NCBI GenBank assembly: GCA_017614315.1
Contig: JAGACA010000006.1
Coordinates: 62,001 to 126,000 of the forward strand
Length of the DNA: 64,000 nucleotides
Reading direction: 5' to 3'
DNA from: Clostridia bacterium
Lineage (GTDB): Bacteria; Bacillota; Clostridia; Christensenellales; CAG-138
This document shows positions 1 through 64,000 of the stretch, piece by piece. The notes beneath the pieces are model-generated. The model was not told the DNA's origin. It saw nothing but the letters and a program-made list of their open reading frames with translations, and did no database searches. The position numbers were made by a program, and so were the translations under genes. Within the stretch, counting starts at the first letter, position 1; each line of letters starts with the position of its first letter.

Positions 1-1549
1 CCGCGGCAAGCTTGGGATTTCTGAACGAATCGAGCACGCCGTGATAGCATATGCGGTCGCCGGAGCCGAAATCCTTATGCGTCGCGTAGTCGAACATGCA
101 CCAGCCGAAGCAGCCCGCATGCTCGCCGTCTGAATATGCCGCGCCGAGCACCTTCGCATGGCGGAGCGCCTGCTCCTGCCTTTTCGCGGCGTGGTCGAAG
201 GGCTTCGTCGGGAACATGTGCCCGTTATGCTCGGAGATGAGGAACGCCTTTCCCATATCGGTGGTAACGTCCTTCTTTTTCTTGCAGCCGGGGGTGGTAC
301 CGTCGTGCGAAAAGTCATTGAAGGCGTATACGTCCTCCAGAAGGCGGCTCTTTTCGAGATAGCGCACGCCGCTCGTCTGCCTCGAGGGATCGAGCTTGTG
401 AGCAAGGGCGTTGGTACGCTTGTAAAAATCGTCGTCGTCGACGCTCTCGTTTATGCGCACGCCCCAAAGGACGATCGACGGATGATCGCGGTACTGCATT
501 ATCATCTCGCGCACGTTTTCGATCGAGCGCTCCTTCCATGCTTCGTCGCCAATATGCTGCCAGCCGGGCAGCTCAGTGAAAACGAGGAGCCCGAGCTCGT
601 CGCACGCGTCGATGAAATGTTGGCTCTGCGGGTAATGGCTCGTCCTTACGGCGTTGACGCAGAGCTCCTCCTTAAGGATCCTCGCATCCTCGACCTGCAG
701 GGACTTCGGCGCTGCATAGCCGATGTACGGCCAGCACTGGTGCCGGTTCAGTCCGCGCATGAAATACTTTTCACCGTTAAGGTACAGCCCGTCCGCGGCG
801 AACACAGCGCTGCGGAAACCGACGCGATCCTCACGCATGTCGACGGTTTTGCCGTCGGCGCCGATCAGCTCGGTCTTAAGCGTATAAAGCTTCGGATGCT
901 CGGGAGACCACGCCTCCGCGCCTTCGAGCTTTTCGTTAAAGGAAAGCTCCTCTCCGCCGAAGCCGAGAACGGGCTTGTCTCCGTCGAGAAGGGTAAGCCG
1001 TATTTCTTTGTATTCGCCGCAGACGGCGATGTCGGCTTTGATCCCGCCCTTGTGATCCGCACGGATATAGACGTCTTCGATGAAGCTCTTTTCCTTTACG
1101 TCGAGCCAGACCTCGCGGTACAGCCCGCCGAAGCAGAGGTAGTCTATGACGTAGCCGAATGGCGGGACGTCGTCTCGCTCCGTGGTGTCGAGACGCACTG
1201 CGATCAGGTTGTCGCCCTCGAAAAGAAATTCGGTTATCTCACAGCGGTACGCGGTATAGCCGCAGAAATGCTCGCCGGCCTTTTTCCCGTTAACGAACAG
1301 CTCGAGCACGTGAGCAGCGCCGTCGAACTGAATAAAATACCGCTTGCTTTTATCGTCGACGGTCAAATGCCTGCGGTATCCGAATATGCCGGAATAGTCG
1401 TCCGGATCGGCATAATGCAAAGGCGACTCGCCGACCGTGTGCGGAATACGCACGCGGATCAAACCGTCGCCCGCTCCGGATGAAGCCCCGGAGAAAAACC
1501 CGTCGGAAGGGGATCTTGTGAATTCCCAATCGTTGGAAATGCTCTGCAT
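1..1549 (-). CDS. Glycoside hydrolase family 2 protein (beta-galactosidase/beta-glucuronidase type), 3' end beyond window
   Basis: The reverse strand is open from an ATG at 1549 to the window edge, giving 516 codons with no stop. The start has GGAGG about 9 bases upstream. The translation runs through a jelly-roll sugar-binding domain (motifs such as FVNGKKAGEH and GYTAYRCEIT), an immunoglobulin-like domain and a TIM barrel. The barrel contains RTSHYPQS, the acid/base region LWGVRINES and the nucleophile region LISEHNGHM, all typical of GH2. These enzymes release terminal beta-galactose, glucuronate or related sugars; the exact substrate cannot be told. No signal peptide is visible, so a cytoplasmic role is likely. 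The C-terminal part lies outside the window. Confidence 0.9.
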   Translation of the reverse strand, partial: MQSISNDWEFTRSPSDGFFSGASSGAGDGLIRVRIPHTVGESPLHYADPDDYSGIFGYRRHLTVDDKSKRYFIQFDGAAHVLELFVNGKKAGEHFCGYTAYRCEITEFLFEGDNLIAVRLDTTERDDVPPFGYVIDYLCFGGLYREVWLDVKEKSFIEDVYIRADHKGGIKADIAVCGEYKEIRLTLLDGDKPVLGFGGEELSFNEKLEGAEAWSPEHPKLYTLKTELIGADGKTVDMREDRVGFRSAVFAADGLYLNGEKYFMRGLNRHQCWPYIGYAAPKSLQVEDARILKEELCVNAVRTSHYPQSQHFIDACDELGLLVFTELPGWQHIGDEAWKERSIENVREMIMQYRDHPSIVLWGVRINESVDDDDFYKRTNALAHKLDPSRQTSGVRYLEKSRLLEDVYAFNDFSHDGTTPGCKKKKDVTTDMGKAFLISEHNGHMFPTKPFDHAAKRQEQALRHAKVLGAAYSDGEHAGCFGWCMFDYATHKDFGSGDRICYHGVLDSFRNPKLAA

Positions 1550-1680
1550 GAAGGATCCTCCCGAAATGTTTTTTCTTATTATATCCTCTTTTCGGGCTCC
1601 TTGTCAATCGAAAATGGCTCTTAAAGGGCAAAAATGGGCGCTTTTACATAATTTTTCTGTAATTTTTTTATCACAAACTC

Positions 1681-1709
1681 TTTCAAAATCCTTAAAAATA
1701 TGATAGAAT
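1681..1709 (+). promoter_or_regulatory. Probable sigma-A promoter for the CHAP protein-barnase-barstar cluster
   Basis: TTTCAA at 1681-1686 and TAGAAT at 1704-1709 are 17 bases apart, 38 bases before the GTG start at 1748. The surrounding stretch is AT-rich. Confidence 0.45.
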
Positions 1710-1747
1710 AAGACAAGCATATGCTAAAAGACCCAAAGGAGGATAAC

Positions 1748-3217
1748 GTGAAAAAAACAATAGCCCTCCTACTAATGATCATAATTTCATTCAGCGCTGC
1801 GCCGACGGGAGCCGATGCAACGGGCACGAGGCTTGCTCTTACGTACACTCCCAGCTCGCAGTACAGGTCAAGCGTCTACTATTCGAATCTCAAGGAACTG
1901 AGGCTGACCGGCAATCAGCGCCTTGATCTCATCAACGTAGGCCTTTCGCAGGTCGGCTATCATGAAGGCGATAAAGAGTCCGAGCTCGACGGCTCGAACA
2001 TCAACGGCACGGGCAACGTTACGGAGTACGGCCGCTGGTTCGGCTACGAGATACTCCAAAGGGGCTCCGGCTTCTATTACGACTGGTGCGCCATGTTCGT
2101 CGCATGGACTTCGCGTCAGTCGGGACTTCCCGAATCCATCATCAACAACGCCACATATGCCCACATAGGCAGCAACCCGTATTATTTCCATATGGATTAC
2201 CATAAGCGCGGCACCTACACGCCGAAGGCGGGCGATCTCATATTCTACGACTGGGCCTCGTCCGCACGCGACTGGGAACACGTCGGCATCGTCGCGTTCG
2301 TCGAGGACGGCATGGTGCACGTCGTCGAGGGCAACGCGCTCGGCAAGGTCTTGACGCGCGTCGTCAGTCTCGATTATTACGAGATTCAGGGCTATGGCAC
2401 GCCGGTCTATACCAATGCGGATTCGTCCGCGGTCGAGGTGACGAGCTATCCCAAGCCCAAGAGGAACCTTTCCCAGGGCATGGAGGGCGAGGACGTCAAG
2501 TGGCTGCAGGCGGCGCTCCTTCATATAGGCTATGCGTCCCCGATCGACGGCTATTTCGGCAAGAACACCAGGAGCAAGCTCGTCAAGTTCCAGAGCGCCC
2601 ACGGGCTCGCCTCCGACGGCATACTCGGTCCCGCCACGCTGAACGAGCTGATCAGATCCTTGCCGCCGGGCTCTGTCGCGGCAGATCCGGAACCCGATCC
2701 CGGCACAACGCAGGGAACGGGGGAGGACGATCCCTCGATCTATCCCGTCCCGACAAGGACGCTCAGAAAGGGCATGACCGGCAACGACGTCAAGTGGCTC
2801 CAGGCCGCGCTCAATAAGCTCGGTGCCGCTATTATCGTCGACGGCGACTTCGGCTCCGGCACGGAGGCCGCGGTCAAAGCATACCAGAAAAACAACGGCC
2901 TCACGCAGGACGGAGTCGTCGGTCCCGCGACGAGGACGAATATCCAAAGCGCGCTCGAGGCGCTTGCGGCTCCGCCTCCGCCCGTGATACCCTATCCCGA
3001 ACCGCAGAGGGTGCTCAGAAAGGGCATGAAGGGCGACGACGTAAAGTGGCTGCAGGAGATACTCACACAGCTCGGCTATACGGCGGACGTCGACGGCAAT
3101 TTCGGCAGCGGTACCGAAAAGAGGGTCAAGGAGTTCCAGCGCGCCAACGGTCTGACTGTCGACGGCGCGGTCGGCCCCGCAACGGTAAAGGCTCTTAAAA
3201 AGAAGCTCGAAGGATAA
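1748..3217 (+). CDS. Secreted CHAP/NlpC-like cell-wall hydrolase with three peptidoglycan-binding domains
   Basis: The GTG at 1748 is chosen over an upstream in-frame ATG (1721) because AAAGGAGG lies just before it and the protein then begins with a clean signal peptide (about residues 1-24). The product is 489 residues. The catalytic domain (about 45-225) has the CHAP-type cysteine C114 in DWCAMFVAW, the GDLIFYDW strand, and H178 in WEHVGIVAFV. Three peptidoglycan_binding_1 repeats follow, each with (G)DDVKWLQ-like and VDGxFGxxT motifs, separated by Pro-rich linkers. The protein is expected to bind and cleave wall peptides outside the membrane. Only 12 bases separate it from the barnase-like gene, so they are probably co-transcribed. 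Confidence 0.85.
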   Translation: MKKTIALLLMIIISFSAAPTGADATGTRLALTYTPSSQYRSSVYYSNLKELRLTGNQRLDLINVGLSQVGYHEGDKESELDGSNINGTGNVTEYGRWFGYEILQRGSGFYYDWCAMFVAWTSRQSGLPESIINNATYAHIGSNPYYFHMDYHKRGTYTPKAGDLIFYDWASSARDWEHVGIVAFVEDGMVHVVEGNALGKVLTRVVSLDYYEIQGYGTPVYTNADSSAVEVTSYPKPKRNLSQGMEGEDVKWLQAALLHIGYASPIDGYFGKNTRSKLVKFQSAHGLASDGILGPATLNELIRSLPPGSVAADPEPDPGTTQGTGEDDPSIYPVPTRTLRKGMTGNDVKWLQAALNKLGAAIIVDGDFGSGTEAAVKAYQKNNGLTQDGVVGPATRTNIQSALEALAAPPPPVIPYPEPQRVLRKGMKGDDVKWLQEILTQLGYTADVDGNFGSGTEKRVKEFQRANGLTVDGAVGPATVKALKKKLEG

Positions 3218-3229
3218 GAAGGCGCACAG

Positions 3230-3757
3230 ATGCTTAAGAAGGGTATCTCGTTCATAATCGCTCTCGCGGTGCTCGCGGCTTCCCTGACGGGATGCATGGC
3301 GCTCTTCCCCGAGACCGCAGACCCGGCAAAAACAATCGAGCCTGAGGTCACGAACGCCTATCTTCCCGTGATCGAGCCGACGGACGGATCTACGCCCTGC
3401 CCGGTCAGCGAGGACGGGAAATACGATTCAAAGGAAGAGGTCGCGCTTTACATCCACCTTTACGGGCATCTTCCATCAAATTACATCACCAAGAAGGCCG
3501 CGCAGGAGCTTGGCTGGACGGGCGGCAGCCTCGAAAGGTACGCCCCCGGCTGCGCGATAGGCGGCGACCGCTTCGGCAATTACGAGGGACTTCTGCCGAA
3601 AAAATCGGGAAGGTATTACACCGAGTGCGATATCGGCACCGTCGGGAAAAGCTCAAGGGGCTCGAAAAGGATCGTCTTCTCGAACGACGGGCTGATCTAT
3701 TACACCGACGACCATTACGACAGCTTTACGCTTCTATACGGGGGTGACGGTCAATGA
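3230..3757 (+). CDS. Barnase-family ribonuclease with lipoprotein signal
   Basis: The 175-residue product starts with a lipoprotein signal peptide ending in LTGC (C22). Residues 70-170 match barnase along the whole fold (VALYIHLYGHLPSNYIT, LGWTGGSL, the GGDRFGN loop, SGRYYTECDI, DHYDSFTLLY). All three catalytic positions are present: E132 (barnase E73), R147 (R87) and H162 (H102). It should cut single-stranded RNA. The next gene is a barstar-type inhibitor overlapping by four bases, which confirms the assignment. Unlike classical secreted barnase, the lipobox predicts membrane anchoring outside the cell. The ribosome binding site is weak, which may keep expression low. Confidence 0.92.
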   Translation: MLKKGISFIIALAVLAASLTGCMALFPETADPAKTIEPEVTNAYLPVIEPTDGSTPCPVSEDGKYDSKEEVALYIHLYGHLPSNYITKKAAQELGWTGGSLERYAPGCAIGGDRFGNYEGLLPKKSGRYYTECDIGTVGKSSRGSKRIVFSNDGLIYYTDDHYDSFTLLYGGDGQ

Positions 3758-4023
3758 GAAGTCTTCGCGTAAATGCGGAGGAGTTTTCGTCAAGGCGCGG
3801 CACGCATGCGGCTTTGAGGAATGTCCTCGGCGAAGAAAACTATTTCGGCTCGAATCTTGACGCCCTTTACGACTGTCTAACGTCCGTATCGGAGCCTACC
3901 GAGCTGCGCATAAACAACTGGTCGTACGCGTTGAAGCATCTCGGCGGATACGCAGACAGACTGTGGCACGTATTGAGCGATTCCACCGACGAGAACCCGA
4001 ACCTGACCATAATCATCGAATGA
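3754..4023 (+). CDS. Barstar-family ribonuclease inhibitor
   Basis: An 89-residue cytoplasmic protein starting at an ATGA overlap with the barnase stop, so the two are translationally coupled. It matches barstar across its length. NYFGSNLDALYDCLT carries D36 and D40, equivalent to barstar D35 and D39, which plug the barnase active site, and the protein ends in the beta strand NLTIIIE. It protects the producer from enzyme that folds before export. The closest analogue is Bacillus barstar (89-90 residues). Confidence 0.93.
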   Translation: MRSLRVNAEEFSSRRGTHAALRNVLGEENYFGSNLDALYDCLTSVSEPTELRINNWSYALKHLGGYADRLWHVLSDSTDENPNLTIIIE

Positions 4024-4035
4024 AACCATTAAACA

Positions 4036-4063
4036 AAAGAGCACGTTTCAAAACGTGCTCTTT
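4036..4063. terminator. Bidirectional intrinsic terminator after barstar
   Basis: AAAGAGCACGTTT at 4036-4048 and AAACGTGCTCTTT at 4051-4063 form a 13-bp perfect hairpin with a 2-base loop. It lies between convergent genes and can serve both strands. Confidence 0.85.
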
Positions 4064-4075
4064 CCTTATGCCTTT

Positions 4076-5950
4076 TTATACGATACCGGACGTATCCGAG
4101 GGCTCCGACGTTTCATCCGGGCCGGGGAAGCCCGGAGGATCACCCTGATCGCCTCCGCCGGGGAAGCCGCCCTGACCGCCCGGGAAGCCGCCCTGCCCGC
4201 CGGGACGTCCCTGCCCGCCGGGGAAACCGCCCTGACCGCCGGGCTGACCCTGCCCGCCGGGGCCGAAATCAATCACGGTACCGACCGTCACCGTGCCCGC
4301 GGTCAGCGTCGCGGTGCCGAGCTCCGTACCGGCTGCGGTCACGACCGCGGTCTCGCCGCTTACGAGTTCGGGGGAACTGAATACCACATGATTCGCGTTG
4401 ACGGGAAGCTCGAGAGCGATCTCGGCGCTGTTCGTTTTGATCGTAACCGACGTTCCCGCGGCAAGGTTGGAACCGAGGCCGATGGAAATTACGGGCTGAC
4501 TTGCCGTGCCCGGAGCTTCCGGCATGCTCCCGCCGGTCACCGCGAGGAGATACCCGCCGGTGAAGGACATCGCGCCGTTGAAGTCCAACGCGCCGTCGGC
4601 GTTGCCCGAGCTCGATACGACGAGGCTCCCGCCGGTCATGTATATAGAACCGTTCGAGTCGACGCCGTCGCCGCCCGCCTTTATCGTTACGCTGCCGCCC
4701 TCTATGGTGATCCGGCAGTTTTCGTCGTCCTGAAACTCGTTTCTGTTGAACCCCGTCGAGGAGGTCTTCCCGGAACTCGCGTTCATGCCGTCGTCGGTCG
4801 ATACTATGCTGTGAGTGCCGCCCGAAACGGTAACGGTCATGCCCTCATAGCCCTCCTTGCAGGCTGCGACGGCGATCTCGCCGCCTTCGAATACAAGGCT
4901 CTTATCCGCGTGGAAGGCGTCGTCTGCGGTCGAGATCGTGAACACGCCGTCCTTTATGAGCACGTCGCCGTTCGCATGCACCGCATCGTCGCGGCAGTCA
5001 AGATCATAAACGCCTCCGTCGATCATCAGCGCGCCGTCGGATTTCAAGCCCTTTGCACTGTCGGAGCTCGAACCCTGTCTGCTGCCGCCGCCGGAAACGA
5101 TCGATATCTTGCTGTTTGAAACGGCGAGGCTCGTTACCGCCTGCACACCGTCGTTCGCGCATTCGATCGATATTACGGAATCCGAGATCGATATCACCCC
5201 GAGACCTTCGTCGGTATCGTTCGACGACCTTATCCCGTCGCCCTCCGAGGCTTTTACGGTTATATTCGCTTCATATACGGTATTTTTGTCCTTGCCGTTG
5301 ACGCCGTGGTTCTTCGCTGTCACGGAAAGGGTGCAGCCGGTTATCGTCAGCGTATCCTTGCTCGTTATGCCGTTCTTGTAATTGGCCGTGACTGACAGAC
5401 TGCCCTTTCCCGCGATCACGAGATCGGCTTTTGAGTAAAGACAGGCGTTGGGCTCGTCGTCCGCGGCGGACGCGTACTCGCCGGCGAACGAATACGAGGC
5501 TCCGTCCGAAAGGAAGTTTTCCGTGCCCTCGGTCAGATATACGAGCACCTCGCTCGCCTTGTACACATACAGGGGACTGCCGTTCGAGCAGGAGACCGAT
5601 ACCCCGTCGAAAATGAGCTTCACGCTCTCCTTCGGGGCGTTGACCAGTATCTTTCCGTTGTCGAGCTCTCCGCTCAAAACGTAAACGCCGCCCGCCGAAA
5701 TCGTCAGCACGCCGTCAGCAAAAGCCGCGCCGCTGCCTTCTGTATCGGCGGAGCTTCCGTTCAGTCTGATATTTGCCGCCCCTTCGCGCGGGGGTTCGTC
5801 CGCAACGACGCTTACCGTCTCGAGAGAGGAGGGGGAGACATACGTTGTGGCGCTTTCCGATGAGGAGCCGCCGTTCGTGCTGTTCGCGCATCCCGAAAAC
5901 AGCAAACCGACGAGCAGAACGACGATCGCCGCATATATGAGCTTTTTCAT
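4076..5950 (-). CDS. Cthe_2159-like (DUF4353) carbohydrate-binding beta-helix lipoprotein with Gly/Pro-rich tail
   Basis: The start at 5950 (MKKLIYAAIVV) follows AAAGGAG and gives a lipoprotein signal with the lipobox FSGC (C21), so 624 residues are predicted. After a short Ser/Thr linker comes a long right-handed parallel beta-helix with recurring turns such as IRLNGSSAD, ITSKDTLTITG and VHANGDVLIKDG. This pattern is typical of the Cthe_2159 family, whose founder binds polygalacturonate. The last 60 or so residues are a low-complexity Gly-Gln-Pro-Phe repeat (GGQGGFPGGQG units) ending in an acidic stretch. It is probably a surface polysaccharide-binding or adhesion protein. No enzymatic motif is visible. 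Confidence 0.8.
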   Translation of the reverse strand: MKKLIYAAIVVLLVGLLFSGCANSTNGGSSSESATTYVSPSSLETVSVVADEPPREGAANIRLNGSSADTEGSGAAFADGVLTISAGGVYVLSGELDNGKILVNAPKESVKLIFDGVSVSCSNGSPLYVYKASEVLVYLTEGTENFLSDGASYSFAGEYASAADDEPNACLYSKADLVIAGKGSLSVTANYKNGITSKDTLTITGCTLSVTAKNHGVNGKDKNTVYEANITVKASEGDGIRSSNDTDEGLGVISISDSVISIECANDGVQAVTSLAVSNSKISIVSGGGSRQGSSSDSAKGLKSDGALMIDGGVYDLDCRDDAVHANGDVLIKDGVFTISTADDAFHADKSLVFEGGEIAVAACKEGYEGMTVTVSGGTHSIVSTDDGMNASSGKTSSTGFNRNEFQDDENCRITIEGGSVTIKAGGDGVDSNGSIYMTGGSLVVSSSGNADGALDFNGAMSFTGGYLLAVTGGSMPEAPGTASQPVISIGLGSNLAAGTSVTIKTNSAEIALELPVNANHVVFSSPELVSGETAVVTAAGTELGTATLTAGTVTVGTVIDFGPGGQGQPGGQGGFPGGQGRPGGQGGFPGGQGGFPGGGDQGDPPGFPGPDETSEPSDTSGIV

Positions 5951-6075
5951 GTTATCAACGCTCCTTTCGTTTCCGATGGCCACAGTATACACCGGGAGGC
6001 GCGTAAAATGCGCGATTTGCGCGCTTTGTCACAATTCTATCGTTTTTTTTCCACGGATGGCTTAAAAAAAGGTAT

Positions 6076-7101
6076 TTACAGACACAATTCGTCCAATGCG
6101 AGCTTCTTTATAAAGGCTTCGCCAGGACGTTTTAAGAACACGGCGGATATCATTTCGCCGTCGGATTTCTTGTCCAGCGCGAGGAACGGATACGCGCCCG
6201 CGAGGTACGGCTCGTATCCGGCGTCGAGCCCCGCCCGTAATAACGCGGAGCGGACCGCGCCGAAGGTTTCGCTTCCGGTGAGCGAAAGCTTTTCGCCGAG
6301 CCTTATCATCGCAAGCATGCCGTAGGCCACGGCCTGGCCGTGGGGAACGGAATAATCCGAGGCTGCCTCGACAGCGTGCCCGAAGGTATGCCCGAAATTC
6401 AATATATGCCTTTCGCCGAGGTCATATTCGTCCGCCTCGACATATTTCTTCTTTATCTTAATACAGCGGGCGATGATATCGTCGGAGGGTATGCCGCGGC
6501 CGACGAGATCGAGTATCGAGCTGTCGGCGATCGCGCCGTATTTGATCACCTCGCCCATGCCGCTCACGCGCTCCTTCTCGGGGAGCGTTTTCAGAAAATC
6601 GGTGTCGCAGACGACCGCCTTCGGGTCATAGAAACAGCCTATTAGGTTCTTCCCGGATCGGAAGTCTACGCCGGTCTTGCCGCCGAAAGCGCTGTCGGTC
6701 TGCGCCGTGAGCGTGGTCGGCACGGAGATATAGCCCACGCCGCGCATGTACGTCGCTGCGGCAAAGCCCGCGATATCGCCCGTAACGCCGCCACCGAGCC
6801 CGACGACGGCGTCGGATCTCGTGATCCCGGAATCGTAAAGGAACCCGTATACATCCTCTGCCGCCGAAAGCCGCTTGTTCTTTTCACCGCCCGAAAGGGC
6901 ATGCGCCGATACGGTAAAGCCGGACGCCTCGAGCGCGGCTTTGACGAACGCGGGATGCTCTGCGGGAAGCGCGGCGTCGAAAACGAGCGCGGCCTTTCTT
7001 CCATTAACTGCGGCGGAAGCGGCGGGGCCGAGCATGCTGCCCGCTCCCGCGCCAACGTACGCGACGGTGCCGGCGCCCAAATCAAAAAAGAACTTTTCCA
7101 T
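6076..7101 (-). CDS. aroB: 3-dehydroquinate synthase
   Basis: A 341-residue cytoplasmic enzyme that cyclises DAHP to 3-dehydroquinate in the shikimate pathway, using NAD and a divalent metal. Visible signatures are the NAD-binding GGGVTGDIAGFAAATYMRG segment, PTTLTAQTDSAFGGKTGVD, GMGEVIKYG, and the metal-binding HILNFGHTFGHAVE and PHGQAVAYGM motifs. The second ATG (7101) is preferred over the one at 7110 because AAAGGA sits next to the first and at a normal distance from the second. The gene is divergent from the spoIIA operon. It stands alone here, without other shikimate genes. Confidence 0.95.
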   Translation of the reverse strand: MEKFFFDLGAGTVAYVGAGAGSMLGPAASAAVNGRKAALVFDAALPAEHPAFVKAALEASGFTVSAHALSGGEKNKRLSAAEDVYGFLYDSGITRSDAVVGLGGGVTGDIAGFAAATYMRGVGYISVPTTLTAQTDSAFGGKTGVDFRSGKNLIGCFYDPKAVVCDTDFLKTLPEKERVSGMGEVIKYGAIADSSILDLVGRGIPSDDIIARCIKIKKKYVEADEYDLGERHILNFGHTFGHAVEAASDYSVPHGQAVAYGMLAMIRLGEKLSLTGSETFGAVRSALLRAGLDAGYEPYLAGAYPFLALDKKSDGEMISAVFLKRPGEAFIKKLALDELCL

Positions 7102-7249
7102 TTTTTGCATTTCCTTTTATATTCCTGTCAATAATATAACTCATAAGGCGAAAAATAGCAATCGACAAAAGAAGTGTTTTTTCTTTGCAGGGGAAAAGCT
7201 TCCGAAGGTCGAAAGAAGAGTTTTGAGACCAACTGAACAGGAGCGGTAT

Positions 7250-7564
7250 ATGCGGCTGAAAACGAAAAAACAGGGGAGGACGCTTGTAGCGAGCCTTTCG
7301 GGAGAGCTCGATCAGCATTCCGCGGAGCAGGTGCGCTACGAGCTCGACAGTATTCTGGAGGACGATTCCATAAAGCGCATAGAGTTCGATCTGAAGGGCG
7401 TCACGTTCATGGACAGCGCCGGGATCGGCGTGATACTCGGCAGGTACAGGAAGCTCGCCCCGCGCGGGGGGAGCATGAACGTCCTGAACGCTTCGCCCGG
7501 CATAGAGCGCATACTGAAGATGTCGGGCGTTTACAGGCTCGTTTCCGAAAGGAGCGCAAGATGA
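7250..7564 (+). CDS. spoIIAA: Anti-sigma-F factor antagonist SpoIIAA
   Basis: A 104-residue STAS-domain protein. The ATG at 7250 follows AGGAG; the open frame extends upstream but without homology. The phosphorylatable serine is S56 in FMDSAGIGVILGRY, matching B. subtilis Ser58. Unphosphorylated SpoIIAA binds SpoIIAB and frees sigma-F in the forespore. The frame overlaps spoIIAB by four bases (ATGA), the standard spoIIA operon arrangement. In relatives the operon is sigma-H/Spo0A driven, but I could not identify a convincing sigma-H promoter here. Confidence 0.95.
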   Translation: MRLKTKKQGRTLVASLSGELDQHSAEQVRYELDSILEDDSIKRIEFDLKGVTFMDSAGIGVILGRYRKLAPRGGSMNVLNASPGIERILKMSGVYRLVSERSAR

Positions 7565-7989
7565 AAAACGTGTTGAGGACAAGCTTCCCGAGCATATCGA
7601 AAAACGAGGCGCTCGCGAGGGGCATAGCCGCCCAGTTCACCGCGCTTCTCGATCCTACGGTCGAAGAGCTTTCAGATATAAGGACGGCGGTATCGGAAGC
7701 GGTGACGAACGCGATCGTTCACGGATACGGACACCCGAACGGGACTGTCACCATGGAACTTACTTCTGAGGACGGCGTGGTCACCGCGGTCATTTCCGAC
7801 GAGGGGAGGGGAATAGAGGATATCGAGCTCGCGAGGAAGCCCTTCTTTACCACCATGCCCGAGGCAGAACGCGCCGGCATGGGCTTTGCCGTGATGGAGG
7901 CGTTCATGGACAGCGTTTCGGTCGATTCGGCTCCCGGCAGGGGCACGAGAGTCACGATGAAAAAGAAGCTCGGCGAAAATGCCCGGTGA
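7561..7989 (+). CDS. spoIIAB: Anti-sigma F factor / SpoIIAA kinase SpoIIAB
   Basis: A 142-residue GHKL ATPase-fold protein with an N box (EAVTNAIVHGYG), G1 box (DEGRGIED) and G2 box (AGMGFAVME). It holds sigma-F inactive before septation and phosphorylates SpoIIAA. Its start overlaps the spoIIAA stop, and its end overlaps the sigF start by 11 bases, so all three are translationally coupled. Confidence 0.95.
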   Translation: MKNVLRTSFPSISKNEALARGIAAQFTALLDPTVEELSDIRTAVSEAVTNAIVHGYGHPNGTVTMELTSEDGVVTAVISDEGRGIEDIELARKPFFTTMPEAERAGMGFAVMEAFMDSVSVDSAPGRGTRVTMKKKLGENAR

Positions 7990-8701
7990 ACGCGTAAGCA
8001 ACAGGGAGCTCCTTTCCGAGTACCGGTCGGGGGATGAGTCCGCGCTCAGCGCGCTCGTCGAAAACAATCTCGCGCTCGTACGCTCGGTAGCCGCAAGGTT
8101 CTTCTGCAGGGACGACGCGGACGATCTCATGCAGGTCGGCTCGATAGGGCTCGTTAAGGCGATACGCAATTTCGATCCCGCGTTCGGCACGGAGCTTTCG
8201 ACTTACGCCGTCCCGATGATCGCCGGCGAGATACGGCGGTACTTAAGGGACACACAAAGCGTCAAGGCGGGAAGAAAGCTCGGCGAGCTGTCCCGAAGGA
8301 TAGCGGCGATCCTGAACGAAGCGGAAAAGCGCGGCCTCGAGCCGAAGCTTTCGGAGATCGCGGACGAGCTCGGAGTGAGTCCGGAGGAGGCCGCGGAGGC
8401 GGCGGCGCTCAATTCTTTTAACGTTTATCTCGACGAAAAGCCTGAGGACGGGGAGAGCAGGGAGCTTTCTGAGCTCGTTCCAGACACTGCGCGCACCGAG
8501 GACGAAGCTGTGGGGAGGGTGTTCTCGGAGCAGCTCCTTTCACTGCTCGATAAAAACGAGCGTGAGCTGATTGAGATGCGATACCGTCTCGACCTTACGC
8601 AGAAGGAGGCGGCTGCAAGGCTCGGGATAACGCAGCCGAAGGCGTCGAGGATGGAAGCGAGGGCGCTTCTTTTGCTGAGACGGCATATCATAAACGAATG
8701 A
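7979..8701 (+). CDS. sigF: RNA polymerase sporulation sigma factor SigF
   Basis: A 240-residue sigma-70 family protein of the sigma-B/F/G group. Region 2 includes DDLMQVGSIGLVKAIRNFDP and FGTELSTYAVPMIAGEIRRYLRD. Region 3 follows, and region 4 is a helix-turn-helix (LTQKEAAARLGITQPKASRMEARAL). It is the first forespore-specific sigma factor. It is the third gene of the spoIIA operon and is followed directly by a terminator. Confidence 0.95.
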   Translation: MPGERVSNRELLSEYRSGDESALSALVENNLALVRSVAARFFCRDDADDLMQVGSIGLVKAIRNFDPAFGTELSTYAVPMIAGEIRRYLRDTQSVKAGRKLGELSRRIAAILNEAEKRGLEPKLSEIADELGVSPEEAAEAAALNSFNVYLDEKPEDGESRELSELVPDTARTEDEAVGRVFSEQLLSLLDKNERELIEMRYRLDLTQKEAAARLGITQPKASRMEARALLLLRRHIINE

Positions 8702-8708
8702 ACGACTT

Positions 8709-8732
8709 GAAGCGCAAACGCGCTTCTTTTTT
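8709..8732 (+). terminator. Intrinsic terminator after sigF
   Basis: GAAGCGC (8709-8715), loop AAAC, and GCGCTTC (8720-8726) followed by a T run. Confidence 0.75.
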
Positions 8733-8769
8733 ATGCGCAAAATATATTTTGTTTGTTTTCGGTTTTTTG

Positions 8770-8798
8770 TTGACATAATACCCCGGGAGTGCTATTAT
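8770..8798 (+). promoter_or_regulatory. Sigma-A promoter of the heat-shock operon
   Basis: A perfect -35 TTGACA at 8770-8775 and -10 TATTAT at 8793-8798 with 17-base spacing, immediately before the CIRCE element. Confidence 0.85.
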
Positions 8799-8802
8799 AC
8801 TG

Positions 8803-8829
8803 TTAGCACTCAAGGGCGGAGAGTGCTAA
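8803..8829 (+). promoter_or_regulatory. CIRCE operator (HrcA binding site)
   Basis: A perfect TTAGCACTC-N9-GAGTGCTAA inverted repeat lies at the transcription start region of hrcA-grpE-dnaK. HrcA bound here represses the operon until unfolded protein titrates GroEL. An additional GAGTGCT half-site occurs just upstream in the promoter spacer. Confidence 0.97.
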
Positions 8830-8871
8830 CAAATACAAAAGGCCGCCTTTGAACGAAAGGAGCGGAGGAGC

Positions 8872-9909
8872 ATGAGCGATATCACGAGCCTGCTTGATAT
8901 ACGTAAGATGCGCATACTTCAGGCGATAGTAGACGATTACATCATGACCGCCGCGCCGGTCGGTTCAAGGACCGTTTCGAAACGCAGCGATATGGGCCTT
9001 TCTCCTGCGACCATTAGAAACGAGATGAGCGATCTTACCGAGCTCGGCTTCCTTGAGCAGCCCCACACCTCCGCCGGACGCATCCCGTCCGAGAAGGCCT
9101 ACAGGCTTTACGTCAATCATATGATGGATCAGGCGAAGCTCACGGACGACGAGGCCGAATACATAAAACACCATCTCGACACGAGGGTGCACGAGGTCGG
9201 CGAGGTCATAAGGCAGACCGCCAAGGTGCTCTCCGATATGACCAATTACACCTCGATGGTGCTCGTTCCGCAGCTTTCGGGCATGAAGGTAAAGCGCATC
9301 TCGCTGATACCCGTTTCCGAGGGCTCGGCCATGGCGGTCGTTGTGACCAACACCGGTGTCACCAAGAACTCCATGATCAGCATCCCGGAGAGCCTCACGC
9401 CCGAAGATATCGAAAAGATATCCAAGCTCATCACCGAAAAGTTAGACGGTCACAGGCTGACCGAGGCGATCGAATCGGTGCTCCCTGCGATAAGGGCGGA
9501 GGTCGGCGAACAGGCCGACGCCGTCTGCGAGATGCTCGAGGACATCGAAAGGAGCATGTCGGAAACGGACGTCGAGGTCGTCGGAGCAAGCAATATCCTC
9601 GATTATCCCGAGTACTCCGACGCGCAGAAGGCGAGGTCGTTCCTCGCAGAGATCGAAACGGGAAGCTACCTCCAGCAGGTGCTGAAGGATTCGTCGGACG
9701 TGGAGATGAGCGTCAGGATAGGCACGGATAACGACAGCCCCGATCTCAAGGACTGCTCCGTCATAACGGTCACCTACAAGGCCGGCGGCAAGAACATCGG
9801 ATCGATGGGCGTCGTCGGTCCCACGAGGATGGATTACGGCAAGGTAATGGCCGTACTCAAATATCTGTCAAACAGCTTGAGCGATATTTTGAGCAAGCTT
9901 TTGAAGTAA
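8872..9909 (+). CDS. hrcA: Heat-inducible transcription repressor HrcA
   Basis: A 345-residue repressor with an N-terminal winged helix (MRILQAIVDDYI, PVGSRTVSKRSDMGLSPATIRNEM, LGFLEQPHTSAGRIPSEKAYRLYV), followed by a GAF-like core ending in the conserved GPTRMDYGKVMAVLKYLS segment. It is first in the hrcA-grpE-dnaK-dnaJ operon and autoregulates through the CIRCE element at 8803-8829. GCGGAGGAGC precedes the ATG. Confidence 0.97.
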   Translation: MSDITSLLDIRKMRILQAIVDDYIMTAAPVGSRTVSKRSDMGLSPATIRNEMSDLTELGFLEQPHTSAGRIPSEKAYRLYVNHMMDQAKLTDDEAEYIKHHLDTRVHEVGEVIRQTAKVLSDMTNYTSMVLVPQLSGMKVKRISLIPVSEGSAMAVVVTNTGVTKNSMISIPESLTPEDIEKISKLITEKLDGHRLTEAIESVLPAIRAEVGEQADAVCEMLEDIERSMSETDVEVVGASNILDYPEYSDAQKARSFLAEIETGSYLQQVLKDSSDVEMSVRIGTDNDSPDLKDCSVITVTYKAGGKNIGSMGVVGPTRMDYGKVMAVLKYLSNSLSDILSKLLK

Positions 9910-9922
9910 GAAGGTCTTTCAA

Positions 9923-10516
9923 ATGTCAAGAAAAGGCAAAAGGAAAAATCAGATGGCAGAAGACAAGAAAAAAGCCGCAGAAGAAGCGGCCGTGAAGGAA
10001 GCCGAACAGGCGGAGGCCGAGAGCGCGGAGGAGACCGAATACGAGGAGATGACCCTCTCTCCCGAGGAGGTCAAGGCGCTGAAGGAAAAGCTCGACAAGC
10101 TCGAAGCCGACAAGGAGGACGCCGTCAAGCAGGCACAGAGGCTCCAGGCGGAGTTTGAAAATTACAGGAAGCGCAACGCCCAGGTGGCCGCCGAAAGCCG
10201 TGACGACGGCGTAAGGGAAACGGTCAAAAACCTGCTCCCGGTGCTCGACAATTTCGAAAGAGCCATGGAGAACGCTCCCGACGACGCATTTGCCGAGGGC
10301 ATAGGCAATATCGAGAAGCAGTTTGCCGACGCGCTGAAAAAATGCGGCGCGGAGGTGATCCCGGCGGAAGGCGTGTTCGATCCGAACCTGCACGACGCGG
10401 TTATGAAGGACTCGGTCGACGGCGAGGAATCAGGAAAGATACTCGCGGTATTCCAGAAGGGATACAAGGTAAAAGGAAAGATCGTCCGCTTTGCCATGGT
10501 CAAGGTGAACGAATAA
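9923..10516 (+). CDS. grpE: Nucleotide exchange factor GrpE
   Basis: A 197-residue DnaK co-chaperone with an acidic/Lys-rich N terminus, a long coiled coil (about residues 50-95, ending QAEFENYRKRNAQV) and a C-terminal beta domain (GVFDPNLHDAVM, VFQKGYKVKGKIVRFAMVKV). It releases ADP from DnaK. AAGAAGG precedes the ATG at 9923; a second in-frame ATG at 9953 is a possible alternative. It lies 13 bases after hrcA. Confidence 0.96.
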   Translation: MSRKGKRKNQMAEDKKKAAEEAAVKEAEQAEAESAEETEYEEMTLSPEEVKALKEKLDKLEADKEDAVKQAQRLQAEFENYRKRNAQVAAESRDDGVRETVKNLLPVLDNFERAMENAPDDAFAEGIGNIEKQFADALKKCGAEVIPAEGVFDPNLHDAVMKDSVDGEESGKILAVFQKGYKVKGKIVRFAMVKVNE

Positions 10517-10586
10517 AAATGTAAATGATCCCAAACAAAAATGGGTTTTCACTTAAAAACAATCTCATGAACGGAGGAACAATACT

Positions 10587-12428
10587 ATGTCTAAAATAAT
10601 CGGAATCGATCTGGGTACCACCAACTCCTGTGTAGCGGTTCTCGAAGGCGGTCAGCCCGTTGTCATCACTAACGCCGAAGGCGCCAGGACAACGCCTTCC
10701 GTAGTCGCTTTCAAGAACGGCGAGCGCATGGTCGGTCAGATCGCGAAGCGTCAGGCCATCACGAACCCCGACAACACCGTTTCGTCCATCAAGCGCGAGA
10801 TGGGCTCGGATTATAAGCGTACCATCGAGGGCAAGGCTTATACCCCGCAGGAGATCTCCGCGATGATCCTTTCGAAGCTCAAACAGGACGCAGAGGCATA
10901 TCTCGGCGAAAAGGTCACCGACGCGGTCATCACCGTCCCCGCTTACTTCACCGACAGCCAGCGTCAGGCGACCAAGGACGCCGGACGTATCGCCGGCCTT
11001 GACGTAAAGCGTATAATCAACGAGCCGACCGCGGCTTCGCTCGCGTACGGCATCGATAAGGAAAACCGTCAGAAGGTCCTCGTTTACGACCTCGGCGGCG
11101 GCACGTTCGATGTATCCATACTGGACATCGGCGACGGCGTGTTCGAGGTCATGGCGACCAACGGCAACAACCGTCTGGGCGGCGACGACTTCGATAAGAG
11201 GCTCATGGACTACATCGCCGAGGACTTCAAGCGCAATTACGGCATCGATCTTCGTAACGACCGTATGGCTAAGCAGAGGCTGCTCGACGCGGCCGAAAAG
11301 GCGAAGATAGAGCTCTCCGCAACTGCGACGACCAACGTAAACCTGCCCTTTATCACCGTTGTGAACGGCGAGCCGAGGCATATCAATATGGACATAACGA
11401 GGGCGAAGTTCAATGAGCTCATCGACGATCTCATCGACAAGACCCGCGTATGCATGGAAAACGCGCTCCGCGACGCCGGGCTCAAGACCGGCCAGCTCGA
11501 CAAGGTCATCCTCGTCGGCGGCTCGTCCCGTATCCCCGCCGTTCAGGATCTCGTCAAAAAGGTCACCGGCAAGGAGCCCTTCAAGGGCATCAACCCCGAT
11601 GAGTGCGTAGCCATCGGCGCCGCTATCCAGGGCGGCATCCTCGGCGGTGAGGTCAAGGACATACTGCTCCTCGACGTCACGCCTCTGTCCCTCGGCATCG
11701 AGACCCTCGGCGGCGTATTCACCAGGCTCATCGACAGGAACACCACCATCCCCGTACAGAAGAAGCAGATCTTCTCCACCGCCGCGGACGGTCAGACCTC
11801 GGTCGAGGTCCACGTCCTGCAGGGCGAGCGCGAGATGGCGCAGTACAATAAGACCCTCGGCCGCTTCCAGCTGACGGGCATCGCTCCTGCGCCCCGCGGC
11901 ATCCCGCAGATCGAGGTCACCTTCGATATCGACAGGAACGGCATCGTCAACGTCTCCGCAAAGGATCTCGGCACCGGCAACGAGCAGAAGGTCACCATCA
12001 CCGCTTCCACCAACCTCTCCGAGGACGACATCAAGAAGGCCGTCCGCGAGGCGGAGCAGTTCGCCGAGGAGGATAAGAGGCGCAAGGAGCAGGTCGAAGT
12101 CAGGAACCATGCGGACAGCATGATCGCCGCCACCGAGAAATCCATGAAGGAGATGGGCGACAAGATCTCCGACAGCGACAAATCCCGCATCAATGCAGAG
12201 ATCGAGAACGTCAAGAACGTCATGGGCGGCAGCGACACCGACGAGATCAAGTCGGCCGTCGACAAGCTCACCGAGGTATCCTACGACGTGTTCGGCAAGG
12301 TATATCAGCAGCAGGCTCAGGAGGCGCAGGGCGCACAGGCCGGCCCGAGCTACGGCGACGCACAGCAGCCCGCAGACGACGGCGTGGTCGACGCCGATTA
12401 CGAAGTAGTCGACGAGGACAAGAAATAA
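10587..12428 (+). CDS. dnaK: Molecular chaperone DnaK (Hsp70)
   Basis: A 613-residue Hsp70. The ATPase domain has [35 protein letters not shown], the linker-proximal [18 protein letters not shown] segment and [14 protein letters not shown] substrate-binding domain and a helical lid follow, ending in the acidic YEVVDEDKK tail. AACGGAGG lies before the ATG. It folds and protects proteins with DnaJ and GrpE in the cytoplasm. The 70-base gap after grpE contains no evident promoter. Confidence 0.98.
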
Positions 12429-12440
12429 TATCGTCAGATC

Positions 12441-12470
12441 CATGCAGAGGGGGTATTTCCCCTCTGCATG
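12441..12470 (+). other. Strong hairpin in the dnaK-dnaJ gap
   Basis: CATGCAGAGGGG (12441-12452) pairs perfectly with CCCCTCTGCATG (12459-12470) around a 6-base loop. There is no T run after it, so it is more likely an RNA-stability or processing structure than a terminator by itself. Confidence 0.7.
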
Positions 12471-12489
12471 AACTGTGATCGCGCATCAG

Positions 12490-12520
12490 CGCCGATACGG
12501 CTTCGGCCGTTTTGGCGTTT
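12490..12520 (+). terminator. UUCG-loop hairpin upstream of dnaJ, possible attenuating terminator
   Basis: ACGGC (12497-12501), TTCG tetraloop, and GCCGT (12506-12510) followed by TTTT. Outer CGCC/GGCG bases can extend the stem. If it terminates partially it would lower dnaJ relative to dnaK. Confidence 0.45.
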
Positions 12521-12532
12521 TACGGAGGCAGT

Positions 12533-13690
12533 ATGGCTGAAAGCAAGAGAGATTTTTACGACGTGCTCGGGGTCTCTAAGACCGCGAGCGACGACGAGAT
12601 AAAGGCCGCGTTCAGGCAGATGGCGAAGAAATACCATCCGGATCTTCACCCGGACGATAAGGACGCCGAAGCCAAATTCAAGGAAGTGAACGAGGCTTAC
12701 GAGGTCTTGTCCGATCCGGACAAGCGTGCGAAGTACGATCAGTTCGGTCATGCCGCGTTCGACCCATCCGCCGGCGGTTATTCCGGCGGCTCGCCTTTCT
12801 CCGGCTTCGGAGGCGGTTTCTCCGGCTTCGGAGGCTTCGGAGACATTTTCGGAGACATTTTCGGCGGCGGGAACCGTTCCAATACAAATAATTACGGCCC
12901 CGTGCGCGGCGAGAATCTGCGGCAGTCGATAACGATCACCTTCGAGGAAGCCGCATTCGGCTGCGAGAAGGAGATCCAGTACAGACGCGAGGAGAACTGC
13001 TCCGTCTGCGGCGGCACGGGAGCCGCCGCCGGCACCAAGCCTCAGACCTGTCCCACCTGCGGCGGGCGAGGCACGGTGACGAGGGTGCAGAACACCATAC
13101 TCGGCGCCATGCAGACGACCGTTCCGTGCTCCGCGTGCGGCGGCACAGGCAAGATAATAAAGGATCCGTGCAAGAACTGCTCGGGCAGCGGCCGCGTTAG
13201 GACGTACCAGAAGCGTAAGTTCCGCATCCCCGCCGGGATCGACGACGGTCAGACCATAAGGCTCTCGGGCGGAGGCGACGACGGCCTCCGCGGCGGGCCG
13301 AAGGGCGATCTTCATATTTCCGTTCGCGTGAAGCCGCATAAGCGATTCATAAGGGACGGCGCGGACATCCACCAGAACATCTCGATCCCCGTCACGACCG
13401 CCATTCTCGGCGGCGCGATCGACGTGCCCACGCTCGATAAGGACGTTAAGCTCAATATCCCGGAGGGCACCCCGGCGCAGAAGACCTTCCGCATGAAGGG
13501 CGCGGGTATCCAGAAGCTCAATTCGCAGGACAAGGGCGATATGTACATCAACATAACCGTCGACATCCCCAAAAAACTTACGGATAAGCAGCGCGAGATA
13601 ATCAAACAGTTCGCGGAGGAGACGGGCGACAGGAACGCGGCAGGCGCGGACAGCAAGAAACAGACCCGGAAAGGTCTGTTCAGAAAATAA
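12533..13690 (+). CDS. dnaJ: Chaperone protein DnaJ
   Basis: A 385-residue type I DnaJ. The ATG at 12533 is preferred over 12512 because GGAGG lies 7 bases before it and the protein then starts MAESKRDFYDVLGVSK. It has a J domain with the HPD motif (KKYHPDLHPDD), a Gly/Phe region (SPFSGFGGGFSGFGG), a zinc-binding domain with four CxxCxGxG-type repeats (CSVCGGTG, CPTCGGRG, CSACGGTG, CKNCSGSG), and a C-terminal substrate-binding domain. It stimulates DnaK ATPase. Two hairpins separate it from dnaK. Confidence 0.97.
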   Translation: MAESKRDFYDVLGVSKTASDDEIKAAFRQMAKKYHPDLHPDDKDAEAKFKEVNEAYEVLSDPDKRAKYDQFGHAAFDPSAGGYSGGSPFSGFGGGFSGFGGFGDIFGDIFGGGNRSNTNNYGPVRGENLRQSITITFEEAAFGCEKEIQYRREENCSVCGGTGAAAGTKPQTCPTCGGRGTVTRVQNTILGAMQTTVPCSACGGTGKIIKDPCKNCSGSGRVRTYQKRKFRIPAGIDDGQTIRLSGGGDDGLRGGPKGDLHISVRVKPHKRFIRDGADIHQNISIPVTTAILGGAIDVPTLDKDVKLNIPEGTPAQKTFRMKGAGIQKLNSQDKGDMYINITVDIPKKLTDKQREIIKQFAEETGDRNAAGADSKKQTRKGLFRK

Positions 13691-13702
13691 AGAACAAAAA
13701 CG

Positions 13703-13735
13703 GCTCCTCCTGTCATAAGACAGGGGGAGCTTTTG
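13703..13735 (+). terminator. Intrinsic terminator after dnaJ
   Basis: GCTCCTCCTGTC (13703-13714) and GACAGGGGGAGC (13719-13730) form a hairpin followed by TTTTGT. Confidence 0.85.
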
Positions 13736-13737
13736 TA

Positions 13738-13765
13738 TTGCAGTTTCAAAATAATATGATATAAT
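13738..13765 (+). promoter_or_regulatory. Probable sigma-A promoter of the diguanylate cyclase gene
   Basis: TTGCAG at 13738-13743 and TATAAT at 13760-13765, 16 bases apart, about 75 bases before the ATG at 13840. Confidence 0.5.
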
Positions 13766-13839
13766 ATAGTCGTGGCATTGTTTGAAAAACGCAGTGCGCA
13801 TACAAACAGGACGCTTACCGAAAAGAGGTCTCTTTCCGA

Positions 13840-15462
13840 ATGGACGGGACGGTGAAGAACCGCAGGATAGTCATTATCATGATCGCCGCTGCGCTGGTCT
13901 CGGCGCTGGCTTTCATACTCTGCGCTTTTGTTCTCGGCATAGGGGAGTACAATGCCGTCAAGCTCGACGATCCTACGAAGTCTGAAACGCTCGACGACGG
14001 CTCGGTGATCTATTTCGTTCCGATCCCTGCCGAGGCTCGGCGCACGGGCATGGCATTCTGTTTCAGCTGCTATAACAGCGCGATCAGGGTCGTAAGCGGC
14101 GAGAACACGATCTATACGGCGGGCGAGTATAACAAAAACGGTCTTCCGATCGGACACCTGCTACTTACCGTTTCCGTTCCCGACGAAGCGTGGGGCGGCG
14201 AAATAAAGGTCGTCGTTACTCCGCAGAACGGCGGGAGCGCCGAAAAGATCACCTCGCTCGTGCTCCTTCCCGAGACCGAGTCGAGGCTCTATCCTCTTAT
14301 CGACAACATATTCGACTTCCTCGTATTCCTTCCCGTTACGCTCATCGCTCTTGCGGCGGTGCCCGTTTTTGCGATGCTCTGGATCTGCCGCTTCAATTTC
14401 GGCAAGAGCGGGTTCTGCCTCGCGGCGTTCCTTTTCCTGACCGGATGCTGGTATCTCGGTTTCCAGGGCATCATGTGGGTCTTCTCCGACAACCGACTCA
14501 TATGCTCCAATCTCGAATACTACGCGCTTTATCTTTTGCCGTTACCCTTCCTTGGATATTTGAGGCAGGAGCATCTTCCGGACGTCAGCAAAAAGATACT
14601 GCTGGGTTTTGAGATCGCATTCGCGGCATTTGCGGTCTTTTCGCTCGCCGCGACGCTCATACCGGGCGGTATCGATTACCTTACGCTCGTAAGCTATCTG
14701 CGCATACTGATACTCGTCGCTCTCGCCGCGGCGATGGTCATTATATTCCTCGCCAAGAATCAAAACAGGCGGCTTGCGGAGCGCGTCCTCCGCGGAGGCC
14801 TCATCGCGACGATGGCGATAGCCGCGCTCGAGACCGGACGCATCGCGCTCGATATCCAGCTCCCGAGGAGCTTCAACTTCTCGCGGATAATGATTATGGT
14901 GTTTCTGTCGTCGCTGCTCATAAGCTTCATTTTAAGGGAGTACCGCTCCCTGCGTACCAGATTGGAGCGTGAACAGTTAAGGCGCCTCGCGTACGTCGAT
15001 ATCCTTACCGGCATCCCGAACCGCCAGGACATCGAGAAACACGCCGAGGAGATGTCCGAGCAGGACAGGAAGAGATGCGCGGTGCTTTTCTTCGACGCGA
15101 ACGGGCTCAAGAAGGCCAACGACGAGTTCGGTCATGCCGCTGGCGATTCGCTGCTACGCGAGGTCGGCAATGCTCTCTCGAACGCCATGGAGGGGCAGGG
15201 AGGCTTCTTCGGACGCTACGGCGGCGACGAGTTCGCGGCCTGCGTTCACGCCGACAAGGCCGAGAAAGTCAGGAAGATGTTCTACGAAGAGCTTGAGAAG
15301 AAAAACGGCGAGGAAGTCCTCCCGTTCAAGATCAGCGTCGCATGCGGCATAGCCAAATATGCCGACTACCCCGACACCCAGGATATGAACCTGCAGATGC
15401 TCATCCGTTTTGCGGATAAGCAGATGTACATAAACAAGCAGGAAATGAAGGCCTGCAGGTGA
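13840..15462 (+). CDS. Membrane diguanylate cyclase (7TM-type sensor with GGDEF domain)
   Basis: A 540-residue protein. It has an N-terminal membrane segment (about 9-33), an extracytoplasmic domain (35-150) and about seven hydrophobic helices between 155 and 365. A cytoplasmic GGDEF domain (about 375-535) follows, with DILTGIPNRQDIEKH, FFDANGLKKANDEFGHAAGD and an intact GGDEF in FGRYGGDEFAACV. It should make cyclic-di-GMP from two GTP. No RxxD inhibitory site is seen five residues before GGDEF. The overall plan resembles 7TMR-DISM sensors; the ligand is unknown. It is monocistronic between two terminators. Confidence 0.85.
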   Translation: MDGTVKNRRIVIIMIAAALVSALAFILCAFVLGIGEYNAVKLDDPTKSETLDDGSVIYFVPIPAEARRTGMAFCFSCYNSAIRVVSGENTIYTAGEYNKNGLPIGHLLLTVSVPDEAWGGEIKVVVTPQNGGSAEKITSLVLLPETESRLYPLIDNIFDFLVFLPVTLIALAAVPVFAMLWICRFNFGKSGFCLAAFLFLTGCWYLGFQGIMWVFSDNRLICSNLEYYALYLLPLPFLGYLRQEHLPDVSKKILLGFEIAFAAFAVFSLAATLIPGGIDYLTLVSYLRILILVALAAAMVIIFLAKNQNRRLAERVLRGGLIATMAIAALETGRIALDIQLPRSFNFSRIMIMVFLSSLLISFILREYRSLRTRLEREQLRRLAYVDILTGIPNRQDIEKHAEEMSEQDRKRCAVLFFDANGLKKANDEFGHAAGDSLLREVGNALSNAMEGQGGFFGRYGGDEFAACVHADKAEKVRKMFYEELEKKNGEEVLPFKISVACGIAKYADYPDTQDMNLQMLIRFADKQMYINKQEMKACR

Positions 15463-15475
15463 AAAAGGCATAATT

Positions 15476-15502
15476 AAAAAGCCCATATAAAATGGGCTTT
15501 TT
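15476..15502. terminator. Bidirectional terminator between diguanylate cyclase and phzF-like gene
   Basis: AAAAAGCCCAT, a 5-base loop (ATAAA), and ATGGGCTTTTT form an 11-bp stem between convergent genes. Confidence 0.85.
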
Positions 15503-15504
15503 CT

Positions 15505-16371
15505 TTATATCCTTATCCTGCCTTCCGACACCTCCGCGGCGTTGCCGCCGACGCGGACGCGGCCGTTTGCGAAGCGAACGCTTATCACCGACGGTCTTCC
15601 CATCGCCTCGCCCTGTATGAACCGGACGGGGCCTGACACGAGGCCGTATTCCGAAAGGTAATGATAAAGCGCGCCGTTCGACGTGCCCGTGGCGCATTCC
15701 TCGGGTATGCCGTAAAGCGGAGCGAAGTTCCTGCAGTGCGCGGCGAAGCCGTCGTCCGAGATCGCGAACATATGCACTCCCGTCACCGAAAGCCGGCGGC
15801 TTATTTCACCGACGGCGGCCTCGTCCTGCTTCGCTGAATCGAGCTCCCCAAGGCCGTATACGGGAAGCATAACGTCAGCGAGCCCGACCGATACGATCTT
15901 CGGAACGAGCCCGTTCACGCTCGCGCGATCGGGGAGGCCGAACGCGCGGTACAGCTCGCGGGAGACGTCCGCGCTGAGCGCGGAAAGCGTTTTCACCTCA
16001 GCCATATCGAGCTCGATACAGCTCTTTGAGACCGTGACGCAGATATCGCCGGACTTCGTGCGTACTAGAACATCACCGTATCCGACGAGCTTTTTATCCC
16101 GAAGATAGGCGAACGACGCGACGGTCGCGTGACCGCAGAGCGCCGCCTCGCATACGGGCGTGAAGTACCGGACGGCGAACTCTGTCTCCGAAAGCTTTCT
16201 CACGAACGCTGTCTCGGAAAAGCGAAGCTCCGCCGCGGCCCTTATCATATCGGCCTCGTCGGGGAACGGCTCGCCGCCCAAAAACACTACGCCGGCCGGA
16301 TTCCCGGAATAAGGCTTATCGGTAAACGCGTCGAATACGGCGAAGGGATAGGTTCTAAACTTTGTTTTCAT
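15505..16371 (-). CDS. PhzF-family isomerase/epimerase-like protein
   Basis: A 288-residue protein of the diaminopimelate-epimerase fold. Family motifs are VFDAFTDKPYSGNPAGVV, the catalytic-glutamate region LRFSETAFV, YFTPVCEAALCGHATVAS and the C-terminal EECATGTSNGALYHYL. PhzF itself isomerises DHHA in phenazine synthesis, but most homologues have no known substrate and no other phenazine genes are nearby. The stop lies against a bidirectional terminator; the ribosome binding site (GCAGG directly before ATG) is unusually close. Confidence 0.85.
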   Translation of the reverse strand: MKTKFRTYPFAVFDAFTDKPYSGNPAGVVFLGGEPFPDEADMIRAAAELRFSETAFVRKLSETEFAVRYFTPVCEAALCGHATVASFAYLRDKKLVGYGDVLVRTKSGDICVTVSKSCIELDMAEVKTLSALSADVSRELYRAFGLPDRASVNGLVPKIVSVGLADVMLPVYGLGELDSAKQDEAAVGEISRRLSVTGVHMFAISDDGFAAHCRNFAPLYGIPEECATGTSNGALYHYLSEYGLVSGPVRFIQGEAMGRPSVISVRFANGRVRVGGNAAEVSEGRIRI

Positions 16372-16386
16372 CCTGCTTCAATAAAG

Positions 16387-16416
16387 TCACCTCACACGGT
16401 TTCCCGTGTGAGGTGA
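16387..16416. terminator. Strong hairpin after nifJ
   Basis: TCACCTCACACGG (16387-16399) pairs with CCGTGTGAGGTGA (16404-16416) around a 4-base loop. It sits downstream of nifJ and upstream of the phzF-like start, so it probably ends the nifJ transcript although the T tract is short. Confidence 0.7.
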
Positions 16417-16440
16417 TCCTTTACTCCCTTGATATTCAGA

Positions 16441-19956
<3,516 letters not shown>

Positions 19957-19984
19957 TTATCCTCCTGTTTATAATAAGCTTTTA

Positions 19985-20013
19985 CCATGAACGCAAAGCG
20001 CGCGCGTTCATGG
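19985..20013 (-). other. Leader hairpin of nifJ
   Basis: CCATGAACGC (19985-19994) and GCGTTCATGG (20004-20013) form a 10-bp stem in the predicted 5' untranslated region of nifJ. There is no T run on the coding strand. It may stabilise the mRNA. Confidence 0.5.
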
Positions 20014-20029
20014 CTATAATCCTTTTGAT

Positions 20030-20058
20030 ATTATACATTTTTGTGTCGATCAATACAA
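20030..20058 (-). promoter_or_regulatory. Promoter of nifJ with overlapping Rex-like dyad
   Basis: On the reverse strand TTGTAT and TATAAT are 17 bases apart. The -35 box is part of an 18-base imperfect palindrome at 20041-20058 (TTGTGT-N6-ATACAA) resembling Rex redox-sensor sites, which commonly control fermentation genes in Clostridia. The regulator assignment is tentative. Confidence 0.5.
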
Positions 20059-20157
20059 GAAGAAATGGTAAATAAGATAAAGTATATTTTGCGGCTTTTC
20101 GCCCTTGATTTGCCGCGCGATCTATAATAAAATAATCAAAAAGAAGTGGAGGAACAT

Positions 20158-21285
20158 ATGAAAACGAACGGATTCTTTCCCGAGTTCCACGGCAATTTCG
20201 GATTCGGCTGCATGCGCCTGCCGATGATCGGAAGCGAGGTCGACAAGGAGCAGTTCTCGAAAATGGCCGACGCGTTCATAAAGGCGGGCTTCAACTATTT
20301 TGATACCGCCCACGGCTATATCGGCGGAAAGAGCGAGCTCGCTGTAAAGGAATGCCTTTCGGGCAGACACCCGCGGAGCGAATTCCTTCTGACCGACAAG
20401 CTCACGGAGAGCTATTTCGAAAAGGAGGAGGATATCGTCCCGTTCTTCGAGAGCCAACTCGAGGCGTGCGGCGTCGAATATTTCGACTTTTATCTCATGC
20501 ACGCGCAGAACAGGAACAATTACGTTAAATTCAAGGCCTGCCGCGCGTATGAGACTGCCGCGGAGCTTAAAAGGCAGGGGAGGATCAGGCATTTCGGGCT
20601 TTCGTTCCACGATTCCGCCGAGACGCTCGACATGATACTCACCGAGCATCCCGAGGTAGACGTCGTGCAGATCCAGTTCAATTATCTCGATTATACCGAT
20701 CCCTCCGTAGACAGCCGCGGCGTATACGAGGTCTGCGAAAGGCACGGTAAGCCCGTGATCGTCATGGAGCCCGTTAAGGGCGGCCAGCTCGTCGGACTTC
20801 CCGACGAGGCGCAGGCGGTGCTCGACTCGTTAAATGGCGGCTCGAACGCGTCGTACGCGATCCGCTTTGCCGCGGGCTTCCCGAACGTCTGCATGGTGCT
20901 CTCCGGAATGAGCGACATGGATCAGATGAACGACAATATCTCCTTCATGAAGGATTTCACTCCGCTCGACGAAAGGGAGCTTTCCGCGGTCGAGACCGTG
21001 CGCGGCGTGCTCGATTCGATGACGGTCGTTCCATGCACGGGCTGCAGGTACTGCGTCGAGCAGAACAAATGCCCGCGGGATATCCCAATACCGAGACTTT
21101 TCGGGCTTTTGAACAATATGTCTAAATTCAAGAACTTCAACGGAAAACGGTTTTACGAATGGCATACCGCGAAGCACGGCAAAGCCTCGGACTGCATACG
21201 CTGCGGCCGCTGTGAAAAGGTATGCCCGCAGCATATCGAGATAAGAAGGATGCTCCTGAAGGTATCCGAAATGTTTGACGAATAG
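20158..21285 (+). CDS. Aldo/keto reductase with C-terminal 4Fe-4S ferredoxin domain
   Basis: A 375-residue protein. The ATG at 20158 follows GGAGG; an in-frame GTG at 20146 overlaps that site and is rejected. Residues 1-280 are an aldo/keto reductase barrel (FGFGCMRLPMIG, FNYFDTAHGYIGGKSE, the catalytic-lysine strand FLLTDKL, YLMHAQN-like segment, GRIRHFGLSFH). The C-terminal part has two cysteine clusters (CTGCRYCVEQNKCP and CIRCGRCEKVCPQH), as in the common clostridial AKR-ferredoxin family. It probably reduces or oxidises a small carbonyl compound; the substrate is unknown. Confidence 0.88.
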   Translation: MKTNGFFPEFHGNFGFGCMRLPMIGSEVDKEQFSKMADAFIKAGFNYFDTAHGYIGGKSELAVKECLSGRHPRSEFLLTDKLTESYFEKEEDIVPFFESQLEACGVEYFDFYLMHAQNRNNYVKFKACRAYETAAELKRQGRIRHFGLSFHDSAETLDMILTEHPEVDVVQIQFNYLDYTDPSVDSRGVYEVCERHGKPVIVMEPVKGGQLVGLPDEAQAVLDSLNGGSNASYAIRFAAGFPNVCMVLSGMSDMDQMNDNISFMKDFTPLDERELSAVETVRGVLDSMTVVPCTGCRYCVEQNKCPRDIPIPRLFGLLNNMSKFKNFNGKRFYEWHTAKHGKASDCIRCGRCEKVCPQHIEIRRMLLKVSEMFDE

Positions 21286-21301
21286 CCGAGAACATGATCG
21301 T

Positions 21302-21347
21302 CAAGGGCGTGAAGGCATGAGCCTCGCGTCCTTCTTTTTGCCCGCGC
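21302..21347 (+). terminator. Intrinsic terminator after the aldo/keto reductase gene
   Basis: AAGGGCGTGAAGGC and GCCTCGCGTCCTT form a stem with some G-T pairs and a 4-base loop, followed by CTTTTT. Confidence 0.7.
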
Positions 21348-21440
21348 GCCTCGGTACGCCGCGGTTCCTTATCTCCTTCTCGGCGGGGTGCGGCTCGCCG
21401 CCCAAAACTCCGCCCATATCGAAACGCCGGCGCCCCCGGG

Positions 21441-21653
21441 TCATACGAACTGATCCCGGCAGGCGAACTTGACCGCCGTGACCGTATCCCCGCCGACGCG
21501 CTCCGGTAGCGTTATCCCGATCTTCTCCGCGGCGAACTTCGCACCGTCGTACGACGTGTTCTTCTTTTCGCCCGCGCGCCGCACAAGCGCAAGCGCGAGC
21601 GCTATCGCCGCAAGCAGGAGGAACGCGGCTAAAAACGGCTTTATTTTCCTCAT
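21441..21653 (-). CDS. Small single-pass membrane protein of unknown function
   Basis: A 70-residue frame with AAAGGA about 10 bases before its ATG. Residues 5-24 form a hydrophobic helix (IKPFLAAFLLLAAIALALAL) flanked by basic residues, followed by a short soluble tail. I recognise no family. It is divergent from the cotJ operon and about 100 bases from the aldo/keto reductase terminator. The ribosome binding site and membrane helix argue for a real gene; codon bias in so short a frame is weak evidence. Confidence 0.5.
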   Translation of the reverse strand: MRKIKPFLAAFLLLAAIALALALVRRAGEKKNTSYDGAKFAAEKIGITLPERVGGDTVTAVKFACRDQFV

Positions 21654-21754
21654 ACAGTTTTTGTCCTTTCACGGTATTTGAACATAGTATTAGCGGATAA
21701 ACGCTTTTCGATTCCGATGTATCCATGCCGTTTAGTGCATAAAAATGCATGCTT

Positions 21755-21783
21755 TAACAATTCACGCGTTCCCGTCATAGTAT
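21755..21783 (+). promoter_or_regulatory. Candidate sigma-E-type promoter of the cotJ operon
   Basis: CATAGTAT at 21776-21783 resembles the sigma-E -10 (CATACAAT), with TAACAAT about 14 bases upstream as a weak -35. In B. subtilis cotJ is sigma-E dependent. The match is imperfect. Confidence 0.3.
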
Positions 21784-21815
21784 GAAATGACCTTATAAAA
21801 GGAGGAAAACGCTGA

Positions 21816-22040
21816 ATGTATATATGCAATTCATGCAGGATCGACGGTACGGCGGAATGTTTTGAAAACACCGTCGCCGCCGGCGACGCCGCAAAAGGTC
21901 TTGCGGGCTGCGGATACGAGACCGCGGCGGCAAAGCTGCCGAGGCTCATCGCGGAAAACCAGAGGTATTCTTCGGGCTTATGTCCCGACTGCGCGCTTGA
22001 AAAGGGGACGATGTTCCCCGAGCTCGTCAGCGTGTATTAA
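21816..22040 (+). CDS. cotJA: CotJA-like spore coat-associated protein
   Basis: A 74-residue protein with a Cys-rich N terminus (YICNSCRIDG and a later CPDC) and a C terminus ALEKGTMFPELVSVY that matches the conserved end of CotJA (GTLFPEL..Y). AAAAGGAGG lies 11 bases before the ATG. It is first in a tight three-gene cotJ operon (10 and 13 bases to the next genes). The four cysteines could bind zinc. The assignment relies on the C-terminal motif plus the operon position. Confidence 0.7.
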   Translation: MYICNSCRIDGTAECFENTVAAGDAAKGLAGCGYETAAAKLPRLIAENQRYSSGLCPDCALEKGTMFPELVSVY

Positions 22041-22050
22041 GGAGGACTAA

Positions 22051-22296
22051 ATGGATCAATGCGAACTTCAAAACAGGATAAGCGAGGTGCAGTTCGTATG
22101 CATCGAGCTGAATCTTTATCTTGACACGCACCCCGACGATCAGGCGGCAAGGAGCGATTACTATACCTACTCAAGACTTTTAGACGAGCTTGTAACCGAG
22201 TACGAAACGGAGTACGGACCCCTTCTCGGCTTCGGCCATTCGCCGGCCGACGTCGGTTGCTGGGTATGCTCCGAATGGCCGTGGGAAAGGAAATAA
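22051..22296 (+). CDS. cotJB: Spore coat protein CotJB
   Basis: An 81-residue protein with the CotJB pattern: ISEVQFVCIELNLYLDTHPDDQAA in the first half, YTYSRLLDELVTEYETEYGPL, and the C-terminal WPWE signature. It acts with CotJC in the inner coat in the mother cell. TAAGGAGG lies before the ATG. Confidence 0.9.
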   Translation: MDQCELQNRISEVQFVCIELNLYLDTHPDDQAARSDYYTYSRLLDELVTEYETEYGPLLGFGHSPADVGCWVCSEWPWERK

Positions 22297-22309
22297 GGAG
22301 GCGAAGAAT

Positions 22310-22762
22310 ATGTGGATTTATCAGAAAAAACTCGAATTCCCCATCAATATCACCAACCCCGATCTCAAGGTCGCCAAGGCGCTTATGGCGCAGTACGGCG
22401 GGCCCGATTCGGAGCTCGGCGCCGGCATGCGCTATCTTACGCAGAGGTTCTCGATGCCCGATGACCGCATCCGTGCGACGCTTAACGACATAGGCACGGA
22501 GGAGATCGCCCACTGGGAGATGATAGGCACCATGATCCATCAGACGATGGAGAACGCGTCCCTTTCCGATCTCGAGGCGGCCGGGCTTCTCGGCTATTAC
22601 ACCATGCACGGCAAGGCGGTTTATCCCGCCGATCCCAACGGCGTACCGTTCACAGCGAGCTATATCCAGGCGACGGGCGACCCGCTTGCGGATATTGCCG
22701 AGGATATGGCGGCGGAGGGCGCAGCCTGGATAAGTGCGACATTCGAAGCTTTTTTGCTATAA
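22310..22762 (+). CDS. cotJC: Spore coat protein CotJC, N-terminal part (interrupted by a recombinase element)
   Basis: CotJC is a manganese-catalase-like coat protein of about 190 residues. This frame encodes 150 residues. The first 136 are canonical, with predicted Mn ligands E35, E65, H68 and E136 (the last in EDMAAE). The final 14 (GAAWISATFEAFLL) are unrelated to the family and come from element DNA beyond the junction at 22713-22717. The missing C-terminal segment, including the last ligand histidine, is at 29330-29506. Joining 22310-22717 to 29330-29506 gives an uninterrupted 194-codon gene. As it stands the product should be inactive. Confidence 0.95.
   Translation: MWIYQKKLEFPINITNPDLKVAKALMAQYGGPDSELGAGMRYLTQRFSMPDDRIRATLNDIGTEEIAHWEMIGTMIHQTMENASLSDLEAAGLLGYYTMHGKAVYPADPNGVPFTASYIQATGDPLADIAEDMAAEGAAWISATFEAFLL
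22713..22717 (+). repeat. attL core of the cotJC element
   Basis: CGGAG shared with 29325-29329. To its left is cotJC coding sequence; to its right is element DNA (22718-22742) that forms the P' arm, ending in GCGACAT at 22736-22742. Confidence 0.8.
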
Positions 22763-22814
22763 AAGATAATATTTGCAAATTCGGGGTGGAAATCCGTGTA
22801 AAAGCATGTTAAAA

Positions 22815-22825
22815 TACAAATTGTA
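22815..22825 (+). promoter_or_regulatory. Palindrome upstream of the EAL gene
   Basis: TACAA-A-TTGTA, a perfect 11-base palindrome in an AT-rich stretch at the left end of the element, about 100 bases before the first cargo gene. A possible operator or part of a promoter; no regulator can be named. Confidence 0.3.
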
Positions 22826-22837
22826 CGATTTTTTATG

Positions 22838-22888
22838 CGCCGCTTAATGTATGCGGCGGACCGGGGGACTGCCGGCGGGATGACCGCC
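22838..22888 (+). other. Structured leader of the EAL gene
   Basis: Two hairpins: CGCCGC (22838-22843) with GCGGCG (22853-22858), and GGCGG (22874-22878) with CCGCC (22884-22888). They precede the GGGAGGG ribosome binding site. It does not fit the GEMM cyclic-di-GMP riboswitch consensus. Confidence 0.4.
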
Positions 22889-22926
22889 TAAAGGATCGCC
22901 TGCCTGAAAGCGGGAGGGAAAACGAA

Positions 22927-25866
22927 ATGAAGACAAGCGAAAACGGATATCGACGATTTTGGCGCTGCGCGGCTTTGGCCCTGTGCCTTTTCGTATCGAT
23001 CGCGGTCGTGATCCCCGCCGCGGCGCATGCCGGGGACGGCAAAAAGACCGTGCGCGTCGGCTGGTATGAGTCGCCGTTCAATTCCACCGATAAGACAGGC
23101 AGACGTTCCGGCTACGCTTACGAGTATCAGCTTAAGATCGCGGCATACAGCGGCTGGGATTACGTCTATGTAAAGGGCAGCTGGACGGAGCTCATGCAGA
23201 TGCTCGTTGACGGCGATATCGACCTCATGAACGACGTTTCCTACACCGAAGACCGCGCGAAGGACATGCTGTTTTCCGAACTTCCGATGGGCACCGAGGA
23301 GTACTGCGTGTTCATCGCCCCGGGCAACCGCGATATCACGTCTGAGGATTATTCCACGTTGAACGGCAAAAAGGTCGGCGTCAACAAGAACAGCATACAG
23401 GCGGGCATGTTCATCGAATGGGAGGCGCAGCACGGCATCAGGGCAGAGCTTGTCGAGCTCACCTGCACCGAGGTCGAATCCTTGGATCTTCTCGACGCCG
23501 GCAAGCTTGACGCGTACATCACGCTCAACGCCTACGGCGACCCCGAACGCCTCATCCCGGTCTGCAAGATCGGCTATTCCGATTTCTTCTTTGCCGTCAA
23601 CAAGGATCGTCCCGATCTTCTTAAGGATCTCAACGCGGCGATGAGCCGCATACAGGACGAAAACCCCTATTACAATCAGGATATGTTCGAAAGGTTCGTA
23701 CGGCGCTTCGGCTCGAACGCCTTCCTTTCGGCGGTCGAGCTTGAGTGGCTCGCGTCCCACGGATCCATCCGCGTCGGGTATCAGGACAATTATCTTGCCT
23801 TCTGCGCCGCGGATCCTGCGACGGGCGAACTTACAGGCGCGCTGAAGGACTTCCTCGACAGCGCGGAGGACTGCCTCGCTAACGCGCACATAGATTTCGA
23901 GACAAAGGCGTTTCCCACCGCGGCTGCGGCGCTCGACGCGCTCGATAGGGGAGAGGTCGACTGCGTTTTTCCCGCGAACCTCAGCAGCTACGACGGCGAA
24001 CGGATGAAAATTTTCATGACGCCCGCTCTGATGCGCACGGACATTTACGCCGTGGTACGCATGACGGACAGCAGTTTCTTTGCCAAAAAGGAGCGCGTGA
24101 TAGTCGCCGTCAACGAGGGCAACCCAAATTACGACGCGTTCCTGCTCGATAATTTCCCCGGCTGGCGCAAGGTCTATTACAAGACCACCGCCGACTGCCT
24201 TAAGGCCGTTTACGACGGCGTCGCGGACTGTGTGCTCGTCAGCAGCTACCGCTACAACAATATCTCAAGGCTCTGCGAGAAATACTGTCTCGAGCCGTTC
24301 TCTACGGGCGTCGGCCTCGATTACTGCTTCGCCGTCGCCGATGGAGATACCGAGCTTTATTCCATACTCGCTAAGGCCGCGGGGCTCGTCCCGACGTCTA
24401 CGGTCAACGCCGCGCTTTCGATCTATCTTACGGAGGATGCGAAGGTCACGCCGGCTCAGTTCGTGGCCGACAATATCGGTATAATACTCGCGATCATAGC
24501 TGCAGTGCTCATACTCATACTGTTCCTGTTCATAAGGAGCAGCCGCGCGGTCAGAAAGGCGAAGGAGCTCATATCCGCGACCGAAACGGACGGGCTTACC
24601 GGGCTTTACAACCGCGACTACTTCTTCCAATACGCGAACAGGATGCACCGCGAACATCCGGACGCTCCCATGGACGCGATAGTGCTGAACATCGAGCAGT
24701 TCCATTCGATCAATGCATTAAACGGCAGGGAATTCGGCGACCAGGTGCTCCGCGCTCTCGGCAGCGAGATAAAGGCCGTTTCCGACGAAGCGGACGGCAT
24801 CGCGGGCAGGTTCGGCGCGGACAGATTCGATATCTACTGTCGGCATACGGACGATTACCGTCCGATCTACGACCGCCTGCAGGGAACGCTCGACACCCTC
24901 GCTCCGAATGCCAGCATTCGCCTCCGCATGGGCGTTATGCCGTGGCAGGAAAAGCTCGATCCCGTACAGCTCGTCGACAGGGCGCGCGCGGCGTGCAGCA
25001 TGGCGCGCGGGCATTATAAAGAGCATCTGATCGTGTTCGACGACGAGATGCGCGAACGCGAGCTTTACGAACAGCGGCTGCTCAACGATCTGCGGCGCGC
25101 GCTCGACTGCTTTGAGTTCGAGATCTATTATCAGCCGAAGTACGATATCCAGGCCGATCCGCCGAAGCTCGTGAGCGCCGAGGCGCTCATACGCTGGCAG
25201 CATCCCGAGCTCGGCATGATCCCGCCCGACGATTTCGTTCCGCTGTTCGAAAGGAACGGCAAGATCGGCGAGGTAGACAAGTTCGTCTGGGATCAGGCGG
25301 CAAGGCAGATCGCCCGCTGGCGCGCGCAGTTCGGCATGACGATACCCGTATCCGTCAACCTGTCCCGCGTCGACGTACTGGATCCCACGCTCGAGGATAC
25401 TCTCGATTCGATAATCATGCAGAACGGCCTCGAGCATGAAGCGCTCAAGCTCGAGGTAACGGAGTCCGCTTATACAGATAACGCCGACCAGGTGATAATG
25501 GTCGTCGATGCGCTCCGCAGGAAGGGCTATACCGTCGAGATGGACGATTTCGGCACGGGTTACTCCTCGCTCAACATGCTTTCGGCAATGCCGATAGACG
25601 TGCTCAAGATGGACAGGACGTTCATCCGCAATATCGAGCATAACGAGAAGGACATACAGCTCGTCGCTCTTATACTGGGGATCGCGAAAAACCTAAAGAT
25701 ACCGGTGGTCGCGGAGGGCGTCGAGACAGAGTCGCAGCTGCAGCTTCTGAAGAAGCTCGGATGCGCGCTTGTGCAGGGATATTACTTCTCCCGCCCGCTG
25801 CACCCGACCGAGTTCGAGAACGTGATACTTTCGGGCTACCGTGAAGGAAAGCCGCAGGACAACTAA
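22927..25866 (+). CDS. Tandem solute-binding-domain sensor with degenerate GGDEF and EAL (c-di-GMP phosphodiesterase)
   Basis: A 979-residue protein. In order: signal peptide (about 1-33), two extracytoplasmic family-3 solute-binding domains (about 38-270, starting VRVGWYESPFN; and about 275-505, starting IRVGYQDNYLAF), a membrane helix (516-537), a GGDEF fold (about 553-700) and an EAL domain (about 715-965). The GGDEF signature is replaced by FGADRF near residue 626, so cyclase activity is unlikely. The EAL domain keeps SAEALIRW and DDFGTGYSS, so it should hydrolyse cyclic-di-GMP in response to a bound amino acid or similar ligand. It is cargo of the cotJC element, with GGGAGGG before the ATG. 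Confidence 0.9.
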   Translation: MKTSENGYRRFWRCAALALCLFVSIAVVIPAAAHAGDGKKTVRVGWYESPFNSTDKTGRRSGYAYEYQLKIAAYSGWDYVYVKGSWTELMQMLVDGDIDLMNDVSYTEDRAKDMLFSELPMGTEEYCVFIAPGNRDITSEDYSTLNGKKVGVNKNSIQAGMFIEWEAQHGIRAELVELTCTEVESLDLLDAGKLDAYITLNAYGDPERLIPVCKIGYSDFFFAVNKDRPDLLKDLNAAMSRIQDENPYYNQDMFERFVRRFGSNAFLSAVELEWLASHGSIRVGYQDNYLAFCAADPATGELTGALKDFLDSAEDCLANAHIDFETKAFPTAAAALDALDRGEVDCVFPANLSSYDGERMKIFMTPALMRTDIYAVVRMTDSSFFAKKERVIVAVNEGNPNYDAFLLDNFPGWRKVYYKTTADCLKAVYDGVADCVLVSSYRYNNISRLCEKYCLEPFSTGVGLDYCFAVADGDTELYSILAKAAGLVPTSTVNAALSIYLTEDAKVTPAQFVADNIGIILAIIAAVLILILFLFIRSSRAVRKAKELISATETDGLTGLYNRDYFFQYANRMHREHPDAPMDAIVLNIEQFHSINALNGREFGDQVLRALGSEIKAVSDEADGIAGRFGADRFDIYCRHTDDYRPIYDRLQGTLDTLAPNASIRLRMGVMPWQEKLDPVQLVDRARAACSMARGHYKEHLIVFDDEMRERELYEQRLLNDLRRALDCFEFEIYYQPKYDIQADPPKLVSAEALIRWQHPELGMIPPDDFVPLFERNGKIGEVDKFVWDQAARQIARWRAQFGMTIPVSVNLSRVDVLDPTLEDTLDSIIMQNGLEHEALKLEVTESAYTDNADQVIMVVDALRRKGYTVEMDDFGTGYSSLNMLSAMPIDVLKMDRTFIRNIEHNEKDIQLVALILGIAKNLKIPVVAEGVETESQLQLLKKLGCALVQGYYFSRPLHPTEFENVILSGYREGKPQDN

Positions 25867-25893
25867 AAGCATTCGATCAAAGGTGGTACGCCA

Positions 25894-27519
25894 ATGAGAT
25901 CCTTACGAACAAAAATAACGCTTATGACCGCGTGCGTGGTGATCGTTGCCGTCATCGTCGTCACGCTGCTGACGGTCATATTCATTCAAAAGAACGAGAA
26001 GCATAAATCCGACCAGATACTTCTCCTTCTGTGTGAAACGGGCAAAACCAATCTGGACTACTATTTCAACAGCGTCCAGAAGTCGGTCGGGAAGGTGGCT
26101 TCGTTCACCGAGGCCGATCTCGGAGGGCTAGACGACGAAGAGCTCACACGGCATATGGCGGTCGTGGAGAAATACTTTGACGAGATAGCGCACAAGACGA
26201 ACGGCGTCCTGACCTATTATTACCGTATCGATCCGACGGTCTCCGATACGGTAAAGGGCTTTTGGTACATGGATCTTTACGGCGAGGGCTTCGTCGAGCA
26301 TGAGGTGACCGATATCACGCTCTACGACACGAGCGATACGTCGAAGCTCGTTTGGTTCACCGTGCCGAAGTTCGAGGGCAAGGCCATTTGGCTCCCGCCC
26401 TACATCACGGACAACCTCGACAAGCGAGTCATCTCATATAACGTACCGATCTATTGGCACGGACAGTTCGTCGGCGTCGTCGGCATCGAGATCGACTACT
26501 CCACCATGGCGGAGCAGGTCGACAGCATTAGGCTTTATTCCAACGGGTACGCGTTCGTTAACGACGGCGAGGGGAACCTCTTCTATCACCCCAGGATCGA
26601 TGTTTCCACCCTTACCGAGGAGACCAAGCCCGACGTGCCGGAGGGCATAATCAGCAAAAGCACATTCGTAGAGTATACTTTCAACGGGGTGAAGAAAGAA
26701 GCCGCATGGCTCGAGCTCACGAACGGCATGCGGCTGAACGTCGCAGTCCCGGTGTCGGAGGCGGTTGGCGACTGGCAGACGCTCATAAGGAACATACTCA
26801 TCGTCGCCGCCGCAGTGCTCCTCGCGTCCGGCATAGTAGCTATGATCTACACAAGAAGGATCACGAAGCCGCTTGAGGAGCTGACCGAGGCCGCGAACCG
26901 GGTCGATAAAGGCAATTACGATCTCGAGCTGAGCTATAAGGGCGACGACGAGGTAGGAAGGCTGACCAACACCTTCAAGCGTCTTGCCGGACACATGAAG
27001 GATCACATCTCCGACCTGAACAAGAGGATCTACGTCGACGCGCTGACGGCGGTAAGGAACAAGGGCGCGTATGCCGCCTATATCGAGGAGCTCCAGATGC
27101 GCCTTGAGAACACGAACGGAAATATGGATTTCGCGGTGGGCGTTTTCGACTGTGACGATCTTAAATCGATCAACGACAGATACGGCCACGAAAAGGGCGA
27201 CCTGTACCTTAAGACCGCGAGCCGCCTTATTTGCCGCATATTCCAGCACAGCCCCGTTTTCAGGATCGGCGGCGACGAGTTCTCCGTTATACTCGAAAGC
27301 GACGATTACAAAAACATGGACGAGCTCTCGAATAAGTTCGACGAAGCGATGGCGGAGCTCGCGGCGTCGACGCCGAACAAGTGGGAGCAGGTCCACACCT
27401 CGATGGGCATCGCCGTGTACGATCCGCATAACGATCACGCCGTCATAGACGTTGTGCGCCGCGCGGACAAGATCATGTACGAGAACAAGCGCATCCGCAA
27501 GACGGAAAGAGAATCCTGA
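25894..27519 (+). CDS. Cache-HAMP-GGDEF diguanylate cyclase
   Basis: A 541-residue membrane sensor. It has a transmembrane helix at about 8-30, an extracellular dCache-like sensor (about 35-290, with YYYRIDPTVSDT, GFWYMDL and VGVVGIEIDYSTMAEQ), a second helix (about 296-316), HAMP (about 318-370) and GGDEF (about 373-541). The GGDEF motif is intact in FRIGGDEFSVILES (about 458), so it should synthesise cyclic-di-GMP. It lies 27 bases after the EAL gene, so the pair is probably co-transcribed and opposes each other. It is element cargo and is followed by a strong terminator. Confidence 0.92.
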   Translation: MRSLRTKITLMTACVVIVAVIVVTLLTVIFIQKNEKHKSDQILLLLCETGKTNLDYYFNSVQKSVGKVASFTEADLGGLDDEELTRHMAVVEKYFDEIAHKTNGVLTYYYRIDPTVSDTVKGFWYMDLYGEGFVEHEVTDITLYDTSDTSKLVWFTVPKFEGKAIWLPPYITDNLDKRVISYNVPIYWHGQFVGVVGIEIDYSTMAEQVDSIRLYSNGYAFVNDGEGNLFYHPRIDVSTLTEETKPDVPEGIISKSTFVEYTFNGVKKEAAWLELTNGMRLNVAVPVSEAVGDWQTLIRNILIVAAAVLLASGIVAMIYTRRITKPLEELTEAANRVDKGNYDLELSYKGDDEVGRLTNTFKRLAGHMKDHISDLNKRIYVDALTAVRNKGAYAAYIEELQMRLENTNGNMDFAVGVFDCDDLKSINDRYGHEKGDLYLKTASRLICRIFQHSPVFRIGGDEFSVILESDDYKNMDELSNKFDEAMAELAASTPNKWEQVHTSMGIAVYDPHNDHAVIDVVRRADKIMYENKRIRKTERES

Positions 27520-27532
27520 CAAGCGTCAACGA

Positions 27533-27567
27533 AAAAACCGCCCCCGGTCATACCGGGGGTTTTTTTC
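27533..27567 (+). terminator. Intrinsic terminator after the c-di-GMP cargo genes
   Basis: CCCCCGGT (27541-27548), loop CAT, ACCGGGGG (27552-27559) and a run of seven or more T. It separates cargo transcription from the recombinase unit. Confidence 0.9.
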
Positions 27568-27568
27568 A

Positions 27569-27598
27569 TGCATTTACCGCGGATCTTACGCATATTAT
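27569..27598 (+). promoter_or_regulatory. Candidate mother-cell (sigma-E-like) promoter for the recombinase unit
   Basis: CATATTAT at 27591-27598 resembles the sigma-E -10; TGCATTT lies 15 bases upstream. It sits directly after the terminator and before the small frame and recombinase. The match is only moderate. Confidence 0.25.
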
Positions 27599-27618
27599 CC
27601 GTCGAAAGGCGGCGAAAA

Positions 27619-27792
27619 ATGAAGGAACGGATAAACACAGTCACAAGCGTTTTTGCAAACGGCAAAGAGCCGGATCGGGAGGCCTTTGCCGAACGTTGGG
27701 CGGAGATAATCAACGAAGCCGGAAAAGCGGAGAGGGGGAAGGCAGATGAAGGCGGCCATATACTGCCGTCTGTCCAGCGAGGACAGGGATAA
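27619..27792 (+). CDS. Small protein overlapping the recombinase start
   Basis: A 57-residue frame (begins MKERINTVTSVFANGKE; includes EAFAERWAEIINEAGKAERGK). It has AAAGG upstream of ATG 27619 and its end overlaps the recombinase start by 47 bases, implying translational coupling. I recognise no family. Small genes next to serine integrases are sometimes recombination directionality factors, so that is one possibility, but nothing in the sequence proves it. Confidence 0.5.
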   Translation: MKERINTVTSVFANGKEPDREAFAERWAEIINEAGKAERGKADEGGHILPSVQRGQG

Positions 27793-29296
27793 GCGGCCGG
27801 ACGGCGACAGCGAGAGCATACAGAACCAGAGATCGATGCTTTTAAGGTTCGCTGCGGAAAGAGGCTGGGAGATCTATGATATCTATTCCGACGACGACTG
27901 TGCCGGCACCGACAGGAAAAGGCCGGAGTTCAACCGCCTGCTTAACGATGCGGAGGCAAAAAGGTTCGACGTTATACTGTGCAAGACCCAGTCGCGCTTC
28001 ACCCGCGAGATCGAGCTGGTCGAAAAGTACATAAACACCCTGTTCCCCATCTGGGGGATACGGTTCATGAGCGTCGTCGACAACGCGGACACCGCGGTGA
28101 AAAGCAACGCAAGATCGAGACAGATAAACGGGCTCATCAACGAATGGTACCTGCAGGATCTGTCGGAAAACGTCAGGAGCGTGCTCGCGAACAAAAGACG
28201 TCAGGGACTTTTTACCGGCTCGCAGCCGCTTTACGGATACGTCAAGGATCCGGACAGGAAGGGACGTCTTCTGATCGACGAAGAGGCTGCGGAGGTGGTC
28301 AGGGAGATATTCATGCTCTATGCGGGAGGTATGAGCAGTACAGAGATCGCAAGAGAGCTCGACCGGCGCGGGATACCGAACCCCACGGAGTACAAGCGCC
28401 GGCGCGGCATATATAACGGTCATGCGTCGAAATACGGCTCGCTGTGGAGCGCGGGAACGATCTCCGATATGCTGAAAAACGAGATGTACATAGGAAACAT
28501 GGTTCAGGGAAGATACGGGAGCGTTTCGTACAAGACGCGGCAGAACAGACCGAAACCGAGATCGGAGTGGGTGATCGTGAAGGGTACGCACGAGCCAGTC
28601 GTCGGTGCGGAGCTCTGGAACAGGGTGCAGGCGCTCATGGGTCGGAAGACCGCGCAGCGTTCCCCGAAAAGGGTCGGAATCTTTGCGGGAAAGGCGCGAT
28701 GCGCGTTTTGCGGATCCGCTTTAAGGAGCTCAAAGCCCTCCGCGAGGACGCACGGCGCGGATAAAAGATATCTCGTTTGCCCGAAACATTACGCGGACGC
28801 CGGCTCCTGCCCCGGCGCATGCGTCGCCGAGGACAGGCTCGAAGGGTATTTGCTCGCGGAGCTCAAAAGGCTGACGGAAGCGCACCTCGACTTCGCTAAG
28901 CTCGAAACGAGGCTCGATGCGCTCTGCGGCGGGGGCGCAGGCAAGGCAGAGGCCGAGATCGCGGCGTACGAAAACGCGGCTTCCGACTGCGTGAAGGGAA
29001 TAAAAGAACTGTATCTCGATAAGGTGAAGGGGGTCGTGACGGAGGAGACCTTCATCGAGCTGTCAAAGGAGCTCGAGCGGGAAAGGAACAGGCTCAGCGC
29101 GCTTATCGAAGCCGAAACGGCAAGGCTCGCCGAGCTTCGGGAAAACGCGGATCGCATATCCCGGCGCGTCGAAAGGATACTCTTGTGCGATCGCCTTACA
29201 GGGCATGCGGTGAACGCGCTGGTCGACAGCATCGCCGTCGGCAGGCGCATCCCCGGCACGCATGAGGTGCCCGTCGAGATCCTCTGGCGGTTTTGA
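27746..29296 (+). CDS. Large serine recombinase of the cotJC element
   Basis: A full-length 516-residue large serine recombinase. The resolvase-type catalytic domain (1-150) has the active-site serine in YCRLSSEDRD (S10/S11), SESIQNQRSML and an Arg-rich helix with QSRFTREIELVEKYIN. The recombinase domain (about 165-300) has GLFTGSQPLYGYVKD, EIFMLYAGGMSSTEIARELDRRGIPNP and WSAGTISDMLKNEMYIGN. A zinc ribbon follows (CAFCG...CPKHYADAGSC), then a coiled coil (about 395-475). It should catalyse integration and excision between the att sites. GGGGAAGG precedes the ATG, and it ends 28 bases from the attR core, the usual position of an integrase. Confidence 0.97.
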   Translation: MKAAIYCRLSSEDRDKRPDGDSESIQNQRSMLLRFAAERGWEIYDIYSDDDCAGTDRKRPEFNRLLNDAEAKRFDVILCKTQSRFTREIELVEKYINTLFPIWGIRFMSVVDNADTAVKSNARSRQINGLINEWYLQDLSENVRSVLANKRRQGLFTGSQPLYGYVKDPDRKGRLLIDEEAAEVVREIFMLYAGGMSSTEIARELDRRGIPNPTEYKRRRGIYNGHASKYGSLWSAGTISDMLKNEMYIGNMVQGRYGSVSYKTRQNRPKPRSEWVIVKGTHEPVVGAELWNRVQALMGRKTAQRSPKRVGIFAGKARCAFCGSALRSSKPSARTHGADKRYLVCPKHYADAGSCPGACVAEDRLEGYLLAELKRLTEAHLDFAKLETRLDALCGGGAGKAEAEIAAYENAASDCVKGIKELYLDKVKGVVTEETFIELSKELERERNRLSALIEAETARLAELRENADRISRRVERILLCDRLTGHAVNALVDSIAVGRRIPGTHEVPVEILWRF

Positions 29297-29300
29297 AAAA

Positions 29301-29329
29301 ATGTCGCGTCTTTTCAGCCTGCACCGGAG
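29301..29329 (+). repeat. attR: P arm and core of the cotJC element
   Basis: ATGTCGC (29301-29307) and CAGCCTGCACC (29315-29325) are the element-side arm; the core CGGAG is 29325-29329. cotJC coding resumes at 29330. The P arm mirrors the P' arm at 22718-22742. Confidence 0.8.
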
Positions 29330-29506
29330 CAGAAGGCGCGTGCGACATATGAGCACATCATGAATCAGACCGACTGCGAGCAGTATCTCGCGCCTCTGCG
29401 CTTTTTGAGAGAGCGCGAGGTTGTGCACTTCCAGAGATTCTCGGAATGCTGGAACATCTTAAAGGAGCTTTATCCCGACGGAAAGCAGAACAGGATGTAC
29501 AGATAA
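29330..29506 (+). CDS. cotJC: Spore coat protein CotJC, C-terminal part (separated by the element)
   Basis: 58 codons plus TAA, continuing codon 137 of cotJC. It begins QKARATYEHIMNQT and contains LRFLREREVVHFQRFSE, the conserved CotJC/manganese-catalase C-terminal motif with the last metal-ligand histidine (H169 of the joined protein). It has no start codon or ribosome binding site of its own at this position. It remains fully open with conserved residues, as expected if the gene is still rebuilt and selected. Confidence 0.95.
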   Translation, partial: QKARATYEHIMNQTDCEQYLAPLRFLREREVVHFQRFSECWNILKELYPDGKQNRMYR

Positions 29507-29550
29507 CGCCGTCCGTATCGATCCGGTTTACATAAATAACGCAGGATATG

Positions 29551-29589
29551 GGGAGATCGGATAAAAAACCGGTCTCCCGAATCATTTTT
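29551..29589 (+). terminator. Intrinsic terminator of the cotJ operon
   Basis: GGGAGATCGG (29551-29560) pairs with CCGGTCTCCC (29569-29578), one G-T pair, followed by ATTTTT. It lies after the cotJC 3' part, so after excision it would end the rebuilt operon. Confidence 0.75.
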
Positions 29590-29598
29590 CCTCTTAAT

Positions 29599-29622
29599 TT
29601 TTTCGGCATTATGTGATATAAT
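29599..29622 (+). promoter_or_regulatory. Extended -10 promoter of the clostripain-like gene
   Basis: TGATATAAT with TATAAT at 29617-29622; a weak -35 (TTAATT) lies 17 bases upstream. Confidence 0.45.
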
Positions 29623-29654
29623 CCTCCTGAAAGACAATACTCGGAGGTAACAAC

Positions 29655-32072
29655 ATGAATAATACACCGGGATCCGGCGGCAGAAAGACAAATGTCACCG
29701 GGAACGCAAACGTCGGAAAGGGCGAAAAAGTCGGCACGACCGGCCCGGTCGGCCGTCAGGACGGCTATGCCGGCAAGACGGGCGGAGGCCAGCAGAGGCC
29801 GCAGACCAACTCCGGCGCGAGGGGTATACTCCTCGGCAATTCGAGGGGCGGCTCCATCGGCAGGATCGTCGCGATAATTGCAGTTATCGCGATCGTCTTC
29901 GTGCTCTACCGAACCTGCAGCGGCGGATGTTCCCTTCCCGGAATCGATACGAACGACGTTCTGAGCCAGTTCATATCCCAGGGATACAACAATTACGACG
30001 CTTCCGACGCGCAGGCTCCGACGGCGCCCAGCGCAAGCACTTCGGCGACAAGCGCCGATCTTTCGGTCGCATCCTCCGCGAGGGCAAAGCGCACAGTGCT
30101 TAAGGGCAACGGCTCCGATACGGTCACGATAATGGTCTACATGTGCGGCACCGACCTCGAATCGAAATACGGCATGGCGACCAACGACCTTAACGAGATG
30201 CTCCATGCCGAGCTCAACGACGACAAGATCAACGTCATCGTCGAGACCGGCGGAACGAAGACCTGGAAAAACAGCGTCATTTCGAGCTCGATCAATCAGC
30301 GCTGGCGCGTAAGGAACTCCGGACTTCAGAAGCTCCAGGATCTTACCAAGAAGAACATGACGGATCCAGCTACGCTCTCCGATTTCATCAAATACTGCAA
30401 GTCCAATTATCCCGCCGACAGATATATGCTCATATTCTGGGATCACGGCGGAGGAGCCCTCACCGGTTACGGTTACGACCAGAACTACTCGGGCTCCATG
30501 ACCCTCGATAAGATCAACAAGGCGCTGAAGGACGGCGGCACGGTATTCGATTTCATCGGCTTCGACGCCTGCCTCATGGCGACCATGGAAACGGCGCTCG
30601 TAGCCGAGCAGTATGCCGACTATCTCATCGGCTCCGAGGAGACCGAGCCCGGCTGCGGCTGGTATTACACCAACTGGCTCACCGAGCTTTCGAGGGACAC
30701 CTCGATAAGCACAGTCAAGCTCGGCAAGAGGATCGTCGACGACTTCAACGACGTCTGCAAGAAGAACAATTCGGGCGACGCCACGACGCTTTCCGTGATC
30801 GACCTTGCAGAATTCGCCGGCGCGGTCCCGCAGGCGTTCTCGAAGTTTGCGGCGAACGTATCCGAGCTCATTGACGGGGACGACTATTCAGCCGTTGCGA
30901 ACGCCAGGAGCGGGGCGAGGGAATTCGGCAAATCCGCCGGCATCAACCACGTCGACCTTGTCCATCTTGCCATGCGCATCAATACCGATGAAGCGAACAA
31001 GCTTGTGGAGGCGCTTCTCGGCTGCATCAAATACAACCGCACCTCGACCTCGATGGCGAATTCCTACGGTATTTCGATCTACTTCCCGCTCTCGAGCTTC
31101 AGCGGCGTAGGCTCCGCGGTCAAGCTTTATGATTCCATTGGCATGGACGAGAACTACACCGCCGCGGTCAGGAGCTTCGCGAGCCTCGCGGCAGGCGGCC
31201 AGCTCGCCACGGGCACAACCTCGTCGCCCATCGGTTCGCTCCTCGGGAGCTATCTCGGCACCTCGAGCGGCACCAGCTCCCAGAGCGTGCTCTCCACGCT
31301 CCTCGGCGGATATCTGAGCGGCGGCTCCGACACGTCGGGCGGCCTGCTCACGTCGCTCCTCGGCTCGGATTACTCGAGCTGGTTCGACGGCGAGAGGGTA
31401 ATGGCCAATACCGATTATTACGATACCCACGCGATCTATTCCGACGATATGGAGCTCACCCAGAAGAACGGCGGCTGGGTGCTCAGCATGTCGAGCGACA
31501 AGTGGGCGATGGTGAACAGCGTCCAGCTCAACTTGTTCGTTGACGACGGGGAGGGCTATATCGACCTCGGCATGGATAATGTGTACAGGTTCGACAGCGA
31601 CGGCGACCTCGTCATCGAATCCGACCGTTCCTGGCTCGCGCTCAACGGGCAGATAGTGCCCTATTACATGATCAGCGAGGTCTGGGACGGCGATAACTAC
31701 ACAATTACCGGCCGCGTCCCCGCAATGCTCAACGGCGAGCTCGTATACGTGATAATCGTGTTCGACAACGAAACTCCCCAGAACGAATACGGCTACGTCG
31801 CCGGCGCGAGATACATATACGACGATTACGAGACCGACACCCTCGGCAGGGGTCTCATCGCCATCAAGGACGGCGATAAGCTCGAGTTCATCTGCGACTA
31901 CTACCGCTACGACGGCACCTACGAAGGCAGCTATAAGCTCGGTAACGCCCTCATCGTGAACGGCGCGATCACGGTCTCGAACGTCACCGTCAACGATCTT
32001 CCCGTCATCGCGACATGGTGTCTGACCGACATCTACGGCAACGAGTTCTGGACAGAGTCCAGAAGGTTCTGA
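29655..32072 (+). CDS. Clostripain-family (C11) cysteine peptidase, membrane-anchored
   Basis: An 805-residue protein. A Gly/Lys/Gln-rich N-terminal region (1-66) precedes a single transmembrane helix (about 70-85), then a Ser/Thr/Ala linker and the C11 peptidase domain (from about 156, IMVYMCGTDLESKYG). The catalytic His is H264 in FWDHGGG and the catalytic Cys C306 in FDACLMAT. The C-terminal third is beta-rich and unassigned. C11 enzymes cleave after basic residues (Arg/Lys) and often self-process. Topology predicts an extracellular peptidase. Monocistronic, with a terminator directly downstream. Confidence 0.88.
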   Translation: MNNTPGSGGRKTNVTGNANVGKGEKVGTTGPVGRQDGYAGKTGGGQQRPQTNSGARGILLGNSRGGSIGRIVAIIAVIAIVFVLYRTCSGGCSLPGIDTNDVLSQFISQGYNNYDASDAQAPTAPSASTSATSADLSVASSARAKRTVLKGNGSDTVTIMVYMCGTDLESKYGMATNDLNEMLHAELNDDKINVIVETGGTKTWKNSVISSSINQRWRVRNSGLQKLQDLTKKNMTDPATLSDFIKYCKSNYPADRYMLIFWDHGGGALTGYGYDQNYSGSMTLDKINKALKDGGTVFDFIGFDACLMATMETALVAEQYADYLIGSEETEPGCGWYYTNWLTELSRDTSISTVKLGKRIVDDFNDVCKKNNSGDATTLSVIDLAEFAGAVPQAFSKFAANVSELIDGDDYSAVANARSGAREFGKSAGINHVDLVHLAMRINTDEANKLVEALLGCIKYNRTSTSMANSYGISIYFPLSSFSGVGSAVKLYDSIGMDENYTAAVRSFASLAAGGQLATGTTSSPIGSLLGSYLGTSSGTSSQSVLSTLLGGYLSGGSDTSGGLLTSLLGSDYSSWFDGERVMANTDYYDTHAIYSDDMELTQKNGGWVLSMSSDKWAMVNSVQLNLFVDDGEGYIDLGMDNVYRFDSDGDLVIESDRSWLALNGQIVPYYMISEVWDGDNYTITGRVPAMLNGELVYVIIVFDNETPQNEYGYVAGARYIYDDYETDTLGRGLIAIKDGDKLEFICDYYRYDGTYEGSYKLGNALIVNGAITVSNVTVNDLPVIATWCLTDIYGNEFWTESRRF

Positions 32073-32079
32073 CGACATG

Positions 32080-32107
32080 CGCGCCGTGTTTTACGGCGCG
32101 CTCTTTT
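32080..32107 (+). terminator. Intrinsic terminator after the clostripain-like gene
   Basis: CGCGCCGT (32080-32087) and ACGGCGCG (32093-32100) followed by CTCTTTTT. Confidence 0.8.
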
Positions 32108-32125
32108 TAATGAAAGGAGGACAAA

Positions 32126-32764
32126 ATGCTGTTCAACATTCTTTCGCTCGTCTCGAACGCACTCATTTTCGTTCTTACCGCGTATTCCGTCATATCGTTC
32201 TATATCAAGGGCGGCGACGCTAACATGAAGGTCAGGAACGAAAAATGCTTCGAGTACTTCACGGTCGATTCGAACATACTTTGTGCGATCGCTTCGGCGG
32301 TGATGATCGTGTTCAATATCATGAGCTTCTCGAAAGGCGGCTTCATGGCGCCGGTATGGGCGCTCGTGTTCAAGCTCGTCGGCGCTACGGCTGTCGGGCT
32401 CACGTTCCTCGTGGTCGTTACGATGCTCGCGCCCTTTGCCGAAAAGGGTTATTTCTCCCTCTTCGAGGGTACGAGCTTTTTCATGCATTTTCTGACCCCC
32501 GTGCTCGCCATGCTCTCGTTCATACTCTTCGAGAGCGGCACGAAGATCGGCTATATCAACATACTGTTTGCTCTTATCCCGACGATCATCTACGCCGTGG
32601 TTTACTTCGTCATGGTAATGATAGTCGGGGAGGATAAGGGAGGCTGGAACGACTTCTACGGCTTCAACAAGGGCGGCAAATGGTACATCTCGGCTCCCGT
32701 CATAGTTATCATGACGGCACTGATATCATTCGTACTCATACTCCTTCACAATGTCGCGTCATAA
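32126..32764 (+). CDS. Pr6Pr-like integral membrane protein
   Basis: A 212-residue protein with six hydrophobic segments. The short motif YFTVDSNILCAIAS after the first helix matches the Pr6Pr (FAR-17a/AIG1-like) membrane family. Function in bacteria is unknown. AAAGGAGG precedes the ATG. The following lipoprotein starts 31 bases downstream and may be co-transcribed. Confidence 0.7.
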   Translation: MLFNILSLVSNALIFVLTAYSVISFYIKGGDANMKVRNEKCFEYFTVDSNILCAIASAVMIVFNIMSFSKGGFMAPVWALVFKLVGATAVGLTFLVVVTMLAPFAEKGYFSLFEGTSFFMHFLTPVLAMLSFILFESGTKIGYINILFALIPTIIYAVVYFVMVMIVGEDKGGWNDFYGFNKGGKWYISAPVIVIMTALISFVLILLHNVAS

Positions 32765-32795
32765 GCGCGAAGTTCCCACAAAACGGAGGCAACCC

Positions 32796-34061
32796 ATGAA
32801 AAAATACCTGTTCAAAACCATCTGCTTGATCGCGGCGCTCGTTCTTATACTGCCGCTTCTCACGGGCTGTAAGGAGATGCTAAGGAACATCCTCGAGCCC
32901 ATACTCGGTTCGCCCAAGGAAACGGAGGGAATTCCCGGCGCTTCCGAGCTTCCCGCGGAGACCGAAAACGTGCCGGAGTCTACCGGCGATCACCCGTTCT
33001 TTTCGGAGACGCCGTCCGATACGGCCGAGCCCACGCTTCCGCCCGCTCCGCTCGCATACACCGTCGGTTGGGAAAGCCCGGTCGGCACGGGATATATGAT
33101 GTGCGGCGCGGTCTCGAGCACCGGCGAGCTGTGGGTATTCAAGGACGCGCACGGCGCTGGCATCAACTATGAGGTCGTTTCCCAGCAGGAGCCCGTCAAA
33201 ATAATGAACGGCGTCGCCTCGGTATACGGAGCGGGAGCGGATCTTCTTGCTCTCAAGACCGACGGCACGCTCTGGTTCATCGCATACTCGTCGAGCCCCG
33301 CTCCCGTGATGATAGCGGACGGTGTCGCGACGGCGGACGGCGGGGGAGAGATCTGCGCCTTCATAAGGTACGACGGCTCGCTCTTCACCGTGAAGAACAG
33401 CGACATTAAGAGCCTTAAACAGAACGCTCCCATCACCAAGATGCTGGATAGCGCAAGGGCCGTCAGCTGCGGCGGAAACTTCGTCGCGGCGATAAAGACC
33501 GACGGCACGCTCTGGACATGGGGCAACAACGAGCACGGTCAGCTCGGCATAGGAAACATAACGTACACTCCTGAGCCCACAAGGATAATGGATAACGTGA
33601 AATGCGTCGACTGCGCGGACAAGTCCGCCGTCGCCGTAACGAACGACGGGAGCGTCTTCGTATGGGGCTATTGCGGGCTGAATACCGCGTGGCAGGATTC
33701 GTATAAGTACTATGACACGCCGACCTTCGCCATGAGCGGAGTGCTCAGCGCCGTCTGCTCCGAAAGCTACGGGCGCACGCTGATGATATTGAAGGATACC
33801 GGCGCGGTGTGGATGTGGAGCGCCACACCGAACGCCGACGGAAACGGCTACTCCTCGAACAGCTTCCTGCTCATGGACGGCTGTAAGTTTTTCTGCTTCG
33901 GCGGCGGCGTTTTGCTTATGCTGAAGGATGACGGCGCGCTGTGGGTGGGCGGCTATTACAGCTTCTCCCAGAACGGCAAATTTTCCGTACTGTGCGGGGA
34001 CGTCAGCAAGATACTCGACGACGGCTATCTTCCCGAGCAGCCGGCGATCGGCCTCAACTGA
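32796..34061 (+). CDS. RCC1-repeat lipoprotein
   Basis: The ATG at 32796 follows GGAGG and gives a lipoprotein signal with lipobox LTGC; an upstream in-frame ATG (32751) would spoil it. The product is 421 residues. After a Pro/Glu/Thr linker come seven-bladed-propeller-like repeats with the RCC1 pattern (LKTDGTLWFI, IKTDGTLWTWGNNEHGQLGIGN, VTNDGSVFVWG, LKDDGALWVGG). RCC1 propellers bind proteins or other ligands; this one is exported and membrane-anchored, with no clear enzymatic role. Confidence 0.82.
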   Translation: MKKYLFKTICLIAALVLILPLLTGCKEMLRNILEPILGSPKETEGIPGASELPAETENVPESTGDHPFFSETPSDTAEPTLPPAPLAYTVGWESPVGTGYMMCGAVSSTGELWVFKDAHGAGINYEVVSQQEPVKIMNGVASVYGAGADLLALKTDGTLWFIAYSSSPAPVMIADGVATADGGGEICAFIRYDGSLFTVKNSDIKSLKQNAPITKMLDSARAVSCGGNFVAAIKTDGTLWTWGNNEHGQLGIGNITYTPEPTRIMDNVKCVDCADKSAVAVTNDGSVFVWGYCGLNTAWQDSYKYYDTPTFAMSGVLSAVCSESYGRTLMILKDTGAVWMWSATPNADGNGYSSNSFLLMDGCKFFCFGGGVLLMLKDDGALWVGGYYSFSQNGKFSVLCGDVSKILDDGYLPEQPAIGLN

Positions 34062-34075
34062 AGAAGGATAACAAA

Positions 34076-34107
34076 AACAGGAACGGAAAACCCGTTCCTG
34101 TTTTTTT
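34076..34107. terminator. Bidirectional terminator
   Basis: AACAGGAACGG (34076-34086) and CCGTTCCTGTT (34092-34102) followed by T's, between convergent genes. Confidence 0.88.
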
Positions 34108-34116
34108 GTTGCTTGA

Positions 34117-34488
34117 TTACTTGACGGTCTCGACCCAGGCGGCGATCTCGTCTATATCCTTCGCGCTGATATTTCCGTTGGCGTAGAATGCCTTTACGAG
34201 GTCGGCGATGGATGCGCCCGGCTCGCCGTTGAATAGCTGCCCTTTTGTGAGCGCGAGGTATTCGGCTCTCGTTACGCAGGGGACATACTCGAAACTGCGG
34301 ACACGCTTGCCTACCATCTCAATAAATCCCTTCATATGCAGGCGGTTTACGAATGTCTGTACGGTCTGATAGGTCCATTTGTTTTCGCCTATCGACTGCC
34401 AGATATCCTTTATCGTGATGGGCTTATCGGATTCCCAGATTTTAATCATTACTTCAAGCTCTGCAGCGGAAACGTCCTTGATGATCAT
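34117..34488 (-). CDS. BlaI/MecI-family (penicillinase repressor type) transcriptional regulator
   Basis: A 123-residue protein from the ATG at 34488. It has a winged helix (SAAELEVMIKIWESDKPITIKDIW and TYQTVQTFVNRLHMKGFIEM) and a C-terminal dimerisation helix, as in BlaI, MecI and CopY. Classical members are cleaved by a BlaR1/MecR1 peptidase, but no such sensor gene is adjacent. The ribosome binding site is a run of nine G. A sigma-A promoter with a TGTGC-N4-GCACA dyad lies just upstream, suggesting autoregulation. Confidence 0.85.
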   Translation of the reverse strand: MIIKDVSAAELEVMIKIWESDKPITIKDIWQSIGENKWTYQTVQTFVNRLHMKGFIEMVGKRVRSFEYVPCVTRAEYLALTKGQLFNGEPGASIADLVKAFYANGNISAKDIDEIAAWVETVK

Positions 34489-34491
34489 TTG

Positions 34492-34500
34492 CCCCCCCCC
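34492..34500 (-). repeat. G9 homopolymer acting as ribosome binding site
   Basis: Nine G on the coding strand (C9 on the plus strand), three bases upstream of the BlaI-like start. Slippage would change the spacing and strength of ribosome binding. Confidence 0.6.
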
Positions 34501-34506
34501 TTCCGT

Positions 34507-34547
34507 TGTGCTTATGCACATTATATCTTATTCCGGACGCTTGTCAA
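34507..34547 (-). promoter_or_regulatory. Promoter and dyad of the BlaI-like gene
   Basis: Reverse strand TTGACA (34542-34547) and TATAAT (34520-34525), 16 bases apart, and TGTGC-N4-GCACA (34507-34520) at the start region. Confidence 0.7.
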
Positions 34548-34670
34548 GCTTTTTTTCACATTTTTGTAAATAAGTTAGAAGCGAGGAATGAACAAGCACC
34601 TTAAAACACCGCTTAAAAACCGAAAACACGTCGAAAACGGCGTGATTCCGATGAAAATAAACAAAATGTC

Positions 34671-34696
34671 CAACTTAGTTGTAAATTATTTACAAC
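34671..34696. promoter_or_regulatory. Double palindrome downstream of the SPOR gene
   Basis: GTTGTAAA-TTA-TTTACAAC is perfect over 19 bases (34678-34696) and overlaps CAAC-TTA-GTTG (34671-34681). It abuts the SPOR gene stop and lies about 130 bases upstream of the BlaI-like promoter. It could be a regulator binding site; as a terminator it lacks GC pairs. Confidence 0.4.
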
Positions 34697-35599
34697 TCAT
34701 TCCGCTTCACCGCCGATGCTTTTCAGAAGTTCGGCGTACCTTACAGCCGCCCTGATCCTTATCGTTTTCAAAGCCGAGGAGAACGCTGCCCTGCCGCCGG
34801 AATTCGACGAGGCTTCGTCGATCATGGATCTTATGTCGTCAAGGTATGCGATCAGGTATGAAAGCATCCTGCTCTTATCGGCTGCTCCCGCGATCCCTGC
34901 GCGCGCGTTAGCGGCATTCGTACTTATCTCCGACAGCACGCCGAGCCCGTATTCCGTGCTCCTCTGGCCGGCGTCGAAATCGATGGCGAGCTCATCGAGC
35001 TGTTCGATCATGTCGGATGAAAGCAGGAAAGCGGTCTTTATCGGAACGAGCATACCGCTTCCCGCCGTCACTAAAAGATCGACTCCCGAGCGGTAAAATC
35101 TGAACACGCTCATGTCGTATCCCTCGGTAAGGAGCCTCGACCGCACGCTTTCAGCGGAGGCCTCGTCGGAATACGCGGCTGCTAAAAGCCGAAGACTGCC
35201 GCCGTCGTCGTAAACGTAACCCGCGGCGCCGAGCGCCTTCATACCTTCTGCGAGCCGCGACGCGATCTCCCTGTCGTCGTATATGCCGACCTGCAGGAAA
35301 TACGCTTCGACCGCGGGCAGGCTGATCCTCAGCGTTTCGCCCGTCGGCACGGGAGAAGGCGCCGCCGTCGGGATCGCGGTCGAGGCAGGCGAAGGAGCGG
35401 GGTCGCTCTTTCCCGTAAGCCTGTCGTAAAGCGACACGGCGTATCTGTCGCGGAGCGTCTTCCCGAGCCCCGTACCGAAAATCATGTATCCCAGGGCTCC
35501 GAAAACGAGGAGCAGTATCACCGCCTGGATGAACCCCGCGCCGGAGCTTTGACCGCGGGAACGACTCGTCCTTTTATAGGCTCTTCGTCTGTATTCCAT
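34697..35599 (-). CDS. SPOR-domain membrane protein
   Basis: The ATG at 35599 follows AAAGGA and gives 300 residues. A basic N terminus is followed by a transmembrane helix (about 23-44), a Pro/Ala/Thr/Ser linker and a SPOR-type domain (about 98-170: YFLQVGIYDDREIASRLAEGMKALG ... SVRSRLLTEGY). SPOR domains bind denuded glycan strands at division or engulfment septa. The C-terminal 120 residues are helical and unassigned. A plausible sigma-E-type promoter upstream suggests a sporulation role. Confidence 0.75.
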   Translation of the reverse strand: MEYRRRAYKRTSRSRGQSSGAGFIQAVILLLVFGALGYMIFGTGLGKTLRDRYAVSLYDRLTGKSDPAPSPASTAIPTAAPSPVPTGETLRISLPAVEAYFLQVGIYDDREIASRLAEGMKALGAAGYVYDDGGSLRLLAAAYSDEASAESVRSRLLTEGYDMSVFRFYRSGVDLLVTAGSGMLVPIKTAFLLSSDMIEQLDELAIDFDAGQRSTEYGLGVLSEISTNAANARAGIAGAADKSRMLSYLIAYLDDIRSMIDEASSNSGGRAAFSSALKTIRIRAAVRYAELLKSIGGEAE

Positions 35600-35627
35600 C
35601 ACAGATCGTCCTTTCGTGTTTTTTATA

Positions 35628-35656
35628 AAAGTATGTCTTCGGCGGGAACAATATAA
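35628..35656 (-). promoter_or_regulatory. Candidate sigma-E promoter of the SPOR gene
   Basis: Reverse strand TTATATT (-35) and CATACTTT (-10) with 14 bases between, close to the sigma-E consensus; 29 bases upstream of the ATG. Confidence 0.45.
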
Positions 35657-35668
35657 CCCTTTTGCGGC

Positions 35669-35697
35669 TTGACCTTCATGGCTGTTTGCGATATAAT
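35669..35697 (+). promoter_or_regulatory. Sigma-A promoter of the hut operon
   Basis: TTGACC (35669-35674) and TATAAT (35692-35697), 17 bases apart, 42 bases before hutH. Confidence 0.75.
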
Positions 35698-35738
35698 TTA
35701 GAGGTTGGAAACATTGAAATAAGAGAGGGTTTTTTAGT

Positions 35739-37274
35739 ATGGCAGTTATCATTGACGGAAAGTCCCTTACACTCTCGAAAGTTGCCGCCGTAGCACGCGG
35801 TTTCGAGAAGGTCGTAATGTCCGACGAGGCGAAAGCCGCGGTCGTAAAGGCGAGAGATTACGTCGAGAAAAAACTTGCGGAGGGCGCGGTCATATACGGC
35901 CTCACCACGGGCTTCGGCAAGTTTTCCGACACGTTCATCCCGGCTGACGAAACTGCCCGGCTCCAGAGGAACCTCATTATTTCCCACTCCTGCGGGATGG
36001 GCGAACCGCTTCCGTCCGAGGCGGTCAGGGCGGCAATGCTCCTTCGCTGCAACGCGCTCTCAAGGGGACACTCCGGCATACGCTTATCCACGATAGAGAC
36101 CCTTCTTGATATGCTCAACGCCGGCGTTCACCCGATCATCCCCGAAAAGGGTTCGCTCGGAGCAAGCGGCGACCTCGCGCCTCTTTCGCATATCGTGCTC
36201 GTCATGCTCGGCGAGGGCGAGGCAGAGTATAAGGGCGTCCGCATGAGCGGCAGGGAAGCCATGAAAAAGGCCGGCATACCGACGATAGAGCTCGCCGCAA
36301 AGGAGGGCCTTGCGCTGATCAACGGCACGCAGATAATGACGGCGATCGGCTCGCTCTGCACGATCGACGCCATCGATCTTGTAAAGACCGCAGATATCGC
36401 CGCGGCAATGACCGCAGAGGCGCAGCTCGGCATAAAGGCCGCTTTCGACCATAAGGTGCACGATGTGCGCGGCCATCAGGGACAGAAGGACTCCGCGGAG
36501 AATCTGTTAAAGCTCCTCGAGGGCTCCGAGCTCGCGAAGAGGACCCAGCCCGACAAAGTTCAGGACGCCTATGTAATAAGGTGCGTCCCGCAGATACACG
36601 GCGCGAGCCGCGACGCGGTGAACTACGTCAAGGCCGCCGTCGAGCGTGAGATCAACGCCGTCACCGACAATCCCATAATCTTCCCCGACGAGGACGAGGT
36701 CATCTCGGGCGGCAATTTCCACGGCCAGCCCATGGCGCTCGCTTTCGATTTCCTCGGCATCGCCGTATCGGAGCTCGCGAACGTATCCGAGCGCAGGACG
36801 GAGCGCATGGTCAATCCCGCGCTGTCGTTCGGGCTCCCCGCGTTCCTTACCAAGCACGGCGGAGTCAATTCCGGCTTCATGATCGCGCAGTATTCGGCCG
36901 CGAGCATGGTATCCGAAAACAAGGTCTACGCGCATCCCGCCAGCGTCGATTCGATACCGTCCTCCGCCAATCAGGAGGATCACGTCTCCATGGGCACAAC
37001 CGCCGCAAGGAAATGCCGCATGATCGTCGACAATGCCCAGAAGGTCTTGGGCATTGAGCTCACCGCCGCCCACCAGGCGCTGTGGCTCCGCTCCGAGGAG
37101 GGCGGGGGACATATGGCTCCCGCGACGAAGGCGGTCTATGATCTTCTTGAAACGAAGATAAAGCCCATTGAGACAGACGTAGTGATGTATCCCAACCTCA
37201 AGGCCGCCGACGAGCTCATAAAGGCTCACGCCGTCGTTCCGGCAGCCGAAAAGGTATGCGGTGAACTTAAATAA
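35739..37274 (+). CDS. hutH: Histidine ammonia-lyase
   Basis: A 511-residue enzyme that deaminates histidine to urocanate. The MIO-forming Ala-Ser-Gly triad is present in GSLGASGDLAPLSH. Other family motifs are YGLTTGFGKF, LQRNLIISHSCGMGEPL and QEDHVSMGTTAARK. It is the first gene of a five-gene histidine degradation operon. GAGAGGG precedes the ATG. Confidence 0.97.
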   Translation: MAVIIDGKSLTLSKVAAVARGFEKVVMSDEAKAAVVKARDYVEKKLAEGAVIYGLTTGFGKFSDTFIPADETARLQRNLIISHSCGMGEPLPSEAVRAAMLLRCNALSRGHSGIRLSTIETLLDMLNAGVHPIIPEKGSLGASGDLAPLSHIVLVMLGEGEAEYKGVRMSGREAMKKAGIPTIELAAKEGLALINGTQIMTAIGSLCTIDAIDLVKTADIAAAMTAEAQLGIKAAFDHKVHDVRGHQGQKDSAENLLKLLEGSELAKRTQPDKVQDAYVIRCVPQIHGASRDAVNYVKAAVEREINAVTDNPIIFPDEDEVISGGNFHGQPMALAFDFLGIAVSELANVSERRTERMVNPALSFGLPAFLTKHGGVNSGFMIAQYSAASMVSENKVYAHPASVDSIPSSANQEDHVSMGTTAARKCRMIVDNAQKVLGIELTAAHQALWLRSEEGGGHMAPATKAVYDLLETKIKPIETDVVMYPNLKAADELIKAHAVVPAAEKVCGELK

Positions 37275-37291
37275 CAAGAAAGGACAACAAC

Positions 37292-39307
37292 ATGGAAAAC
37301 AGTCAGATCGCAGGCGCAATGACCATCAAGCTCGACGCCGTCCTTCCTGAGTATCCGAAGTTCGAGGAAGGCAAACGCCGCGCTCCCGACAGGGGCTTCC
37401 GCCTTACCAAGTCCCAGACCGAGACCGCGCTGAGGAACGCCCTCCGCTACGTTCCCGAGGAGCTTCACGAGGCGCTCGCTCCCGAGTTCATGGAGGAGCT
37501 CAGGACGCGCGGACGCATCTATGCCTACCGTTACCGCCCCGAGGGACGCATTTACGGCAAGCCTATCGACGAGTATAAGGGCAAGTGCATAGAGGGCAAG
37601 GCGTTCCAGGTCATGATCGACAACAACCTCGATTTCGAGATCGCGCTCTATCCGTATGAGCTCGTCACCTACGGCGAGACCGGTCAGCCCTGCCAGAACT
37701 GGCTCCAGTACCGCCTGATAAAGAAATACCTCGAGGAGCTCACCGACCATCAGACCCTCGTTCTCGAGAGCGGTCATCCCGTCGGCCTCTTTCCCTCGAA
37801 GCCCGAGGCTCCCCGCGTGATACTCACGAACTCAATGATGGTCGGCATGTTCGATAATCTCGAGGACTGGGAAGTGGCGGAGGAGATGGGCGTCGCCAAC
37901 TACGGCCAGATGACCGCGGGCGGCTGGATGTACATCGGCCCGCAGGGCATAGTGCACGGCACGTTCAACACGATCCTCGGCGCGGGACGCAAGTACCTCG
38001 GGATCCCTGAGTCGGGCGACCTCACCGGCCGAGTGTTCGTTTCCTCTGGTCTCGGCGGAATGTCCGGCGCACAGCCAAAGGCGGCGAATATAGCCAACGC
38101 CGTCGGCATATTCGCGGAGGTCGACCGTTCCCGCATCGAGACCAGGTTCAACCAGGGCTGGGTCAACGTCATCTCCGACGACCTCGACGAGGTGTTCCGC
38201 CTCGCCGAAGAGCACAGGAAGAGCGGTACCACGATCTCGATCGCGTATCACGGCAATATCGTCGATCTTCTTGAGGCCGCGGTCAAGCGCAGGTTCAGGA
38301 TCGACCTTCTTTCCGATCAGACCTCCTGCCACAACGTCTATAACGGCGGCTACTGCCCCGTCGGATACACCTTCGAGCAGAGGACGGAGCTTCTGCACAC
38401 CGACCGCGCCAGGTTCCGCGAGGCGGTCAACGTGTCGCTTCGCCGTCACTTCGACGCCATCTGCGAGCTCAAGGTAGCCGGCACGTACTTCTTCGATTAC
38501 GGCAATTCCTTCATGAAGGCGGTCTATGACGCGGGCGTCAAGGAGATATCGAAGAACGGGCGCGACGAGAAGGACGGTTTCATATTCCCCTCGTACGTTG
38601 AGGATATAATGGGTCCGATGCTCTTCGACTACGGCTACGGCCCGTTCCGCTGGGTCTGTCTCTCCGGAAAGGAGTCCGACCTCATTGCGACCGACCACGC
38701 GGCCATGGACTGCATAGACCCGAACCGCCGCTTCCAGGACAGGGACAATTACAACTGGATCCGCGACGCCGAAAAGAACAAGCTCGTCGTCGGCACCCAG
38801 GCGAGGATACTGTATCAGGACGCCGAGGGCAGGACGCGCATAGCACTCCGCTTCAACCAAATGGTTCGCGAAGGCAAGATCGGCCCCGTCATGATCGGGC
38901 GCGACCACCACGACGTATCCGGCACCGACTCGCCCTTCCGCGAGACCGCGAATATCAAGGACGGCTCCAACGTAATGGCCGATATGGCGGTTCAGTGCTT
39001 CGCCGGAAACGCCGCGCGCGGCATGAGCCTCTGCGCTCTGCATAACGGAGGTGGCGTCGGCATCGGCAAGAGCATCAACGGCGGCTTCGGCCTCGTGCTC
39101 GACGGATCGGAGAGGATCGACAATATCATCCGCTCCGCAATGATGTGGGACGTCATGGGCGGCGTCGCGAGGCGCGCCTGGGCGAGGAACCCGCACTCCA
39201 TCGAAACGAGCATCGAGTACAATAAAAAGCACGGGGGAGAGGCGCATATCACCCTGCCGTATATCGTTTCCGACGAGCTAATCGCCAAGATGACGGAGGA
39301 TATGTAA
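37292..39307 (+). CDS. hutU: Urocanate hydratase
   Basis: A 671-residue urocanase that converts urocanate to imidazolonepropionate using tightly bound NAD. Motifs include NYGQMTAGGWMYIGPQGIVHGT, SSGLGGMSGAQPKAA, the active-site cysteine region DQTSCHNVYNGGYCPVG, and GGGVGIGKSINGGFG near the C terminus. The protein is longer than the classical 550-residue HutU, matching the longer variant common in Clostridia. It lies 17 bases after hutH. Confidence 0.95.
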   Translation: MENSQIAGAMTIKLDAVLPEYPKFEEGKRRAPDRGFRLTKSQTETALRNALRYVPEELHEALAPEFMEELRTRGRIYAYRYRPEGRIYGKPIDEYKGKCIEGKAFQVMIDNNLDFEIALYPYELVTYGETGQPCQNWLQYRLIKKYLEELTDHQTLVLESGHPVGLFPSKPEAPRVILTNSMMVGMFDNLEDWEVAEEMGVANYGQMTAGGWMYIGPQGIVHGTFNTILGAGRKYLGIPESGDLTGRVFVSSGLGGMSGAQPKAANIANAVGIFAEVDRSRIETRFNQGWVNVISDDLDEVFRLAEEHRKSGTTISIAYHGNIVDLLEAAVKRRFRIDLLSDQTSCHNVYNGGYCPVGYTFEQRTELLHTDRARFREAVNVSLRRHFDAICELKVAGTYFFDYGNSFMKAVYDAGVKEISKNGRDEKDGFIFPSYVEDIMGPMLFDYGYGPFRWVCLSGKESDLIATDHAAMDCIDPNRRFQDRDNYNWIRDAEKNKLVVGTQARILYQDAEGRTRIALRFNQMVREGKIGPVMIGRDHHDVSGTDSPFRETANIKDGSNVMADMAVQCFAGNAARGMSLCALHNGGGVGIGKSINGGFGLVLDGSERIDNIIRSAMMWDVMGGVARRAWARNPHSIETSIEYNKKHGGEAHITLPYIVSDELIAKMTEDM

Positions 39308-39547
39308 TTGAAGACCGGGAAGGATGACAAAACGGATCTTGACGGATTCTTTGATCCGACAGCTTCGAACGCCGTCCTTCATATCCACGGTTTTTCGGGC
39401 GGCGCCGTATTCATAAGCGACGTTAATAGATATGCCGAAGGTCATTCGACCTTCCGTACCGAAGAGGATCCTCCGCTCGGCGCGGACGATAATAAACCCG
39501 TTTTTTGAACTTAAACGCAAAAACTTATTTAAGGAGATATAACCACC
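39308..39547 (+). other. hutU-ftcD intergenic region
   Basis: A 240-base gap inside an otherwise tight operon. It holds a hairpin GAAGGTC-ATTC-GACCTTC (39437-39454) without a T run. A 66-codon frame from TTG 39308 ends at 39508, but it has no ribosome binding site and no recognisable family. I see no promoter. Confidence 0.4.
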
Positions 39548-40474
39548 ATGGCAAAGATCATCGAATGCGTACCCAACATTTCCGAGGGCAGGAATCACGA
39601 GGTCATCGAGGCCTGCGTAGACCAGATCCGGAACACCGCCGGCGTTACTCTTCTCGACTATTCCTCCGACGCGAGCCATAACCGCAGCGTCATCACCTTC
39701 ATGGGCGATCCCGAGGGCGTCATGAACGCCGCCGTGGCTCTTGCGAAAAAGGCCGCGGAGCTCATCGACCTCAACCATCATACCGGCGAGCATCCCCGCA
39801 TGGGCGCCGTCGACGTATGTCCGCTCATCCCGCTCAAGGACTGCACCAAGGAGGAGACCGTCGAGTACTCCAAGACGCTCGGTCAGCGCATCTGGGAGGA
39901 GGCCGGCGTTCCCGTGTTCCTCTATGAGGATTCCGCCTCCGCTCCTCACCGCGTGAACCTTGCCGACATCAGGAAGGGACAGTTCGAGGGCATGCCCGAA
40001 AAGGTCCAGGATCCCATGTGGACGCCCGATTTCGGCGGCGCGTTCTGCCATCCGACCGCCGGCTGCACCGCCGTCGGCTGCCGTATGCCCCTTGTCGCGT
40101 TCAATATCAATCTTTCGACCGATAACGTCGAGATAGCCAAGTCCATCGCGAAGATCATCCGCCGCAAGAACGGCGGCTTCGACTGCGTCAAGTCCAACGG
40201 CTTCCTCATCGAGGTCCCCGCCGACGAGGAAAAGGGCGTCCCCGCGAGGAAATACGCGCAGGTATCCATCAATATGACCGATTTCAACCGCACCCCGCTT
40301 TACAGGGTCGTCGAGGTCACCAAGGCCGAGGCGAGGCGCTGGGGCGTATGGGTGACCGGCACCGAGATCGTCGGCCTTACCCCGATGCGGGCGCTGATCG
40401 ACTCCGCGGAGTATTACCTCCAGATCGAAAACTTCGATTTCGATAAGCAGGTAATCGAAAACTACATGCTCTGA
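39548..40474 (+). CDS. ftcD: Glutamate formimidoyltransferase
   Basis: A 308-residue enzyme that moves the formimino group of N-formimino-glutamate to tetrahydrofolate, releasing glutamate. It matches the FTCD N-terminal transferase (ECVPNISEGRNHEVIEAC, YSSDASHNRSVITFMG, HTGEHPRMGAVDVCPLIPL). The cyclodeaminase activity is on a separate gene (fchA) two genes on, unlike the fused vertebrate enzyme. AAGGAG precedes the ATG. Confidence 0.96.
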   Translation: MAKIIECVPNISEGRNHEVIEACVDQIRNTAGVTLLDYSSDASHNRSVITFMGDPEGVMNAAVALAKKAAELIDLNHHTGEHPRMGAVDVCPLIPLKDCTKEETVEYSKTLGQRIWEEAGVPVFLYEDSASAPHRVNLADIRKGQFEGMPEKVQDPMWTPDFGGAFCHPTAGCTAVGCRMPLVAFNINLSTDNVEIAKSIAKIIRRKNGGFDCVKSNGFLIEVPADEEKGVPARKYAQVSINMTDFNRTPLYRVVEVTKAEARRWGVWVTGTEIVGLTPMRALIDSAEYYLQIENFDFDKQVIENYML

Positions 40475-41703
40475 TGGCTATGCTCCTTATAAAAAACATA
40501 GGCGTTCTTGCGACCGCTGTGGGCAATAATGCTCACGGCGGCGCGGCGCAGCATAACGGCGTGCGTCTTATTCGGGACGCCGCCGTTCTTATTAACGGCG
40601 ACGCCATCGTGCGCGTTTGCGAAAACGGCGAAGCGCCCGAGTGCGACAACGTGATCGACGCGGGGGGCAGGCTCGTAACAGCCGGCCTCGTCGACGCGCA
40701 TACGCATCTCATTTTCGGCGGCTGGCGTCAGCACGAGGTGCCGTTAAAGCTCCGCGGCGCGGGATATCTCGAGATACTGAAGGCCGGCGGAGGCATACTG
40801 AACACGCTTACCGCCACGAGGAAAGCGACGGAGGACGAGCTTTACGAAAGGGCCGAAAAGGCGCTTAACGAAATGCTCCTTTCCGGCGTGACGACCGTCG
40901 AGGCAAAGTCCGGCTACGGGCTCGACGTCGAGAACGAGCTCAAGCAGCTCCGCGTGATCAGAAGGCTCGCGAACGAGGGCGGCTTCAGCGTCGTCCCGAC
41001 TTTCATGGCCGCGCACGCCGTACCTCCCGAATTCAAGGGCGACCCCGACGGCTATATCGAATTCATAATCACCGAGATCCTGCCGAAGGTCGCGGATGAG
41101 GAACTCTGCGAGTTCGTCGACGTGTTCTGCGAAACGGGCGTTTTCGATGTGACCCAGAGCCGTAAGATGCTCGAATTTGCAAGCATATACGGCTTCAAGA
41201 CCAAGATCCACGCCGACGAGATCAACGCGATAGGCGGCTCGGTGCTCGCGGGCGAGATCGGCGCCGTCAGCGCGGAGCATCTCATAGCGATAGACGGCGC
41301 GGGCATAAGCTCCATGGCAAAGGGCGGCGTCATCGCTTGTCTGCTTCCCGGGACGAGCCTGTATCTCAATAAGGATTTCGCTCCCGCAAGGAAGATGATA
41401 GAGGCGGGCGTGCCCGTCGCGATTTGCACGGACTTCAATCCCGGCTCCTGCCCGAGCTCGAATCTCCAGCTCTGCATGAACCTCGGCTACCTTAAATACC
41501 GCATGACGCCGGAAGAGGTGCTCACCGCTGTCACGCTCAACGCCGCCTGTGCCGTTGACCGCGGCGACACGATCGGCACAGTTGAGGCCGGCAAGCAGGC
41601 TGATCTCGTCATATGGGACGCCGAAGACCTTGACTACCTCGTTTACAGAATGGGATCCAATTTAGCAAAAACCGTTATCAGGAAAGGAAAAATCGTAAAA
41701 TGA
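40474..41703 (+). CDS. hutI: Imidazolonepropionase
   Basis: A 409-residue amidohydrolase that opens imidazolone-5-propionate to N-formimino-L-glutamate. Metal ligands are in VDAHTHLIFGGWRQHE, and further motifs are TTVEAKSGYGLDVENELKQLRV, FMAAHAVPPEF, KIHADEIN and ICTDFNPGSCPSSNLQL. Its start overlaps the ftcD stop by one base and its stop overlaps fchA. Confidence 0.97.
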   Translation: MAMLLIKNIGVLATAVGNNAHGGAAQHNGVRLIRDAAVLINGDAIVRVCENGEAPECDNVIDAGGRLVTAGLVDAHTHLIFGGWRQHEVPLKLRGAGYLEILKAGGGILNTLTATRKATEDELYERAEKALNEMLLSGVTTVEAKSGYGLDVENELKQLRVIRRLANEGGFSVVPTFMAAHAVPPEFKGDPDGYIEFIITEILPKVADEELCEFVDVFCETGVFDVTQSRKMLEFASIYGFKTKIHADEINAIGGSVLAGEIGAVSAEHLIAIDGAGISSMAKGGVIACLLPGTSLYLNKDFAPARKMIEAGVPVAICTDFNPGSCPSSNLQLCMNLGYLKYRMTPEEVLTAVTLNAACAVDRGDTIGTVEAGKQADLVIWDAEDLDYLVYRMGSNLAKTVIRKGKIVK

Positions 41704-42326
41704 AACTCACGGAAATGACAGTTAACGATTACCTCGAGCTTGTTGCCTCCGACGCGCCGGCTCCCGGCGGCGGAAGCGCTTCCGCTCTCGTCGGCGCGCA
41801 GGGCGTAGGCCTCTTCACAATGGTCGCGGGGCTTACCCTCGGCAGGAAGAAATACGTCGATTTCACCGATAACTGCAACGGGATAATCACGGAGGGGATT
41901 CCCGTGCAGAAGGAGCTCATCGCTCAGATCGACCGCGATACCGACGCTTATAACCTTATCTCCGACGCGTTCAAGATGCCCAAGGAGACCGACGAGGAGA
42001 AGGCCGCCCGCAAAGAGGCGATCAGGCAGGCTACCATCGTAGCGACGAACGCCCCGCTCTATACGCTCGAGCTTTGCCATAAGGGCATGGAGTTCGGCAA
42101 GAAGCTCATCGGCAAGTTCAACACCAACTGCGCCTCCGATCTCGGCGTCGGCGCGCTGAACGTAAAGGCCGCCGCTCACGGCGCGTGGATGAACGTCCTC
42201 ATCAACGTAACCGGCCTTGACGAGGCCTTGGCCGCCGATTACAGGGCGAAGGGGCAGAAGCTCGTCGACGAGATCGACGCGGGCTTCGAACTCATCTATA
42301 ACGAAGCGATGCAGTATATGCAGTAA
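41700..42326 (+). CDS. fchA: Formimidotetrahydrofolate cyclodeaminase
   Basis: A 208-residue helical protein of the cyclodeaminase/cyclohydrolase family (APAPGGGSASALVGAQGVGL, MVAGLTLGRKKY, GKFNTNCASDLGVGALN). It turns formimino-THF into methenyl-THF and ammonia and can assist methenyl-THF hydrolysis. Its start overlaps the hutI stop (ATGA), so it is translationally coupled. It completes the histidine to glutamate route. Confidence 0.95.
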   Translation: MKLTEMTVNDYLELVASDAPAPGGGSASALVGAQGVGLFTMVAGLTLGRKKYVDFTDNCNGIITEGIPVQKELIAQIDRDTDAYNLISDAFKMPKETDEEKAARKEAIRQATIVATNAPLYTLELCHKGMEFGKKLIGKFNTNCASDLGVGALNVKAAAHGAWMNVLINVTGLDEALAADYRAKGQKLVDEIDAGFELIYNEAMQYMQ

Positions 42327-42362
42327 CGCCTCCGGCTCATCGTCGGGGCTTAAGGAAAGACC

Positions 42363-43253
42363 ATGAAACGAGCCCTTATAATAATACTTGCGGTTTTGAC
42401 GGCGCTTGCCTCGTTCGGATGCGTTCACACGGATCCGACCGTCGAAGCGCCCACGAACGCGCCGACGGAGGTCCCGACCGCTGTGCCGACCGCCGTTCCC
42501 ACGGCGGAGACGACGCCCGTTTCGACTTTGGTTCCGACGGAAGCGCCGACGGAGGCGATCACTCCCGAGCCAACCGAGACGCCCACAGAGGCTCCGACGC
42601 CGACCCCCACTCCGACGCCAACTCCGCGTCCCACCGCGACGCCCACTCCGCGCCCTACGGCCACGCCGAAGCCATCGTCGAACCCGACCGAGGGGCCTTC
42701 GTACGACACCGTCTATCTCGGCAACTCGATTATACAGAGCCTTTACGAATACGGCCTGATCACCGACAGCTTCTTCCTGACGGCGGTCGGTCTGAACGTG
42801 AACACGATCTATACGAAAGAAGACGACAACGGGACGATCCTCATCGACCTTTTGAACGGCAGATCGTATAAGAAGGCCATATTCAATTTCGGCATAAACG
42901 AGGTCGGCTGGCCGAGCCAGTCCACGTTCATATCGAGATATAAGAACCTCATCATCGACGTCAAGCAGAGGCTCCCGGAAGGGCTCGCAGTCTACGTCCT
43001 CGCGATCACTCCGGTGACCAAGAGGTACTCCAACGGAAAGGGACAGGAGAACGGCATAACGATCGAGCACATAAGGGCAACGAACGAGATGATAAAGGCC
43101 ATGTGCGAGGAGGTCGGAGCCGTATTTGTCGATAATCCCGCCGAGTTCTTCGACAGCGAGGGCTATCTCCCCTCAGACGCGTCCTCCGACGGAGTACACC
43201 CGAAGATAGCGTACCTCCGTATCTGGAAGGAACATATTCTGAGCCACACATAA
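42363..43253 (+). CDS. SGNH/GDSL-hydrolase-fold lipoprotein with Pro/Thr-rich stalk
   Basis: A 296-residue protein. The lipoprotein signal ends ASFGC (C20). A 95-residue stalk of PTEAPT, PTPTPTP and RPTATP repeats follows, then an SGNH hydrolase domain (about 118-296). Block I is YLGNSII (Asn in place of the usual Asp of GDS), block III is FNFGINEVGW, and block V SDGVHPK carries the Asp-His pair. It may deacylate surface glycans or lipids. It follows fchA by 36 bases but has no evident link with histidine use. Confidence 0.8.
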   Translation: MKRALIIILAVLTALASFGCVHTDPTVEAPTNAPTEVPTAVPTAVPTAETTPVSTLVPTEAPTEAITPEPTETPTEAPTPTPTPTPTPRPTATPTPRPTATPKPSSNPTEGPSYDTVYLGNSIIQSLYEYGLITDSFFLTAVGLNVNTIYTKEDDNGTILIDLLNGRSYKKAIFNFGINEVGWPSQSTFISRYKNLIIDVKQRLPEGLAVYVLAITPVTKRYSNGKGQENGITIEHIRATNEMIKAMCEEVGAVFVDNPAEFFDSEGYLPSDASSDGVHPKIAYLRIWKEHILSHT

Positions 43254-43284
43254 TCAAAACCACCCGTTAAACGGGTGGTTTTGA
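43254..43284. terminator. Bidirectional terminator between the SGNH gene and folD
   Basis: TCAAAACCACCCGT (43254-43267) and ACGGGTGGTTTTGA (43271-43284), a 14-bp perfect stem with a 3-base loop. Confidence 0.9.
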
Positions 43285-44139
43285 TCACTTCGCGCTTCTT
43301 GCAGCCGCTTCCGCGACATGACGCATGAGCACGCTCGTCGTTACGCTCCCGACGCCTCCCGGCACGGGGGTGATTCTTTCGACCGCGCCCTCGACGGCGT
43401 CAAGATCGACGTCGCCGACTATCTTTTGCTTCTCTTCGCTCCAGTTGATGCCAACGTCGATAACGGTCTGACCCTCGCGGACGAAGTCCTTTGTGACCAT
43501 GCCGGCGGAGCCCGCAGCGGCGACAATTATATCCGCCCTGCGCGCGATACCGGCGACGTCCTTCGTCCTCGTATGGCATACGGTGACGGTGGCGTTCTTC
43601 TTGATCAGCATCATCGCGACAGGCTTGCCGATAACGAGGCTCCTGCCGATGACGGCGACGTTTTTGCCCGTAAGATCGATACCGTAATGATCGATCAGCT
43701 CGATCACCGCCTGCGCCGTGCAGGGCGGGAACCCGAGGGGCTTCTGCGCGTAAACGCCCGCCATGGATAGATCGGTAACGCCGTCCATATCCTTTTCGGG
43801 GACGAGCGCGTTGCATACCCGCGCCTCGTTGATATGGCGGGGGAGGGGACGGAACATGAGCACGCCGTGAACGGAGCCGTCGCGGTCGATATCCTCGATG
43901 GCGGAAACGAGCTCTTTCTCGGAAACGTCGGCAGGGAATACCTTTTTCTTTATCTCGACGCCGACGGCGAGCGCGCGCTTTACCGCTCCGTTTTCATACG
44001 AAAGATCGTCGGGTCTCTCGCCCACGCGCACGATACAAAGCGTCGGAACTATTCCTCTCGCCTTAAGGTCGTTCACTATTTCGACCGTTTTCTCATTCAG
44101 CGCGGCGGCGACCGCGCCGCCCTTAAGAAGCTCTGCCAT
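43285..44139 (-). CDS. folD: FolD-family methylenetetrahydrofolate dehydrogenase (variant active site)
   Basis: A 284-residue FolD. The Rossmann NADP site is clear (VIGRSLVIGKPVAMMLIKKNATVTVCHTRT) as are KDMDGVTDL and PVPGGVGSVTTSVLM. The substrate site differs from bifunctional FolD. The YxxxK motif reads YENGA, so the catalytic Lys (E. coli K54) is Ala. The VQLPLP motif reads MFRPLP, so the Gln (Q98) is Phe. It may therefore be a dehydrogenase with little cyclohydrolase activity. It lies three bases after the cyuA-like gene. Confidence 0.88.
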   Translation of the reverse strand: MAELLKGGAVAAALNEKTVEIVNDLKARGIVPTLCIVRVGERPDDLSYENGAVKRALAVGVEIKKKVFPADVSEKELVSAIEDIDRDGSVHGVLMFRPLPRHINEARVCNALVPEKDMDGVTDLSMAGVYAQKPLGFPPCTAQAVIELIDHYGIDLTGKNVAVIGRSLVIGKPVAMMLIKKNATVTVCHTRTKDVAGIARRADIIVAAAGSAGMVTKDFVREGQTVIDVGINWSEEKQKIVGDVDLDAVEGAVERITPVPGGVGSVTTSVLMRHVAEAAARSAK

Positions 44140-44142
44140 ATG

Positions 44143-45438
44143 TCACTCCGTAATACTGCTGCTCGTCTGGAGCATTATCTTCAGGATCTCGCGGTCGGTC
44201 TCGCGCATGCCGTCCTTACCGAGGCGGCCGACGTTCGCGATCGTGTTCTCGACGCCCTTTGAGATGATGCCGTCGCCGCCCTGGAACTCCATGCCGCGCA
44301 CATACATCTGATAACCGAGTATGCCCGCGTCGACAGCGGAGGCGATCTTCGCCGCGCAGCTCGGCTTCGCGCCGTCGCAGACTATGCCGCTGACGATCGC
44401 GAGCGAATTGACGAGGGTATGCGCCACAACGTCAAATCCTCCGCCTAAAAGGTACGCAATTCCCGCGCCGGCGCCGCAGCCCGCGTTGACTGCGCCGCAG
44501 AAGGCGGAAAGGCGGCCGATCCAGGTCTTCTGATGGATCGTTACGAGATTCGACACGCAGAGCGCGCGGAGGAGCCTGTCCTCGTCCATGTCGTATTCAC
44601 GGGCATAGACGATGACGGGCAGCGATGCCGCCATGCCCTGATTGCCCGAGCCGGACACGATTATGACCGGCATCTCGCAGCCGCTCATCCTCGCGTCGGA
44701 CCCCGCGGCGGCCATGGCCTTGGCGCGGATCTTCACGTCATACCCGTAGACGTCCAGGAGTATGCGTCCGACCCTTGCGCCCCAGTTGCCGCGTATGCCC
44801 TCGTTCGCTATAGCGGTGTTGTAATCGATCTGACGGGTGAGCACGTCGCGAACGTCGTCAAGCTCGACCGTGTCGGCAAAATCGACGATGTCCTTGATCG
44901 TGAGCAGACCGCGGTCGGTAAGACCCTGAGAGCTGATCTCGATCTCGGGAGCCTCGAATATGGTCTCGCCGTTTCGCTGTATCAGAACGACGTTAGTGTG
45001 ATAATCCTTTATGCGGAGCCTTGAAAAATCGCTTCCCGCGTGAAGGGTGATGTCGATATCGAAGATGGCCTCGTCGGCGGACGGCCTTACTATCATCGGC
45101 ACGGACTGCATGAACGCCTTTATCCTGGGCTTATCCTCGTCCCTGACGGCGGCGAGCACCTCGAGCACCATATCGGCATTGCCGACGGCGATACCCGCGG
45201 CGGCCGCGGCCTCGATGCCCTTAAGCCCTCCGGTATTGGGAACTATGACGGACTTTACGTTCTTGATTATGTTGCCGCTGACCGTGATCTCGACGCGGTC
45301 GGGCATACTGCCGAGGACCGATCTCGCCTTTGCCGCGGCAAAGGCGATGGCTATGGGCTCGGTACAGCCCATGGCGGGGACGAGTTCCTCTTTCAGTATG
45401 TCGATATATGCCTGATAGCATTTGTCGGAAGGAAGCAT
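44143..45438 (-). CDS. cyuA: CyuA/UPF0597-family L-cysteine desulfidase (serine dehydratase-like)
   Basis: A 431-residue protein of the UPF0597/YhaM family. LVPAMGCTEPIAIAFAAAKAR starts the domain, with conserved cysteines also in MSGCEMPVIIVSGSGNQGM, FCGAVNAGCGAGAGIAYLLGG and VCDGAKPSCAAKIAS; these fit the [4Fe-4S] site of iron-sulfur serine/cysteine dehydratases. The likely reaction is cysteine to pyruvate, ammonia and sulfide. It heads an operon with folD and is divergent from a GntR regulator that probably controls it. Confidence 0.85.
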   Translation of the reverse strand: MLPSDKCYQAYIDILKEELVPAMGCTEPIAIAFAAAKARSVLGSMPDRVEITVSGNIIKNVKSVIVPNTGGLKGIEAAAAAGIAVGNADMVLEVLAAVRDEDKPRIKAFMQSVPMIVRPSADEAIFDIDITLHAGSDFSRLRIKDYHTNVVLIQRNGETIFEAPEIEISSQGLTDRGLLTIKDIVDFADTVELDDVRDVLTRQIDYNTAIANEGIRGNWGARVGRILLDVYGYDVKIRAKAMAAAGSDARMSGCEMPVIIVSGSGNQGMAASLPVIVYAREYDMDEDRLLRALCVSNLVTIHQKTWIGRLSAFCGAVNAGCGAGAGIAYLLGGGFDVVAHTLVNSLAIVSGIVCDGAKPSCAAKIASAVDAGILGYQMYVRGMEFQGGDGIISKGVENTIANVGRLGKDGMRETDREILKIMLQTSSSITE

Positions 45439-45472
45439 GCGAAGACTCCTTACATTGAATGGATAAAATACC

Positions 45473-45508
45473 GTATAGTATTATACATTAAACGGCGTAT
45501 CATTTCAA
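45473..45508 (-). promoter_or_regulatory. Promoter of cyuA-folD with overlapping dyad
   Basis: Reverse strand TTGAAA (45503-45508) and TATAAT (45480-45485), 17 bases apart. The dyad GTATA-N4-TATAC (45473-45486) covers the -10 and is a candidate site for the divergent GntR regulator. Confidence 0.65.
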
Positions 45509-45593
45509 TAACGGACGTCTGTTTTTATTTCTGCCGTCGGATGCGGGAATCGACAAAAAGCCCCGCGATCATTAAAATCTTTACCGCCGATTG

Positions 45594-45622
45594 TTGACAA
45601 ACAAAACCAAATCGGCTATAAT
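45594..45622 (+). promoter_or_regulatory. Sigma-A promoter of the gntR gene
   Basis: TTGACA (45594-45599) and TATAAT (45617-45622), 17 bases apart. GGGCTA...TAGCCC (45636-45657) follows in the leader and may be an operator or hairpin. Confidence 0.8.
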
Positions 45623-45681
45623 ATATACCGAATATGGGCTAATGAAAAGCATAGCCCGAAATACTTACGGGAGATTTGTTT

Positions 45682-46359
45682 ATGAGTACACAGCTTAAAG
45701 ACATTGCAGATGAAATGCATCAGAAATCAATGGCGGCAAGGGACTGGGTCTTCCAGGTCATCCGTACCGCTATTATCCGCGGTGTCCTGCCGGGCGGCAT
45801 GCCTCTTCGCCAGGATGAGATCTCCGCACAACTTTCCGTCAGCCATATTCCGGTAAGGGAAGCGTTCCGTCAGCTCGACGCGCAGGGCCTTGTCCGCATC
45901 TATCCGAACAGGGGCGCCGTCGTTACAAAGCTCACCAAGGACGAGCTTGAAAACGCCATGGATACCCGCATCATCCTCGAGCTCGGCGCCATCCGCATGG
46001 CCGTTCCTCATATGACGAACGAGACCATCGAAAAGGCCGAGGCCATACTCAAACAGGCCGAGGGCGAACAGGATCCCAACAAGCTTGAGGATCTCAACCT
46101 CGATTTCCACAAGGCTCTCTATGAGGCCGCCGGCAATCCCTACATCCTGCAGCTGATCGAACAGCTGCACGCCAATGTCGACAGGTACATCAGGCCGTAT
46201 TATACTCCCTCCGAAGCCTACGCGCAGACGGTCGGCGAGCATAAGAACCTCATCGAAGCCTGCAAGAATAAGGACGTCGAGTATGCCTGCGCGATACTGC
46301 GCACCCACCTTGAAAGGACCAAGGTCCTCTCCATGAACTCCCCGCTCCTTGCTGTCTGA
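45682..46359 (+). CDS. GntR-family regulator, FCD (FadR-like) subfamily
   Basis: A 225-residue regulator. The ATG at 45682 follows GGGAG. The winged helix (about 20-85) reads VFQVIRTAIIRGVLPGG, LRQDEISAQLSVSHIPVREAFRQLDAQGLV. The FCD ligand domain (about 90-220) includes RIILELGAIRMAV, DLNLDFHKALYEAAGNPYI and EHKNLIEACKNKD, where Asp/His residues usually bind a metal and an organic acid. Being divergent from cyuA-folD suggests it controls that operon. Confidence 0.9.
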   Translation: MSTQLKDIADEMHQKSMAARDWVFQVIRTAIIRGVLPGGMPLRQDEISAQLSVSHIPVREAFRQLDAQGLVRIYPNRGAVVTKLTKDELENAMDTRIILELGAIRMAVPHMTNETIEKAEAILKQAEGEQDPNKLEDLNLDFHKALYEAAGNPYILQLIEQLHANVDRYIRPYYTPSEAYAQTVGEHKNLIEACKNKDVEYACAILRTHLERTKVLSMNSPLLAV

Positions 46360-46375
46360 TGCTTGAATAAAACAA

Positions 46376-46407
46376 AAAAGCTCCGTCCGGAACAGGACGG
46401 AGCTTTT
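46376..46407. terminator. Bidirectional terminator between gntR and trkH
   Basis: AAAAGCTCCGTCC (46376-46388) and GGACGGAGCTTTT (46395-46407), 13-bp perfect stem. Confidence 0.9.
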
Positions 46408-46419
46408 ATTATCCGAAAA

Positions 46420-47874
46420 CTACCGTCTTCTCCAGGCGCTCCTCGAGAAGAGCACGAGTATCGGGAAGATCTCGAGCCTTCCGGCGAGCATGTCGAATAT
46501 CAGCACCAACTTCGACAGCAAGCTGTACCCGCTGTAATTCAATGTCGGGCCAATGCCCTCAAGACCGGGTCCCATGTTGTTGAAACACGAAACGACGGCG
46601 GTCAGGTTCGTCATGGTCGAGAAGTTGTCGAACGAGATCAGTATGAAGCTCGCAAGTATAATGATGACATAGGTGCACAGATACGCATTCGTGTTGCGGA
46701 GAACGCCCTCGTCCACGACGCGGCCGTTCAGCCTTACGACCTGTATCTTCTGGGGATAGAGCACCTGTCGGACGTTCCTGCGGATCATTTTGATGACGAG
46801 CAGTCCGCGGCCGACCTTAAAGCCGCCGCCCGTCGAACCGGCGCTCGCGCCGATGAACATCAGCGAGAAGATGATCGCCTTCGACAGGGTGGGCCATTGA
46901 TCGAAATCGGTGGTGGCAAAGCCGGTCGACGACATGAACGTTCCGACCTGGAACGCCGAGTACCTGATCGTTTCGCCCCAGGAATCGTAAATGCTCCTAA
47001 CGTTAAGCGTGACGGCGATTATCGCGACAAGGGCGATGCCGAGGTACCAATGGAGCTCCTCGTCCTTGAGCACGTTCTTGATCTTGCCGCAGATAAGGAG
47101 ATAATAGCAGGTGAAGTTAACGCCGAACAGGAACATGAACACCGTGCAGACGCCCTGGATGTACGGCGAATAGCTCGCAATGCTGTCGTTGGTTACGGCG
47201 AATCCGCCGGTGCCCGCAGTGCCGACGGCAATGCAGACCGCGTCGAACACGGGCATCTTGCCGATGACCAGGAATATGAAATCGAGCACGGTAAGGCCGA
47301 TGTACAAGGCGTACAGGATAGTCGCCGTCTGCTTCATGCGCGGCACGAGCTTGCCGACGTCGGGGCCGGGGCTCTCCGCGCGAAGAAGGTGCATCGTGTA
47401 GCCGTCGTTGCGTCCGCTGATGGGAACGAGGGCGAGCAGGAATACCAGAACGCCCATACCGCCCAACCAGTGGCTCATGCTTCGCCAGAGCAGCATGCCC
47501 TTCGGCAGCGCCTCTACGTTGTTGATGATCGAAGCGCCGGTCGTGGAAAAGCCGGAGGCGATCTCAAACAGCGCGTCGATGTAGTTGGGTATCACGCCGG
47601 AGATCCTGAAAGGAAGAGCTCCGAAAAGGCTCATCACGATCCAGGAAAGGCCGACGCAGATAAGGCCGTCCCTCGAATAGAAGCCCTTCTTGGCCTTTCT
47701 CGAGAGCAGCCAGAGCACGCTTGCCGCTGCAAGGACTATGCCGATCGTTATAAGGAAAGAGACCGCCGAAACGGTTTCCTTCTGGAAGGCGCACAAAAGC
47801 ATGGCCGGAAGCATGAATACGGCTTCGACCAGGAGTATGAACGAGAGTATGCGCCATATCATTCGGAAGTTCAT
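46420..47874 (-). CDS. trkH: TrkH-family potassium uptake channel subunit
   Basis: A 484-residue polytopic membrane protein. Four selectivity-filter half-loops can be picked out: SGFSTTGASI, GTAGTGGFAVTND, SSTGFATTDFDQWP and CFNNMGPGLEGIGP. It forms the K+ pathway and works with the cytoplasmic TrkA protein encoded just upstream (10 bases between the genes). Confidence 0.93.
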   Translation of the reverse strand: MNFRMIWRILSFILLVEAVFMLPAMLLCAFQKETVSAVSFLITIGIVLAAASVLWLLSRKAKKGFYSRDGLICVGLSWIVMSLFGALPFRISGVIPNYIDALFEIASGFSTTGASIINNVEALPKGMLLWRSMSHWLGGMGVLVFLLALVPISGRNDGYTMHLLRAESPGPDVGKLVPRMKQTATILYALYIGLTVLDFIFLVIGKMPVFDAVCIAVGTAGTGGFAVTNDSIASYSPYIQGVCTVFMFLFGVNFTCYYLLICGKIKNVLKDEELHWYLGIALVAIIAVTLNVRSIYDSWGETIRYSAFQVGTFMSSTGFATTDFDQWPTLSKAIIFSLMFIGASAGSTGGGFKVGRGLLVIKMIRRNVRQVLYPQKIQVVRLNGRVVDEGVLRNTNAYLCTYVIIILASFILISFDNFSTMTNLTAVVSCFNNMGPGLEGIGPTLNYSGYSLLSKLVLIFDMLAGRLEIFPILVLFSRSAWRRR

Positions 47875-47884
47875 TCTATAAACC

Positions 47885-49243
47885 TCATTCGAATATGTCG
47901 TTCAGCCTCGAAATGGCCTTATCGCTGTCGGAAACGACTATTATCGTGTCGCCGGGCTCGAACGTCGAATCGCCGTTCGGGATTATGCACTGGGAAAGGT
48001 GCAGTATCGACGCGATCAGCACGTTCTTTTTAAGGTTGATCTTCTTAAGGGGCACGCCGATATTCAGCGTGTCTTTCGTGACGTGGAACTCCGTCGCCTC
48101 GGACTTGCCGTCGGCGATGCGGTGCACCGCGATGGAAGCGCCGGAATGATTCTTCATGCCGCGGACGTAGCCGACGATATTGTTCGAGCAGAGCTCCTTG
48201 GGGACTATAACGCTGTCAAGGCTCAGATTGTCGAGTATGGCCGCGCTCTCCGTGCGGCTAAGCTTCGTTATGACCTGCGATACGCCGAAGGACTTGACGT
48301 AGAGCGAAATTATCATATTCAGCTCGTCAAGACCGGTCATGGCGACGATGGCGTCCTCGACGGAAAGCCTTTCGCTCTCCCAAAGGGAAAGATCTGACGC
48401 GTCGCCGTTCGTGATGCTCGCGTTGGGAAGAAGCTCCGCAAGCCGGAGGCATTTGGCCGGATCGCGCTCGATTATCTGTACGGAAATGCTGCCCTTCTCG
48501 AACATCTGGGCAAGATAGACCGCTATGCGTCCGCCGCCGCAGATGATGACCCTCTTTACCTTATGCTTGACTATTCCGAGGTTTTTAAGTAAAAGCGCGA
48601 GCTCGCTCGTCGCCGCTGTGACGAAGAGCCTGTCTCCCTCCTTAAGAACGAAAGAGCCGTTCGGAGCGAAGGCCTCGCCGTTCCTCAAGACTGTGCAGAC
48701 CAGCGCGCGGCACTTGGTGACGCTGCTCATCTCCATGAGCTTGATGTTGTTAAGCGGGCTGTCGGCGCTGACAAGGAGCTCGGCGATCTCGACGCGGCCG
48801 TGCGCGAACTTCTCGCGCTTTCTGAAACCGGGATAACGAATAAGACGCTCGATCTCCTGCGCGGCCTGCTTCTCGGGATTGACGAGAAGCGAAAGACCGA
48901 GGAAATCGCGCATCAGAACGATCTGTTCGGAATATTCGGGGTTTCTTATCCTCGCGATGGTGTGTATGTTCTTGTTCAGCTTGTAAGCGGTAAGACAGCA
49001 GAGAAGATTGATCTCGTCTGCGCTCGTCGCGGCGATCAGAAGATCGGCGTTCATGACGCCTGCTTCCTTCAAAACATCCATGGTGGCGCAGTTTCCGCAA
49101 ACGGCCATCACGTCGTAAAGCTCCTGACCGGACTCGAGATTCTTCTTGTTCGAGTCGATAATGGTGATATCATATCCCTCGTCGAGAAGCTGACGGGTAA
49201 GGGCGGCTCCGACTTTGCCGTAACCGGCGATGATAATTTTCAT
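47885..49243 (-). CDS. trkA: Trk system potassium uptake regulatory protein TrkA
   Basis: A 452-residue protein with two RCK units. Each has a Rossmann nucleotide site (MKIIIAGYGKVGAALTRQL and RVIICGGGRIAVYLAQMF) followed by a C-terminal RCK_C domain. It binds NAD(H)/ATP and gates TrkH. It is first of the trkA-trkH operon. Confidence 0.94.
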   Translation of the reverse strand: MKIIIAGYGKVGAALTRQLLDEGYDITIIDSNKKNLESGQELYDVMAVCGNCATMDVLKEAGVMNADLLIAATSADEINLLCCLTAYKLNKNIHTIARIRNPEYSEQIVLMRDFLGLSLLVNPEKQAAQEIERLIRYPGFRKREKFAHGRVEIAELLVSADSPLNNIKLMEMSSVTKCRALVCTVLRNGEAFAPNGSFVLKEGDRLFVTAATSELALLLKNLGIVKHKVKRVIICGGGRIAVYLAQMFEKGSISVQIIERDPAKCLRLAELLPNASITNGDASDLSLWESERLSVEDAIVAMTGLDELNMIISLYVKSFGVSQVITKLSRTESAAILDNLSLDSVIVPKELCSNNIVGYVRGMKNHSGASIAVHRIADGKSEATEFHVTKDTLNIGVPLKKINLKKNVLIASILHLSQCIIPNGDSTFEPGDTIIVVSDSDKAISRLNDIFE

Positions 49244-49333
49244 GCAGATGACCTCGGATACAAATTATTCCGAATACATTATACCACAATACATCGAAAT
49301 TGCAAGGAAAATCGGCGGTGAAGGGGAACACGG

Positions 49334-49786
49334 TCAGAGCGTTCTTTGATACAGACGAACCGACTCCCCCTCGGGATTCGCGAATTGCTTTACGAACTCA
49401 AAACCGTTCTTCAACAACACCTTCTGCGAGGGTATGTTCTCCGGATCCGTTATCGCGGCCGCCTTGCAGAGACCGGATCGGGAGGCCAGCTTCAATAGCT
49501 CGCCGACGAGCTCAGTGCCGTATCCGCGCCGCCAACAGCGGGGGAGGAGCATGTATTCGATCTCGACCGCGCCGAGCTCCTCGTTTGGGCACAGGGATCC
49601 CATACCGACGTATTCGCCTGTATCGGAGTACACCTTGTATGCGCCCGCCGCGCCTTCATCCGCGTTCATTTCCAAATATGCGCCGAAGACCATTTCCGCT
49701 TCCTCATCGGTAAAAACCCTGCCGAGGTTCATCTTCATGGCTTCCTCGTTGAACACAAGAAGACGGTACAGCTCGCCGTCGTTCAC
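49334..49786 (-). CDS. GNAT-family acetyltransferase (start disputed; early in-frame stop upstream)
   Basis: A frame of 150 codons from GTG 49786. The GNAT core is clear: EYVGMGSLCPNEE, VEIEYMLLPRCWRRGYGTELVGELLKLA (acetyl-CoA loop RRGYGT) and NIPSQKVLLKNGFEFV. The GTG has no ribosome binding site. Just upstream AGGAGG and ATGAAGATGAAG lie in the same frame but hit TAA after six codons, two codons before the GTG-proximal sequence. Either translation starts at GTG 49786 or an internal ATG (49738), or a point change has truncated the gene. The preceding kinase-like gene overlaps it by 83 bases. Confidence 0.7.
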   Translation of the reverse strand: MNDGELYRLLVFNEEAMKMNLGRVFTDEEAEMVFGAYLEMNADEGAAGAYKVYSDTGEYVGMGSLCPNEELGAVEIEYMLLPRCWRRGYGTELVGELLKLASRSGLCKAAAITDPENIPSQKVLLKNGFEFVKQFANPEGESVRLYQRTL

Positions 49787-50873
49787 GCCGAATTAAACAA
49801 GCTTCATCTTCATCCTCCTGTTCGGCTAAAAGCGCAAGTATCCCGAGTATCTCGTCCTTCATCTTCTCGTTCTTCAGACCGTCGAGGAAAAAGCATACCT
49901 GCGGCCACCCGAATGTCAGCGCGATCCAACCGTACCATTCGGCGGCCTTTTTTTCAAGCTCCGAGGCGTGATAAATGCTTAACATGCGCTCGAGGGTCGT
50001 TCGGTCGGCGGCGAGACGCTTTTCGAGCCTCACGGAAGCGCCTATCGGCTCTTCGCCGAACTCCGTAAAGCCCCCGCCGAGGTTCACGAGCTGATTGACT
50101 ATCACTTCGGTACCCGCGAGGTTGAAGTCGATGAAGCCCGCCAGATGCTTGTCTTCGCCGACGAGCACGTTTCCGATATTTTCGTCCGCCTGGAACACGC
50201 ATCGCGGGAGCTCGCGGTAAACCGCGCGGAGCTTTCCGCGAATCTTTTCGTGCTTCTTCTCAAGACGCGCGGCAAGTTCGTCCTCGCCGATATCCCGAAG
50301 CGCGCCGATCAGCATGTCGCAGTTCTGCTGCTTTTCGTCCCTGCCGGCCTCGATATCGAAGGGCGACAGGTCGAAAAGGCTGTACATGCCCATTGTGTCG
50401 ATCAGATCGACGTTTTTGTACCTTTCCGCGAATGCCGCGACGCTGTCGGCCACCTCGGGCCATATGGCGTCGATATCTTCCCTGCTCATATCCTGAAGGA
50501 GGGGCAGATCGATGTATTCGGCGAGATAGCAGATAAGTCCGTTCCATGCATGGAAGAACCGGCCGTCCGCGTCGGTGAGGAAGCGGGGACATCTCAGCCC
50601 GAAGTCGTTGTATCTTGCTATAAGGCGGTTCAGATCGAGCATCCTCTTTTCGGTCATTTCAGGCGCGATGCACAGGCGGAGCACCCATTTCCTGTCGACG
50701 ATATAGTTGAGCCTCACGTCCTTTTCACTGTGCGAGGTGTCGATGAGGGACACGCGTCCTTCTGCTTTATGACCGTATTCGCCGAGCAGGGCGAGGATAT
50801 CGCGCGCGTCCGGCGCGGGAATGTTTTTCGGATAATACTTCCCGGGCGTCAGAGTGTTTTCGGTATGATCCAT
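49704..50873 (-). CDS. Aminoglycoside phosphotransferase-fold (APH/choline kinase-like) protein
   Basis: A 389-residue protein. It has an N-lobe (YIVDRKWVLRLCIAPEMTEKRM), and a C-lobe where ELPRCVFQADENIGNVLV and LAGFIDFNLAG match the APH catalytic HxDxxxxN and DxD-type loops, with the catalytic-loop His replaced (FQADENIGNV). It may phosphorylate a small metabolite. The last 28 residues (ACLIRRERRR onward) are out of character and read over the GNAT gene, so the native stop may have been lost. It is the middle gene of a three-gene reverse-strand set. Confidence 0.72.
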   Translation of the reverse strand: MDHTENTLTPGKYYPKNIPAPDARDILALLGEYGHKAEGRVSLIDTSHSEKDVRLNYIVDRKWVLRLCIAPEMTEKRMLDLNRLIARYNDFGLRCPRFLTDADGRFFHAWNGLICYLAEYIDLPLLQDMSREDIDAIWPEVADSVAAFAERYKNVDLIDTMGMYSLFDLSPFDIEAGRDEKQQNCDMLIGALRDIGEDELAARLEKKHEKIRGKLRAVYRELPRCVFQADENIGNVLVGEDKHLAGFIDFNLAGTEVIVNQLVNLGGGFTEFGEEPIGASVRLEKRLAADRTTLERMLSIYHASELEKKAAEWYGWIALTFGWPQVCFFLDGLKNEKMKDEILGILALLAEQEDEDEACLIRRERRRAVPSSCVQRGSHEDEPRQGFYR

Positions 50874-50885
50874 AAGCTTGTCTCC

Positions 50886-51323
50886 TTACAGCCGTTTCAT
50901 CATGTATCTCGGAGCGTACTCCGTATAGCCGTGCTTCGGATAGAATGAATACGACTCGAACCACTGTTCCTTCGGTTCGCCGAGGTGTACCCGCGAGACT
51001 GCGACACCGCGTTCCCTCATGGCGCCCTCCGCAGTTTCAAGGAGAGCGGAACCCAATCCGCGGCGCTTGAGGGACGCCTTGACGTACAGCCTGTGTACGA
51101 ACGCTTCGAAAGAGCCTTCGATCGTCGTAAAGCCGACGCATCCGACGACGCGGTCGTTTTCGTCCACGGCGATCCAGAAAAGATCGCCGCGATCGAAATA
51201 ACAGCCCTTTATATCCAAAAGGTCGTCGTTGATCCGGGGAATCCTGCCGAGCGCGTCCTTCGCTTCAAGCACCATAAAAATCAGATCGTCGCGGTATCGG
51301 TCTTCGTATAATTTGATCTCCAT
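50886..51323 (-). CDS. GNAT-family N-acetyltransferase
   Basis: A 145-residue protein with the GNAT fold: VVGCVGFTTIEGSFEAFVHRLYVKASLKRRGLGSALLE holds the acetyl-CoA pyrophosphate loop (RRGLGS), and the C terminus has EQWFESYSFYPKHGYTEY. Substrate unknown. It lies 12 bases upstream of the phosphotransferase gene and is probably co-transcribed. Confidence 0.88.
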   Translation of the reverse strand: MEIKLYEDRYRDDLIFMVLEAKDALGRIPRINDDLLDIKGCYFDRGDLFWIAVDENDRVVGCVGFTTIEGSFEAFVHRLYVKASLKRRGLGSALLETAEGAMRERGVAVSRVHLGEPKEQWFESYSFYPKHGYTEYAPRYMMKRL

Positions 51324-51422
51324 AGCATTCTCCGAAACGGATTTTGATAACAGGTAAAGTATAGCATAGAAGGGGAGGATATAAAAGAGATAAAAAACGA
51401 GGAACAGCGCCGGCTCAGATTC

Positions 51423-51660
51423 CCTTTAACAATGGCGGAGAAGCGGGGATTTGCTCTCGCGCGGCTTGCCGCGCTCGGTCAGGGCGGGACGGGCGGACCC
51501 GGCCGCCCTTTGCTCGCTTTTCAAGCATCCACCGGATGCTCGAAATCGCTCATCGCGACTGCTCGCAACCACGTCCGTTCAAATCCCCTTGAACTGTTTT
51601 TTCCATTGCTAAAGGCCATCCGATGGATGGCCTTTAGCAATGGCGGAGAAGCGGGGATTT
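51423..51660. repeat. Direct repeat of the tRNA-Ser 3' end flanking a small segment
   Basis: A 30-base sequence (cctttaRcaatggcggagaag and the following cggggattt) occurs at 51423-51452 and again at 51631-51660, with one mismatch and 208 bases between copies. The second copy is the true 3' end of tRNA-Ser(GCT). The segment between holds short hairpins and no gene. Confidence 0.8.
51603..51643. other. 19-bp perfect inverted repeat at the tRNA-Ser 3' end
   Basis: Arms at 51603-51621 and 51625-51643 with a GAT loop. It ends inside the CCA end of tRNA-Ser(GCT). It lacks a T run on the tRNA strand, so it is not a classical terminator, though it may act in 3' processing. Confidence 0.75.
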
Positions 51661-51732
51661 GAACCCCGGCGCCCCTTCGCAGAGCCTACTCCCTTAGCAG
51701 GGGAGCCCCTTCGACCTCTTGGGTACTTCTCC
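51644..51732 (-). tRNA. tRNA-Ser (GCT anticodon)
   Basis: On the reverse strand the acceptor arms GGAGAAG and CTTCTCC pair. The anticodon loop is CTGCTAA, a long variable arm is present, and the T arm is GGGGTTCAAATCCCC. CCA is encoded (to 51641). The 89-base length fits class II tRNA-Ser. Confidence 0.95.
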
Positions 51733-51747
51733 AGAATATTGAGTTGG

Positions 51748-51833
51748 CGGAGAGAGAGGGATTCGAACCCCCGGTGCCTTGCGACATCACCGGTTTTCAA
51801 GACCGGCGCCTTAAACCACTCGGCCATCTCTCC
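51748..51833 (-). tRNA. tRNA-Ser (TGA anticodon)
   Basis: On the reverse strand the acceptor arms GGAGAGA and TCTCTCC pair. The anticodon stem-loop is CCGGTCTTGAAAACCGG (TGA), with a long variable arm and T arm GGGGTTCGAATCCC. CCA is encoded (to 51745). It is 15 bases upstream of tRNA-Ser(GCT) in the same direction. Confidence 0.96.
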
Positions 51834-51885
51834 GTGTTGAGCGGGCAGAGGGGATCGTCCCTTCCTAACGCAGCAATCGGATTAT

Positions 51886-51933
51886 AGCAAAATATGATTC
51901 GGTTGTCAACCACAATTTGGACAACCGAATCAT
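51886..51933 (-). terminator. Intrinsic terminator of the carD-yacL operon
   Basis: ATGATTCGGTTGTC (51894-51907) and GACAACCGAATCAT (51920-51933) form a 14-bp perfect stem, followed on the reverse strand by ATATTTTG. Confidence 0.8.
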
Positions 51934-51938
51934 TATAT

Positions 51939-53030
51939 TTATTCGTCTATTTTTGCAAAGACCATACGACCCGCGCTCGTCTGCAGAACGCTCGTCACGC
52001 AGGCGGCAACGGTCTCTCCGACGAGCTTCGCAGCGCCGTCGACTACGACCATCGTGCCGTCCTCGAAATACGCGACGCCCTGACCGTGCTCCTTGCCTTC
52101 CTTGACGATCGTAAGCTCCACGACCTCGCCGGCGACGACGTTCAGCCGCAGCGCGTTTGCAAGGTCGTTTATGTTGAACACGGGCACCGACTGTACGGCG
52201 GCGACCTTGCCGAGGTTATAATCGTTCGTCACGACAATGCCGTTCATTTCGACGGCAAGCCTTAGGAGCTTCGTATCGACCTCGTCGAGATCCTTATAAT
52301 CGGTGTCGACGACGGTGATACTTCCCGCGCCGTCGCCCTGCATGGCGTTGATCGCGTCGAGACCGCGGCGGCCTCTCGCGCGCTTCAAGGCGTCGGGACT
52401 GTCGGCGATATGCCGAAGCTCGTCCAGCACGAACTGCGGAACGATTATTTTTCCCTCGACCACACCGGTCTTATACACGTCGAAGAACCTGCCGTCGATT
52501 ATCGCGGAGGTGTCGAGCAGCTTGGGCTTTGCCTTCGTACTGTCGACCTGCTGCGCCTGCTCGCCCTTCTTGAACCAGTTGGGGAGGTTCAGCTCCTTGA
52601 TCCTGCTCGTGGGGATCTTGAAGCCGAGGTATCCGAGCGACACGAACGCGATGATATCGAGCAGTATCACGATGGAAGTGATGGGTATCTTCGCGATGAG
52701 AAGGCTGATCAAAAGGGCGATCACGAGCCCGATGAGCAAACCTATAACACCCACGAATATCTGCTGCATCGTGAGCTCGCGCGAACGTTTCTCGATCTTA
52801 CCGACAAGTTTGGCTACGCCGTTGATAATGGCGGGGGAGATAAAAAAGAATATGATACCGAAAATAACAGATACGACCCCGTAGATCAACGCGTTGACCC
52901 ATGGCTGAAGGTTTATAAAAAGCCCTTCGAGTCCGAGAGCCTTTTGATTCTTATTGACCAGCCAAACAAGGCTCAACCCGAGAAAAATGCCCAGAAGCGT
53001 TATCAAAACGCGAGCAATTTTCTTTCCCAA
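51939..53030 (-). CDS. yacL: YacL-like membrane PIN/TRAM-domain protein
   Basis: A 363-residue protein. Four hydrophobic segments span about 1-145. A PIN nuclease-like domain follows (about 168-290: KLLDTSAIIDGRFFDVYKTG, ITVVDTDYKDLDEVDTKLLRLA, VVTNDYNLGKVA) with the acidic residues expected of PIN metal sites, and a C-terminal TRAM domain ends the protein (VVAGEVVELTIVKEGKEHGQGVAYFEDGTMVVV). It is probably a membrane-tethered RNase or RNA-binding protein. It lies downstream of carD, as in many Bacillota. Confidence 0.92.
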   Translation of the reverse strand: MGKKIARVLITLLGIFLGLSLVWLVNKNQKALGLEGLFINLQPWVNALIYGVVSVIFGIIFFFISPAIINGVAKLVGKIEKRSRELTMQQIFVGVIGLLIGLVIALLISLLIAKIPITSIVILLDIIAFVSLGYLGFKIPTSRIKELNLPNWFKKGEQAQQVDSTKAKPKLLDTSAIIDGRFFDVYKTGVVEGKIIVPQFVLDELRHIADSPDALKRARGRRGLDAINAMQGDGAGSITVVDTDYKDLDEVDTKLLRLAVEMNGIVVTNDYNLGKVAAVQSVPVFNINDLANALRLNVVAGEVVELTIVKEGKEHGQGVAYFEDGTMVVVDGAAKLVGETVAACVTSVLQTSAGRMVFAKIDE

Positions 53031-53043
53031 AACAGATCTCCTT

Positions 53044-53508
53044 TCAACTTATTTTTTCTTCGACAGAGCTTTGATCCACGTTCAAAACCGTGGCAAGCTC
53101 GCCGAGCACTATCAGCTTTGCGGTTGCGAGCATCTTTCGCTCGCCGGCGGAGAGACCCCTTTCCGATTCGCGGAGCTTCAGGCATTTGACAACGTCCGAG
53201 ACCTCGTAAATACTGCCGGAGCGCATCTTTTCCATATTGTCGCGGTAACGCTGATTCCAGTTGTCGTTCCCGCGGTCGCCGGGCTTTTTGAGGTATTCGA
53301 GCACGGCGTCGCATTCTTTCCTGTCGATCAGGGGTCTTAAACCGACGCGTTCCGCGGTGTTTACCGGTACGAGCGCCGTCATCTTTCCGCCTGAAAAGCG
53401 CAAAGAATAATAGTCAGAAGTAACGCCAAGTACTGTCTGACGAACGATCTCCTCGACCTTGCCGACCCCGTGCATGGGGTAGCAAACCAACTCACCGACC
53501 GTAAACAC
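53044..53508 (-). CDS. CarD-family transcriptional regulator
   Basis: A 154-residue protein from GTG 53508, which has GGAGGG just upstream and yields the typical start (M)FTVGELVCYPMHGVGKVEEI. The N-terminal RNA-polymerase-interacting (Tudor-like) domain is followed by a helical DNA-binding domain (ERGLSAGERKMLATAKLIVLGELA). CarD proteins stabilise open promoter complexes, often at rRNA promoters. Confidence 0.92.
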   Translation of the reverse strand: MFTVGELVCYPMHGVGKVEEIVRQTVLGVTSDYYSLRFSGGKMTALVPVNTAERVGLRPLIDRKECDAVLEYLKKPGDRGNDNWNQRYRDNMEKMRSGSIYEVSDVVKCLKLRESERGLSAGERKMLATAKLIVLGELATVLNVDQSSVEEKIS

Positions 53509-53593
53509 GATACCCTCCAAACGATCTGAAAAGGAACGAACGCACAATCGAAAAAGCGATCATCGGGCTTTTACCATAGTAATCCCCCTATGT

Positions 53594-53622
53594 AATATAC
53601 TGCAAAACAGTCGGTTTGTCAA
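53594..53622 (-). promoter_or_regulatory. Sigma-A promoter of carD
   Basis: Reverse strand TTGACA (53617-53622) and TATATT (53594-53599), 17 bases apart. Confidence 0.75.
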
Positions 53623-53641
53623 GCGAAAATATATAAAACAT

Positions 53642-53669
53642 TTGAAAAAATCGTGGTTTATGCTATAAT
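53642..53669 (+). promoter_or_regulatory. Promoter of the ECF sigma operon
   Basis: TTGAAA (53642-53647) and TATAAT (53664-53669), 16 bases apart. I saw no distinct ECF-type autoregulatory promoter. Confidence 0.6.
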
Positions 53670-53739
53670 TCTTGTAAGAAATCCCGTTTTCAAACGCAGT
53701 AAAGTATGTAGACCACGATAAGGGGAGGGAGGTGATCGG

Positions 53740-54297
53740 TTGACGGACGCAAAGCTCAAAAGGCTTTTGAACGAATCCCCCGACGAGGGGATGCGCATCG
53801 TCATCGAACGCCATTCCGGTTCCGTCACGGCTGTGATCCGCGCAAGGCTCCGTCCGCCCGCGTTCTCCGTTTTCGACGTCGAGGAGTGCGCAGCAGACAC
53901 CTTCGCCGAGTTCTGGCGTGACAGGGAAAGCTTCGACCCCGACCGCGGCAGCCTCGGCGGCTGGCTTGCGAGGCTCGCTCTGAACAATGCGAACGACAGG
54001 CTCAGGCGGTATTACCGTGAATCCGGGAACGTCCCTCTTGAGAACGCTTCGGACGCCGCGGAAGAAAGCGCGGTCGGCAGCGCGGCCGAATCCGTCGAAA
54101 GGAGAGCCGCGCTCATATCGGCGCTCGCTTCGCTAGGAAAAAAGGACCGCGAGCTGATCGTGAGGAAATTCTTCCTCGGACAGTCCTCAAAGGAGATCGC
54201 TTCCGACATGGGGTTGACCGTATCGAACGTCGATACGAGGACGCACAGGACACTTAAAAAACTGCGAAAAATAATGGGAGAAGACGAAAATGGATAA
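53740..54297 (+). CDS. ECF-type RNA polymerase sigma factor
   Basis: A 185-residue sigma-70 ECF protein. The TTG start is set by a near-perfect ribosome binding site (GGGAGGTGATC). Region 2 (about 15-90) has FDVEECAADTFAEFWRDRESFDPDRGSLGGWLARLALNNANDRLRR; region 4 (about 120-180) has LGKKDRELIVRKFFLGQSSKEIASDMGLTVSNVDTRTHRTLKKLR. It overlaps the next gene by eight bases; that gene encodes the probable anti-sigma partner. Confidence 0.9.
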   Translation: MTDAKLKRLLNESPDEGMRIVIERHSGSVTAVIRARLRPPAFSVFDVEECAADTFAEFWRDRESFDPDRGSLGGWLARLALNNANDRLRRYYRESGNVPLENASDAAEESAVGSAAESVERRAALISALASLGKKDRELIVRKFFLGQSSKEIASDMGLTVSNVDTRTHRTLKKLRKIMGEDENG

Positions 54298-55831
54298 GGA
54301 AATTCTCGAAAACCTCGGGCAGGAAGAGCTTGAGGAAGTCATGAAAAGCATTATGGGCAAAAGACCCGACCGCGCGAGCGAAGACAGCATAAAGGCGCTT
54401 TTCGACAAAAAGACAGGCCTCGACTCCTCCGGCAGGGAGAGAAGCGTCCGCCGCGCATTCCCGTTAAAATGGGTCGCCGCATTAGCCGCACTCGCGCGCG
54501 TACTCGGCGCAGGAGGCGTCATTTTCGCGGGCGAGGCCAAGGCGTACGGCAAGGCGGCGGCGTTCTTTGCCGAGAACGGGCTTTCGACCGAGGGACTGAC
54601 CCACGCGGAGATAAAGGCCGTCTACCGCGACATCACGACCGAAAGCTTTACCTATTCGAAGACGGCTCAGGTCATAGCGCGGAACCTTCAGACCAACAAC
54701 GTCGGCGGCTGGGAGCTGATAATGAACGATCCGGATCCCGTGACCGTGCGGGAGTACTGGGAGAAGATGTATCGGCTGTACCTTGAAAAAGCCGTTTACA
54801 TACCCGATTATTCGGACAAGACCACCCTCGAAAACGGAACCGGGAACGTCCGCGTTTCTCATGAGTACGGCACTTTGAAAAAATTCGTCGGGGAGGAGTG
54901 CGTCTGGAGCTACAGATCCGATAAGATGCGCTTTTACTACGGCGTCGAGGTCTCGGACGGCGTGCTGGGCGTGGGCGTCGTCATGGAGGATTATTACGGT
55001 CCCGAATCGGGGCTCGGCGAGCTCGATTCGAGGAAATACACGCCGGCTGTTACAAAGCTCACGAGGGACGGTGAATTCGTCTGGTTCGTCACATGGGACA
55101 ACGGCGCGGCCGAGGAACAGATCTCGAGCGTTGTCGAGAACGCCGACGGCAGCCTTACGGTACTTTCGACAGAAAGGAACCGTACTGCGTCAAGATTCGG
55201 GCTCGCCGTCAGTACGGTCACGAAGGACGGAAAATACGCGGGCACCGTGTTCAACCCGACCGAGACCGACGTCTGGGTATGCGATACGGTTAGATTCGAC
55301 GGCGGATACTTCGCCATTCTTTACGATAACAGCACGCTCAAGCAGCGCCTTATAAGGATCGATGCGGACGGCTCGCTCGCGAACGAGTATTCCTACTCGG
55401 ACGACGGGCGTGAATACAGGCTTTCGAGCATCGCCCTGTTCGAGGGCAAGCTCTACATTTCCGCGGTCGCGGTCGACGGCGAGCTCATAAGGGAGCTCAA
55501 CGCCCGCGCCGCCAAGGGCGAAACGATCGGGAGCGAAGAATACACCGAGTTCCTCAAAAAAGCCTACACCGCCGTGCTGCTCGTTACCGACGCCGGGGGC
55601 GGCGCGCCGCGGGTGTTCTACGAATCGAAGGGCTCGCAGCCGCCGTATCCATTAAAGGTCGAAAACGGCAAGCTCGTCTGGACGGTGCTGACCGTCGTTT
55701 CGGCGCAATACACGCCGGCTTACGGATATAAGGGCGACATCGTGATCGACGTGCGCGAGTACCTAATAGCCCCCGACGGCTCGGTCTCCGAGTTCGAAAG
55801 CAGCGCCTCCGCCGCGGATATCGACTGGTAA
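54290..55831 (+). CDS. Probable transmembrane anti-sigma factor with large extracytoplasmic domain
   Basis: A 513-residue protein with a cytoplasmic N-terminal region (1-57), one membrane helix (about 59-80) and an extracytoplasmic domain of over 400 residues rich in beta strands (recurrent VRFDGGYFAILYD, LFEGKLYISAVAVDG type segments, propeller-like). The start overlaps the ECF sigma gene, the usual arrangement for a cognate anti-sigma factor. No zinc-binding anti-sigma (ZAS) motif is seen. The external domain may sense a wall or nutrient signal. Confidence 0.65.
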   Translation: MDKEILENLGQEELEEVMKSIMGKRPDRASEDSIKALFDKKTGLDSSGRERSVRRAFPLKWVAALAALARVLGAGGVIFAGEAKAYGKAAAFFAENGLSTEGLTHAEIKAVYRDITTESFTYSKTAQVIARNLQTNNVGGWELIMNDPDPVTVREYWEKMYRLYLEKAVYIPDYSDKTTLENGTGNVRVSHEYGTLKKFVGEECVWSYRSDKMRFYYGVEVSDGVLGVGVVMEDYYGPESGLGELDSRKYTPAVTKLTRDGEFVWFVTWDNGAAEEQISSVVENADGSLTVLSTERNRTASRFGLAVSTVTKDGKYAGTVFNPTETDVWVCDTVRFDGGYFAILYDNSTLKQRLIRIDADGSLANEYSYSDDGREYRLSSIALFEGKLYISAVAVDGELIRELNARAAKGETIGSEEYTEFLKKAYTAVLLVTDAGGGAPRVFYESKGSQPPYPLKVENGKLVWTVLTVVSAQYTPAYGYKGDIVIDVREYLIAPDGSVSEFESSASAADIDW

Positions 55832-55843
55832 AGCCGAAAACAA

Positions 55844-55872
55844 AAAAGAAGCTCCCGCGGGGAGCTTCTTTT
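55844..55872. terminator. Bidirectional terminator
   Basis: GAAGCTCCC (55848-55856) and GGGAGCTTC (55860-55868), with flanking A and T runs, between convergent genes. Confidence 0.88.
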
Positions 55873-55881
55873 CAGTTGATC

Positions 55882-56592
55882 TTATTCCGCGACCTCGAGG
55901 GCGAGCTCCATCATCTGGGTGAAGCTCGTCTGCCTTTCCTCGGCGGTGGTCTCCGGCTCGTCGTTCACGATGCTGTCGGAGATCGTGCAGATGCACAGCG
56001 CGTTTTTGCCGGCTCTCGCCGCGTTCATATAGAGCGCCGCGGCTTCCATCTCGACGGCGAGCACGCCCATCTTCGCCCATTTCATGGTGCCCATGGAGTC
56101 GTCGTAGAACGTGTCGGACGAGAGGATGCTGCCGACCATGAACCTGAGCCCCATCTTCTCGGCAGTGTCAGCGGCCTTTTTGAGCAGCTTATAGCTCGCG
56201 ATGGGGGCGTAATTGCCGGGAAGCTCGAACTGCGTGACGTAGTTCGAATTCGTGCACGCGGCCTGCCCGAGAACTATGTCGCGGATGTGCAGATCCTTGT
56301 GTATCGCGCCTGCGGAGCCGACCCTTATGATGTTCTCGACGCCGTAGAAATTGAAGAGCTCATAGGAATAGATGCCGATGGACGGCATACCCATGCCGCT
56401 CGCCATAACGGATACGCGCTTGCCCTTATAGAAGCCGGTATAGCCCTGTACGCCGCGGACGTCGTTCACGAGCACGGGATTGTCAAGGAAGGTCTCGGCG
56501 ATGAACTTCGCCCTTTTGGGATCGCCGGGCATGAGCACGGTCTTTGCGAAATCTCCGACCTCAGCGGAGATATGAGGGGTGGGAACTGCCAT
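55882..56592 (-). CDS. deoD: Purine-nucleoside phosphorylase, DeoD type
   Basis: A 236-residue hexameric-type phosphorylase that splits purine (deoxy)ribonucleosides with phosphate. Motifs are TVLMPGDPKRAKFIAETF, GMGMPSIGIYSYEL, VGSAGAI, the ribose-binding VEMEAAALYM, and the catalytic Asp region CTISDSIV. It lies 10 bases after thrS. Confidence 0.97.
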   Translation of the reverse strand: MAVPTPHISAEVGDFAKTVLMPGDPKRAKFIAETFLDNPVLVNDVRGVQGYTGFYKGKRVSVMASGMGMPSIGIYSYELFNFYGVENIIRVGSAGAIHKDLHIRDIVLGQAACTNSNYVTQFELPGNYAPIASYKLLKKAADTAEKMGLRFMVGSILSSDTFYDDSMGTMKWAKMGVLAVEMEAAALYMNAARAGKNALCICTISDSIVNDEPETTAEERQTSFTQMMELALEVAE

Positions 56593-56602
56593 TGTTTACT
56601 CC

Positions 56603-58513
56603 TTACTCCCTTGCACGGGTCCTGACTTCCTCGACGACCTTCGCCATAAAGTCGTCAAGCTTCATCGTGCCGAGGTCGCCGCCCTTTCTCGAGCGCACGG
56701 CGACTACGCCGTTCTCGACCTCTTTGTCGCCGATGATCAGCATATAGGGTATCTTCTGCATCTGCGCCTCGCGGATCTTGAAACCGATCTTCTCATTCCT
56801 GAGATCCGTCTCGACACGAAGCCCGGCCTTGTCGAGCTTGTCTGCGATCTCTTCGGCGGCTTCAGCCGTACGGTCGGTCATGGCCATGACCTTGACCTGG
56901 ACGGGGGATAGCCACGTCGGGAACGCGCCGGCAAAGTGCTCCGTTATGACGCCGATGAAGCGCTCGATGGAACCGAACACGACGCGGTGGATCATGACTG
57001 GCCTGTGCTTCAAGCCGTCGGCGCCCATGTATTCGAGCTCGAACCTTTCGGGAAGCTGGCTGTCGAGCTGGATCGTGCCGCACTGCCAGGTGCGTCCGAG
57101 ACAATCCTCAAGATGGAAGTCGAGCTTCGGGCCGTAGAACGCGCCGTCGCCTTCGTTGATGATGAAATCCTTGCCCATCTCGGTGATGGCGGCCTTCAGT
57201 ATCTCCTGATTCTCGATCCATTCTTCCTCGGTGCCGATATGATCCTCGGGCATCGTGGACAGTTCGATCGTGTACTTAAGCCCGAAGAGCGAGTAGACCT
57301 CGTCGAAGAGCTTTGCGACGCCCTTGATCTCGTCCTTCATCTGCTCGCGCGTCATGAAGATATGCGCGTCGTCCTGCGTGAAGCAGCGTACGCGGAACAG
57401 CCCGTGCAGCGCGCCTGAAAGCTCATGCCTGTGAACGAGGCCGAGCTCGCCGCAGCGGAGAGGCAGCTCACGGTAGGAATGAGGCTCGAGCTTATAAACG
57501 AGCATACCGCCGGGGCAGTTCATGGGCTTTATCGCGTAATCCTCGTCGTCGATGACGGTGGTGTACATATTGTTCTTGTAATGTCCCCAGTGTCCGGAAC
57601 GCTCCCAAAGCGCGCGGTTGAGTATGATGGGCGTCGAGATCTCGACGTAGCCGTAACGCTTATGCACCTCGCGCCAATAATCGATGAGCGTGTTCCTCAG
57701 CACCATGCCCTTCGGAAGGAAGAACGGGAAGCCGGGACCCTCGTCCATGATCGTGAACAGACCGAGCTCGCGGCCGATCTTGCGGTGATCGCGCTTCTTG
57801 GCTTCTTCTATCCTCGTGATGTACTCGTCAAGGTCGGATCTCTTCTCGAAAGCGGTGCCGTAGATGCGCTGGAGCATCTTGTTCTTCTCGCTTCCGCGCC
57901 AGTACGCGCCGGCGATGCTCATAAGTTTGAAATTCTTGACCTTGCCGGTGTTCTCGACATGAGGGCCAGCGCAGAGGTCGACGAAATCGCCCTGCTTATA
58001 GAAGCTGATTATCGAATCCTCGGGGAGATCCTCGATAAGCTCCACCTTATAGGGCTCGTTCCTGTCGGCCATGTATTTGACGGCCTCCTCGCGCGGGAGC
58101 TCGAAGCGCTCGAGCGGGAGCTTCTCCTCGACGATCTTCGCCATCTCTTTTTCGATGACCTCGAGCTCGTCGGGCGTGAAGGGCTCGTCGACGTCGAAAT
58201 CGTAATAGAAGCCGTTGTCGATGGCGGGGCCGATGGCGAGCTTCGCTTCGGGACGCACCTTTTTGACGGCCTGGGCAAGTATGTGCGAACCCGTATGACG
58301 GAGCGTCCATTTACCGTCGGGATCGTCAAACGTCAGAAGCCTCAAAGAACAGTCGTGCTCTATCGGCATAAAGCCGTCGTGACGCTCGCCGTCGATCTCC
58401 GCCGCAAGCACGGCCTTGCGAAGACGCGGGCTGATTGACTCGGCCACGTCGAAGGCCGTTACGCCGTTTTCGAACTGCTTTACAGAGCCGTCGGGCAATG
58501 TAATGTTGATCAT
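56603..58513 (-). CDS. thrS: Threonyl-tRNA synthetase
   Basis: A 636-residue class II synthetase. The ATG at 58513 (MINITLPDGSVK) follows AAGGAG; upstream in-frame codons belong to the T-box leader. In order: TGS domain (1-62), editing domain with HTGSHILAQAVKK and the zinc-type SIAGAYWRGSEKN, catalytic core (motif 2 RHELSGALHGLFRVRCFTQDDAHIF; motif 3 VVFGSIERFIGVITEHF), and an anticodon-binding domain (about 535-636). It is controlled by the T-box upstream. Confidence 0.98.
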   Translation of the reverse strand: MINITLPDGSVKQFENGVTAFDVAESISPRLRKAVLAAEIDGERHDGFMPIEHDCSLRLLTFDDPDGKWTLRHTGSHILAQAVKKVRPEAKLAIGPAIDNGFYYDFDVDEPFTPDELEVIEKEMAKIVEEKLPLERFELPREEAVKYMADRNEPYKVELIEDLPEDSIISFYKQGDFVDLCAGPHVENTGKVKNFKLMSIAGAYWRGSEKNKMLQRIYGTAFEKRSDLDEYITRIEEAKKRDHRKIGRELGLFTIMDEGPGFPFFLPKGMVLRNTLIDYWREVHKRYGYVEISTPIILNRALWERSGHWGHYKNNMYTTVIDDEDYAIKPMNCPGGMLVYKLEPHSYRELPLRCGELGLVHRHELSGALHGLFRVRCFTQDDAHIFMTREQMKDEIKGVAKLFDEVYSLFGLKYTIELSTMPEDHIGTEEEWIENQEILKAAITEMGKDFIINEGDGAFYGPKLDFHLEDCLGRTWQCGTIQLDSQLPERFELEYMGADGLKHRPVMIHRVVFGSIERFIGVITEHFAGAFPTWLSPVQVKVMAMTDRTAEAAEEIADKLDKAGLRVETDLRNEKIGFKIREAQMQKIPYMLIIGDKEVENGVVAVRSRKGGDLGTMKLDDFMAKVVEEVRTRARE

Positions 58514-58544
58514 TTCTTTTTCTCCTTGATGGTTATTATAAAAA

Positions 58545-58766
58545 TATAAGCCGTCCTCAGACACGAGGACGGCAGTTTACCGCGGTTCCACCTCGATTGG
58601 GCATTACCCCACTCGGCGCGGCAGCTTCCGGAGGCCGCATTCCGCATCGGTAACAGGGCGGTGGTCGGTCAGCCCGCTGCGCGGCTTTCAGCCATGGCCG
58701 CGCTCTCTTGAAACGGGGAAAAAGTGACGCGATCGTGTTCCTGATTCAGACCCGATCATTTCATTG
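58545..58766 (-). promoter_or_regulatory. T-box riboswitch of thrS
   Basis: On the reverse strand the leader contains the T-box core GAGGTGGAACCGCGG (58581-58595 region). It is followed by the terminator GCCGTCCTC/GAGGACGGC (58550-58573) and a T-rich tract. Stem I features include AGAGAGCGCGG and GGCTGAAAGCC with an ACC triplet in the expected specifier area, fitting threonine. Uncharged tRNA-Thr would favour the antiterminator and thrS-deoD expression. Confidence 0.93.
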
Positions 58767-58772
58767 CAAAGC

Positions 58773-58801
58773 ATTATACCTCAAACAACAAATAATGTCA
58801 A
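58773..58801 (-). promoter_or_regulatory. Sigma-A promoter of thrS
   Basis: Reverse strand TTGACA (58796-58801) and TATAAT (58773-58778), 17 bases apart, just upstream of the T-box leader. Confidence 0.85.
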
Positions 58802-58858
58802 TCACAAAATCAGCTTATCTGAACATATTAGTAGTGTAGCTCAAAAAAGGGGATCGCG

Positions 58859-59566
58859 ATGCCTTATCTGATCGTCTCAAGTATGGAATACGGTAAGATA
58901 TTTCTCAGGCTTCTTTCAAGAAGGCTCGAGGAAAACGGAGAGGGCTTCGCTCCCTGCGGGACAAGGATGCTTGTTGAAAAGACCGACGGCGCGGCTAAGG
59001 CTGTCGCCGAGACGCTTTACCGGGATCTTAAACCGCTCGAAATGGCAAGGCTCGTCAATCTGCTTCCCGTTTCGCTTCGGGATAAAAAGGAGATACTGCC
59101 GAGGGCGATGAAGCTCGTCCGCGATGGGGATCACGCCGAGCGCGTGATCGGTTCGGTCAGGGAATTCTTTAAGGAGGAGAACGTGCTTATCGCGGAAGGC
59201 TTTTTAAGGTTCCGGCTCCCGCTCCTTCTTGAGGATTGGGCGCTCGCTGTCGACAGAGCCGGCGAGGAGCAGATATTACGGGATGAATACCGGACGCTCG
59301 CCGCCCGCCTGAACCCGGTAAAAGGGGAGGGAGAGGCGAGCATGGTGCTGTACGGCGACGGGAAGATAGTGCTTGGCTTTGAAAACGGGAGCCGCGTCGA
59401 AGCCTCGTCCGGCGACGCGAAGGAGATCATAGCGCTTCTTTCAGAGCTCGATCCCGGGAGCCTGTTCGTTTACGATCTTACCGGCGGAAGGGATCCGGGA
59501 CTTCTGTCCGTCATACGAAGGATATTCGGAAACAGAGCGTGCTTCTTTATTAAGAGGGAAAGATAG
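58859..59566 (+). CDS. ytxC: YtxC-like putative sporulation protein
   Basis: A 235-residue cytoplasmic protein. The segment EENVLIAEGFLRFRLPLLLEDWALAVDRAGEEQILRDEYRTL resembles the conserved centre of YtxC (EGFINFRLKDY...VDKA...EKEY). In B. subtilis ytxC is also beside thrS, which supports the call. The YtxC family is annotated as sporulation-related but lacks a defined biochemical role. Confidence 0.65.
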   Translation: MPYLIVSSMEYGKIFLRLLSRRLEENGEGFAPCGTRMLVEKTDGAAKAVAETLYRDLKPLEMARLVNLLPVSLRDKKEILPRAMKLVRDGDHAERVIGSVREFFKEENVLIAEGFLRFRLPLLLEDWALAVDRAGEEQILRDEYRTLAARLNPVKGEGEASMVLYGDGKIVLGFENGSRVEASSGDAKEIIALLSELDPGSLFVYDLTGGRDPGLLSVIRRIFGNRACFFIKRER

Positions 59567-59638
59567 GCCGCACGTTTAGACCGCGAAAGAGCAAATAATA
59601 AAAAACTTCAAATAGGTGTCGAAAATCAGCTCCGGATG

Positions 59639-59647
59639 TGTTATAAT
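59639..59647 (+). promoter_or_regulatory. Extended -10 promoter of the NlpC/P60 gene
   Basis: TGTTATAAT (TG at 59639-59640, TATAAT at 59642-59647), about 50 bases before the ATG; no good -35. Confidence 0.4.
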
Positions 59648-59698
59648 GATATCAGGTATAACTGCGTTTATACCTAAACCGGAAGGGGCCTTATACCA

Positions 59699-61099
59699 AT
59701 GGCAAGGAAAAACGGAGCATTCAAAGCGACTCTGCGCTGGCTGCGCGTACCGTTCATCGTATTGTTGGCGGTCGCCGCGGCGGTGCTTGTCGTGCTGCCC
59801 GCAGTCCAGAAGCTGAAGCTGATGGAAGCGAGCGGCAAGGTCGTTCTTCCCACGCCGACAGCAGTCGCTTCGCGTGTTACGGAGCGTCCGACCGAGACCC
59901 CGGTCATTACCGAGATCCCAGCGACCGACACGCCCGCGCCTTCTTCCGGCGTGTATTACACGATCGGCGACGTCGACGAAATAGTCAAGGACATACAGAC
60001 AAGGCTCATGGCGCTGTTTTATATGGCGTCGGACGAGCCCTGCGACGAATACAATCTCTCCGTTGCGAACGCCGTAAAGCTCTTCCAGCGCACGCATTAC
60101 ATGACCCAGACGGGCGTCGCCGACGAAGCCCTGCTCGATCTTCTGTTCTCACCGAACGCGAAGGCATACGTGCTCGAATACGGCAATACCGGTGAGGACG
60201 TCGCCACGCTCCAGCAGCGCCTAACCGATCTTGAATACTATTCCGACAAACAGAACGGCTATTTCGGCCTCGCGACCGAAGAGGCGCTTTTGAGGTTCCA
60301 GCAGATGAACCGCCTCCCAGTCAACGGCAAGGCCGACGTCACCACTCGCGAGCTCGTCTTTTCGCTCGAAGCGATAGATGCGCACGGCGTTTCGGCTTAT
60401 GAAAAGCTGAGCACCGAGGAACCGACCGAGGAGCCCACGCCAACGCCCACCAACACGCCGAAGCCGACCAACGCTCCGACGCCTAAGCCGACGAACACGC
60501 CGAAGCCGACCTATACGCCGGAGCCCACGGATACTCCAGAGCCCGGGACTACGGCAGCTCCGACTCCGGTTCCGACGGACACTCCCGAGCCCACGGCCAC
60601 ACCGGAGCCCGCGATAACTCCCGAGCCCACGCCCGAGCCCACGCCCGAGCCCACGCCGGAGCCCACTCCTGCTCCTACCGACACGCCTAAACCGACCGAA
60701 ACGCCGCCGCTCACCGGAGGAGTCGAGGATTTCATCTCGGTGCTCATGGCGCAGCTCGGCAAGCCGTACGTCCTCGGCGGCAACGGCCCGAACAATTTCG
60801 ACTGTTCCGGCCTCGTCTATTACAGCTTGAAGCAGGTGGGCATCAATATCGGAAGGCTCACCGCGGCGGGCTATGCCAGCTACAGCGGCTGGACGAAGAT
60901 ATCGAGTCTTTCGAGCCTCAAGCGCGGCGACCTGATATTCTTCTGGAACGATGCGCATACCTACATAAGCCACGTCGGGGTCATACTCGGCAACGGCAAT
61001 TATATCCATGCGTCAAGCTCTCACGGACAGGTCGAGATAACCGATCTCGGCTCGTGGACGCAGACCCATTTCGCATGGGGAAGGAGGGTGTTCGGCTGA
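59699..61099 (+). CDS. NlpC/P60 cell-wall endopeptidase with peptidoglycan-binding domains and Pro/Thr linker
   Basis: A 466-residue protein. A membrane anchor or signal (about 17-38) and a Pro/Thr linker precede two peptidoglycan-binding-like units (about 90-225). A 100-residue repeat-rich stalk (TPKPTN, TPEPTP) follows, then an NlpC/P60 domain (about 345-466). The catalytic triad is visible: Cys in FDCSGLVYYSLKQ, His in HVGVILGNGNYIHASSS, and the following H/polar residue. It should cut D-Glu to diamino-acid bonds in peptidoglycan peptides. The WYL regulator overlaps its stop. Confidence 0.9.
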   Translation: MARKNGAFKATLRWLRVPFIVLLAVAAAVLVVLPAVQKLKLMEASGKVVLPTPTAVASRVTERPTETPVITEIPATDTPAPSSGVYYTIGDVDEIVKDIQTRLMALFYMASDEPCDEYNLSVANAVKLFQRTHYMTQTGVADEALLDLLFSPNAKAYVLEYGNTGEDVATLQQRLTDLEYYSDKQNGYFGLATEEALLRFQQMNRLPVNGKADVTTRELVFSLEAIDAHGVSAYEKLSTEEPTEEPTPTPTNTPKPTNAPTPKPTNTPKPTYTPEPTDTPEPGTTAAPTPVPTDTPEPTATPEPAITPEPTPEPTPEPTPEPTPAPTDTPKPTETPPLTGGVEDFISVLMAQLGKPYVLGGNGPNNFDCSGLVYYSLKQVGINIGRLTAAGYASYSGWTKISSLSSLKRGDLIFFWNDAHTYISHVGVILGNGNYIHASSSHGQVEITDLGSWTQTHFAWGRRVFG

Positions 61100-62079
61100 T
61101 GATGAAGGTCAGGATGCTCCTCCTTCTCGATATCCTTCACGAGCTCTCCGACGAGGAACACATACTTAACAGCAAGTCTCTGCTTGCGGAGCTTAACGAT
61201 CGGGGCGTCGTTTCGGACAGGCGTTCGGTCTATCGCGACGTCGAAGCGCTTACCGAATACGGCTTCGATATCGTTACCACCGCAAAGGGCTTTTATTTGA
61301 GGAACCGCAGGTTCACTTTAGCCGAGATAATGCTTCTCATTTCCGCCGTACAGGCCGCTCCGTTCGTTACGGAGCTCAAGACCAAGGCGCTCATGAACAA
61401 GCTCCTCGGCTTTTTGAGCGAGTATCAGCAGGAGGGTCTCAAGAACGCGACCAATATAAGCGGCGTCAAGTTTTTGAACGAAGAGGTCTACCGCACCATC
61501 GAGATGATCAATTACGGCATCGCCTCCGGAAGGCGGATCTCATTCCTTTACTACAAGCGCTCCATTATGCGCCGCGACATAGTCCAAAGGCGGGGGAGAC
61601 GCTACGTCGTCAGCCCCTACGCAATGGTGTGGGTACAGGACAGGTACTATCTCATATCCAACATGAAGGACAAGGAAGGTCTCACCCATTTCAGGCTCGA
61701 CAGGATCCGCGATGTCAGGATCGAGGATGCGCCCGTCCGCCCGGTGAGCGAGGTAAGCGAGTATAAGGAACGCTTCGACGCCGTTGACTATGCTTCAAAA
61801 TGTCTTAACATGTTCGGCGGCGAGATAACGAGGATCACGTTAAGGTGCCATATGGAGCTCCTAAACGAGTTCTTCGACCGCTTCGGAGAGGATATCCCTG
61901 TCAGGAAGGACGGGGAGGATCACTTCATAGCGAGGATCGAGGTCGCCGCCTCAAAGGGCTTCATCAACTGGGTCTCGCAGTTCGGCGACATGGCGGAGGT
62001 GCTCGAACCGGCTTCGCTCCGCGAACACGTCGGGGCGTACCTCAAGGCCGCGGCCGATCTTTATTCCGAAAAAGCATAG
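61099..62079 (+). CDS. WYL-domain transcriptional regulator (YafY/DeoR-like)
   Basis: A 326-residue regulator. The ATG at 61099 overlaps the upstream stop (TGATG), with GGAGGG before it; the longer in-frame start at 61054 would lie inside the NlpC gene. An N-terminal HTH (KSLLAELNDRGVVSDRRSVYRDVEALTEYGFDI) is followed by a WYL domain (about 140-215: YYKRSIMRRDIVQRRGRRYVVSPYAMVWVQDRYYLI) and a WCX C-terminal domain. WYL domains bind nucleic acid or nucleotides. Its target here is unknown. Confidence 0.88.
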   Translation: MMKVRMLLLLDILHELSDEEHILNSKSLLAELNDRGVVSDRRSVYRDVEALTEYGFDIVTTAKGFYLRNRRFTLAEIMLLISAVQAAPFVTELKTKALMNKLLGFLSEYQQEGLKNATNISGVKFLNEEVYRTIEMINYGIASGRRISFLYYKRSIMRRDIVQRRGRRYVVSPYAMVWVQDRYYLISNMKDKEGLTHFRLDRIRDVRIEDAPVRPVSEVSEYKERFDAVDYASKCLNMFGGEITRITLRCHMELLNEFFDRFGEDIPVRKDGEDHFIARIEVAASKGFINWVSQFGDMAEVLEPASLREHVGAYLKAAADLYSEKA

Positions 62080-62152
62080 ATCACTGCATAGGATCATTAA
62101 GAAAGCATAAGCTGCAATACTATCCGATTACGGCATCCGGGAGGAAAACGCA

Positions 62153-64000
62153 ATGAAGAAACTCGTCAACGAAGAAGAGATACTGGACAATATCCGCTAT
62201 CTCAAACAGCTCGCCAAGTCCTTCCCCACGCAGGAAGACGCCATGACCGAGATCGTCAACCTGAGCTCCATACTTGCTCTTCCGAAGTCGACCGAGCATT
62301 TTATGAGCGACCTTCACGGCCAGGGCGACGCGTTCGAGCATATCCTCAATAACTGCTCCGGCGTTATCAGAAACGAGATCAGCAGGCTGTTCAAGGATGA
62401 GCTCACGTTCGAGGAGATGGAGACGCTCGCGACCATAGTCTATTATCCACGGCAGAAGATAGCTCTAGAGCTGCAGCACGTCGAGGACAGGGACGCGTGG
62501 TTCAAGCGCACGCTCAGGAACCTCATCCGGCTGGGACGCAAGGTATCCAGCAAATACACGAGCTCCAGAGTCAGAAAGAACATCGATCCCCGCTTCGCCT
62601 ACATCATCGAAGAACTTCTTACCGCCAGGATCAATTTCCACGATCTCGACGCCTATTACGACGAGATATTCGATTCCATAATCAGATATGATTACGCCGA
62701 AAACGTTATCGTCGCGCTGACCGAGGCGATAAAGCGCCTTGCCGTCGAGCGCATGCACATCGTCGGCGATATCTACGACAGGGGACCCGAGCCTCACCGC
62801 ATACTCGACCTTTTGCTCGATCATCCATCCGTCGACATCCAGTGGGGCAATCACGACATACTGTGGATGGGCGCCGCGATGGGCGACAAGACCTGCATAT
62901 CCGGCGTTCTTACGAACAGTTTCCGCCACGGCAACCTCGAGCTCATTGAGGACGTGTACGGCATCAATCTCAGGCATCTTCTGATGTTCGCGCAGGACAC
63001 GTACAAATCCGCGCTCGTGTTCAGGCCGAGAAAGACCGGCGTCGATGCGTATTACGACAATCCCGAGGTCAACATCAGGGCGAAGCTGCACAAGGCGATA
63101 TTCGTCATTATGCACAAGCTCGAAGGCCAGATGATCAAGCGCAATCCCAACTTCAAGCTCGATCACAGGCTTCTCCTCGAGGGGATCAACAAGGAGCATT
63201 CGACGATCACGATCGAGGGCGTCGCACATCCCATTAAGGACGCCGACTTCCCGACTATCGACCCGAAGGATCCGTATAAGCTCACCGACGAGGAGCAGAC
63301 GATCATCGACGAGCTCCAGCAGTCTTTCATCAAGAGCCCGAGGCTCCAGCGCCATATGCGCTTCTTTATAGAGCGCGGCTCCATGTATCTCGTCGTCAAC
63401 AACAACCTCCTTTATCATGCGCTCGTTCCCATGAACGAGGACGGCTCGTTTAAGGACGTTGAGCTCGGCGGCGTCGCGCGTCACGGCAAGGAGCTGTTCG
63501 ACTATCTCGACTCCGAGGTCAAGAGGATCTACCACCTCGACCCGTCAGAGCGTACGGAGTCGGAGCTCGATCTGATGTGGTACCTCTGGTGCGGTCCCGA
63601 TTCGCCTTTCTTCGGCAAGAACAAGATGACCACGTTCGAGCGCGTCGAGATCGACGATTCCAAGACGCATAAGGAAAAGCGAAACGCCTATTATTCCTAC
63701 CAGGATACCGAGGATATGGCGATCAGGATAATGCATGAGTTCGGCATCGAAAACACCGAAAACTCCGTTATAGTCAACGGTCATATCCCCGTCGAGAAGA
63801 TCAACGGCGAGAATCCCATCAAGGCCAACGGCAAGCTCATCGTTATCGACGGCGGTTTCTCAAGGTATTATCAGAAGACGACCGGCATTGCGGGCTACAC
63901 GCTGACTTATGACTCCAGGGGACTTTACATCGTTGCGCACGAGCCGTTCGTCAGCCTCGAAAAGGCGATCGCCGAAAACGCCGATATACATGCGACCATC
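62153..64000 (+). CDS. fbp: Fructose-1,6-bisphosphatase class III, 3' end beyond window
   Basis: 616 codons are visible from ATG 62153 (GGGAGGAAAACGCA upstream) with no stop before the window edge. It matches the Firmicutes class III FBPase (about 640-670 residues). Calcineurin-type metal motifs are present: FMSDLHGQGDAFEHIL, IVGDIYDRGPEP, WGNHDILWMG and, later, VNGHIPV and KLIVIDGGFSR. It dephosphorylates fructose 1,6-bisphosphate in gluconeogenesis. Confidence 0.97.
   Translation, partial: MKKLVNEEEILDNIRYLKQLAKSFPTQEDAMTEIVNLSSILALPKSTEHFMSDLHGQGDAFEHILNNCSGVIRNEISRLFKDELTFEEMETLATIVYYPRQKIALELQHVEDRDAWFKRTLRNLIRLGRKVSSKYTSSRVRKNIDPRFAYIIEELLTARINFHDLDAYYDEIFDSIIRYDYAENVIVALTEAIKRLAVERMHIVGDIYDRGPEPHRILDLLLDHPSVDIQWGNHDILWMGAAMGDKTCISGVLTNSFRHGNLELIEDVYGINLRHLLMFAQDTYKSALVFRPRKTGVDAYYDNPEVNIRAKLHKAIFVIMHKLEGQMIKRNPNFKLDHRLLLEGINKEHSTITIEGVAHPIKDADFPTIDPKDPYKLTDEEQTIIDELQQSFIKSPRLQRHMRFFIERGSMYLVVNNNLLYHALVPMNEDGSFKDVELGGVARHGKELFDYLDSEVKRIYHLDPSERTESELDLMWYLWCGPDSPFFGKNKMTTFERVEIDDSKTHKEKRNAYYSYQDTEDMAIRIMHEFGIENTENSVIVNGHIPVEKINGENPIKANGKLIVIDGGFSRYYQKTTGIAGYTLTYDSRGLYIVAHEPFVSLEKAIAENADIHATI

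What the first reader, a model, noticed from the sequence alone, without database searches (positions are those of the whole stretch)
22310..29506. cotJC is split by a 6.6-kb skin-like element with its own large serine recombinase
Seen directly: codons 1-136 of cotJC (22310-22717) end where family homology stops. The exact continuation, starting QKARATYEHIM and including LREREVVHFQRF, is at 29330-29506. Between them lie a complete large serine recombinase and two cargo genes. Deleting the 6612 bp between the CGGAG copies restores a 194-residue CotJC with all predicted Mn ligands (E35, E65, H68, E136, H169) and no frame change. Known parallels are the sigK skin elements of B. subtilis and C. 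difficile, SPbeta in spsM, and the element in spoVFB of B. weihenstephanensis. I do not know of this particular arrangement being described. Inference: the element is cut out in the mother cell so that CotJC can be made in the coat, while the germ line keeps it.
Basis: partly seen in the sequence, partly recalled or inferred. Interest (0 to 1): 0.96.

Follow-up and report, generated by a model that had tools for sequence, protein, structure and literature searches.

The report
Spore-coat gene split by excisable DNA
In this unnamed relative of spore-forming Clostridia, the gene for a spore-coat enzyme (CotJC) is cut in two by a 6.6-kb DNA element that carries its own recombinase and is predicted to be cut out in the mother cell during sporulation so that the enzyme can be made, and the same gene is split, at one to three places, in at least 31 of 200 sampled genomes with a match to it.

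Summary
cotJC (22310-22717 + 29330-29506) is split at codon 136 by a 6,612-bp element with a complete large serine recombinase (LSR) and two c-di-GMP cargo genes. Joined, CotJC aligns without a gap to the intact protein of all 10 genus relatives that have it (93.8% to the nearest, with the same neighbours and no insert); the assembly holds no second copy. The would-be joined ends form an imperfect palindrome centred on GA, in the codon of Mn-ligand Glu136. It is no one-off: 76 of the 80 best LSR relatives in titled genomes lie near a CotJC piece broken there, and several LSR lineages split cotJC at three Mn-ligand motifs: at least 31 of 200 class genomes with a match (control SpoIVA: 2 of 218). 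Some genes are in three or four pieces. A conserved ~48-aa gene precedes most of these LSRs (77 of 96 loci by pattern); 52 of 56 non-redundant upstreams have a sigmaE-type CATA. I conclude: a skin-like family predicted to excise in the mother cell, with a new host gene and a multi-piece architecture. Excision is unshown; SpoIVA was not found in this assembly; LSRs at the other sites lack the promoter; elements also move between hosts.

The parts
21755..21783 (+). sigmaE-like promoter of the cotJ operon (TAACAAT-N14-CATAGTAT)
   Evidence: best match, -10 starts 40 nt before cotJA; a -10 of the form CATA[GT]TAT is the best match before cotJA in 5 of 10 sibling loci (L080, L081, L082, L085, L086); prediction only
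21816..22040 (+). cotJA
   Evidence: PF11007, E 1.3e-6
22051..22296 (+). cotJB
   Evidence: PF12652, E 2.2e-26
22310..22717 (+). 5' piece of cotJC (codons 1-136)
   Evidence: PF05067, E 6.3e-37; joined product gap-free to the 10 genus relatives that have CotJC
22713..22717 (+). left copy of the 5-bp overlap CGGAG; inferred core GA at 22715-22716
22717..22740 (+). right arm of the hypothetical attP
   Evidence: 16 of 24 positions complementary to 29303-29326
22718..29329 (+). the intervening element, 6,612 bp
   Evidence: absent from the cotJC of the 10 siblings that have the gene
22927..25866 (+). cargo 1: SBP_bac_3 + GGDEF + EAL protein, 979 aa
   Evidence: no match at 1e-60 in 12 of 12 genus relatives, 53% paralogue elsewhere in the genome
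25894..27519 (+). cargo 2: dCache + HAMP + GGDEF protein, 541 aa
27541..27566 (+). terminator-like hairpin and T-run between cargo and recombinase unit
   Evidence: read by eye; no terminator scan was run
27570..27598 (+). predicted sigmaE-type promoter GCATTTA-N14-CATATTAT of the small ORF/LSR unit
   Evidence: 28 nt before the small ORF; scores 10 of 14, near the shuffle mean (9.4), so its weight comes from relatives
27619..27792 (+). small ORF, 57 aa, overlaps the LSR start; candidate recombination directionality factor
   Evidence: member of the ~48-aa family conserved 5' of these LSRs (25% identical to the first row of the alignment); no Pfam, NCBIfam or PHROGs match
27746..29296 (+). large serine recombinase, 516 aa
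   Evidence: Resolvase, Recombinase, Zn_ribbon_recom; inside the codon-136 LSR clade, on a long branch
29303..29326 (+). left arm of the hypothetical attP
29325..29329 (+). right copy of CGGAG; inferred core GA at 29327-29328
29330..29506 (+). 3' piece of cotJC (codons 137-194 and stop)

Best explanation
The 6.6-kb segment is a skin-like gene-intervening element that splits cotJC at the codon of Mn-ligand Glu136, and its large serine recombinase, likely with the adjacent 57-aa protein as directionality factor, is predicted to excise it in the mother cell during sporulation and so restore CotJC. Steps shown by sequence: insertion with a precise 5-bp overlap, in-frame restoration on paper, no second copy in the assembly, a recombinase clade dedicated to this codon, a conserved small ORF before it. 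Steps inferred: sigmaE (perhaps with SpoIIID) turns on the small ORF/LSR unit; the complex recombines attL with attR at the GA core; the circle is lost with the dying mother cell while the spore keeps the element. SigmaE also drives cotJ in B. subtilis (title of a paper in the reference list of PMC5025042), so the two events would fall together. The element family spreads between hosts as a mobile islet with variable cargo and would cost the spore little because it leaves only the terminal cell.
For: Uninterrupted cotJC in the 10 genus relatives that have it, joined CotJC 93.8% identical to the nearest, with conserved neighbours. No intact copy found. 76 of 80 LSR relatives in titled genomes carry a CotJC piece with its edge at codon 136; codon 136 begins GA in 38 of 38 5' junctions (one mis-mapped row, L043, dropped) and is GAG/GAA in 70 of 70 3' junctions. 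LSR tree: 58 of 60 LSRs labelled as codon-136 in one clade with 100% SH-aLRT that holds the window's. 52 of 56 non-redundant upstream regions have CATA 22-50 nt before the small ORF (shuffles: mean 7.8, most 16 of 200); sigmaE score z 13.4 against 2.5 for sigmaA; 300 other gene upstreams z -0.2. Of 70 3' pieces, 66 end on their contig and none of these stops before 44 codons, 4 run off; summed dN/dS 0.25 over 24 pairs; the window's pieces 0.026 and 0.069. A sigE gene and a sigK-family gene are present. Of 31 class genomes with clearly split cotJC, 28 have SpoIVA over cut-off.
Against: No read or culture evidence of excision; circle searches gave nothing usable. SpoIVA is absent from this assembly though 11 of 13 genus genomes (this one counted) have it, so sporulation of this very organism is unproven. 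The window's own promoter scores 10 of 14, near the shuffle mean; the cotJA positive control is weak (z 2.3). LSRs at sites 1 and 2 lack the small ORF and the promoter signal (z 1.8, 26 LSRs). In 20 of the 22 listed pairs with LSR dS below 1 the LSR is less diverged than the cotJC pieces it flanks (the list was cut at 45 pairs), so the low dN/dS may largely predate insertion. In a passage of PMC11222575 C. difficile cotCB and cotD mutants are said to have reduced catalase activity but no significant coat defect, so pressure to restore CotJC may be modest.
Confidence: 0.74

Rival explanations
1. An ordinary integrative element uses conserved cotJC codons as its attB; excision serves transfer and is not tied to sporulation, and carriers simply go without CotJC.
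For: LSR near-identity across divergent hosts shows horizontal movement; cargo is accessory; site-1 and site-2 LSRs show no sigmaE signal; most LSR clusters are site-specific and disrupt target genes (passages of PMC10083194).
Against: SigmaE-type promoter signal before the small ORF/LSR unit across relatives; pieces stay open with low dN/dS; 28 of 31 split genomes keep the sporulation gene SpoIVA; among L139, L163 and L175 the LSR (dS 0.30-0.70) and the 3' piece (dS 0.40-0.64) diverged to a like extent with no amino-acid change in the piece.
Confidence: 0.18
2. A dead insertion: this lineage no longer sporulates or needs CotJC, and the pieces are fossils.
For: SpoIVA not found in this 1.71-Mb assembly. 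One of two match rows for a sigG-like gene reports a TGA, though in an open frame of 264 aa; not resolved.
Against: A sigE gene and a sigK-family gene are present; both pieces and the LSR are open; dN/dS 0.026 and 0.069; splits of the same gene recur across the class.
Confidence: 0.06
3. An assembly chimera joins unrelated contigs.
For: Draft genome of 21 contigs.
Against: Perfect 5-bp overlap, palindromic joined ends, flank order as in the nearest sibling; split cotJC in genomes of one contig (G225, G278, G134, G354); SpoIVA is almost never broken in the same sample.
Confidence: 0.02

Closest known systems
skin element in sigK (B. subtilis; C. difficile skinCd)
   Same: LSR-bearing element inside the coding sequence of a mother-cell gene; small directionality factor; sigmaE and SpoIIID control that factor in C. 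difficile (PMC5025042, abstract and passages); in B. subtilis the factor gene skr lies at the end of spoIVCA that encodes the recombinase's N-terminal region (PMC6957869, passage), like the overlapping small ORF here
   Different: Host gene is cotJC, a structural coat enzyme; in relatives the host gene can be broken at two or three places at once; no phage structural genes among the proteins scanned; spread over many families
gin in gerE (B. cereus ATCC10987)
   Same: Non-phage intervening element excised in mid-sporulation by an LSR plus a second factor (PMC5595907, abstract and passages)
   Different: 28.6 kb with three recombinases; other target; one insertion
SP-beta in spsM, vfbin in spoVFB, yin in yabG
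   Same: Other sporulation genes rejoined by excision (PMC4191935 listing; PMC10747680 and PMC6957869 passages); the SP-beta unit is attL-sprB-sprA-attR, factor gene next to the integrase
   Different: Prophage or prophage-like; single insertions; other genes
LSRs dedicated to one gene in the survey of Durrant et al.
   Same: Diverse LSRs converge on one conserved site in one gene (prolyl isomerase example; PMC10083194 passages)
   Different: In the main text 'spore' and 'catalase' do not occur and 'sporulation' only in a reference (supplements not seen); no developmental promoter discussed in the passages seen

Membership tests
Sporulation gene-intervening (skin-like) element | Lies inside the coding sequence of a sporulation gene | tested here: met
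   cotJC, between cotJA-cotJB and clostripain
Sporulation gene-intervening (skin-like) element | Carries its own site-specific recombinase | tested here: met
   complete LSR
Sporulation gene-intervening (skin-like) element | Precise excision would restore the reading frame | tested here: met
   by joining the flanks on paper: 194 aa, gap-free to the 10 genus relatives that have CotJC (over 187-194 residues)
Sporulation gene-intervening (skin-like) element | Recombination directionality factor | tested here: inconclusive
   conserved small ORF in the right place; activity untested
Sporulation gene-intervening (skin-like) element | Mother-cell control of excision | tested here: inconclusive
   sigmaE-type promoter enriched in the clade; the window's own copy is unremarkable in score
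Sporulation gene-intervening (skin-like) element | Excision observed during sporulation | not testable with these tools
   no reads or cultures
Prophage | Phage structural genes in the element | tested here: not met
   cargo is two c-di-GMP enzymes; none among 10 of 21 non-LSR ORFs of five other elements (one is an HTH protein of CI-repressor type)
Large serine recombinase | Resolvase + Recombinase + zinc-ribbon domains | tested here: met
CotJC / Mn catalase | Family profile and five Mn ligands in the joined product | tested here: met

The most novel reading that the evidence does not exclude
cotJC in Clostridia is a gene assembled at every sporulation: up to three unrelated recombinase elements, each lodged at a metal-ligand motif, are spliced out of mother-cell DNA to join up to four pieces, a bacterial counterpart of the internal eliminated sequences of ciliates, and the elements have evolved mother-cell promoters that make cotJC a low-cost harbour.
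Probability: 0.5. Interest if true: 0.92.

Novelty: new variant of a known kind. Interest (0 to 1): 0.82.

Why it matters
If right, developmental DNA excision is not a curiosity of a few Bacillus and Clostridium genes but a recurrent state of one coat gene across Clostridia, with genes in three or four pieces that need several recombinases to act in one cell. It names culturable carriers to test, offers recombinases with their att sites and candidate directionality factors, and would explain truncated or missing cotJC in genome annotations. It also makes testable the published idea (PMC6957869, passage) that such elements settle in mother-cell genes because the mother cell dies and the spore genome keeps them.

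Tried and rejected
Circular form: an exact attP pattern in viral contigs gave 0 hits; a looser one gave 20 contigs that I did not examine and judge likely chance. OY725852.1, a 23.9-kb record filed as a circular plasmid, looked like an excised circle but carries the cotJC 3' piece next to the LSR, so it is integrated sequence. Phage records hold only relatives of at most 42% identity.

Sites 1 and 2: no shared small ORF, no sigmaE enrichment (26 LSRs, z 1.8). The test took up to 330 nt before the LSR with start codons guessed by script, so a factor gene elsewhere, as in C. difficile, is not excluded.

Other LSRs of this genome: three more; none lies next to an evident sporulation gene by reading their ORFs (one is at a contig start). 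I did not scan all sporulation genes for splits.

Structure: the small-ORF family is predicted as one helix, mean pLDDT 74; I did not run a fold search on so small a model.

Dropped rows: contig breaks inside cotJC in G046 and G048 were not counted as splits. Of the 43 weak-hit class genomes, picked by eye, 3 are not split (G276, G162, G344) and 9 unclear (G261, G240, G243, G385, G390, G327, G381, G131, G117) and were left out of the 31. L043 was dropped from the 5' junctions as mis-mapped.

Cargo role: the two c-di-GMP genes were not seen in the five other elements I scanned in part, so I do not make c-di-GMP part of the mechanism.
Full report
What is there. The window carries cotJA, cotJB and the first 136 codons of cotJC, then 6,612 bp, then codons 137-194 of cotJC and a clostripain gene. 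The two boundaries share CGGAG and nothing more. Joined, the gene encodes 194 residues. Of 12 genus relatives 10 have a CotJC match, all uninterrupted; tblastn aligns the joined protein to these 10 without a gap, over 187 to 194 residues, 83.8 to 93.8% identical. The nearest, G086, also has the same upstream aldo-keto reductase gene, cotJA, cotJB and the downstream clostripain gene. The five Mn ligands E35, E65, H68, E136 and H169 are present and align with Anabaena Alr3090 and other Mn catalases of known structure. The profile finds only these two pieces in the 90.66%-complete assembly.

The element. It holds two c-di-GMP enzymes, then a terminator-like hairpin (by eye), a 57-aa ORF and a 516-aa large serine recombinase whose start the small ORF overlaps. 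The first cargo gene has no match at E 1e-60 in 12 of 12 genus relatives but a 53% paralogue in this genome. GC content is close to the flanks (0.567 against 0.575 and 0.572). On paper, the excised ends would meet as an imperfect 50-bp palindrome with GA at its centre, 16 of 24 arm pairs complementary.

The recombinase clade is dedicated to this codon. An alignment of eight LSRs scanned against 84,980 species genomes gave 348 relatives, of which the best 80 were kept. In 76 of the 80 loci a CotJC piece has its edge at codon 136, and in 69 an LSR of 400 aa or more lies within 700 nt of such an edge. Both pieces lie in the fetched stretch in 10 of the 76; in the rest the other piece is outside it or not found. 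The scan selects close kin, so this says the clade is dedicated, not how common it is. Carriers include strains with culture-type names: Roseburia faecis M72, Anaerotignum lactatifermentans DSM 14214, Flintibacter muris DSM 110149, Anaerotruncus colihominis JM4-15, Blautia sp. An249, Parablautia intestinalis D8-82 and Diplocloster modestus ASD4241. Codon 136 starts with GA in 38 of 38 5' junctions and is GAG or GAA in 70 of 70 3' junctions. The LSR-proximal arm meets the 3' piece in some elements and the 5' piece in others, so elements sit in both orientations (64 and 22 LSRs before dereplication).

cotJC is hit at three motifs. In the family of the window's genome (103 genomes, 86 with a match), breaks fall near codons 29-38, 58-66 and 136, that is by E35, by E65/H68 and at E136. 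By my reading, 17 of the 86, the window's genome counted, have a CotJC piece abutting an LSR. Three genomes with pieces also have an intact match (G013, G016, G032). In an even sample of 292 class genomes at least 85% complete, 200 have a match (its list of places was cut). I picked by eye 43 with weak best matches for a closer look: 31 have two or more complementary pieces set apart, 3 are not split, 9 are unclear; genomes with very weak matches only (for example G135, G187) were not re-examined, and strong-match genomes may hide further split copies. In 11 of the 31 the pieces are collinear on one contig, among them the one-contig genomes G225, G278, G134 (157 kb apart) and G354. As a control for broken assemblies, SpoIVA, 2.5 times longer, is over its cut-off in 216 of the 218 genomes of the same-size sample that match it (Fisher P 1e-8 for 31 of 200 against 2 of 218, with the caveat that the 31 were judged by eye). 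28 of the 31 have SpoIVA.

Genes in three and four pieces. G225 (4.07 Mb, one contig) has codons 1-33, 30-63 and 60-198 in order, with 4.7 and 10.6 kb between; G263 and the Lachnospiraceae contig L148 also have three collinear pieces; G247 has four, on three contigs, with homology ending at the three sites. The LSR tree (114 rows, quick search, several long branches) puts 58 of 60 LSRs labelled codon-136 in one clade (SH-aLRT 100), while the 10 site-1 LSRs fall in about four groups and the 15 site-2 LSRs in two; all labels need 20 changes against 48 in shuffles. So several LSR lineages converged on one gene.

Control signal. A small ORF with the consensus C-K-S-V-F-K...W-I-E-L-I-N-x-L-E-K precedes most of these LSRs; the automatic pattern found it in 77 of 96 LSR loci and more are visible by eye; in 48 aligned copies F15 is invariant. 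Of 56 non-redundant upstream regions 52 have CATA 22-50 nt before it (shuffles: mean 7.8, most 16 of 200); the best sigmaE-type match averages 10.80 of 14 against 9.40 in shuffles (z 13.4), sigmaK-type z 8.4, sigmaF/G 3.3, sigmaA 2.5; 36 of 56 best sites share spacing 15 and CATA. 300 upstreams of other genes give z -0.2. The promoter patterns are recalled consensus forms, and sigmaE and sigmaK -10 forms overlap. Copies are related by descent, so z overstates independence. Inside the spacer the clade conserves G-N-A-C-N-N-G-C, which resembles the recalled B. subtilis SpoIIID box; the C. difficile box KRTAACARK (PMC5025042, passage) fits less well. The window's own site, GCATTTA-N14-CATATTAT, scores only 10, but its -10 equals that before cotJA in two siblings (L081, L082). 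The cotJA set as positive control (37 upstreams) reached only z 2.3.

Selection and movement. Of 70 3' pieces 66 end on their contig, none before 44 codons past codon 136, and 4 run off; 24 non-overlapping pairs give summed dN/dS 0.25. Against the intact G086 gene the window's pieces give 0.026 (codons 1-135) and 0.069 (137-194); seven intact pairs give 0.080-0.146 and 0.027-0.132. In 20 of the 22 listed pairs with LSR dS below 1 the LSR is less diverged than the cotJC piece (for example identical LSRs with piece dS 1.1), so elements move between hosts; among L139, L163 and L175 the two diverged to a like extent overall and the piece has dN 0. Cargo elsewhere (10 of 21 non-LSR ORFs of five elements): a 2,895-aa repeat surface protein, a GmrSD and a Schlafen-type protein, an ABC transporter with a histidine kinase, a prepilin-type peptidase, an HTH protein of CI-repressor type and a recombinase C-terminal remnant.

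Comparison with print. Sporulation genes reported as split in this way are sigK, spsM, spoVFB, gerE and yabG (passages of PMC10747680 and PMC5595907), and a prophage disrupts kamA (PMC6957869, passage). The last also says that almost all such elements sit in mother-cell genes and that the mother cell dies while the spore genome keeps the element. I found no report of cotJC as such a target in nine searches of the held open-access library, most of whose listings were cut; (cotJC with recombinase and excision) listed all its 4 papers, of which I saw passages of one and the listing of the rest. I saw passages of eight papers in all. Subscription papers and supplements were not searched.

Judgement. 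The anatomy and its recurrence are firm. Mother-cell excision is the reading that best joins the promoter signal, the maintained pieces and the known parallels, but it rests on inference; the missing SpoIVA leaves this organism's own sporulation open.

Noticed in passing
G000 (whole genome): SpoIVA is not found although 11 of 13 genus genomes, G000 counted, have it; a gap or a loss.
   Followed up: partly
window about 7997-8692: A sigF/sigG-like sporulation sigma factor gene (C1:69997-70692).
   Followed up: no
L046, L047, L089: In G046 and G048 contigs end inside cotJC, in G046 with about 30 codons of overlap between the two ends; could reflect mixed excised and integrated forms or mere strain variation.
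   Followed up: no
L240: OY725852.1, filed as a circular plasmid of Subdoligranulum variabile, carries the 3' piece of a split cotJC next to a codon-136 LSR.
   Followed up: yes
L033 5105-13789: The codon-136 element of G058 carries one 2,895-aa beta-helix/InlB-repeat surface protein as its main cargo.
   Followed up: no
PMC11222575 (passage): In C. difficile R20291 a third cotJC homologue lies next to prophage phi027; whether it is a related target was not examined.
   Followed up: no
L200, L201, L202, L148: cotJC in three collinear pieces on one contig.
   Followed up: partly
junction table (L033-L180): Codon-136 elements occur in both orientations, with the LSR-proximal arm on either side of the GA core.
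   Followed up: partly
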